NCBI RefSeq assembly: GCF_032884065.1
Contig: NC_088866.1
Span: 47,961,490 to 48,025,489, forward strand
Source of the DNA: Artemia franciscana
Lineage: Eukaryota; Arthropoda; Branchiopoda; Anostraca; Artemiidae
Length of the DNA: 64,000 nucleotides
Direction of reading: 5' to 3'
Shown: piece by piece, positions 1-64,000 of the stretch
Numbering within the stretch: position 1 is the first letter of the stretch
Layout: every line of letters begins with the position of its first letter
The notes under the pieces: generated by a model
What the model was told of the DNA's origin: nothing
Database searches by the model: none
What the model saw: the letters and a program-made list of their open reading frames with translations, nothing else
Program-made: the position numbers and the translations under genes

Positions 1-277
1 TATGCCAGTATTTTTTAGCATCAGCCAACCATGGTTGTTATTGTTCTAGTACCAGAAATTAATCTTCTATATCTTCTTATTTGCTCTCGTTCTCACATGT
101 TTTGACTCCCTTTGCTCTCACAATTTGTTGTTCTATCCTTATTTCCTATTATTCCTCTATCACTCTCTGTTTGCTTAGAATTCCTTTATTTCTAGGATTA
201 ATAATCTAATAAAAAAGCAACCATGACAGTTGTAGCTCTAGTACCTGAAGTTTTTCTACACTTATTTAATCTACCAT

Positions 278-435
278 CAAGGCCGTTTGAGGTTTACTGG
301 GATTAACCCCCCCCCCCCCTCCAAAAACATTTTATCCGACTTGTAAAAATGCATATAAACAAATTTTTTTATGTGTTTTTTTAATCATTTTTATTATAAA
401 AACTTCCCAAACAATATCCTGGATTCAAGCTTGTC
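278..435. repeat. C-rich dispersed repeat fragment
   Basis: The segment has a 13-C run followed by A-rich and T-rich sequence and a TGCATATAAACAAATTTTT motif. It lengthens one unit of the surrounding exon array from about 180 to 352 bp. A related arrangement (C run, A run, TGCATGTAAACAAATTTT) occurs at 36900-37025. It looks like a fragment of a small non-autonomous element; no coding capacity is seen. Confidence 0.45.
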
Positions 436-1199
436 TACCATCATTTTTCCGTTTTTATTCGTTTCTTGTCTCGCTATTTATTTTCTATCCTTGATTCTAT
501 CCCTGCTTTTATTGTTGTCTGCTTGTTTAGGATGCCTTGATTTTTAGGCTTTAGAATCTGACCATGATAGGTATAGCCCTAGTACCCAGAAATGTTTCTT
601 ATTATGTTTTTGATCTGTTGTAACTCTCTTGTTTTTACTCCTTTGTATTTCACTGTTCATTTTTCTATCTTTATCTATATATATTCCTCCATCATTTTCT
701 GTTTGTTTATAATTACTTTATTTTTAGGCTTTAGACTTTAAGGACAAAGCAACCATGACAGTCGTAGTTCTAGTACGAGAAGCTATTCTATATCTATTCC
801 ATTTATCATATTCCCGTTTTTAATTCTTTTTTCTCTCACAGATTCTTCTTCCATCTTTTTCTATTTTTGTTTTATCGTTTTTTTGTGTGTATGACTCATC
901 GATTTTTAGGCTGTAGAATCTAATAACGCGGTATTCGTGAAAGTGGTAGCTCTAGTATCGGAAGTTATGCTTCTTTTTCTCTTCTATTTTGATTTCTATT
1001 CATTATTCCTTTATTTTGTGTTTCCAAACGCAAGGACAAAGTAAAATTGACAGCCGTAGCTTTAGTACTAGCTCCTTGTACTAGCTCCTTACAAGGAGAT
1101 ATTCTATATCCTTGTAAATTAATATTATTTTCCAGCATTGATTTCTTCTTGCTCTCTCTATTTGTTATTCGTTGTTTGTTTATATTTTTTATTCTATAA

Positions 1200-2220
1200 T
1201 TTTTTTTTTCTTTCGGCGTAGTAGGTGCAACACTACCATTAGGAGGGTAAGCTCCTGGTAGTGGTGAAACAGGGTACTGTTTCACTAAATAAGTGAAATA
1301 AAGCTCTTGAAATACAGTTTTTGACTGCTAAAACCACTGCTTGCTTCATTGTTGGATAAATATACCAACTTACCAATGGGCTTACATACTATCCAAATGA
1401 GAATAGCTATAGGCTGTAATTGTAGGCTAGTATCTAAAGCCTGAAACTATCGGGAAAATCTTGGGATTGGAATTATTCCCAATAGTTACTACCGTCTCTT
1501 GGCATGTCTTAAAAACTATCTTTGACTTTTTCGCTCTGTCAGGCTAGAGTAAAGGTGTACGTACATGGTTATAACTGAGCAGAACTTATGCCTGGAGGTG
1601 ACCTCCCCCCTTTAATCCCTGATATGGTAGCTCCTTGGTATCATCCCTGCCAAAGAATAATAAAACTTGGGGTTCAGTAATCCGAAATTAAACAAAATTG
1701 TAATCTTACGGTATCTACAGCCCTGGCCAGGAAACAGGGTTAAAAGTATGCAGTAATGCGAAAAAATAACGCGCTCCAATTGCCATGACATGATGCTAGT
1801 GACCAATTGGGAATTCCCACGACCTGTTTGCATAATCTACCAAAATAGTGATTGGTGGAAGAGAACGCAGGGTCTAATTTTAGTCTGTTAATAATTTGTT
1901 CTGAGCAACTGAGGAAAGGTGACTTATTCTTTGCAGTCAAAATGCCTAATTTTAATCACACAGTCAAGTCAGGTTAAAGGTGATTTACTTTTGCAATTAA
2001 TAATTGTCTGTCATGTGATCATAAGAAATTAAGGGAAAGGGGACATTAATCTGACAAATACTCGGGTCAACCAGCACGCCTTCACTAAAATAAATCGCCA
2101 TATTTACGTCGTTCTTTTCCTAAAAATGAAAGAAAATCACAAAACCTGAAATCTTAAATTGTACAACTTCCGAATCTTCTGATATCATTCTCATGTATTT
2201 ATTTCTTCTTATTTCCACTT
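1200..2220. other. Non-genic interval interrupting the exon array
   Basis: About 1 kb of ordinary AT-rich sequence separates the decayed array copy near 1034 from the copy at 2294. I see no conserved protein motif, RNA gene or recognisable repeat in it. It may be an old insertion into the array. Confidence 0.5.
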
Positions 2221-2477
2221 TGTATTGCCCCATCTTTATCTCTATTTATTCTTTCGTCCTTCTTTATCTATTTATGATTCGTTTGTTTTTTACGCATTAG
2301 ATTATACCGATAAAGCAATCGAGATAGTGTTAGCTATAGTACCGGAAATTATTTTTCTTTTTAATATGCTTTCTTTCTCCTCTATTTATTCCTTCTCACT
2401 TTGCCTATTTATTATTCTCTCTTTTTCTGTCGATGCATTCATCTTTGTCTGTTTGTTTATGATTTCCTTATCTTTAG

Positions 2478-2663
2478 GCATTAGATTCTAATGAGAAAGC
2501 AACCATGACAGTCGTTGCTCAAGTACCAGAAGTTGCTGATGATTCGGCATCAGACAGTAATGATAGCAGTGATGATTATGACTTTGATGATGACGACGAT
2601 GACGATTTTCGCGTTGACCATATCACACAATCTAAGGATTTAGAGTGGGATCAATCCCTCTAA
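2478..2663 (+). CDS. Terminal exon of an unidentified gene with acidic C-terminus
   Basis: A TTATCTTTAG acceptor ends at 2477, and the exon reads open for 61 codons to a TAA at 2661-2663. It begins ALDSNEKATMTVVAQVPEV, continues with an Asp/Ser-rich tract and a run of about seven Asp, and ends DLEWDQSL. The start is chosen by the splice acceptor and by the seven upstream degenerate copies, which share only the first 60 or so bases; only this copy continues into the acidic tail and stop. Upstream exons must lie left of the window. I do not recognise the family. An acidic C-terminal tail is common in nucleic-acid-binding and chaperone-type proteins, but no function is claimed. The clean frame, acceptor and stop argue for a real exon; the amplified junction in front of it could affect acceptor choice. 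Confidence 0.6.
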   Translation, partial: ALDSNEKATMTVVAQVPEVADDSASDSNDSSDDYDFDDDDDDDFRVDHITQSKDLEWDQSL

Positions 2664-3345
2664 TTTTTATAACAATCATATTTTGACAAATCAGTATTTT
2701 CATTTTATTGTGTTCTTTGATCATTTGGTGGTAGTGTTAAGCTTGAATTTTAATTATAACTTAGAGACGGTTTAAGGGCGAATTTTTGTCGTCATTTTGC
2801 CAGTATGTCTTTAGTGTTGGGTTTTTCTTCTTCTTTTTTCTTAGAACATTATCCATCCAAATTTTGAGTTCTTTATTGTTTTGATTGTTAGAATTTCTTT
2901 TATATTGTTAAATTTCTAATCACTGAAAATGTGATATTTCATTTTAATTCGTCCTTTGAGAATCGGTGTAAAGTTTTAGTTCAACTTGGTTAAACAATTT
3001 GATTTCTCTTTGTAAAAAAAGAAAGAGTTTATGTTTTTCCCACACATTACTTGGATTATTGTATTGTACATGATTTTCATTTAACTTTGAATGAATTTTA
3101 GTATAGTTTAATATAACGAGAAAACCTTCACCTAAATAATGAGAAAACCTTCAGCCACTAAAACCTGTCCGTAGAAAACTTTAAATTACACTTTCAATAG
3201 GAAAAGAGCTAAAAAAAAATTACTATCTCTTGCCTTCCAGGTAGTGAGAGAAGGGTGTATGCAGCTATTTCCACGGGAATCATCTGAAGAACTCTTGCTA
3301 CAGTGTATTTGGTTGATCTAAAGGGTGTAAATGATTTTTTATAGA
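2664..3345 (+). other. Probable 3' untranslated region and flank
   Basis: AT-rich sequence downstream of the stop codon at 2663. No canonical AATAAA is obvious close by. No protein or RNA signature is seen. Confidence 0.35.
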
Positions 3346-3480
3346 ATAGAAGTGCATAAGTACTTGAGTACTTACTAAGTACTTGAGTAAGTACTTAAGT
3401 ACTTGAGTAAGTACTTAAGTGCCAAGTACCAAGTAAGTACTTGATACCACCTTTTAATAGAAGTGCATAAGTACCAAGGA
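3346..3480. repeat. AAGTACTT palindromic short tandem repeat
   Basis: AAGTACTT and its variants (TACTTGAGTACTT, AAGTACTTGAGTAAGT) recur about seven times between 3358 and 3445. The cluster is flanked by direct copies of AGAAGTGCATAAGTAC at about 3348 and 3460. The unit is self-complementary, so it can form hairpins. Confidence 0.7.
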
Positions 3481-3814
3481 TATTGACATTGGAATCCGAT
3501 TTTTTGAATTGATCAAGTGGAAACTTCTGCATCCATATATCTTACAAAAAATAGCAAAAATGAATTCAGTTTGTAAAGATAACGACTTCCATATGCAGTG
3601 GCTCCCAGTGCCCCCCAAAACTTGAATATTAAGATGGCAGTTGAATAGTTAATTTATTTAATTGAACTTAATCAATCATTTCTGGTGACCATCGTCTGAA
3701 ATTAATAATTTTTCGGGAGTTTGAAATAACTAACTACTGTTTGAGTAGAATGTGTCGAACAAGGGTCAAAAAAGGATTAATGTTTGGGAGGGGCACCAAC
3801 TTAACTTGGGATAC

Positions 3815-4120
3815 TCCCAAGGCCGTCTCAAGGATTTTTCTTGGGGGTATTTTTTCACTCAAGGGTTTTTTCGGGGGGAGGGGACACAGAAAAACTAAAA
3901 AACGCATAAAAAATTGTTTGTATCCTTTTTTGTTACGTTTTTTACGTGTTAGACAAAACTGTCGGGGGGGTTCAAACCCCCTAAACCTCCCCCCTCTAAA
4001 TATGACCTTGGCTGCTCCACTGGTACTTTTCGCTACTCCGCCCTATAATTAGTGCAACTTTCGACTGAGGGAAGGGGGCATATCCTCTAAAACTACCCCC
4101 TTGGATTCGTCCCTGGCGTC
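3815..4120. repeat. C/G-rich dispersed repeat fragment
   Basis: Contains GGCCGTCTCAAGGATTTTTC, a G-rich then C-rich block (GTCGGGGGGGTTCAAACC, CCTCCCCCCT) and TTGGATTCGTCCCTGGCG. The same style of sequence recurs at 7850-8005, 35405-35565 and 36900-37025. Reading frames through it are low-complexity and not protein-like. Confidence 0.4.
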
Positions 4121-5060
4121 GAGTTTTTTTGGCAAATGAAAGTAGCATTTGTTAGCATTACCATAGCACCTGCCGTAAAAATACTACAGAAAATACGGGA
4201 GAAAAATTGTTGATCTTAGATATAAGGCTAGGTCAAGTGTCTTAATGGCGCACCACTTAATCGAAAAAACGATTTAAATAAATGATTTTTTTCTCAGCAT
4301 TTTTCAGTTTAAAAATGTGTTTTATTCTATTTCTCTGATAGCTTATTAAATTATTACCTTCTTTACTCTTGGATAAAAACTTTGTTAGATTCAGGCTTCA
4401 AGAATTTAATGTTCAATTAATCTCTAAAATATTTAACTTCTTTCACTTAATTAACCAAATTTAACCCCTTTAAGGCATTCATTAGTAGAAGCTCATTATA
4501 ACTTGAGGGAAAAAAAGAGTTATAGAATGTTATTACAAGCAAAGCGCTCAAAGAGCAGAAACTACTTTTTTTTAATGACTTAAGGAAGCTCGATACCGTA
4601 AGGGTTAGTTTACGGATGTCAGTGTCGGCTGAGCGTCTCAAAGACAAAGGAAACCTTAGTAAATTTTCCCAGCACCATAGGAAGCTTCCAAAGCAATTTT
4701 GGTAAGAATTAAGAGGGGCTCTTAAATATGTCAACTGTTTGAAAAGCCAATGAGAAGGTAGTTTAAACTAAAGGAACCTATAATCTTTTACTAATTGTTA
4801 AGCTAAAAGCTGTCTATCCAATGTGCATACAGCATAAATCTCGTATACTTAGAAAATAGTTAATTCAGAAGATAGCTAGAGACAGGAAAATATACAGAAA
4901 TCCTTTAAATAGGGGACTGATATTTAGGGAGAGGGTATAATATCGAAAAAACACTGAAATATGTGAAGCATATTTCAGAGGCAATGCCTATAGTAAAGGC
5001 AATATGGCTCCAATTTTTTATTATTTATTTATCTTTTTTTCGCAGGGTTGTTCATATGGA
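4121..5060. other. No gene seen
   Basis: AT-rich intergenic sequence. The only structure I can point to is one member of the direct repeat annotated at 4803. Confidence 0.5.
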
Positions 5061-5451
5061 AGAGGTCGCTTTATAAACTTAAGAGGGGTCATTAGTTTGG
5101 AAATCGGAAGTTCTAGTGCTCTTTTTAAGAATTAAAAGTGATCGGGGGCAAATAACCCCTCCCCCCTCCTTCCCGCCTTTGCTCATCACCCATTGTGAAG
5201 GAGGTCCAGTGGATCTTTACGTAGGTGGAAGGACAGTGCGTACGTAAATCTCCTAATTCTCTCTGAGCCTTCAAACAAATATAAATGGAAGTTTGGGGGG
5301 AGGCAAAAATTGTGTCATTCAATGACTCCAGGGAGTATTTTGGACTACGCCTTTAATATAGGTGCTAAGGTGACAACGCCCTCTTACAGTAGACAACCTT
5401 TTTTACGTAAAAAAAAGCTAAACGCCGTCTATCCAATATACATACAGCATA
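4803..5451. repeat. Pair of 38-bp direct repeats about 610 bp apart
   Basis: Two copies of GCTAAAAGCTGTCTATCC plus CATACAGCATAAAT lie at about 4803-4840 and 5414-5451, differing at a few positions (AAGCTG versus ACGCCG, GTGCAT versus ATACAT). Flanking sequence is unrelated, so only short elements are shared. Confidence 0.55.
5060..5175. repeat. Stray module of the 27-31 kb array family
   Basis: GGAAATCGGAAGTTCTAGTG followed by CTTTTTAAGAATTAAAAGTG and ATCGGGGG matches the repeated module seen many times between 29460 and 30950 (AAATCAGAAGTTCTAGTGCC type). It is an isolated fragment. Confidence 0.5.
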
Positions 5452-6302
5452 AATGGTGTGCACTTCGTGTACACAAAATTACAGTCAAGATGTTTAGCAC
5501 AACTAGAAACTTCGAAACCAATCAATTTATTTGATAACACTTCTTTTGATCTAATTTTTAGTGTTTTCCAGGAAGGTATACTAGAATATTTTAGGGTCTC
5601 TCCTTTCTTGAATTTCAAAAAGAAAATACCGCTCTGTTCAACCAAAAAACAAATTCACACTTTCTTATGATTCAAGTTTTATTAAAACCGAATATATCTT
5701 TCTCCGGTTGGAAATGGGTAGTTTAAATTTTTTTTTAATATTTTTGGGAAAGTAGGGGCTGGCTTTCAGTTTTCGGTTATTTTTTCGGATCTGTTATTAA
5801 AGCTGTATAAGCTATGGCAAGACTGCCTTATCAAATCCGAGCAGTTTGACCAAACAAAAAATGGACAACCTAGGGTTATCCTTTATCGTATCGAACGGCT
5901 TTAAATACTTTTTATTTGTCAAAGTAATATTTAATAAGTCTTACTTATCAAAAATGCGAATAATTTAATGGAACTCAATTAGTGCATACTTAAATTTATA
6001 TATTAATTTGAATAGCCTACTAGTTAATTACTGATTTTTTTATATTTTTCTTTTTTTATGTTTTTGTAGTCTAACAGTATTTTTTAATGGGAAAAACGTA
6101 AATAAATCTGCGATCAGAGCTTGGATTTTTTTTTTTTTTTTTTAATATCTGAAACGCTGGGCAGTGTTTTTTTAATAACTTTACATGCTCTTAATTGTTT
6201 CTAAAAAAAAAGCCATTTTCTAGTATTAATTAAATGTAATTAGTTATTAAATCTGTATAATTCTGATTCTTATTAAATAGTAGAATTCTAATTAAGTATG
6301 TG

Positions 6303-6535
6303 GTAAACATAGCTCAATAATTCAAAAGATGTTATGTTTCGCGACATAAATCTTTATGAAATTACGAAAAAACTAAATATTGACAACAGTTTTACAGGCA
6401 ATATACCAAAAATTTATTTATGGGCATTTGTTTATGCAAACGTTTTTTGTTTTTTTTGTTTTTTTTTTACATCAAATTCACGGCAAACATAGCTCAGTAA
6501 CTCAAAAGGTGTTATGTTTCAAGGCATAATAACTA
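6303..6535. repeat. Pair of 50-bp direct repeats about 180 bp apart
   Basis: GTAAACATAGCTCAATAATT plus CAAAAGATGTTATGTTTC at about 6303 recurs as GCAAACATAGCTCAGTAACT plus CAAAAGGTGTTATGTTTC at about 6483, roughly 80-85% identical by eye. Confidence 0.6.
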
Positions 6536-7849
6536 AAAAATGTGTTGTGGGCTTTTCGACGGTTAATTGCGACCTTTTTTATTAAGATTTTTGTTTCATA
6601 AAATAGGTAGCAAAAAATGAATATTAGAATCTGAAATTTATAACTATATTTGAGAGTAAGAAAGGATATAACGCTTATATTTATTAATTAGTACAAGATT
6701 CCACAGAAGTAAACATTTAGAAAAGAAAGTAATTAAATGTAATTATGTGATTGAAAAAGGTTGATTAATCCTCTACGAATGGTTAATTAGTTTTATTTCA
6801 TTTACCATGTGATATATGTTATTAAAAATGGGTTTATTTTCTTCGTTGGATTAAAATTAAATTATTATTATTGCAGGAATATTACCTGTGTTTTTATTTA
6901 CTTAGTAATATAATTACTTAACGTTTTCCTTAGAAACATACAACTATCTTGGGAATCCAGTAAAATAAAGCAAAGTGATTCAGCCAATTGATAGATGGCG
7001 CTGAGAATAAAAATTCTCAGTTTCACGAAAAATGTCTTATAACATGTTTTGAAACTCAGCGGCCAAACTTAGGATTGACTAGTAATGTTTTAATTACTTG
7101 GTAAATTAGTTTTACTATTTCACAAATTATAGTTCAAAAATTTAAATGAATCTAAATTGAAATAATCATTTAATAAGTTAATTAATCCAACCTGAAGAGA
7201 TTTCTTACTTTTATCAATCTTACTTTTTATCCCTTAAAAACTATAAGTGTTCGTTTGATTGTCCTTAAAATGAGTGCATGCTTACTTTTTCGGAGTTTTA
7301 TTTCTTATGTTATATAAATTCAATGTTAATATAAACAACCCTTTGTAATCAAAACCCTTTATGTGCTTATTTGATGGTTTTACAACTTTTGGTTGACCCA
7401 AGGAAGTGGTCATGAACCATGAGTAGTAAATTTGCCTCTAGATTTTCCTGGTACAAACTGAAGAACATTTTTGCCGGTTTCTAATGAATTTTGTCTCTCT
7501 TTTACTTCAATTACAAGTATTTTTTACTTCTTGGTGAGGAATGTCTCCCCTCCTACCAAATGACCTTACAGTCTTATATTGGTAAAACCTCAGTAATTGC
7601 TGAATCAGTTTCGATTATTTCAACATTATTCAGTTAATTTACCCCCCTAGAAGTGTAGGGTGCGACGGTATAAAATTTACATGGCCCATCTGAGTGCATT
7701 CCAAGTTGTTTAAGTCAAATAACTGGGTTTTACTGAATTACTAATCCGAAAATTACTATCTTTTCTTGATAGTGCAGGAATTTGACAAGAATCTGTGATT
7801 ACAAATTATTTCAAGCTGTAATTTCCCGGAGTCAAGCCGTATACAAGGG

Positions 7850-8005
7850 GTTACCAAGTTTGAACACCCCCCTCCGCCAAAAAAACAATGATATGATTCT
7901 CCAAAAAGTTACAAAATCCATTCAAAAGAGTTTTTGAACAAATCATAGGAAGAAAGTCCCCCCCCCCCCCGGCCCAGAACAAAAATCCTGGATATGCCCT
8001 TGCCT
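7850..8005. repeat. C-rich dispersed repeat fragment
   Basis: Has C-rich runs (CACCCCCCTCCGCC and a 12-C run) followed by AACAAAAATCCTGGATATGC. Similar in layout to the fragments at 278, 3815, 35405 and 36900. Confidence 0.4.
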
Positions 8006-8578
8006 GGAATTATAGTTTTTCGCTTTATGTTTTGATTTTGAAGAGTTTTACTGCAGAGGTGCCATTTGGGATGCAAACTGAAGAGTAAATGCCCTTTTTA
8101 TTTTTAAAAGGCTTGATTGTGAAATAACAGAGGGGGAGTGAATTAAGGCTCCTCGGTACTGGGTGGTTCTGTTAGTGAAGTAGTTACACGTCATGTATTC
8201 TAATGAAGACACTAAATAGATACTGTAAATGGCTCAGTTAAATGAAATCTACCAAATGTAATACCCAGTAATTAGTGCTGGAGAGGGTTTCAAAGTTTTC
8301 ATTCTGTCTGACTTGTACGTAGGAAATCCTTATAGAATGGGTGGGGGTCCAATTTATTTGTATTGGGGAGAGTACTGGTTAATCTCTTATTCTAAAAGCA
8401 GGTGAATTGAGGAGAAATATTGGGATAACACTTGGGAAACTTTTGAAATATGGGTATGCTTTATATGCTCATTACTAAAATATGAGTATAGCCCAGACCC
8501 AACTTTCTCTCCAACTTATGCATTAACATCCAAGTACCCAAAACTTTTTTTTCTGTGTTAAAGAGTATGGGCTGTACG

Positions 8579-8632
8579 TTTTTTTTTGTTTTTTTTTTTT
8601 TTTTACTAGCCTCAAGCCCCCCCCCCCCCCCT
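8579..8632. repeat. Poly-T / poly-C low-complexity tract
   Basis: Two T runs followed by a run of about 14 C. Non-coding. Confidence 0.7.
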
Positions 8633-8639
8633 TTCCGGT

Positions 8640-9540
8640 GAAATAGCCTTAAATTAATAAAATTATTCTTTTTTTGTAAGGATTCTGATAGCTTTTTACA
8701 GAAAAAAAAACTGATCATTCTTCTTCACAACTACTAAATAGCACCTTTGTCGTCCTGCCATCTATTTTACTGTTTTAAACTTTGTGTCTTAAGCTTTTTT
8801 TTCATCTAACCAGAAAACAAATCATTCCTGTTGCAGCAGCTATTTATGAGCGTGTGTTTTGAATTGGTAATTAATTTGAATTGTAATAATGATTGTATTG
8901 TAACATTTTGGTGAGAAATAAATATATTACAAAACAGGTGTAGAATAAAAACATATGTATTCATGCCTGAAGATGAACTTTCTCTTCTTATTGTATTTTC
9001 AACATGGGGCTTTGATCATATGAATTGATAGAAGAATCAGGCCATTCTTTGGGGAATATAAATTATTATCTGCCTAATTAAAGACACTAAAGCAGGACTA
9101 GGGTATAAATTCCTTCCCAGGTCTCTGCCTAACATTAGATGCGTGCATGTTGCACCTCTTTCGATTAGTGGTTGTTCAGGGTTATTTTAGGAGTACAGTT
9201 GAAAGGCTGTTGGGCTTAAGACCCTCCATCTAATCCTCTTTTACATAAAGAATGGGTCGAAAAGAATTGAAACTGATGAACTGATAATGACGTTTTTGAC
9301 AAAAAGAGCCAATGCTGTTTTGGGTCACTCGGCAAATTATTACTTTATATATAAAAAGTACCAGGGACCTAGTACTTCGCTCGTTGAAAACAAATACAGC
9401 TTGTTATCTCTGTCGTAAAACAACTTCAATTCCATTCCATTTTATTTGCTGCAGAAAGTAAAACCATTAGGGAATTAGATATCAATGTTTTATTAACGTC
9501 ATTCACAGACACAAAAATATTTCCAAATTAACTAAAGCCC
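8640..9540. other. No gene seen
   Basis: AT-rich intergenic sequence without a recognisable exon, RNA gene or repeat family member. Confidence 0.45.
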
Positions 9541-9636
9541 CTAAACAAATTTTTTTAATGACCTATCTCGGTCTTTTTTCACTACGGAAAATAGCTGTAT
9601 GTAAATTTTCAGGAAAAATTATAGTAATGTTTTGGA

Positions 9637-9739
<103 letters not shown>

Positions 9740-10174
9740 ATCAATCAGATAGGTCTCGCTGAAAATTTGCAAATTGACGAAAAAAAGAATGAAGTTTTAA
9801 TCTATGGCAAGAGATACAATTTAATGCTCCTATTTTCTCCTTCGTAAAAGGGAGAAAGGATAGGTGTCCTCTTGAAGAAAGGACAGGGGAGACAATGAAG
9901 GTTTAAAGAAAATAAATTATTAGGATAAACTTCTGGAAAGAATACACGAAGAAATGCTCCTATTTTCTCCGTCATATTTTTTTAACATCAATTTATTATG
10001 TCTCGTACTTGGGTATTTTTTTTTTTTTTTTTGTAGCAACCTTACTACAGCCAAGGGGGCTATTTTCTCTAACTCAAATGAGTAATGGTGCTAGATTGAT
10101 TTATAAAACTTCAATTTCATTTAGTCTTCTTTCTTTGGTCCAGTAAATTTGTCTTGGGGATAGAAACTAACATG

Positions 10175-10312
10175 GTTAACGTCGGTCTGAACTCAGATCA
10201 CGTTGGGATTTAATAATCAAACAGACTGCTTTCCTGGGCTACTGCACCAAATAGGATCCTTGAACCAACATCGAGGTGACAAACTCTTTTGTCGATTTGA
10301 ACTCTAAAAAAG
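10175..10312 (-). pseudogene. Nuclear mitochondrial insert: 16S rRNA fragment
   Basis: The + strand reads GGTCTGAACTCAGATCACGT at about 10183, then GGATTTAATAATCAAACAGA, ACCAACATCGAGGTGACAAA and TTGTCGATTTGAACTCT. In order these are the conserved landmarks of the 3' half of animal mitochondrial large-subunit rRNA read in antisense (the region of the universal 16S 'br' primer). After about 10312 the expected rRNA sequence stops, so only about 140 bp was inserted. Its isolation, without neighbouring mitochondrial genes and inside AT-rich nuclear repeats, identifies it as a NUMT rather than mitochondrial DNA. Confidence 0.85.
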
Positions 10313-11898
10313 TGAAACAAGGATTAAAGGAATACTGAAGACAAAAAAAATACATATTTAGAATCTTGGGGGGAGTATTTTCATCTTTTTTTTAGCACAA
10401 AAGGTCTTTTTCCATAATCCAAAATTAAGATGGATTTTTTTTAATTTCCTTTGATAATGCCTCTATTCTAACTCCTCAAGAGAAAGTTGCACGGTTACTG
10501 ATCGTAGTATATAACAATTTTTCAAACATAATTAAACTGAGAAGCATAGACTACCTTATTAAGCATAGAAAACGATATTATTTAATCACTTTTTGGCAGA
10601 CTTAACCTTTTAACGAATCAAAATATTTATGCAAGCATACTGAACGAGGCTGACCTGAAGTTTATAAGTTATTCTTTGAATTCTCGAAATTCTTTAAAAC
10701 ATTTCCTATGCCAGTCTATCCTACTCTTATCCCTTCGTGAGTATATCCCTTTCCCATAATTTCTTGTGTACAGGCCCCTCCCCTAATGAGAAGCTCCTCT
10801 TTAAAAAAATCCTTCCTCATAAAATACACCCCCGTCAAAACATTATTTTGGGCAATTCCATTCTCACTGAATTTTAGGACATAAAAATGAAAATTACAAC
10901 ATAAAAATGTGTACAGTAGAACAATTGTAAGTTACAGTTATTTTTAAACAGTATATCCTTTATTTTGTTTTGATGTTTCAAAGCATGAATCGAATATTTA
11001 TCAGTGTAGACCCATTGCTGATATGGAAACTAAACTTTTATTAGATCAAGCACCTGCGAATCCATACAACATCCACTGAGTTACATTTTCAGAAGGAAAA
11101 GCAATCATGGAAGATGTTGAAATTAAAATATATGCTAATACATAATTGTATCATAAGTATAAAAATAAGAAATTAAAACATGTTTCAATACAATTCAAAA
11201 ATGTAAAGTTTTAGTACGTTGACTGTAATCTTCATTGCTATAATTAAGCTTTGAAGTCAGGGTGGCTGATTTCCATATTCAGTACAGTACATCTTAAAGT
11301 AACGCACGGGTGCTGAAAGCACATTTTTACTAAATTTATATTTAGCGCTGCAGGCTTATCTGATTTTGCTCTATTGCCCCTTGCTTCTTTAAGTATTAGG
11401 CTTTAAGTCTTTAAGTCTGATTGAAATACTTGAAAATATCTAGGAATAGCAGAAAGAAAGGCAACGTATAAAACTGCTTATTCATTCTATTCAGAAATTC
11501 TTGCTATGTATAAATCGGATGAATTGACTAAAGAAAAAATGATTGAACGAAAAATGAGTTAAACAAGACATTACAGTTTTTCCTTGTGAAAAATTTATGA
11601 AACAAGTGAAATTAAATGGTTATAAATATCACATAATTTCTGTAAAAGTCAAGACATAAATAAAACCCCTCTTATCTTCCATCCTTTAATTTTGATTGTT
11701 TAATAATTGCTCTATTTGTGCTCATTTTCTGTTCGCTTCATCCTTTTATTAAAAAAGTCATATAGTTTCTTTTCACAATTCGAACAAAGATGACGTATAC
11801 AGCCTGCATCTCTGCAGAAAAATGACACACCAATTTTTCGTGAGTTTCTCGAAGATTCAGTCTGTATTCAACCCGGAGAAACTTAGTACAGCAAAAGA

Positions 11899-11929
<31 letters not shown>

Positions 11930-12300
11930 GCTTATTATTTAATTATTAATTTTATAGATAAGAACCCAAAAATTATTTAATAAGAATAGTATAAATAATT
12001 TATGCGTGTTTGTTTTCTTTTCTTAATAAATGTATATCTCATATCCAATAGAATAACAATTTATATACAATAGAATAAAGAATTAAAAAGCAATTGAATT
12101 ATTAGATAGGGTTAGAAAAATATTTCTTTACTGAGTTATCCAATTATTTATTCAAAGAATACTTTAAAATTACTGGATTCAATAAATTTTTGACGTTCAA
12201 TAGATAAGATTAATATAATATATACATAAACTAAAAATTAAATGAAAATATTTTTTTTTTAATTTCAAAACCCCTCCCTCAGACTGTTATCCATACTTAT
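10313..12300. other. Non-genic AT-rich stretch
   Basis: No protein motif or RNA gene recognised. A 27-T run lies at 11903-11929. Confidence 0.45.
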
Positions 12301-12339
12301 TTTCTTATGTTTTTTTTGTTGGTGATCTCACATCAGCCT

Positions 12340-12660
12340 GGGTTCTGAGGAAACCCCGCAGGGTATTATGTTTAGACGGAAGCTGGTTACTTCTTACTCC
12401 TTGATCTGGGGCCAAGATCGTATTGAAATCATCGACTGCTAAACGAGGTAACAGTCAGAGTCGGACTGCTGGGTTGCAACCAATGATCAATCAAACACTT
12501 TACTAATTCGCCCATGCTGGCCAGTAAGTACATTTTATCCAATCTTTTTATGTTTCATTTGACATGTAGAACCACTAAAATGTTGCAGGCTTCCAAAATT
12601 GAACCTCAAACCTTTCTCTTCCGAGTAAAGGGCTCTAACCATTTGCACTACCGGAGACTT
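12340..12660 (-). mobile_element. Candidate tRNA-derived SINE
   Basis: Read on the minus strand from about 12655, the sequence starts CCGGTAGTGCAAATGGTTAG (A-box-like). About 40 nt later it has GAGGTTCAATTTT (B-box-like), the spacing of an internal RNA polymerase III promoter. The tRNA-unrelated body would extend toward lower coordinates and is GC-richer than its surroundings. No target duplication was identified. Confidence 0.4.
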
Positions 12661-12664
12661 GTTA

Positions 12665-13240
12665 AAAGTTAGACAGAGACTATTTTTTTAGATAAGTTAT
12701 TTCCGATTTATAATTTTGTGAAATAAAATAATCAACTAATGGGGAAATTTTTAAGCGAAATGAAAATGGAAAATAAATATAATCAAAATATTAGGAAAGA
12801 AGATTTAGACGATGGAGTGACATATAAAATTAAAGCAATGAAATGAATTACAACTAAATTTGGAAATAAATTCATTATTATCACTAATTTTAAACTTTAA
12901 GTGGTTGATATCTTTGCATCAAAACGATTTGATTCTACAGCACCTGATTGTGAAAAGAAATGTAAAAAAAAATAGATAAAGGTAAGATTTTAAAGGCTAT
13001 TGAAAGAAAAGAGAAAGATAATAGTGATTATCTATATATTGATGTGAAACTCTCCATTAAATATTGAAACATATCAAATTATTACATATCATCAATAGTG
13101 TATATAAAATATTGAATATATGCATCAATTTTATATTTCAAAAGACCTGTTTAGATCTAAAATCTCAAGACGGAAAAATGAAAAAAGCGTTAGAAAATTT
13201 GCATTTAAAATGGTGTTAATTCAACTGAAATGGCAAATAT
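12665..13240. other. No gene seen
   Basis: AT-rich sequence with short A-rich runs and no recognisable coding or repeat signal. Confidence 0.45.
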
Positions 13241-13249
13241 ATATATCAC

Positions 13250-13560
13250 CTAACCCGTGAATGGTTAGACTGTTGCATCAGCGGTAACTCATGCGCTACA
13301 CACAAACCAAAGGTTTGCAAATTTTTTTATTGATTAATAAATACCAGACAGTCATCCCATCTCCCTTATGCCCACCACTTAAAGTAAGGATGCTGAAATC
13401 CGTTGAAGGATTAGACTATTTCTATAGCGGTAATCAATCGCTAAACATATACCAACAATAGAGTCCTTTTCCATGCCCATTTTCAGTACTTAAAGCATGG
13501 ATGCCTTCAAACCGTGGCTAGTTAGGCCGTTGCTCTAGCCGTAACCCAGTGCTACCTATT
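13250..13560. repeat. Three-copy degenerate tandem repeat
   Basis: A segment of the form ACCCGTGAATGGTTAGACTG followed by TTGCATCAGCGGTAAC and GCGCTACA recurs near 13253, 13400 and 13510. The copies are roughly 50-60 bp and separated by diverged spacer. The TGGTTAGAC core hints at a tRNA-like origin, but no full cloverleaf is seen. Confidence 0.5.
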
Positions 13561-14040
13561 TTAATCCATTTTTCAGTAAATGTACAACTTTCCAATATAT
13601 TTTTGCCACTCTCCCAACGCACTATCCAATATATTTCTCAACTATCAAATATAATGGAAATATTTCCATTTTAATGCAAGAACTGAGCGTGATGAACAGT
13701 GAATCCTCTGACAGAACCTTAATAGCTTGACTCTAGTTCGGCATTGTGGAGTGACATGAGAGGTGTAGCATAAATGGGAGATGGTAACGACGACAATGAG
13801 GGGGAATTAACGCCTGGTTTTTCTTTTCATTCAATTGGACTATCTGTCTTGGCTTTGTCTACAATTAGCCATGACTTGATGCCCACAGCTATTCTACATT
13901 TTAATTCAGAAGAATTTAGAATCAGAATTTAGAATTAATTAGAATTTTCTGCTGTATGAGCGTGCCTTTGTGTAACTGTTACGACCTAAGGCTTTAAATC
14001 CTGCAAATTGCTTTCAAATCTCGGCGAAGCCTTTTCATAA
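13561..14040. other. No gene seen
   Basis: Non-coding; a short direct repeat AGAATTTAGAATCAGAATTT lies near 13910. Nothing else recognised. Confidence 0.4.
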
Positions 14041-14045
14041 ATTAA

Positions 14046-15262
14046 ATAAAAAAAAAAAGTTTTTTTTTTTTAACTAAAAGTAAGGAGCAACATCAAAACT
14101 TGAAACGAACAGAAGTTATTCCGAAAATGTAAGGGGTTCTCCCCTTCGCAGCACCTTGCTCTTTACGGTAAAGTTTGACTCTTTGTCACAACTCGACTTT
14201 CTCAAAGAATAAAGAATTTTATACCAAATCTTTAAGAATGACCCATGAATCACAAAGGCTGTAGAAAAAACAGTTGAAATTACTAAAAATACTTTGGCGT
14301 AAAGAGCATGGTATTGTGGAGGAGACAAACCCCTCTTATATAGGTAATATTTCATATTCGTTTTAAATTTTAATGCTACCTATTACTTATGGTTTCTCAT
14401 TGTGTTTTTTTTAAATAGTGCTAGAAAATCCTGCGCCCCCTTCATGGAATTTATCTTCCCTCTTGATAAATCCCTCCATGTAAAGATACTCCCACGTATC
14501 CCCTCCCCCCGACCCAACCCCAATCCAACGTGAAAAAGTCTCCCTGAAAACGTCTGTACACTTCGTAATAACCATTACTATATGTAAACAATGATCAAAA
14601 TTTGTAACTTGAGGCCCCTCCGCCGTGGACTATGGGGGATCAATTCGTCCCCAAAGACATAAATATTATGTTTTTGACTTATTTGAACAGAATGGCTATC
14701 TCAAAAATTTTATCTGGTGACTTTGGGGGAAAATATACGCGGGAGGGGGCTTTGATGCTCTCCAGTTTTTTGGTCACTTAAAAAGGGCAGTAGAACTTAT
14801 TTCGGTTAGAATGAGCCCTCTTGCGACAATATAGGGCTACTGGGTCAACGAGATTACCCATGGAAAAAAAAACACAAACACACACAAAAAAAAATAAAAC
14901 GCATCCGTGATCTGTCTTCTGGAAAAAAAAATACAGGATGCCACATTTTTGTAGACAGGAGCTTGAAACTTCCACAGCAGGGTTCTCTGATACGCTGAAT
15001 CTGATGATGTGATTTTCGTTAAGATTTTATGACTTTTAGGGGGTGTTTCCCCTAATTTTCTAAAATAAGGCAATTTTTCCCAGGCTCTTCACTTTTGATG
15101 GGTAAGACTAAACTTGATAAAACTTATGTATTTAAAATCAGTATAAAAATGCAATTGTTTTGACGTAACTATTGGTACCAAATTTCGTTTTTTAGAGTTT
15201 GGTTACTATTGAGCTGGGTCGCTTCTTACTACAGTTCATTACCACGAACTGTTTGATTATTT
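14046..15262 (+). repeat. Foldback repeat family R1, copy 1
   Basis: Starts with the family's palindrome arm (AAAGTAAGGAGCAACATC, ACTTGAAACGAACAGAAGTT, GCTCTTTACGGTAAAG). It continues through modules shared with the copies at 33838, 39000 and 56031: TCCTGCGCCC, ACTATATGTAAACAATGATC, AACAGAATGGCTATCTC, GGTTCTCTGATACGCTGAAT and CGTTAAGATTTTATGAC. It ends with GAGCTGGGTCGCTTCTTACT and a terminal hairpin (CAGTTCATTACCACGAACTG). No convincing coding frame runs through it. Confidence 0.75.
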
Positions 15263-15692
15263 ATGCTACCATGTAAGTTTATGCCTTAGCTCTTTCTCTT
15301 CGTGATTAAATTAGTTACTTGGGACTAGAGTTCGTTCTTTATCATAAATTGTCAATTTAAAGTCTAAGCGAAACATTTTATTAAGGACTACTGACAGAAA
15401 TATTTTAAGGCTTAAGAGGCAAAATATGTATTTTTACTTCAATCGATATTACAATATATATTGAAGAAACGAGTTTATTCCAATGAAATTTAATTCAACC
15501 AACAATCAAATCGCCACTATTTAGTTATACCTTTTGAAAACGATAACGAAATCATTTTCTGAAAGGTAGATGACGCCGTTAAACGTATTTAAGAAGAGAC
15601 AGAATAAATATCTGTCACGGGATTTTTGGACAGGAATTCTTAAAGGGCACCCTACTAAATTGTAAACGGTTGTTCTATTCATCTCTTAAGGA
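15263..15692 (+). other. Upstream flank of the V-ATPase c'' gene
   Basis: Probable promoter and 5' untranslated sequence. No convincing TATA box or initiator can be assigned by eye; transcript start unknown. Confidence 0.35.
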
Positions 15693-36426
<20,734 letters not shown>

Positions 36427-36659
36427 GCTCTAGCCTGACAACATATGGTTGTTTATCTCATTCCATGCGTTTGTAATTTTTTTTTCGAATATTAGTTGGA
36501 TGTTTCGCAATTACATGCCAATGTTGATTAATTGTGGTTTTAAATGTTTATAAGTGAAATTGATATTTTTGGGCAAAAAAATTATTGTTCCAGTCAAAAG
36601 TGTTTCGATCACATGGTCGATAGCTGTCAAACTTTTTTTTTAATTTTGTGATGTCGCGC

Positions 36660-36665
36660 AATAAA
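36660..36665 (+). promoter_or_regulatory. Candidate poly(A) signal AATAAA
   Basis: First AATAAA downstream of the V-ATPase stop (about 235 bp), followed by an A-rich run and then T/G-rich sequence. Confidence 0.5.
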
Positions 36666-36899
36666 TTAAAAAAAAAAAAATCTACTTTTCTTCCTGTTTT
36701 AGGTGTCTTGACAAGACTGGCTACAGGATAGGGTGGGGAGGTGTATATTCCATACGGCAAAGGGGAGAACAAAGTAAAACTGCAAAAGTTATAACATTTT
36801 GAAGGTTACGGTTTAATGTAAAAATTCAAATGAACTTCATCTAGGCAAAAACTTCAAATTTCCAGTGGTGGATTGTAGGCTTAACTCTAAATAGCTTTT

Positions 36900-37025
36900 G
36901 CAAGGTCGTATCCAGGGGGTAGGGGTTGCTGGTTTAATACCTCTTCCCCCCCCCCCCAAAAAAAAATGTCCTGCTTGTAAGAAAGTAACAAAAATGCATG
37001 TAAACAAATTTTCGCTTAGAGGAAC
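36900..37025. repeat. C-rich dispersed repeat fragment
   Basis: CGTATCCAGGGGGTAGGGGT, a 12-C run, an A run, then TGCATGTAAACAAATTTTCG. Shares layout and the TGCAT-AAACAAATTTT motif with 278-435. Confidence 0.5.
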
Positions 37026-37569
37026 CTTGATAATCACTAATCCACTGTTGTCAATGGGCCATACGTTGCGCCGCTTGTAATTCTGAATCCGTAAATTGTC
37101 ACATCAAAGAGGTTGTAAGACATTTTGTTCAGTCAGTTTAGTTTCTGAGTGTCAAAAATATAACTTTGTATTTTGCACCTAAACATTCAAGAATAGATTT
37201 TTCTGATGGTGACATCGCTGGGCGTCTGTGGATTGTTCAACTACCCCTGTGGGCCTAAGTAACACGGAAGTGTTTTCTGATGTTTCTAAACTTGATTCAT
37301 GTTCCAGTCAACTCGATTAATTCACTTCACAGCACACTATTACACAGTCTTCTTCGGTTCCAAACGCATTGAACGATTTATCTCTAAATTATCGTTGTTT
37401 GAAGGAGTGTCCAAACTTCGTCTGCTAAAGAAGGACTCAAGATATTTCATACACTTTTCCAAGCACCTGGGAAAAGGAAGTCTAGGTTTGTGTTGGGTGG
37501 GCTGATTCCCTTCAGCTAAATGTCATTTTCTTCATCTGAGAACAACGCTTGTTGTTGATTCTGTCTTCT

Positions 37570-38960
37570 CTTTTCGTCCGGAACAGCTGGCAAAGGCAGT
37601 CAACAACGCTTAGGCTACTTTATCAGCGAAGAAACTGAAATGATCCAATTGGAGGCTACGCAAGTTACCAGCAAACATTGTTTCACAAAACTGAAAAGAA
37701 AACTGAGATAACTTTATCTCTGTTGGGTATAAACGGTTCTGGTCTTATTTGAATCACGGATCCAGAACCGTCTCAAAATGATGGTCATTTCGACCTCTTT
37801 TGTGACAAAGGGCATGGCATGATTTCGAAAGTCTGGCAAATCATGTTCTTTCTGCAGCTGCAAATGAAACGTGTATTTCTCCAATTCCCCAAATAGTATT
37901 ATTGCCGCTTGCATAGAAATTCCCTAACAGTCCTTCATCGAGAAAGTAAACACAATTTTTTGCTTTTCTGTACTTGCTGATGAAACGGCAAATGTTTCCA
38001 ATGTATAGCAGCAAATTATTTCCCCTACATCTCTGCTTGAAAACTTCGGCAGTATTTTCTTGGTTTTGTTCCAGTTACGAATCTAACGAGAGGAGGTTTC
38101 GCTTCGTCAATTCTGCATTTTCTTGAGAGTCTTGGGATATGACCTAAACAAGATGGTTATCCATGGGATATGGTGGTGTGATAGCGATGAGCAGCCATCT
38201 AAAGGGTGTTCGGGCCACTATCCGGAGGCAGTTTATGTCCACTGTAGCGCACGTAGTCTCAACCTTGTCATTTTGTCTATCTCTTCTGTTCCAGCTTTAT
38301 GAGCATTTCTTCGTAACTCTATCGCAAGTCTATGATTTCTAGGGTACTTAGCGACTTGGAACCCGAAACCTGAAAGAAAAAATAAATCAACGAACTTGTC
38401 GAATCCGTGAAAATAGAACCTGATTGGATTCTGCGAAACAAGATAGGGCGAGTGCCATGATTCAGTTATGCGTCTGTTTGAGCTCTATCAACCACTTTTG
38501 CGTTCTCTAGAATTTTAGAGGGAAACAGTAACGCAAAAATGTCTGCAAAATTGCTGCAAATGCTGGATGTCGTGAACCAGTATTAGTCTATTATGTGTCT
38601 CTATGTTGTAAAGGAACTTTTCAGCCTGGCGTTGCCTTGTGCAAGACTTCAGTCAGTTGACTGTGACTTGATTAGCGCTTGTAGACACGCAAATACTGTT
38701 CTTTTCAGAACAATGACAATGTGATTAGATGCAGCCCCTGCTTTCACTCTTATTTTTGACAACGCTCAGTCTTTTGCATCTACTTTAGGGCTTAAAATGA
38801 CTCGTTGAAGAACAAGAGGTGGGAGACGGTAAAAGAAAGATCGAGCGGTTTAGAGCAGTTCGACGTTCACGGAGACTGCACAAAAATGTCATTGAGGTTT
38901 TTGCAGGGAAGAAAATTCGTCTTTTAATATCGTTTTGTGGGCACGTAATTTACTCGACAA
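37570..38960 (+). pseudogene. hAT-family transposase remnant (ZMYM1-like)
   Basis: With several frame changes the + strand reads KVWQIMFFLQLQMKRVFLQF, then YFLGFVPVTNLTRGGFASSI, LHFLESLGYDLNKMV and, in another frame, GVIAMSSHLKGVRATI. These match the hAT transposases related to vertebrate ZMYM1 (LGFVPV..L.G...A..I...LE..GLDL..M.GQGYDGA..MSG.. KGVQ). The conserved Asp of the DGA segment reads Gly here. Further down NDNVI, then a degraded YFDNAQSF-like stretch and LGLKM-like residues occur near 38720-38800. No terminal inverted repeats were located; the right side abuts an R1 copy at about 39000. Confidence 0.7.
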
Positions 38961-38999
38961 TAACTCTTGGTTAGCTCTGTAAGTATTTTAAATAAAAAA

Positions 39000-40445
39000 A
39001 ACAAGCTTTTTGAAATGAAAGTAAGGACGCTAAACGCTAAAGTTTTTTATTGTTTTAAAAAGTAGAGTTGCGAGAAAGAATCAAACTTTAGCGCAAGGAG
39101 CGGGATGTCGAGGAGGAAAAGCCCCTTCTAATACGGAGTAAGTTCTGTTCGTTTTAAGTTTTAATGTCGCTCCTTACTTTCATTTCAAAAACCTTGTTTT
39201 TTTATTTAATTTCTGAAAGTTTTTGAATTAATGCGTGTCTGATTTTGACTCCGTACATAAATTATTAAAATGTAATTTGCATATTAATTCTTTTTTTTGG
39301 CTAAATGGCTTTCTCTTAGTTTTGATCAGACGATTTTGAGAAATGAGGGATGGGGAAGGAGGCCTAGTTGCCCTCCAATTTTTCGGTTACTTAAAAACCT
39401 GAATCAGAAAGGCCGTAGAACAAATAGTTGAAATTACTAAAAATTATTTAGCATAAAGAGCGAAGTATTTATCTCCTCCTAAATACGTCGCTCTTTATGC
39501 TAAAGTATTTTTAGAACCCCTCATATACGCAATAATCTCTCTTCGTTTTAAGTTTTAATGCTTCTCCTTACTTGCAATTGAAAAAACTTTTTCATGTTTA
39601 TATTTTCATTGTTTTTTTTTTTTTAATAGTAATGCTAGAAAATCCTGCGCCCTTTTCATTGAATTTCTCTTCCCCCATGAAACATTCCTCAAAGGAAATA
39701 TCCTCCCATATAGCCCCCTCCCCTGAATCCCACACCCAAACCAAAAAATCCCCCTGAAAACGTCGGTACAATTCCCAATAACCATTACTGTATGTAAACA
39801 TTGGTCAAAGTTTGTAACTTGCAGCCCCTCCCCCAGGGGCTGTGGGGGGGGGTGGTAAGTTATCTCCCAGGACATAGTTATTATGGTTTTCGACTATGCG
39901 GAACAAAATGGCTATCTCAAAATTTTAATTCGTTGACTTTGGGAAAAAATGAGCGTGGGAGGGGGCCTAGGTGCCCTCCAATTTTTTTGGTCACTTAAGA
40001 AGGGCACTAGAACTTTTCATTTCCGTTAGAATGAGCCCTCCTTGTAACACTCTAGGACCACTTTTTCGATACGATGACTCCTGGGAAAAAAAACAAACAA
40101 ATAAACACGCACCCGTGATTTGTCTTCCTGCAAAAAAATACGAAATCTCACATTTTTGTAGATTGGACCTTGAAATTTTTTCCAGAGGGTTCTCTGATAC
40201 GCTGAATGCGATGGTGTGATTTTCGTTAAGATCTTATGACTTTTAGGGGGTGTTTTCTCCTATTTTCCAAAATAAGGCTAATTTTCTCAGGCTCGTAACT
40301 TTTGATGACAAAGACTAAATTTGATGAAACTTAAATATTTAAAATCAGCATAAAAATCCGGTTCTTCTGATACATCTTTTAGCATCGAAATTCCGTTTTT
40401 TAGAGTTTCGTTTGCTATTGAGCCGGGTCGCTCCTTACTTGGTTT
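39000..40445 (+). repeat. R1 foldback family, copy 3 (nearly full)
   Basis: Opens with an inverted-repeat pair, TTTTGAAATGAAAGTAAGGA and CTCCTTACTTTCATTTCAAA, about 160 bp apart (39007-39200). A second palindrome (GCATAAAGAGCGAAGTATTT / TACGTCGCTCTTTATGC) lies near 39460-39500. The long body follows (TATGTAAACATTGGTCAAAG, GCGGAACAAAATGGCTATCT, TCTCTGATACGCTGAATGCG), ending GAGCCGGGTCGCTCCTTACT. This order mirrors, in reverse, the copy at 56031-57775. Confidence 0.8.
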
Positions 40446-40859
40446 CCTAATGCATTACTGAAAAAAAAATGTCCCTCAAAGATCCATCACTCTAAAGGAT
40501 GCACCCTCATTCGCAAGAGGTGGAGGTCTCAATAGTCGACCGTAGTTGAAAAAAGTTGAACAATTAGTGAGGGAATTAACTTAGGCCAACCCTTCTATTT
40601 TCAGGATAGGTGACATATTGAAATAAATTATTTCAAGCAAGCACCAATTATTGAAGGTCGCATCAAACAATAAAGAAAAGCAAATTATTTTAATAGAATG
40701 CTTACAAGAAAGTTGAAAATACAAATAACGAATATATTAAATTAAGCATAGATAATTTTTTTTCAGTATTTATGGTCTTGCCGCCATGTTTCTTATTTCT
40801 GTCTTCAGAGCTTTCAGTTATTGTTATGGTATCTTCAGTAGTTTTAACCTTATTTTAAT

Positions 40860-41480
40860 AATAGGTTCTAATAGGAGTCTAGTTTTGCTTCTTCAGCCGT
40901 ACCTCAGTCGGCTTTATTGATTTGATTCCCACTTTGGCTCCAGGGGGTTTTGGTTCAAATTCTGAACCAGTCTGTTTTATTTTTAATTAATTATCGAGAT
41001 ATTTATCTATTATAATATTTCTTATCAATTGTAGAATTGAAGGCCCGATTGTTGTCTACCAATACTTTCAAGTCCATTCTTATGCTAGGTTTGGATAGAA
41101 GTCGAATTTCTCTTCGCTAGCCATTTTTCACGTCGTCGGCTTTGTTGGTGTGAATCCTATTTTGGGTCGAGGGGATTCTGGAAATCCTAGACCTGTCTTT
41201 TTTTTGTTTTAAAATATCGGTGTATCTATTCTAACATTTCAAAACAGCTGTAGAATAAAAGGCCAAATTTTATGCCACCAATATTTTTACCTCTTTTTCA
41301 ATCCTAGGTTCTGATTGGAGTTACTTTAGCTTCGTTGGCCGGGTTTCATGTCGTTGGCTGTATTGATGTGATATCCTATTTTGGGCTTAGGGGTTCTGGA
41401 ATCAAATTGTTAGCCAGCATGTTTGTGGTTTTAAAATTATTCGTTTGTTCAAATATTGTGATATTTCATATCAGTAGTAG
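40860..41480. repeat. Three tandem units of about 220 bp
   Basis: Units start TAGGTTCTAATAGGAGTC at 40862, TAGGTTTGGATAGAAGTC at 41088 and TAGGTTCTGATTGGAGTT at 41307. They share GTCGGCTTTGTTGGTGTGA, CTATTTTGGGTC-type, GGGGATTCTGGAA and GTAGAATGAAGGCC blocks. Copies have diverged substantially. Confidence 0.7.
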
Positions 41481-41499
41481 AATGTTCTGGGTACCTGGC

Positions 41500-41835
41500 T
41501 GACGAACCGTATTTCAAGCAGTAGGCTGTACGAAAAGTGTAGCTCAATTCTACCTTCTAGGTTCTATAATTAGAGAAAGGTTGAGATGTCTAGGGCACAT
41601 TGTGTGGATGAAGAATGATAGATTACCGAAGGCTGTCCTTTTCAACCAACCGTCTAGGGCTAAACGGAAAGCAGGTTGTCCACGATCGGGGTGGGAGGAT
41701 GTCGTAAAGGAAGATTGAAGGGAAATTGAAGCTTCCTGGGAGTATGTAAAGACGAAGGCTTCGAATGGATTTAGATGGAGGAGGAGCGTGTCTAGCTGCG
41801 TTGACCTCAGATGGGTTGGTGCTGTGGTGAGTTGT
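41500..41835 (+). pseudogene. RTE-type LINE reverse transcriptase C-terminus
   Basis: Reads ERLRCLGHIVWMKNDRLPKA, VLFNQPSRAKRKAGCPRSG, WEDVVKED, a stop, REIEASWEYVKTKASNGFRW and RRSVSSCVDLRWVGAVVSC, then TAGTAGTTGCAGTAGTAG. This is the familiar RLRWLGHVLRM.DDRLPK...GRP...W tail of RTE/Nimb-like LINE RTs with a TAG-rich 3' end. One in-frame stop (TGA) replaces the expected Leu or Arg codon. Confidence 0.8.
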
Positions 41836-42590
41836 TAGTAGTTGCAGTAGTAGATTGAAAGGCTCAATTAAACCCGTGTTCCCTGTAAAAACCTAACATT
41901 TGTATTTTTAAAGAGAATCCTAAACTGATTATCTACTTTGTTTTTTAGCAGGTAATATAGACGAATATGCGAATTTTGTTAATATGTTTTTTGAATTCCG
42001 TTTTCTTTCGTCTTTTCTAGTCCGTTTTATGCTGGACTTAGATGCTAGTTTTTGTAATTCTATTCCCTTCATGCTAGGTTTTGTCTGTGGAAAATCGGTG
42101 AAATACTGTTCTCACCATTTCAGATCCCAGGTTGTATCTAAAAAAAAGTATAGTAGATAAAAAGTTTTAACTCATGCCTTTGGTTTCACTGGATTGGAAT
42201 TGGGGGAGGTCCGTCCTATGCTTAAAATTGACGTTTTTTTTCTTTTTTTTTATGTTAGGCTTTAGCAAAGGATAGTTGACGTCCGCTTGACTAAAAAAAA
42301 AATCCGTATATGCCTCACATCATATATGTCTTATAGATATTTACCATTCTGTATTGGTTTTAAAAGCACTTGCTTGAAAAGTTGTATCTATGCATGCCTA
42401 AATTATTACTTGCCACTCTGGTATTTTAGTTGGTTTTTCTGGTAATAAAATTATGCAAGCTTGTATGACAGAATTCCAGCCAGCTGTAAAATTCGCCTCC
42501 CCCTGCCACAGAAAGATATTTTCCTGGGGGATTTTCAGATATCCATGGAACAAATAATCATAAGCTTAATTTCTCTCTTTTTTCTTCCAA
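41836..42590. other. No gene seen
   Basis: AT-rich intergenic sequence with no recognised motif. Confidence 0.45.
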
Positions 42591-42599
42591 AATTCAATA

Positions 42600-43895
42600 A
42601 AAAAATAAATTATTGAATCCCTTCAGATACGAATTTCTCGTTATGCGAAGAATTTATTGATCCCCTAATCAATATCGCTTACAACCTCCTCCCCATATTG
42701 CAGGTTTTGCACTTTTAAAAATAAAAGGATAGCCCAATTGAATGTAATGTCCTGAAACTACCTAAGAAAGATATTCAAAATAAACTCTCAAATTGCCTCA
42801 AATATCACAACCTCTCAATTTCAGCAAAAAGCCTGGCTGAGCAGAGCACTGAGCTCAAAATATTCAAGTTTTGTAATCCAGTGACTTGAATCCTAAGGGC
42901 TAATGCAAGACTTGCAAATTGGTGGAAGTATTTTCAGCATAAAGAGATTCGAGAAGAAAAAAAAGTAAAGAAAGTAGGGACGTTTTATCGGACGATTTAA
43001 AACACTTTTCTCAATTTGTACTTGGCAATAATTGTAATTTGACTTGCTGGTAGGATATTATTTCAAAATTCTATTATCTGAGTTTCTTGAAACATTGGCA
43101 ATAGTGTTGCGCTTAAGTAGAAAAATTGGAAATTTGTTCAAACGGCTAAAATAACTTTTTGATTAATAAGTAAGTTATCACCCTTAAGGCCAATTCATAT
43201 AATTTATTCATGTGTGAATTAATTTCTTGGATAAAGTTCAGATCAGGGACTTGAAGCTACTGAAATTTTTGGGAATGGATTTAGGTTAGCCTAGAGACAG
43301 ATGCCAAATCCAGAATCACAATTAATAAATGAGAAAAAAAGCTTCAGATGAAACTAAGACAATAAGAATACTACTGAACACGGATGTCTTGACATGATTA
43401 ATATTGTTATCAGTTGTTGCAAGGGATAGTAGCCTATATACAAGATTATATAGGCTAGCTGAAATTGGGACAAGGTGAAAATATTATTTGACCCTTTTAG
43501 TTCAGGAATGAATTCAAGGTCAAAAATAGGTAAAATTCTAGTTTAGTGACTTTGTGCTATCTTAGAAAGGGGTTTGGTTAGGAAAATGAAACTTTCAGGA
43601 ATGGGTCTACAGGTCAAAGTAGGCTATGTCCCAGGAAGGTATTTTGAAGTACCTATCTTCACTCCCTCTGCCTCTAGAGGATCCTGACCTTTAAAAATAT
43701 ATGTGTCATAAAAGTGAAACCTTGCAATATAGCCTAGATCTTCTGCTTGAATGAAGTACAACAAAATTGTTTTTTTTTTATATATATACCTGGTAATTAC
43801 CTAGATATTACCTAGTAAACCTGTTGAATGATGGCTCTCCTGATGACAACATGCTAAAACAAAAAGAGAGATATTTTAAGATTATCAATTTTATG
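42600..43895. repeat. Dispersed repeat R4, copy 1 (interrupted by R3)
   Basis: Collinear with 48290-48510 joined to 53232-54105. Shared blocks are GAATGTAATGTCCTGAAACT, ATCACAACCTCTCAATTTC, GAGCTCAAAATATTCAAG, AAATTGGTGGAAG, TAGTAGCCTAT, GACAAGGTGAAAATA and GTTGAATGATGGCTCTCCTG. Here an R3 piece (43527-43790) separates the last two blocks. In the other copy a gypsy element sits instead after the second block. Function unknown; part could be a LINE 3' end. Confidence 0.75.
43527..43790 (-). repeat. R3 MITE, truncated third copy
   Basis: Starts with the R3 terminal repeat GGTAAAATTCTAGTTTAGTG and GGTTAGGAAAATGAAACTTT. The interior (GTCCCAGGAAGGTATTTTGA ... CTTGAATGAAGTACAAC) is in the opposite orientation to the copies at 16029. 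The second terminal repeat is missing; sequence stops at a T run and ATATATATA near 43775. Confidence 0.75.
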
Positions 43896-43899
43896 CTTT

Positions 43900-44265
43900 T
43901 TTTCACAATTTTGAAAATTTATCCCTCCTCCTAATAATATCACATACAATCCTTTTTTATCTATCTTTTTAAATCATTTTTTGAAAATTTAATTCCAGTC
44001 GATTTAACTGACACACAGCTATTAAATTCAAAAAAATGACCCTATTCACTCAACAGAAGTGCTATATTTAAGAAATATAAACCTATGATATTTGTGACTG
44101 ACCTGGAAAAGACACATTACTAAAGCATTTTGAAATACAAATTACAATTATGTTAGTCAAATAGTATTATTAGCCAAATCTAATAGCTGTGTTTCAGGGT
44201 AACTAAATGTAGCTATATTGTTAAAAAATGACTTGGAAGCATGGATGAAAATAAGAAGAAGTTGT
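43900..44265. other. No gene seen
   Basis: AT-rich sequence between the R4 repeat and the LINE fragment. Confidence 0.4.
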
Positions 44266-44269
44266 TTAT

Positions 44270-44705
44270 GTGAACTTTCAGCAAGAATTATTCTTAGAAG
44301 TTGGCAATGGCATGCCTTGGGGATAATCTTGGGTTCAACATTTTTTTTTCAATATTTTTGTTAGTGATCCTCCAGAAGCTATAAGAAAAGAGATATGGTT
44401 TCATGCTAATGATTCAAAGCTCTTTGGATCTGCAGTCATCAGTTGCAGGAGCTTCCTTACAGGAACACCTATATTTGCTCTCACTTTGGGTACACAAGTA
44501 GAAACTTAAATTTGACATTCAAAATGCAAGTCAGTGCACTTTGGGAGATAGAGTGGTAGATAAGGATAGGAGTTTTGAGATAGAGTGGTAGATAAGGATA
44601 GAGTGGTAGATAAGGATTGGGAGATAAGGTGGTAGCACCATATGATTAGAGTAGATGGCTAAATACAATTGATTGACTCTACAAGCTGGGAGAGGTTTAG
44701 GAATT
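44270..44705 (+). pseudogene. LINE reverse transcriptase fragment, left half of a split element
   Basis: IFVSDPPEAIRKEIWFHAND then SKLFGSAV corresponds to the catalytic region of CR1/Jockey-type RTs (LFINDLP...YLFADDTKLF). The catalytic FADD reads FHAND, a degraded metal-binding motif. Further on are IQ-KCKSVHFG-like residues, then a short tandem repeat (44544-44633). The LINE resumes at 47930 after DIRS-like insertions. Confidence 0.65.
44544..44633. repeat. Short tandem repeat GATAGAGTGGTAGATAAG
   Basis: Three to four imperfect copies of an 18-21 bp unit within the LINE fragment. Confidence 0.85.
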
Positions 44706-44711
44706 GTTTAT

Positions 44712-44772
44712 AAGGAGTTCTACTCCAAAATAGAGCACCTTAGCTATGCTTTAAAGTTAAACTGAGATAGAA
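44712..44772 (+). repeat. Left inverted terminal repeat of the DIRS-like element
   Basis: GTTCTACTCCAAAATAGAGC then ACCTTAGCTATGCTTTAAAG; the complement is at 47612-47668. Confidence 0.8.
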
Positions 44773-45164
44773 ATCCATGATTACTTGAATTGACCATGAA
44801 TAATATCAGTTGATTTTTGCTTTTTCTTGGATTAAGACTAAACTAACTAATGAGTGATTGTGATGCACAGTATAAGTGTATACATTGCTTCTAATATGTT
44901 ATGATAGGATAGGGATTGATTTATTGGACAATTTCATGGATGATGATTATGATCATGAGAAACATAGAAGGCAGTATTGTGCTCATGTAGATAGGGTCAT
45001 GCATGACCCTCAAAAGTTGTTGAAGAGTTTATACAGGATTACAAATAGCTGGTATGTACTTTTTAGCATACCCTTCCCTGAGTTTTTTGGATTTTGTTGT
45101 AAATTTCACTAGCCAGTTTCGACATTTAGAATAACTTTAAAATAGAAAAAAATTAGTAAGTTTA

Positions 45165-45955
45165 TCTCAAATAGGCAGCCAATTACCAGTGATTTGGACA
45201 TCTTGAATACTGTAGATTCAGGTTATAAGATCGAATCTGAGGAAACACCATTGAAAGATTTGAAAACAAAGAATAAGTTTTACCCTACTTTTGAAGAATT
45301 ACACATAAGAAAAAAAGTTGATACTTTATTGCATAAAAATGTTATTGTTGTAGTTCCAAGTTCAGAAAAAAGAAAATGCTTTGTAGTTCTCCTATTTTTA
45401 TGATCCTGATGAAAAAAGATTTGTCTTAATTTGTTCTCTTTTAACTCTTAATGAGTTAAATAAAAATGTTAAACACAGCCATTTTAAAATAGAAGTTTTC
45501 AGTCTGTGGTTCTCTTAATGAAAAAAAATATTTTTATGTGACCTCTATTGACATTGTTGATTTTACTATTCATGTCTTGCTGATCTTGATGATCAAATAT
45601 GGTTTTGTTTGAGGAAGATTGTTGCTAGGTTTTAATGCCATTGTCAGAATTCCCAAGGGTTCATACAAGACATATGAAACCAGTTTTCTCCCTGACAAAG
45701 GGTATTTGTCTGTTGTTTATTAGGATGATTCAATCTTTCTTGGAAGGTTATTTTCAGAATGTCATAACATTATTCATGAAACAGTGAAATCATTATCAGG
45801 ATTGAGGGTTTGTCATCCAACTGGAAAATTCAAGTCAACTTGTGTTTGGGATTTAAAGTTTCTTAGTCCAGAATTGACTTCAGTTCCAGAATTGGCCAAA
45901 ACTCTAGGTGTTCTTGTTTCAACCTTCCCAATAGTGGATAGTGATCAAAGACTAA
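45165..45955 (+). pseudogene. DIRS reverse transcriptase remnant
   Basis: Across frameshifts: SDLDILNTVDSGYKIESEET, FEELHIRKKVDTLLHKNVIV, LNELNKNVKHSHFKIEVF, TSIDIVDF, then SYKTYETSFLPDKGYLSVVY with a stop before DDSIFLGRLFSECHNI. The in-frame YLSVVY-x-DDS is the YxDD catalytic box with its middle residue replaced by a stop. KSLSGLRVCHPTGKFKSTCV and ELAKTLGVLVSTFPIVD end the conserved part near 45940. These are the ordered landmarks of DIRS RT (GYKI.F, E....L...GVI, T.DI.DA, YLDD, F.PT...FLG, ELA..LG...S..PA). Confidence 0.75.
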
Positions 45956-46004
45956 ATCATTGCTCAAAGAGCCCCAAGTTTCAAATCTGTGCTTGATATG
46001 GCTC

Positions 46005-46877
46005 TCAGAGCCCTGGAATTGGTTCTAGGAACACAAGATCTAGTTCTCAGAGGCTGAAAATAGGTTCTAGAACCTCCCAAACTGACTCTGTGTGCCCCAT
46101 AAGAAATCCATGACCAAAGAAATGACAGAAAATAGAAGGTTTCTCCCAAAAGCACAAAGGCAAAAGATGAAAACAAAGTATGTCAAATGATGCTCTATTT
46201 GAAAAGGTTTCTGCAGATTGTTCTGTGGTACTAAGGAAGGTCCCATGATCCATAAAAAACTTGCCAAATTCACAAACAGAGCTATTTCTGAACCTCCAGA
46301 AATAAGGAAGATGAAGGATTTATTTGAGTGCCTCACTGAGCCTGCTAATACTAATAAAAGTTTTGTTTCCAAGGTTAACAGTAAAACTTGGGCTACTCTC
46401 TCAACACTGGATAAACAGGGGCATGCTAAGCCGCTTCAAGTGCAATGGACTATTGCTCACTCAACTGTTTATGTTTTAGAATCAACAAATGTGATTCTTA
46501 AGCTGGAAAACCATGATATCAAAGAAAAGGTTGTCAAAAACCTAACAGATGTGGTTCACATCATGACCTCTTATGCACTCATCAATTATAATCTCAGTCT
46601 AAAAAGACCTCATTTGATTATGTTCAAAATGAGTCCAGATCCCTTGGTAGCATTAGCTTTATGTGCCCCTGAAGTCAAAGTGATGGAGTCTCTTTTTGGC
46701 AAGGATATTGCCAAAACACCATCCAATGCCATATCTTTGGTGTGTTTGGTAGGACTATTTGGAAGACCAAAAACATGCAAGGGTAGGGGGTCCATTGTTA
46801 TCATTGCTGGCAGAACAAGGCCCCCAGTCCAAACTTTGCTGAAATTAGGGCCTTTGACTGGAGAGCAGAGTTGTTGA
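46005..46877 (+). pseudogene. Gag-like frame within the DIRS-like element
   Basis: The longest open part, 46218-46877, gives 219 residues. It includes FTNRAISEPPEIRKMKDLFE, then KSFVSKVNSKTWATLSTLDK, a central helical region, MFKMSPDPLVALALCAPEVK and SLFGKDIAK. A charged upstream segment in the same general frame extends to about 46010. The SLFG..I.K and following RG-rich stretch (RPKTCKGRGS) look like the C-terminal part of DIRS gag proteins; this is recognition by style and only moderately secure. Oddly it lies between the RT (ends 45940) and the RNase H remnant (starts 46870), whereas gag is normally upstream of RT. Confidence 0.5.
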
Positions 46878-47110
46878 GTGCTCAAGCACTAAAACATACA
46901 CAGGGCAATTTTGTACCCAAGCTAATTTTAACATCTGATGTAAGTTTAGAACTACAATAGCGCTTGAATATTCCCAATCATTCTTCTAAAGCAATTGAGC
47001 CTAGATTAGTTGACAAAATTTATGTGTGATGATGCATCCAAACTGGGTGGTGCATCAGAACTAGGTTAGGCTTTTGTGTATGAATATTCCATGAAAATGG
47101 CCACATGTGA
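46870..47110 (+). pseudogene. DIRS RNase H remnant
   Basis: ALKHTQGNFVPKLILTSDVS then LELQ, NIPNHSSKAIEPRLVDKIYV, and DDASKLGGASELG followed by KMATCEWSSEKKKD. This matches the RNase H segment that follows RT in DIRS elements (L....L.WW, TDAS..GWGA, W...E). Contains stops and frame changes. Confidence 0.65.
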
Positions 47111-47229
47111 ATGGTCCTCAGAAAAAAAAAAGGATTTGACATCAATGTTTAAAACAATCAAACCATGCAACCACATTGGTGGTTAAATTTTGGCCTTCCT
47201 TGTGTCTAGTGATGCATCTAGCTACTTAT

Positions 47230-47420
47230 ATTAGAATGACAAAATATCAAAATAGAGACAACACAATGTTTCTTACATATCATAAGCCTCATATTGCTGC
47301 TTCCAAGTCATCTATTTCTAGATGGATCTAAGAAGTGTTATTTCTTGCAGTTATAAATCTTGGTGTTTTTGGTGCTCATAGCACCAGTACCTCAAGTACT
47401 GGACATAGTCTACCTCAATG
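47230..47420 (+). pseudogene. DIRS tyrosine recombinase C-terminal remnant
   Basis: KPHIAASKSSISRWI, a stop, then EVLFLAVINLGVFGAHSTST. It follows the KPH..VS..TISRWI...L..AGI....F.AHSTR box of DIRS recombinases. The arginine after AHST reads Ser, so the catalytic HxxR-type box is lost in this copy. Confidence 0.7.
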
Positions 47421-47611
47421 TCCTACCTTAAAGTAAGGCACTACAACAACCCATTAGAAAGTGGACAACAGTTATCTGTCTTTGGAATTTATTCATTTAT
47501 TATTTTGTTTGAAATATCTTACTATAAATGGCTTTGTACAACAGCCTTCTCTTACAAATAGGGCTATTATTGATTGTTAGTGATAGTTTAGCACATGGTG
47601 AACTTCAGAAT

Positions 47612-47668
47612 CTCAGTTTAACTTGAAAGCATAGCTAAGGTGCTCTGCTTTGGAGTAGAATTGATAAA
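47612..47668 (-). repeat. Right inverted terminal repeat of the DIRS-like element
   Basis: ATCTCAGTTTAACTTGAAAG, CATAGCTAAGGTGCTCTGCT and TTGGAGTAGAA are complementary to 44718-44772 with about five mismatches. Confidence 0.8.
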
Positions 47669-47703
47669 TTAAACAAAAACTTACCAAGTTTGAAGTTTAA
47701 TTA

Positions 47704-47928
47704 TAGTTCTACTCCTAAAAAAGAGCACCAATGTAGCTGAGAGTTCAACTGCCCTCCTGATTTCCCTTCCCGTTCAACTCCCAGTGCTTCACCATGAGTT
47801 TAACCATCACATACTACAAGGACTTTAAAATACTGATATTATTCATGGTCAATCCAAGTGATTGCAGATGTTTATCTAAGTTGAACTCTCAGCAATGCTG
47901 GTGCTCCTTTTTTGTTGTAGAATTACAA
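47704..47928. mobile_element. Second, internally deleted DIRS-like terminal repeat pair
   Basis: GTTCTACTCCTAAAAAAGAG and CACCAATGTAGCTGAGAGTT at 47704-47750 are inverted at 47876-47925 (AACTCTCAGCAATGCTGGTG, CTCCTTTTTTGTTGTAGAA), with only about 125 bp between. The spacer ends with TTATTCATGGTCAATCCAAG, which is also present in inverted form just inside the left terminus of the larger element (44780-44805). This looks like a non-autonomous deletion derivative. Confidence 0.65.
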
Positions 47929-47929
47929 T

Positions 47930-48235
47930 CAAACTTGGTTAGTTTTCATTTTATTTATCAATTAAAATTGAACAGGCATGCACAAACAGTAGTTTCGAAA
48001 GCATCTCAGACCCTTGGCAGAATTGAGCATACAGTATGGAACAGATCATCTATGGTTATGACCAAACTGTACAAGGGCCTTGTGCATTCATTTCTAGGAT
48101 TTTGGATATGTGTTGCAATGGCCCTGAACAAGAATCTGTTCAAAGACAGGCAAAAAAAAGCTCTTGATGGATACAAGAATCTTGACTGTAAATCTGGATT
48201 GAATAAGCTACATCTCCTAGTGCTTGTGTAAAGAT
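47930..48235 (+). pseudogene. LINE reverse transcriptase, right half of the split element
   Basis: RHAQTVVSKASQTLGRIEHT, VWNRSSMVMTKLYKGLVHSF, LGFWICVAMALNKNLFKD and LDCKSGLNKLHLL match the post-catalytic domain of CR1/Jockey RTs (KA...LG.I.R......L...Y..LVRP.L.Y....W.P......). It connects logically to 44270-44705. The frame is open for 90 codons but begins inside inserted sequence. Confidence 0.7.
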
Positions 48236-48289
48236 ATTAAAGAGGGGATGTTTTATAATGACTTATAAGCTCTTGAATACCTATTCCTC

Positions 48290-48510
48290 CTGTCAAAGCC
48301 CTTTCAATTTGATGAATTTACTGATTCCCAATTCATTGTTGCTTACTTTCTCTTCCAATTCTGCAGGTTCTGTTCTTTTAGAATAAAACCATTGACCATT
48401 GCCTAATTTAATGTAATGTCCTGATACAACCTCTGACAGATCTTCAAAATAAACCCTCGAATTGGCTCAAATACCACAACCTCTCAACTTCCCTAAAAAG
48501 CACTACTGAG
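48290..48510. repeat. R4 repeat, copy 2, left part
   Basis: TTAATGTAATGTCCTGATAC, AAATACCACAACCTCTCAAC and CCCTAAAAAGCACTACTGAG match R4 copy 1 at 42700-42850. Interrupted at 48510 by the gypsy element and resumed at 53232. Confidence 0.75.
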
Positions 48511-48655
48511 TGAAATGAACTTATTGCTTGCTTTTGCTTATATATTAATGCTAATGCTTGTGTGCTTGCTTGCAGTTGCCTTATTATGCTTTTGTTACAG
48601 GTGCTTGGGTCAAATATACGTATCAACTGAATAGTACATCAAAGAAATCATTGCA
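48511..48655 (+). repeat. 5' LTR (145 bp)
   Basis: Begins TGAAATGAACTTATTGCTTG and ends AAGAAATCATTGCA; preceded by target repeat CTGAG. Confidence 0.93.
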
Positions 48656-48667
48656 TGGTGTCAGAAG
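48656..48667 (+). promoter_or_regulatory. Primer-binding site, tRNA-Leu type
   Basis: TGGTGTCAGAAG starts immediately after the LTR and is complementary to the 3' end (CTTCTGACACCA) of animal tRNA-Leu(CAG/AAG). The match ends after 12 bases. Confidence 0.8.
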
Positions 48668-48673
48668 TTCAAC

Positions 48674-50032
48674 ATGGATAGTACACCAGCTCCATCAATC
48701 AACTGGTCAAGCCCCAACCTAAAATCAGAATGGAGAAAATTTAAGAGACATTATGAGCTCATGTTTTCTGGTCTACTAAGTGGAAAATCAGATGCAGTGA
48801 AATGCTCATACTTACTGATCTGGACTGGAGAAAAAGGACAGGATGTGTTCTCCACTTGGACCTTAACTGACGCGGAGGCAAACAAGCCAAAAGTATATCT
48901 AAACAAGTTCGAGAATTATATTCAGCCAAGTGCAAACCCCATCTTTGCCAAATATATCTTTCATCAGAGAAATCAAGCGGATGGAGAGATCATTGAGTCA
49001 TATGTCACTCAGTTGAAAGTACTTGCCAAGGATTGTGAATTTGATACCCTAGAAGACCAGCTAGTTCGAGGTTGGTTGGTCTTTGGAGTCAAGAATGCAA
49101 GAATCCGTGAGCGGCTTCTCAGTGAGGGAGCCACACTTACATTGGCTAGAGCAATTGAGTGCAGTCGAGCTATAGAAACTGTGCAAGAGACCCAAGCACT
49201 CATGCTTAACGAACAGGCGCACATTCCAATTAAGCAGGAGGTGGAAGTGGTTCAAAGACAGAAGAATTCCCCTGCCTGCTATTTCTGCGCTGGCCCATAC
49301 TCAAGAAGTCATAAGTGCCCAGCAAAAGGGAATCAGTGCAGCAAATGCAGGAAGATAAACCATTTTGCCAAAATGCGCAAGAGCAAAGTAGTACATGAAC
49401 TTGAAACAAGAAGCGAAGTGGAAGATGGGAGAGAATTCATGATTGAGTCCATTTCCACAGAAGAAAAGGTGGAAAAGCCTTATGCTCTCATAAAACTGAC
49501 AGAAAACGAGAGTGAACTGGCGTTCAAGATAGACACTGATGCCAAGGCCAATATTTTGCCACTCAAAGACTTCAACAAATTGGCAAGAAAGCCAGCACTG
49601 CTGCCGACTGCTGATATGCTGACCAGCTACACCGGAGAACAGCTAAAGGTACTGGGGACAGCCAACCTAAAAGTTCAGTACAAGAACCAAACCCCCCAGA
49701 TCCATACCTTCCATGTAGTCTGCACAGATAGAGCACCCATCCTCAGCCGCCAGTCCAGTGAACGACTTCAGCTGATCAAGTTTGTCCTCAGTGTCAGCAA
49801 GCCAGCCCCAATCAGACCAGTCATCCAAAAACTCTTAAACGAATTCAGTGTAGTCTTCGAGGGCATAGGGACACTGCCTGGAACCTGCAAAATATATCTG
49901 AAAGAGGGTGCAATCCCTACTATGCAACCGCCAAAACGGGTTCCTTTTGCACTACAAGCTAAGTTCAAAGAGGAGTTAGACAGACTGGGGTCACTTGGAG
50001 TCATAGAAAAAGTGACCAAGCCAACACAGTAG
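48674..50032 (+). pseudogene. Gypsy gag-protease-RT N-terminal frame
   Basis: 452 codons from ATG 48674, 7 nt after the primer site, to a TAG at 50030. Residues 1-190 are a capsid-like domain (YIFHQRNQADGEIIESYV, LKVLAKDCEF). Two zinc knuckles lie at about 203-238; the second (CSKCRKINHFAKMR) has Arg where the final Cys belongs. The protease active site at residues 287-289 (nt 49532-49540) reads Asp-Thr-Asp instead of Asp-Thr-Gly. The frame then enters the RT entry segment (IPTMQPPKRVPFALQAKFKE). The terminating TAG falls where gypsy RTs have a conserved Trp before VNSLV, so this is a nonsense mutation and not a natural end. Two active-site losses plus the stop mean the polyprotein is inactive. 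Confidence 0.88.
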
Positions 50033-51010
50033 GTGAATTCCTTGGTTCTGTTGAGAAAGGCAGATGGGTCACTCAGGATCTGTTTGGACCCTGTTGATTT
50101 AAACAGAGCAATTGAGAGACCGCATTACCCTATTCCCTTATTTGATGAAGTAGCAGCAAGTGCAAAGGTGCAAAGAAGTTCTTTAAGATGGATGCCCGAA
50201 ATGGATACTGGTCGATGGTGTTGGACAAACCATCCTCTGAGTTGACAACATTCAACACCATTACGGCCGGTATAAATGGAACCGATACCCATTCGGATTG
50301 ATTTCGGCGCAGGACGAATACCAGCGAAAGATGGAGGAAGTCTTTACAGAACTGGATATCGGGCTGATTGTTGATGATATTGCAGGCATTGGTTGTAGTG
50401 ATGCTGAACATGACGCCAAGCTGAGGGCAGTACTCCAAGCCGCAAGAGACAAGGGAGTGCGGTTCAACAAAGAAAAATGTGTTTTTGACACTACTTCCAT
50501 CACCTACTTTGGACACAGACTGACAACAAGCGGCATCGCCCTAGACCCAGAGAAAACCCAGGCATTAAAAAACATGCCCGCACCCCAAAACCAGGAGGAA
50601 CTACAGAAATTATTAGGAATGTACAATTACATGTCTAGATACATCCCCAACCTGGCTACTCTGAACAAACCCCTCAGAGACCTGTCCAAACAGCAGAAGT
50701 TCGAATGGAATACAAGCCACAAGGAGGCCAAGAGAGGGATTCAGAATGCAATCTCCGAAAACCTCTCCTACTTTGATCCAGAGGCCATGAGATAGAGGTG
50801 ATCACAGATGCTTCCCAGCATGGTCTGGGTGCCCAGCTATCAATGGACGAAGCAACCGTTGCTTTTGCATCTTGCTCTCTAAGTGAGACAGAGCAGCGTT
50901 ACTCCCAAATGGAAAAAGATATGCTCGCAATAACCTTTGCTTGCAAAAGATTTCACCAGTATCTGTTTGGAAGAACGATATGCATGACCACAGACCACAA
51001 GCCTCTTTAG
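50033..51010 (+). pseudogene. Gypsy reverse transcriptase and RNase H, broken
   Basis: Begins VNSLVLLRKADGSLRICLDP, DLNRAIERPHYPIP. A frameshift near 50170 moves the conserved FKMDARNGYW segment to another frame, and a second frame change occurs near 50260. From 50298 the frame is open: ISAQDEYQRKMEEVF, the catalytic box as IVDDIAGIG (Asp-Asp retained), FGHRLTTSGI, then the connection domain. A TAG at 50793 precedes the RNase H start ITDASQHGLGAQLS, SETEQRYSQMEKDMLAITFA and TTDHKPL, which ends in a TAG at 51008. Confidence 0.85.
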
Positions 51011-52932
51011 TTGATCTTTGGAAAGTCTATACAAAGGGCACCTCCAAGGCTGCAGTGAATGATGTTGGCTATTCAGCCATATGATATCAAGCTTAGATAC
51101 AAACCTGGAAAGACTATCCCTGTAGCGGACACCCTGTCCCGCTTGCACCTTGCGGATACAGACATTGAGTCGCAGGTAGACGTGGAAATTCTGGTTCACT
51201 CAGTCCTTCAAACTGTACCCATAGCAAGCCAAAGGCTAGCACAAATACGTAGAGAAACGACTAAAGACGAAACACTGAACTCCCTATTGGAAACAATACA
51301 AGTGGGTTGGCCAAACAATAAAAAGAGCCTAGACAGAAAACTTGGGCCCTTCTGGAATTATCGTCATGAGTTGGCAGAACTTGATGGCCTTGTTGTTAAA
51401 GGGGAGCGCATAGTCATCCAGATGCATGAGAGCAGGCATATTAGGCCAATTACACTCTTCCCATCTTGGAATGGCGAACGTCTGTATTCTGGCCAGGCAT
51501 CACTCGAGATATAGAGAGGCTGGTCAACCAGTGCGAGGTATACGCCAAGTTTGCCATGAACCAACAGAAGGAGCCGATGATCCTGCACAAAATACCCGAC
51601 TACCCATTCCAGCATGTAGCTGCTGAACCTGTTCCAGCTCATCGGACAGGATTACATGGTCACTGTCAATTACATGAGTCGGTTCTTTGAGGTTGATCGC
51701 CTGACAAACACCACGTCACGGCAGGTCATCAACAAACTGCAATCTCACTTCGTCCGATATGGGATTCCCGAGCGACTTACAACTGACAATGGCCCCCAGT
51801 TCAGCGCAAAGGAATTTCAGCAATTCATGACTGACTGGGGAATAATACACTCAAGCCCAAACTACCCTCAGTCCAACAGCTTAAGTGAAAAGGCAACAGA
51901 AGGAGCCGATGATCCTGCACAAAATACCCGACTACCCATTCCAGCATGTAGCTGCTGAACCTGTTCCAGCTCATCGGACAGGATTACATGGTCACTGTCA
52001 ATTACATGAGTCGGTTCTTTGAGGTTGATCGCCTGACAAACACCACGTCACGGCAGGTCATCAACAAACTGAAATCTCACTTCGTCCGATATGGGATTCC
52101 CAAGCGACTTACAACTGACAATGGCCCCCAGTTCAGCGCAAAGGAATTTCAGCAATTCATGACTGACTGGGGAATAATACACTCAAGCCCAAACTACCCT
52201 CAGTCCAACGGCTTAAGTGAAAAGGCTGTTCAAATAGCTAAAAGACTCCTGGTGGAGGCCGCTGAGAGCAAGAGTGACCCGTATCTGGCACTATTGGAGT
52301 ATCGGAACACACCCATTGATGGATTTGCCCCGGCTCAAATAATGGTGGGACGCCAACTGAGATTACTCCTGCCCAGCATCACACAAACTATGCAACCAGG
52401 AGCCTTCCAATTTGACTGATTCAGACAACAGAGGGAGAAGGCCCAAGAGGCACAAGGCAAACACTATAATCAGCATGCAAGGAATATGGAACCACTGAAA
52501 ATGGGTCAGAAAGTACGGGTCCAGTTGGCTGACCAGGGAACCTGGAAGAAGGCAACAGTTTGCAAGACTGGCGACAGCCCTTGTTCTTACTATGTGCGTC
52601 TCGAAGAAGGAGGGACGTTCCGCCGCAACAGAATACACATTAAATCAAGACAAAACCCGATGGTGACTGACCTGCACGATGGTGCTAGTTGCCAAGTCGA
52701 AACTTCGAGCGTCTTGCCATCGAAGAATGTTCCCGATCCCTTAGTTGATTTTCAAGAGACTACGGACCCCCCTACAGTGGAGTCTCCAACACCAAAGCAA
52801 GGTGTCACAAACAAAGAGGCGGAGGCCACGGATCCGGCTCAGGCAGAGCAGATTAACCATTCGTTCTGGTCGTCAGGTGAAACCCCCAACAAAGTTGAAT
52901 TTGTAGAAAAGAAGGGAGATGGAATGAATTGA
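51011..52932 (+). pseudogene. Gypsy integrase region with internal duplication
   Basis: From about 51059: LAIQPYDIKLRYKPGKTIPV and ADTLSRLHLADTD (RNase H/integrase linker). The HHCC zinc-binding area reads MHESRHIRPITLF. After a frame change come WPGITRDIERLVNQCEVYAK and FAMNQQKEPMILHKIPDYPF. The catalytic core (VTVNYMSRFFEVDRL, TTDNGPQFSAKEFQQF, SPNYPQSNGLSEKA) occurs twice because of a 332-bp tandem duplication (51562-51893 and 51894-52225). Then come LLEYRNTPIDGFAPAQIMVG and, after a TGA at 52417-52419, the C-terminal MKMGQKVRV-type barrel (MEPLKMGQKVRVQLADQGTW, 52486-52650) and a diverged tail. The duplication length is not a multiple of three, so it shifts the frame. Confidence 0.85.
51562..52225 (+). 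repeat. 332-bp tandem duplication in the integrase core
   Basis: Two abutting copies (51562-51893, 51894-52225). By eye they differ at about three positions: GCGACTT context GAG/AAG, CTGCAATC/CTGAAATC and CCAACAGC/CCAACGGC. A short CAACA/GGC similarity at the junction fits slippage or recombination. Confidence 0.9.
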
Positions 52933-53086
52933 TTGTACTGTATTAATTAAAAAAAAAGATGAAATGAACTTATTGTACTAAAAAAAAAAAAACGTTCTGG
53001 TCGTCAGGTGAAACCCCCCAACGAAGTTGAAGTTGAGTATATACAATAAAAAACATCGTTGAATCACATGAAGAAAAGAAGGAAGA
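52905..53086 (+). repeat. Iterated polypurine tract / LTR-start sequence
   Basis: AAGAAGGGAGA|TGGAATGAATTG at about 52911, AAAAAAAAAGA|TGAAATGAACTTATTG at about 52950 and AAGAAAAGAAGGAAGA|TGAAATGAAC at 53071 are three successive purine tracts, each followed by an LTR-like start. TTCTGGTCGTCAGGTGAAAC is also repeated (about 52863 and 52995). Only the last leads into a full LTR. Confidence 0.75.
53071..53086 (+). promoter_or_regulatory. Polypurine tract for plus-strand priming
   Basis: AAGAAAAGAAGGAAGA directly abuts the TG of the 3' LTR, as expected for LTR retrotransposons. Confidence 0.85.
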
Positions 53087-53231
53087 TGAAATGAACTTAT
53101 TGCTTGCTTATGCTCATATATTAGTACTAATGCTTGTGTGCTTGCTTGCAGTTGCCTTATTATGCTTTTGTTACTGGTGCTTGGGTCAAATATACGTATT
53201 AACTGAATAGTACATCAAAGAAATCATTGCA
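53087..53231 (+). repeat. 3' LTR (145 bp)
   Basis: TGAAATGAACTTATTGCTTG ... TCATTGCA, followed by target repeat CTGAG. Confidence 0.93.
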
Positions 53232-54105
53232 CTGAGCATATCCTCATAGAGCAGTGAGTTCAAAATATTCAAGTTTATAATCCAGTGCCTTAAATTCAAT
53301 GGGCTACTACAAGATTGGCAAATTGGTTGAAGCAGTGTCAGTATAATACTTCTTATTAAGATGAAGGAGTATGATGAGGAATAGATAATTATGACATGAT
53401 AGCCCATAATCACCTAACAGCAAAGAGACTTCTTCAGAGTAAAGAAAAAATAAAAAGTAAAGAAAGTAGGGAAATTTTAATCAGACAATTTAATATGCTT
53501 TTCTGATTTTGTACTTGACAGTACTTATAATTTGACTTGCTGGTAGGATTTTAGTTCAAAATTTGGTTAACTGGATTTGTTTAAACACCTGCAACATTGT
53601 CCCAACTAAGCTACATTGAATAATTGGTAAATAATTATTCTTAAGGGCAAGTCAAATAACTTATTTATGTGTGAATAAATTTGTTGGATAATGTTCAGAT
53701 CATTGACTGTTGAAGCTAATGAAGTTTTTGGGAATGGATTTAGGTTAGCATAAAGACAGGTACTAAATCTAGAATCACGACCAGTAAATGAGAAAAAAAG
53801 CTTGATAAGAAAATCAGATGAAAACAAGTCAATAAAAATACTGACCTAATAAACACTGATATCTTGACATGACAAAAATATTGTTATCAGTTGGTTAAAG
53901 GGATAGTAGCCTATGCAATATTCCATAGCTGAAATAAGGACAAGGTGAAAATAGTATTTCTTTCCTTTTTGTTCAGGAATGGGTTCAAGGTGAAAAATGA
54001 TACTGGGGAGATATTGCTGGGTAAACCTGTTGAATGATGACTCTCCTGAAGGTAACATGCTAAAACTGAAAGAGAGACATTCTAAGATTGTCAATTTTAT
54101 GCTCA
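53232..54105. repeat. R4 repeat, copy 2, right part
   Basis: Resumes after the gypsy insertion with AGTTCAAAATATTCAAG and continues AAAGTAAAGAAAGTAGGGA, GACTTGCTGGTAGGAT, GGGATAGTAGCCTATG, GACAAGGTGAAAATAG and GTTGAATGATGACTCTCCTG, collinear with 42850-43895. Confidence 0.75.
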
Positions 54106-55215
54106 TTTTATGGTTTTATTTGCAATTTTGACAAATTCTACATTTGTAGCCAACAATGTTGTAGTCTACAAATGTAGCCAATATCTACATTTGAATTCGG
54201 CTGAAGGAAGATTTTTAGTCGATCTGGTATTCCATTAAATCAGACAAGAATTTTGGACACTCGGAACTTAATTTCATCAATATAACATTAGCTGCCATTT
54301 TTAACTTAGTTTTATCAAGAACAGCCAATGTGGCTACATTTTAGAGAAGATCAGATGCATCTTGATGCATTGGTGCTGATCCCAACCGTTTTTTTGCAAA
54401 AAAATAACCAAGTAATGACAGTTTGAACATTACATAGGTAAAAAATTGTTGGGAGCTCATTTTTGTCAAAAATAGGAAACTGATTGAATTAAATATTTTC
54501 TCTTATCCAGGTGTATTGGCTATAGTGTACACGTTTTGCATTGCCAAAATATAACAAGGGTTTGAAAAGGTGTTGGTCCAAGTCACGACTGAGCAGAGTC
54601 TAGAGTTCTACCCTAGCCTACCCTCCTAAACAAATTCAACTAGACATGCTATAAATTCTAAAAATAAAAATGATTATTAGTCTTGACTTTATTTAAATTT
54701 CAAAAGATGACAGACAAAACTAAGCATATATTGATGAAATTTTACTGTTTTAGCTTGAGAATAAGATATGTATGTTAAGTCCTTTTGTTGATTTTCAGAA
54801 AATGTGTATCTTGATCATGAAACTGTTGATTAAATTTCAAATTTGCTTCGAAAACTATATGGATGCAAAGTTTTGTCTATTGTTGAATCTTTTTTGCGTG
54901 GTGAATAACTTCTAGTCACGTTTGTGTACACAGGTCCAAAACAGATTTGTTGTCAAAGTCAATAATTGCTTATTTATTATTGGAAATTATCTATCTACAC
55001 TGTACTTGCTAACCATTTGAACCCTTTTGACAGAATCCAGAGACGTTTGTGGTGTTTGGATCCTTGTTTTGGAAAATTCTTCTGTCTCATTCTTTATCTT
55101 TATTACTGTAAATCTTTGCATTAAAAGAAATTATTTGGTCTGTGGGGGGGGATGAAGGTAAAGTTTTGGCAATCTAGTATCAATGATAGCTTCCTAGCAC
55201 AATGGATTCTATTTT
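54106..55215. other. No gene seen
   Basis: AT-rich intergenic stretch. A short repeat CTACATTTGTAGCCAA with variants recurs three times around 54139-54195; otherwise nothing recognised. Confidence 0.45.
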
Positions 55216-56971
55216 TTATGGCACTTGGTATTAACCAAGTGACATATAGCAATCACAAATTCTGTTGGTCTGTTGGTCCTGGATTTGCTACTTTAGGCAC
55301 TTCCAGTTAAGCTAGGACGATGAAATTTGGCAGGCGTATCAGGGACCAGACCAGATTGAATTCGAAATAGTTGTTTTTCCGTTTTGACCATCTTGGGGGA
55401 GTGGGGGCCCGTTAATTCGGAAAAATAGAAAAAATTAAGTATTTTTAACTTACGAATGGTTGATAAGGTCTTAATGAAATTTTATGTTTGGAAGGATATC
55501 GTCTCTCAGAGCTTTTATTTTAAATATCGACAGGATCTGGTGATATTGGGGGGAGTTGGGTGGGAGAAACCTAAAATCTTGGAAAGCACTTAGAGTGGAG
55601 GGATTGGGATGAAACTCGGTTGGAAAAATAAGCACAAGTTCAAGATACATGATTGGCATAAACCAGAACGGATCCGCTCTCTTTGGGGTAATTGGGGGGG
55701 TGGGGGTTAATATTGAAAAATTAGAAAAAATGAGGTATTTTTAACTTACGAACGGGTGATCGGATCTCAATGAAATTTGATATTTAGAAGGATATCGTGT
55801 CTCAAAGCTCTTATTTTAAATCCCGACCGAATCTGGTGACATTTGGGGGAGTTGGGGGGGGGGAGCCTAAAATCATGGAAAACGCTTAGATTGGAGGGAT
55901 TAGGATGAAAATTGGTGGCAAAAATTAGTAGAAGTCTTAGATGCATGTTTTACATAATTGGAACGGATCTGCTCTATTGGAGGGGGGGGGGGGGTAATTC
56001 AGAAAAATAAAAAAATGACATATTTTTATCAAACAGTTTGTGGTAACGAACTGTAGTAAGGAGCGACCCGGCTCAATAGTAACCAAAACTCTAGAAAATG
56101 GAATTTTGATATCAATAGCTACATCAAAAGAATCGCATTTTAATGATGATTGTAAATATATAAGTTTCATCAAGTTTAGTCTTACCCATCAAAAGTTACG
56201 AGCCTGAGAAAACTTGCGTTACATAAGAAAATAGGGGGAAACACCCCCCAAAAGTCGTAGAATCATAACGAAAATGACAACATCAGATTCAGCGTATCAG
56301 AGAACCTTACTGTAGAAGTTTCAAGCTCCTATCTGCAATAATGTGGAATTTCGTATTTTTTGCCAGAAGACAAATCACGGGTGCGTGTTTATTTGTTTGT
56401 TTGTTTTTTTTTCCCAGGGGTCATCGTATCGACCAAGTGGTCCTAGAATGTCGCAGGAGGGCTCGTTCTAACGGAAATGAAAAGTTCTAGTGCCCTTTTT
56501 AAGTGACCAAAAAAATTGGAGGGCATCCAGGCCCCCTTCAACGCTCATTTTTTTCCCAAAGTCAACGGATCAAAATTTTGAAATAGCCATTTTGTTCAGC
56601 ATAGTCGAAAACCATAATAACTATGTCTTTGGGATGACTTACTTCCCCACAATCCCTGGGGGAGGGGCTGCAAGTTACAAACTTTGACCAGTGTTTACAT
56701 ATAGTAAGAGTTATTGGGAAGTGTACAGACGTTCTCAGGGGGATTTTATTTTGTTTGGGGTTGGGGCTGAGGGGAGGGGGCTATGTTGGAGGATCTTTCC
56801 TTGGAGGAATCTGTCATGGGGGAAGAAAAATTCAATGAAAAGGGCGCAGGATTTTCTAATATTACTATAAGAAAACAATGAAAAATAAACATGAAAACAT
56901 TTTTTCAAATGAAAGGAAGGAGAAGCATTGAAACTTAAAACGAACAGAGATTATTACGCATATTAGGGGTT

Positions 56972-57049
56972 CTAAAAATACTTTAGCATAAAGAGCGAGG
57001 TATTTAGGAGGAGATAAATACCTCGCTCTTTATGCTAAAGTATTTTTAG
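56972..57049. repeat. Perfect 35-bp-arm palindrome
   Basis: Arms 56972-57006 and 57015-57049 (CTAAAAATACTTTAGCATAA ... and its exact complement) with an 8-base loop GGAGGAGA. Present in diverged form at about 39440-39512. Confidence 0.9.
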
Positions 57050-57484
57050 TAATTTCAACTATTTACTCTACGGCCTTTCTGATTCAGGGGTCATTCTTAA
57101 AGAATTGGGACTTACGATTTAGTGAACTTACGATTTAGTGTAAAGAGCGAGGTATTAACGAGGGTACAAACCCCCTCGTATACATAATAAAAATATAAGA
57201 TTATGAAAGTTTGTTACGTAAGTTAATTCTTAAGTTACGTATATTTTTTACTAATAAATCGTTGAAAATTAAAAGTTCTAGTTGCCTTTTTAAGTAACCG
57301 AAAAATTGGAGGGCAACTAGACCTCCTTCTCCACCCCTTATTTCTCAAAATCGTCGGATCAAAACTAAGAGAAAGCCATTTAGCCAAGAAAAGAATTAAT
57401 ATACAAATTTCATTTTAATAATTTATGTGCGGAGAGCCAAAACAAAACATGCATTAATTCAAAAACGTTCAGAAATTAAATAAA

Positions 57485-57766
57485 AAAAAACTAATTTTTT
57501 TAGCTGAAAGTAAGGAGCGACATTAAAACTTAAAACGAACAGAAATTACTCCGTATAAGAAATGGGTTCTCCCCTCCGTAATCCCTCGCTCTTTACGCTA
57601 AAGTTTGACTCTTTGCCACAATTCTACTTTTTAAAACAATTAAAAACTTTAGCGCAAAGAGCGAGGGATTGCGGAGGGGAGAACCCATTTCTTATACGGA
57701 GTAATTTCTGTTCGTTTTAAGTTTTAATGTTGCTCCTTACTTTCAGCTAAAAAAAATTAGTTTTAT
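57485..57766. repeat. Near-perfect inverted repeat, 121-bp arms
   Basis: Arms 57485-57605 and 57645-57766 separated by about 39 bp. Both contain TAAGGAGCGACATTAAAACT, AACGAACAGAAATTACTCCG and GAGGGATTGCGGAGGGGAG (or complements). This is a strong hairpin in DNA or RNA. Confidence 0.9.
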
Positions 57767-58860
57767 TTTATTTAATCTTACGAAAAAGTGATCGGATCTT
57801 CATGAAACTTCCTATTTAGAAGGACCTCGTAACTCAGATCTTTTGTTTTAAATCTCAACCGGATCCAGCGTCATTGGGGGGCAGTTGGGGGGGGACTGGA
57901 AATCTTAGAAAATACTTGAAGCGGAGAGATCAGGATGGAACTGGATGGGAAGAATAAAGACCTGTCTAAGATACATGACTGACATAACCGGACCGGATCT
58001 GCTCTCTTTGGTGGAGTTGGGGGAGGGGTAATTTGGAAAAATGAGGTATTTGTAACTTACGAAAGGGTGACCAGATATTAATGAAATTTGTTATTTAGAA
58101 GGATCTTGTGCTTTAAAGCTCTAATTTTAAATTCAGACCAGATCCTGTGACATTGGGGGGAGTTGGAAGGGGAAACCGGAATTCTTGGAAAACCTGAAAA
58201 TTGGGGTATTTTTATCTTACGAATAGGTGATCGGATCTTAATGAAATTTGGTATCTAGAAGGAATTCATGTCTCAGAGCTCTTATTTCAAATCTCAACCA
58301 GATCTTTTGACATTGGGGGAAGTTGGAGGGGGAAATCTTGAAAAACACTTGGAGTGGAGGAATCAAGATGAAGCTTGGTGGATAGAATAAGAAAATGTCC
58401 TTGATACGTGATTGACGTAACCGTACTGATTCACTCTCTTTGGGGGGTCGGGGGAGGGGTTCAGTGATTTGGCGAGTTTGGTGCTTCTGGACGTGCTAGG
58501 ACGATGAAAATTGGTAGGCGTGTCAGGGAGCTTCACAAGATGACTTGTTAAGGTCGTTTTCCCAGATTCGATCATCTGGGGGGGGGGGGGCTAAAGGGGG
58601 AGAAAATTTTTTAGAAAAAATGAGGTATTTATGACTTACGATTGGGTGATCGGATCTTAGTGAATTTTGTTATTTCTAATGATATCGTGACTCAGAGCTC
58701 GTATTTTAAATCCTGACTGGCATTAAGCCTCTGATTTTCCTTTTAAATCAATATATTGATTCTTAGAATTTTGTTAGAGCTCATACCATATGATCTTTTG
58801 GCTCTTATCTCTTCTTGTCTCGTCACAAGTGCCATATGAGCTCTTAGCTCTTGTTTGTAC

Positions 58861-59585
58861 TGATAGACATAATAAACCAACTGTTTGTTCTGATTTATTT
58901 TTGTTTGTTTAGCAAAGTATCTAAATTTTTTGGCTTTGCCTCAAGTGGCATCAGTTCACGAAAATTTATGGGGGGTTGGGGCAAAATTATTTTTCAGATG
59001 TATAAGGTATGAAATAGATAAGATTCATTTCTAAAACATAAACATAACATAAATCATTAACAATAGCTTATAACTAAAAAAATAGTAAGCAAATTTGTTG
59101 TTTGATCAATTATTCAATGAAAATACCAGAAAAGGACATTTTTTAATGAAAATGCTCTCAAAAAGTATTTTTCAAAATCTAAGGTAACAAATATACCCCT
59201 ACTACTAGCCCTCCTAATTGATACTCCTTATGCTTCCTTACCTTATCCTTCCTCCACTTCAAATGATTGGTTTTATTGCTTATTATGAGTGTGAATGTTT
59301 CCCTTGTCTTATTTTTGACATTGCTAAAGTAAGTGCAATGTGTCGTGTGTGTTGATAAATAGAAAAGGCCTTAACTGGACAATATCGTTTGTCAGGGTTT
59401 AGAACACATTCTCAAACAGTAGTTAGATCCTTTTCCTGCTGAAGGAGTTGCATGCTTTGCATTTGATGAATGGGAAAGCAGACATTCCAACTAGCAATAG
59501 TCATGCCTTGAATGAACCTCTGTATTGGAATAAATCTTTCTGTTACAATGCTGCAATTGTGCAAAGCTCTCCAGCATGACATACC
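58861..59585. other. No gene clearly seen
   Basis: AT-rich intergenic sequence. The part from about 59340 may be decayed 5' sequence of the LINE that follows, but I cannot align it with confidence. Confidence 0.4.
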
Positions 59586-59589
59586 ATCG

Positions 59590-60375
59590 ATTTCCTATTT
59601 GATAAGGACATTTTTCTTTCAACTGAGTGTTTTACAGTTGAAAAGGTTTGGGGGAAAAAACGAAAATAAGCCTCTAGACCAAGGTTGGAATATTGGAAGC
59701 ATCCTAGACAGTGATCAAGTATGGTTCTGAAACATAGGTGCTCAAAAAGGCAGAGTAAGATTTGTTAAATACTTTCCCCAGGAATTGCCTCTGACAGTTT
59801 TGTGTAACTTTTTGATTGATAGTCAGACAACAAGCTGCTACAAAAAATGAAGCTCTATTCCAATTTCTTTGGCTGTAATGAAAGGAAGGTTGAGATGGCT
59901 TGGACAATTTTTATGAACGTAGGATGATAGATTGCCAAAAGGAACTTAAGAGTTAAAGAGTAAAACTTTGAACATATTAAGGTAAAAGATGCAGCGCTGG
60001 TTTGGACCCTTGAAGTCCAAAGCAGCAGTGGTGATCTCCGTTTCAAGGTCCTTCAGCCAAGAAGTTCAATGGGGAGCTGGGGGCCAGCCATCCTGTGATT
60101 TTGCACACCCTTCCAGCTTAACTTTGCTATGTACCCATTTAGAGTTGGGTCGACTCTGGCTAAGCTTACAGAGTCATGCCGCTGGTCCCTGTCCCAAACT
60201 AAATAACCGGCCACATGAGGAATTGAACCCCCGCGCCTCGGATAAAGGATTCCAAACCTAGCGTGCCAAGCACTTGTCTAAGACTGCCTATTATGAACAG
60301 CTTGAGGCAGAGGAGAAGTGTGCATAGCTGTGCATGGCTCAGGTGGCTCGGTGTTGCTCTAAGTTGCTAGTAGTA
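59590..60375 (+). pseudogene. RTE-type LINE reverse transcriptase remnant
   Basis: Across frames: LQLKRFGGKNENKPLDQGW, SDQVWF (TVIKYGSET-like position), GAQKGRVRFVKYFPQELPL, then MKGRLRWLGQFL and DDRLPKGT. After an inserted SINE, RRSVHSCAWLRWLGVALSC and a TAGTAGTAGTTGTAGTAG tail follow. Same element type and 3' tail as 41500-41835. Multiple frameshifts. Confidence 0.7.
59975..60290 (-). mobile_element. tRNA-derived SINE inserted in the LINE
   Basis: On the minus strand from about 60287: GGCAGTCTTAGACAAGTGCT then TGGCACGCTAGGTTTGGAAT (A-box area), CCGAGGCGCGGGGGTTCAAT and TCCTC (B box GGTTCAATTCC). This follows tRNA-Ser-like order. About 240 bp of GC-richer tRNA-unrelated body follows down to about 59985. 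It splits the LINE between the DDRLPK and RRS..SC motifs. Confidence 0.7.
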
Positions 60376-60742
60376 GTTGTAGTAGCATTTTTCCTTCAGC
60401 AATTAAAGGTGATTTTTGTAATTGAAGTAGTTGAAATTTCTTGCTAATTGTATTTTTTTTGTTCCATGACAAGGATGCATGGTAGAATTGGGAAGGGCTA
60501 AAAAACGGCAAATTATGTTAGCAATATTGTAAATGAAAAGAAAATCTGTAAATATGTTGATATTTAGACTTAGGCTGGAAACCCCTCCTGTCTTTGTGCG
60601 TGCCTGATCCAAGGCCCTGATCCATTTGATTTATTTTGTAGCTTTGATTTTTCCTTTCATTTGCTTCCTTTTCAGAATTTCCTTGGTCCAGCAGAATATT
60701 TGGATTTTACATTTCTCGTTTTCATTTCTCTTCGTTTTCAGA
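60376..60742 (+). other. Upstream of the SPOUT1 exon
   Basis: T-rich sequence ending in TTCGTTTTCAG at 60732-60742. It could be intron (acceptor immediately before the ATG) or promoter and 5' UTR. No other feature seen. Confidence 0.45.
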
Positions 60743-61221
60743 ATGGATTTGTCATCATCACCCCTTACAAAAAAGCCGAGAGCAAAGAAGAGAAAGCACA
60801 AAATTGATAAATATGTTGAAAGTATCACTGATACCTTTCAAGATGAAACAATAAAGGAAGTTAATCATGTCAAAACCCTAAGTATAGCATTGCCAGGGTC
60901 AATTTTGGATAATGCACAGAGTCGAACATTAAAGGCCTTTCTGGCAGGACAAATTGCAAGGGCTGCTGTTTTATTTGAAGTAAATGAAATAGTTATTTAC
61001 AATGATAGTGACATACCGTTCCAAGATAGTGATGCACACAGTTTTGGTAGTCACCAATGTCACAGTGTTGCCAGTATGGGTATATTTTTGCAATATTTAG
61101 AATGTCCTCAGTTTATAAGAGAGATTTTGTTCCCAAAACATCCAGATTTGAGGGCAGCACAAGAATTGAACTGTGTTAAATTAGAACATATGAAAGAAGT
61201 TATTGCAGAGAGTAGATTCTG
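60743..61221 (+). CDS. SPOUT1: SPOUT1/C9orf114-type RNA methyltransferase homologue, N-terminal exon (partial gene)
   Basis: ATG at 60743 opens 159 codons plus two bases, then the strong donor G|GTGAGTAC at 61222. Residues 10-20 are basic (KKPRAKKRKHK), a likely nuclear signal. From about residue 47 comes the family signature LSIALPGSILDNAQS, then LKAFLAGQIARAAVLFEVNE, IVIYND, IFLQYLECPQFIRE and LFPKHPDL. The order matches human SPOUT1 (CENP-32), a SPOUT-fold protein reported as an RNA methyltransferase and kinetochore factor. The N-terminus is shorter than in vertebrates. The catalytic knot and SAM-binding residues would be encoded by later exons not in this window. Because TTCGTTTTCAG directly precedes the ATG, a non-coding first exon is likely upstream. 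No frameshift; probably functional. Confidence 0.9.
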
Positions 61222-62180
61222 GTGAGTACAGGTTGAACAAAAGTAGCATATATATAGCATATATAGTAGCACATATAGTAGCACACATAGCACATATCTT
61301 TAGCTATAGTAGCGCAGGATGTTTTCTGCTCCTCAGGTTAATCCAAAATATCACTGTTCTTGAAAGGCAAAAGGTTGTGACTTGATAATGCAATGTTTCC
61401 TGCCCCCACCCCTAGTAAAAGCCCTTTTAACAACCCTTTGCTTCAAGGATCAAACCTCCAATCATAGTTTTTAGCCAAAATTTAGACAAATTTTATAAGA
61501 ATAATTAACAAATTCTACAACTTTGCAGTTTCTTTAATAATATACCTTATGAATGAGATGGACTACCACCCCCTTACCTGCCTTCTCTTTTCTGTTTAGT
61601 TTGCATAGTGCTTTCTTTAAAGAATTTTTCAAATCAATAAGTGCACACTTGATAATTGCAAGCGTTAATGTTTGACTTTCAAAACATTTAAATCAAGGAT
61701 TTTTTTTAAGCAAATATGAACCGATTAATTCTACATTCATTTTGAAAAAAATATTAATTATAGTGATCCCTCTTGAATTATCAAGAAAAAAAAATTAGTA
61801 TTGACGATCGGGGGCTAAAGGGGCGGTGCTACTCTTCATTTATTGGAGAAATTACGTTTTAACCTTGAATATTGCTCTCTTTTTTTGTTTCTTTTAAAAC
61901 CTTCTTAGGTTTTACTTACTTAATTTAAATTTGTTTAAATATCATAGTAAGAGTAATCATAAATATGAAAAGTTTGTCACCCTCAACTCTCCACTTTTCT
62001 CAATAAGTTTAACTTTTGTACAGCCATCCATGAAAAAACACATCTTTTGCCATCCTTTTTGGTAAAAAAAAATCAGGAGGTCGTGTACTTGTTGACTTCA
62101 GTTGGGTTTCGTAAATAGTGATGAAGACCACACTGCCTTTCCATCATGAACATCAAAAACAAGAAGAACAATAGGGAATT
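61222..62180 (+). other. Start of SPOUT1 intron
   Basis: Donor GTGAGT. A short CATATATAGTAGCACA-type repeat occurs at about 61250-61300. No other feature until the antisense PLE. Confidence 0.6.
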
Positions 62181-64000
62181 CTTTTCGCAAAACTGTGGAA
62201 TTCTAATTTAAATGAATATTTCGGCTCTATATCCAAGGGCTGTCTTCAGCAAAACATGAATATTTAACAGAAAAAGAGACTCACAATAACATACGACTAT
62301 TAAGACTAAAGTGAAAATTTTAAAACTGTCCCAGCATCCTTACTTCAGCGAAGTCAACCAGGACTGATAAATAAAGTGAGGTGAAACGTGGCAATTCATT
62401 AAAATGAAAGAAAAATAATGAAAAGCAGGTTTTCAATGCTAATATTGCCTTTTTGGCAGCTAAACTCAAAGAGGTTTCTGTAACTGGTTCTGTGTCAATG
62501 TCTACTGGTTTTTTAATATATTTTGTAAGATTGTTTTAATTAAATTTGTGCATAGAGTATTTATTGAACATTCCTCCAAGTCCTTCTTTAAGGAAATATT
62601 ATTATTGATCTTAAGTCTGATTTCAATCGCTTCTCGAACAACCTGCTTTATGCCTACGTTATTGCTTATAAGGGAGGATTCTTCAAAAAGTATTTTGTGG
62701 CTGGGGTTTTCAAATACGTGACTGCTTAATGCAGAATCAAAAGAAACATTAGCAACATTTGAATTTAGAGCTTTGGTGATATCGCCTTTATCCTGTTGTA
62801 GTCGTTTCTCTAAATTCTGGCGAGTTATACCTATATAGTATTTGCCACAACATGGTATTCAAGAGACCCATCTTTGGCCAGTAACTGGGGTTTTATCTTT
62901 ACCAGTGTTTAGGAGATTCATAATTTTGAAATTATTAGTAAATGCTACATGCAGATTATTTCGTGTGCAAACTTTTTTAAAATTAATAGTGATTTTTCTG
63001 ATGTATGAGAGGCAGATAATATTTGAAGACATATCAGGATTCTCAAATGGTAAACTATCATTGATTTTACGGTAGTATCTTTCCAGTCTACGGTTAATTG
63101 TATCATTAACAAGTAACATTGGGTACCCCTTTCCAAACAGTATGTTCCTGATAAAGTTTAGTTCTGCTGTGATGTGGGAATCAGAAGAAATGATTACGGC
63201 ACGATTGACGAGAGAGATTACGATAGCTCTTTTAACATGTGGGTGGTGGGGGGCTTTGAGTTTATTTATGCTGCGAATAATTAACAGATCTTGGAATTAT
63301 ATTTTATTTGCGATTTAAATTTCTAAGGCAAACTCTAGATTTCTATCATTTGTATTAAGGTGATCTAAAAATAAAAAAAAATAAAAAAAATCATTTCCCC
63401 TATAATTCCAAAGGGAAAATACGTCATCCATGTAACGTCCCCAATAGATATGCTTCAAGACGTATGCATTAAATACCCAATTTTCAAGATATTCCACATA
63501 AATATTCGCCAATAGCCCAGAGAGACTTAGTCCCATCGGCGGACCGTTTATTTATTGATAAAAAGAATCACAGAACTGGAAATTCATTGAACGCTTGTTA
63601 CAGAGTTTAACCAATGTCATTAAGACCTCGCAATGTATTATAGGTGTTGAACTTCTATTAAATGATAATTTTCTTCTCTTTTTTTAAATGTAATTGTTCA
63701 GATACTGCCTCATCAATATTTTTATACATAGAAACAATATCAAAACTACTTACTATTGTGAACTCTGAGATACTTACGTTTTTGAGTTATTCGACTAAAT
63801 CTACCGAATTGCTTATGTATGATTTTTGAGAAAAAAGCAAAGGTTTGAAGGGTGTACATAGCCATTTTCCAATATTGGAAGCTGGGGCTTTTCTACAAGC
63901 TACAATGGGTCTTAAGGAATGCCTTGGTTATGTTGTTTCGGTAAACTGTAAAATTTTGGACAAAAGCTGCCATGGCGGGAATATATATTGCATAATTGTG
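62181..64000 (-). mobile_element. Penelope-like element with RT and GIY-YIG endonuclease, antisense in SPOUT1 intron
   Basis: Minus strand from the window end: degraded IPLRPIVACRKAP-type segment, KWLCTPFKP-like residues, SSFDIVSMYKNIDEAVSEQL, NFQFCDSFYQ, then GLSLSGLLANIYVEYLENWV and YWGRYMDDVFSLWN (RT catalytic YMDD, about 63430-63450). The linker includes KGYPMLLVNDTINRRLERYY and HVAFTNNFKIMNLL. A stop occurs at about 62866, then IPCCGKYYIGITRQNLEKRL (GIY-YIG nuclease, about 62860-62800), HVFENPSHKILFEESSLISN and VVREAIEIRLKINNNISLKK to a TAG near 62508. The tail includes GACAGCCCTTGGATATAGAG near 62245, typical of the 3' region of these elements. The GIY part of the nuclease motif is lost at the stop; stops and an in-frame A-rich insertion break the RT. 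The 5' end lies outside the window. Confidence 0.85.

Follow-up and report, generated by a model that had tools for sequence, protein, structure and literature searches.

Several copies of a 3' splice junction lie in tandem ahead of a last exon at the left end of a 64,000-nucleotide stretch of Artemia franciscana DNA (the window; NC_088866.1, positions 47,961,490 to 48,025,489 of the forward strand), and the question they pose is whether such copies serve splicing or are a by-product of duplication. An initial annotation had counted about eight tandem copies before the last exon and a profile search agrees with that count, finding eight junction units of ~180 bp each in the window, seven of them decoys (five fuller and two partial) and the last the true junction. 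The window matches ranged from E 1.6e-42 to 0.0055 (12.7-141.7 bits) and a further nine were found in a second, inverted version of the locus; the profile was built from seven of the window units and one unit of the inverted version, and the scores of those seven are therefore by construction. As a control, 50 first-order Markov sequences modelled on window positions 1-2700 yielded 8 matches at E<=10, the best reaching 4.2 bits. Independently of the profile, blastn with the true unit alone (a 270-base query) recovered decoys, with E from 5e-27 to 4e-10 and some weaker.

Alignment of the units illustrates that the duplicated segment spans the intron-exon boundary. Each of the fuller units runs from a pyrimidine-rich intron stretch through the acceptor position into the first ~57 bases of the terminal exon, which bears out the earlier description of the repeating unit as the junction itself, and recurring features include a GTTTATGATT-like segment ~20 bases 5' of the junction and, in most units, TTTTTAG. 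All units lie on the plus strand. The first is partial and is represented by its exon-like part at 19-60 (profile match 26-68, nhmmer E 0.0055), followed by unit 2 at 83-260 (acceptor 195/196, E 1.1e-39), unit 3 at 436-599 (acceptor 547/548, E 9.6e-33), the exon part of which is 11 bases shorter than the others, unit 4 at 614-790 (acceptor 727/728, E 1.6e-42), unit 5 at 803-973 (acceptor 909/910, E 4.5e-35), the truncated unit 6 at 976-1071 (E 2e-14) and unit 8 at 2178-2357 (E 3.9e-37). Next, at 2365-2477, come the last intron's pyrimidine tract and its true 3' splice site, placed by alignment and profile (true-junction unit 2365-2542), and the terminal exon occupies 2478-2663 on the plus strand. 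The array is not continuous: it is broken by a stretch unrelated to the unit at 261-435, present in both versions, and by ~1.1 kb of unrelated sequence at 1072-2177, which is in part dispersed-element-like.

The second copy of the array lies inverted at about C4:48197316-48200150 (coordinates prefixed C4, and those of the arms, are contig positions), 233 kb away, and has one unit more than the window. It belongs to a larger inverted pair in which the window arm at 47961120-48054293 is homologous to 48104340-48200553, the principal collinear segments being ~92.6-99.8% identical. The comparison covered the outermost 15 kb, two 10-kb pieces (at 48135000 and 48115000) and the innermost 1.7 kb, with kilobase-sized length differences lying between these parts. 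This inverted homology of 93-96 kb is bounded by two 100-N gaps, at C4:47961020-47961119 and 48104240-48104339, and at both outer ends it starts at the first base past the gap (47961120 and 48104340). Because the homology starts at scaffold gaps on both sides, and because an exon upstream of the array was found once in the genome, the two versions are best read as haplotypes of one locus, one overlapping contig having been placed backwards. A true inverted segmental duplication, of which the window would hold a truncated 3' end duplicate of the gene rather than an allele, might be proposed on the grounds that both versions lie within one 63-Mb assembled contig; however it is unlikely given that homology beginning directly after the 100-N gaps is the pattern expected of overlapping contigs, one of them backwards, and given the single upstream exon. 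The scaffold gaps thus explain the geometry of the inverted pair, and a search of 10 kb at its midpoint found no perfect hairpin. With the two versions read as haplotypes, it would probably be a mistake to annotate them as two genes, and genes of the window may have been annotated twice. Elsewhere in the window, frames resembling gag-pol retroelement fragments by eye occupy 48635-52932, within which a 332-bp stretch occurs twice in tandem (51562-52226, 99% matches), and an open frame at 60608-61225 matches PF02598, a putative RNA methyltransferase (E 1e-29).

The identity of the gene emerges from the inverted version. The window starts 370 bases past a 100-N scaffold gap, which cuts the upstream exons off from the window array, whereas in the inverted version an exon encoding a hydrophobic segment and a MAWDDMALNITVNPLE motif lies on the same strand 3.7 kb upstream of the last exon (C4:48201175-48201372). 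This transmembrane and first-WD exon ends in phase 0 (GAG|GT), and the terminal exon of the window is one open phase-0 frame of 61 codons and a TAA, with an acidic tail and a second WD motif, LEWDQS(L). Joined together, the last two exons match the Pfam family PF19699 (CLSTN_C) at E 1.3e-18 and 67.5 bits (cut-off 27), the match ending in the upstream exon. Three CLSTN_C matches over the cut-off are collinear on the minus strand, two of them extending across a TAG beyond the open exon, and a separate CLSTN_C search of the upstream pieces scored one piece above the cut-off (49.5 bits) and another below it (19.8). PDB searches that used either the tail by itself or the two final exons joined gave weak matches only (best E 6 and 2.7). 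The Pfam family UBA_E1_SCCH was considered, as it weakly matched the tail alone (E 0.22) and the joined exons (E 0.029, below the cut-off), and was rejected because the upstream exon identified calsyntenin. Left of the window and across the scaffold gap, inspection by eye revealed no upstream calsyntenin exons; reverse-transcriptase-like frames were recognised there by eye, and ~41 kb left of the window an open frame matches the annexin repeat (PF00191, E 3.3e-8).

The locus shares with calsyntenin, alcadein and CASY-1 a CLSTN_C domain, a hydrophobic segment, a WD motif, an acidic stretch and a C-terminal WD motif. Read from the sequence, the two WD motifs that flank the acidic stretch are MAWDDM and LEWDQS, each of which deviates from the strict kinesin-light-chain-binding consensus L/M-E/D-W-D-D-S as it is given for calsyntenin in PMC2829069. 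That report also states that mutation of either WD motif cuts KLC1 binding to 30%, and in CASY-1 an acidic region is described as flanked by two WDDS motifs (PMC5864096). Judged by its domain match and motifs, the exons further upstream having been sampled through CLSTN_C alone, the gene at the array is a single-copy calsyntenin and the array lies in its last intron.

If the units were a dispersed satellite or transposon holding splice-like sequence by chance, they should recur beyond this gene, and the initial annotation had named alignment to an unrelated genome-wide satellite as the finding that would overturn its reading. Array queries of 370 and 535 bases were compared with the 1.27-Gb genome in a search that skipped very common words and scored the best candidates alone; 5/5 and 6/6 matches respectively fell in the locus or its inverted version and none elsewhere, and at this sensitivity an origin as a satellite of that kind is rejected. 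The 3' part of the unit is moreover the coding start of the last exon. One element of this kind does probably reside inside the array, at 1215-2175 (ends approximate), since 20 further weak genome matches to parts of ~1277-1954 are spread over eight contigs at 65-87% identity; as this stretch is common to both versions it was inserted before they split. For the units themselves we consider an origin as dispersed repeats the least probable of the explanations weighed here.

The acceptors of the decoys differ from unit to unit and between the versions. In the window AG occupies the acceptor place in 5/7 decoys (units 1-5) and is absent from units 6 and 8, whereas in the other version it is present in 4/8 decoys, the extra unit counted, with units 4 and 5 also lacking it (GG and CG respectively in place of AG). 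Unit 1 retains an intact AG in both versions. In neither version does the truncated unit 6 have an AG at the aligned place, near 1025 in the window, and in both versions unit 8 has AC at the acceptor place, so that site 2294 in the window follows AC (TTTTTTAC|GCA) and the next AG ends at 2300, entering another frame. The reading frames vary as well, with 28, one, 21, 31 and 44 open codons in units 1 to 5 of the window. Unit 8 is open for 65 codons (63 from 2300) but has no AG through which to enter that frame. Unit 2 of the other version stops at codon 2 again and unit 4, which there carries a 26-column insertion, is broken with 10 codons. Earlier the copies at 728, 910 and 2294 had been put forward as remaining open in the terminal-exon frame, which holds for all three (31, 44 and 65 codons) although the last of them has AC in place of the AG. 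The inclusion of 196 among the candidate junctions fared worse, for it has its AG but its frame runs through a single D into a stop at the second codon. None of the decoys carries the tail. As had been proposed, the last copy alone has it, and 2478-2663 fits the last exon of calsyntenin.

Donor and polyadenylation signals did not discriminate between the copies because the true donor is equally modest and hexamers are missing after the true stop. The best GT context of each of six decoys (units 1-5 and 8) matches 5-6/9 positions of the donor consensus and all contexts 4-6/9, and the true upstream donor, GAG|GTTGGT, matches 6/9 by the same consensus. Canonical AATAAA and ATTAAA were absent from the 837 bases after the true stop and occur sporadically in the array.

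Comparison of the two versions provides a view of how the units have evolved. Between versions the decoy exon parts differ at 17/370 positions, noncoding sequence at 95/2328 and the true exon at 2/186, both differences in the latter being synonymous; unit 4 contributes 6/58 including an ill-aligned insertion, and the noncoding sum excludes the 3' UTR at 2664-2755 (1/92) and 1071-1214. The decoy exons show no conservation between the two versions and differ about as much as noncoding sequence does (Fisher p 0.67), whereas the true exon differs from the decoys (p 0.044) and from noncoding sequence (p 0.045), a contrast that is modest and involves few substitutions in segments picked by the analyst. 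The last decoy together with the true splice site (2171-2477) shows 5/307 differences between versions (p 0.015, for a region picked post hoc), which may reflect constraint from the adjoining true splice site or a younger shared ancestor.

Among the units, divergence between decoys is 0.316 for the exon portion as compared with 0.363 for the intron portion, and that of decoys from the true copy is 0.260 and 0.333 respectively (in both cases with the truncated unit 6 left out and the partial unit 1 absent from the alignment). Against the true copy the differences at codon positions 1, 2 and 3 number 25, 36 and 45 of ~128, summed over seven decoys that are not independent, while over all unit pairs they are even at 0.288, 0.320 and 0.291. 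Such a third-position excess is expected over the true copy's own constrained history, yet it gives no support for pure decay. Units differ from one another by ~30% and the versions by ~4%, and every unit of the window is matched by its counterpart in the other version, so that there is no sign of recent homogenisation. In the other version one additional 191-bp stretch follows position 473 and holds a further unit. As this unit is no less diverged than the others, the window is best taken to have lost it through deletion between similar tracts (CTATTT stands at both ends). Intronic minisatellites are arrays of head-to-tail units, the number of which differs between versions. The present array is likewise head-to-tail and varies in unit number between versions but differs from them in that its unit includes a 3' splice site together with a coding exon start, and in that the units, ~30% apart, show no sign of having been homogenised of late. 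The suggestion made at the outset that a minisatellite-like array simply happens to span a junction is the reading best supported by these data.

These observations bear directly on the possibility that the decoys act as alternative 3' splice sites. Their use would yield a calsyntenin with a short unrelated tail, lacking the acidic stretch and second WD motif and having lower kinesin-light-chain binding, with the normal 3' end supplied by retained downstream sequence. The AG at 5/7 window decoys and the 28, 21, 31 and 44 open codons that follow 19, 548, 728 and 910 would permit this, and the third-position excess of the decoys against the true copy is in keeping with it, as are the reduction in KLC1 binding to 30% on WD-motif mutation reported in PMC2829069 and the WD-acidic-WD layout that CASY-1 shares in the description of PMC5864096. 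Set against these points, 728 and 910 lose their AG in the other version, the frame of unit 4 is broken there, 196 stops at codon 2 in both versions, and the divergence of the decoys between versions resembles that of noncoding DNA. We therefore regard this reading as unlikely, and the earlier suggestion that the copies could give C-terminal variants is not supported as regards useful ones, since decoy exons diverge at the intron rate and acceptors and one whole unit differ between versions. A more speculative extension, to which we attach a still lower probability, is that working decoy acceptors segregate among the haplotypes, with the result that individuals would differ in their share of tail-less calsyntenin without the second kinesin-binding motif, and that the loss of AG (units 4 and 5 in one version, 6 and 8 in both) would represent selection silencing the decoys successively.

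Tandem duplication across an intron-exon boundary is already known. In the potato RdRp gene one junction-crossing tandem duplication is described as the source of a functional new intron whose donor is GTAAG, the duplicated segment comprising, as here, the end of an intron (branch site, pyrimidine tract and acceptor) and the start of the next exon (PMC4974935), and some new Drosophila introns are reported to have probably arisen from tandem duplications within coding sequence (PMC2891723). In our locus, as compared with the potato case in that account, the units number eight or nine and lie at a terminal exon, no strong donor was seen among them and they are decaying. By analogy the units might be nascent cassette exons or introns, present or past, taking a CTA|GTACN donor from the copied exon as in intron gain. 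The potato segment likewise crosses the junction and draws its donor from the copied exonic bit (PMC4974935), and in unit 728 CTA|GT comes 45 bases after the acceptor, a distance divisible by three. This we consider very improbable, as CTA|GTACN matches 4-5/9 donor positions where listed (the true donor also being modest) and as the units are old, being ~30% apart, and show no sign of exon constraint between versions. The pip gene of Drosophila, with its tandem mutually exclusive terminal exons in clusters described as spliced (PMC9013439), resembles our locus in having about eight homologous tandem units at the 3' end of a gene, and differs from it, as far as that description goes, in that the tail is missing from the present units, which show no conservation between versions. 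Among the open-licence papers listed by literature searches, none deals with such a junction array in calsyntenin. The initial annotation knew of no named system matching the array; that stands for calsyntenin among the papers listed and falls for junction-crossing duplication as such, given the potato gene as described in PMC4974935. Eight to nine decaying copies of a last-exon junction that differ between versions are thus a variant not seen among the open-licence papers listed.

The explanation that we judge probable is that of an old junction-crossing tandem duplication, since interrupted and now in decay, the intact last exon being the one to which the transcript is spliced. A ~180 bp segment comprising the pyrimidine tract, the 3' splice site and the first ~57 exon bases would have undergone tandem duplication, with unequal exchange between similar tracts, or slippage between them, as the probable mechanism, and the array would have grown to at least nine units before being broken up by other sequence, in part a dispersed element. 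The extra units appear now to be decaying at about the neutral rate while unit number is still changing, the window haplotype seemingly having lost one unit, and the transmembrane exon is most likely spliced to the last copy, the sole one kept as coding with a tail. Counting against this explanation are the third-position excess of the decoys over the true copy, the donor and polyadenylation signals that fail to discriminate, the low difference at 2171-2477, and the AG that five window decoys keep, two of them (728 and 910) with 31 and 44 open codons. The array, the gene in which it lies, the copy-number and acceptor differences between versions and the neutral-like divergence of the decoys are direct observations. 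Taken with the sequence comparisons above, this locus-specific structure is most likely what tandem duplication left behind, now in decay, and not a device for splicing.

As a natural record, the array documents the fate of a splice site that has seven or eight of its own copies just upstream, together with the shrinkage and decay of such an array. If the decoys are ignored in RNA, the calsyntenin locus of Artemia would offer a natural test of what, beyond a pyrimidine tract and an AG, defines a last exon.
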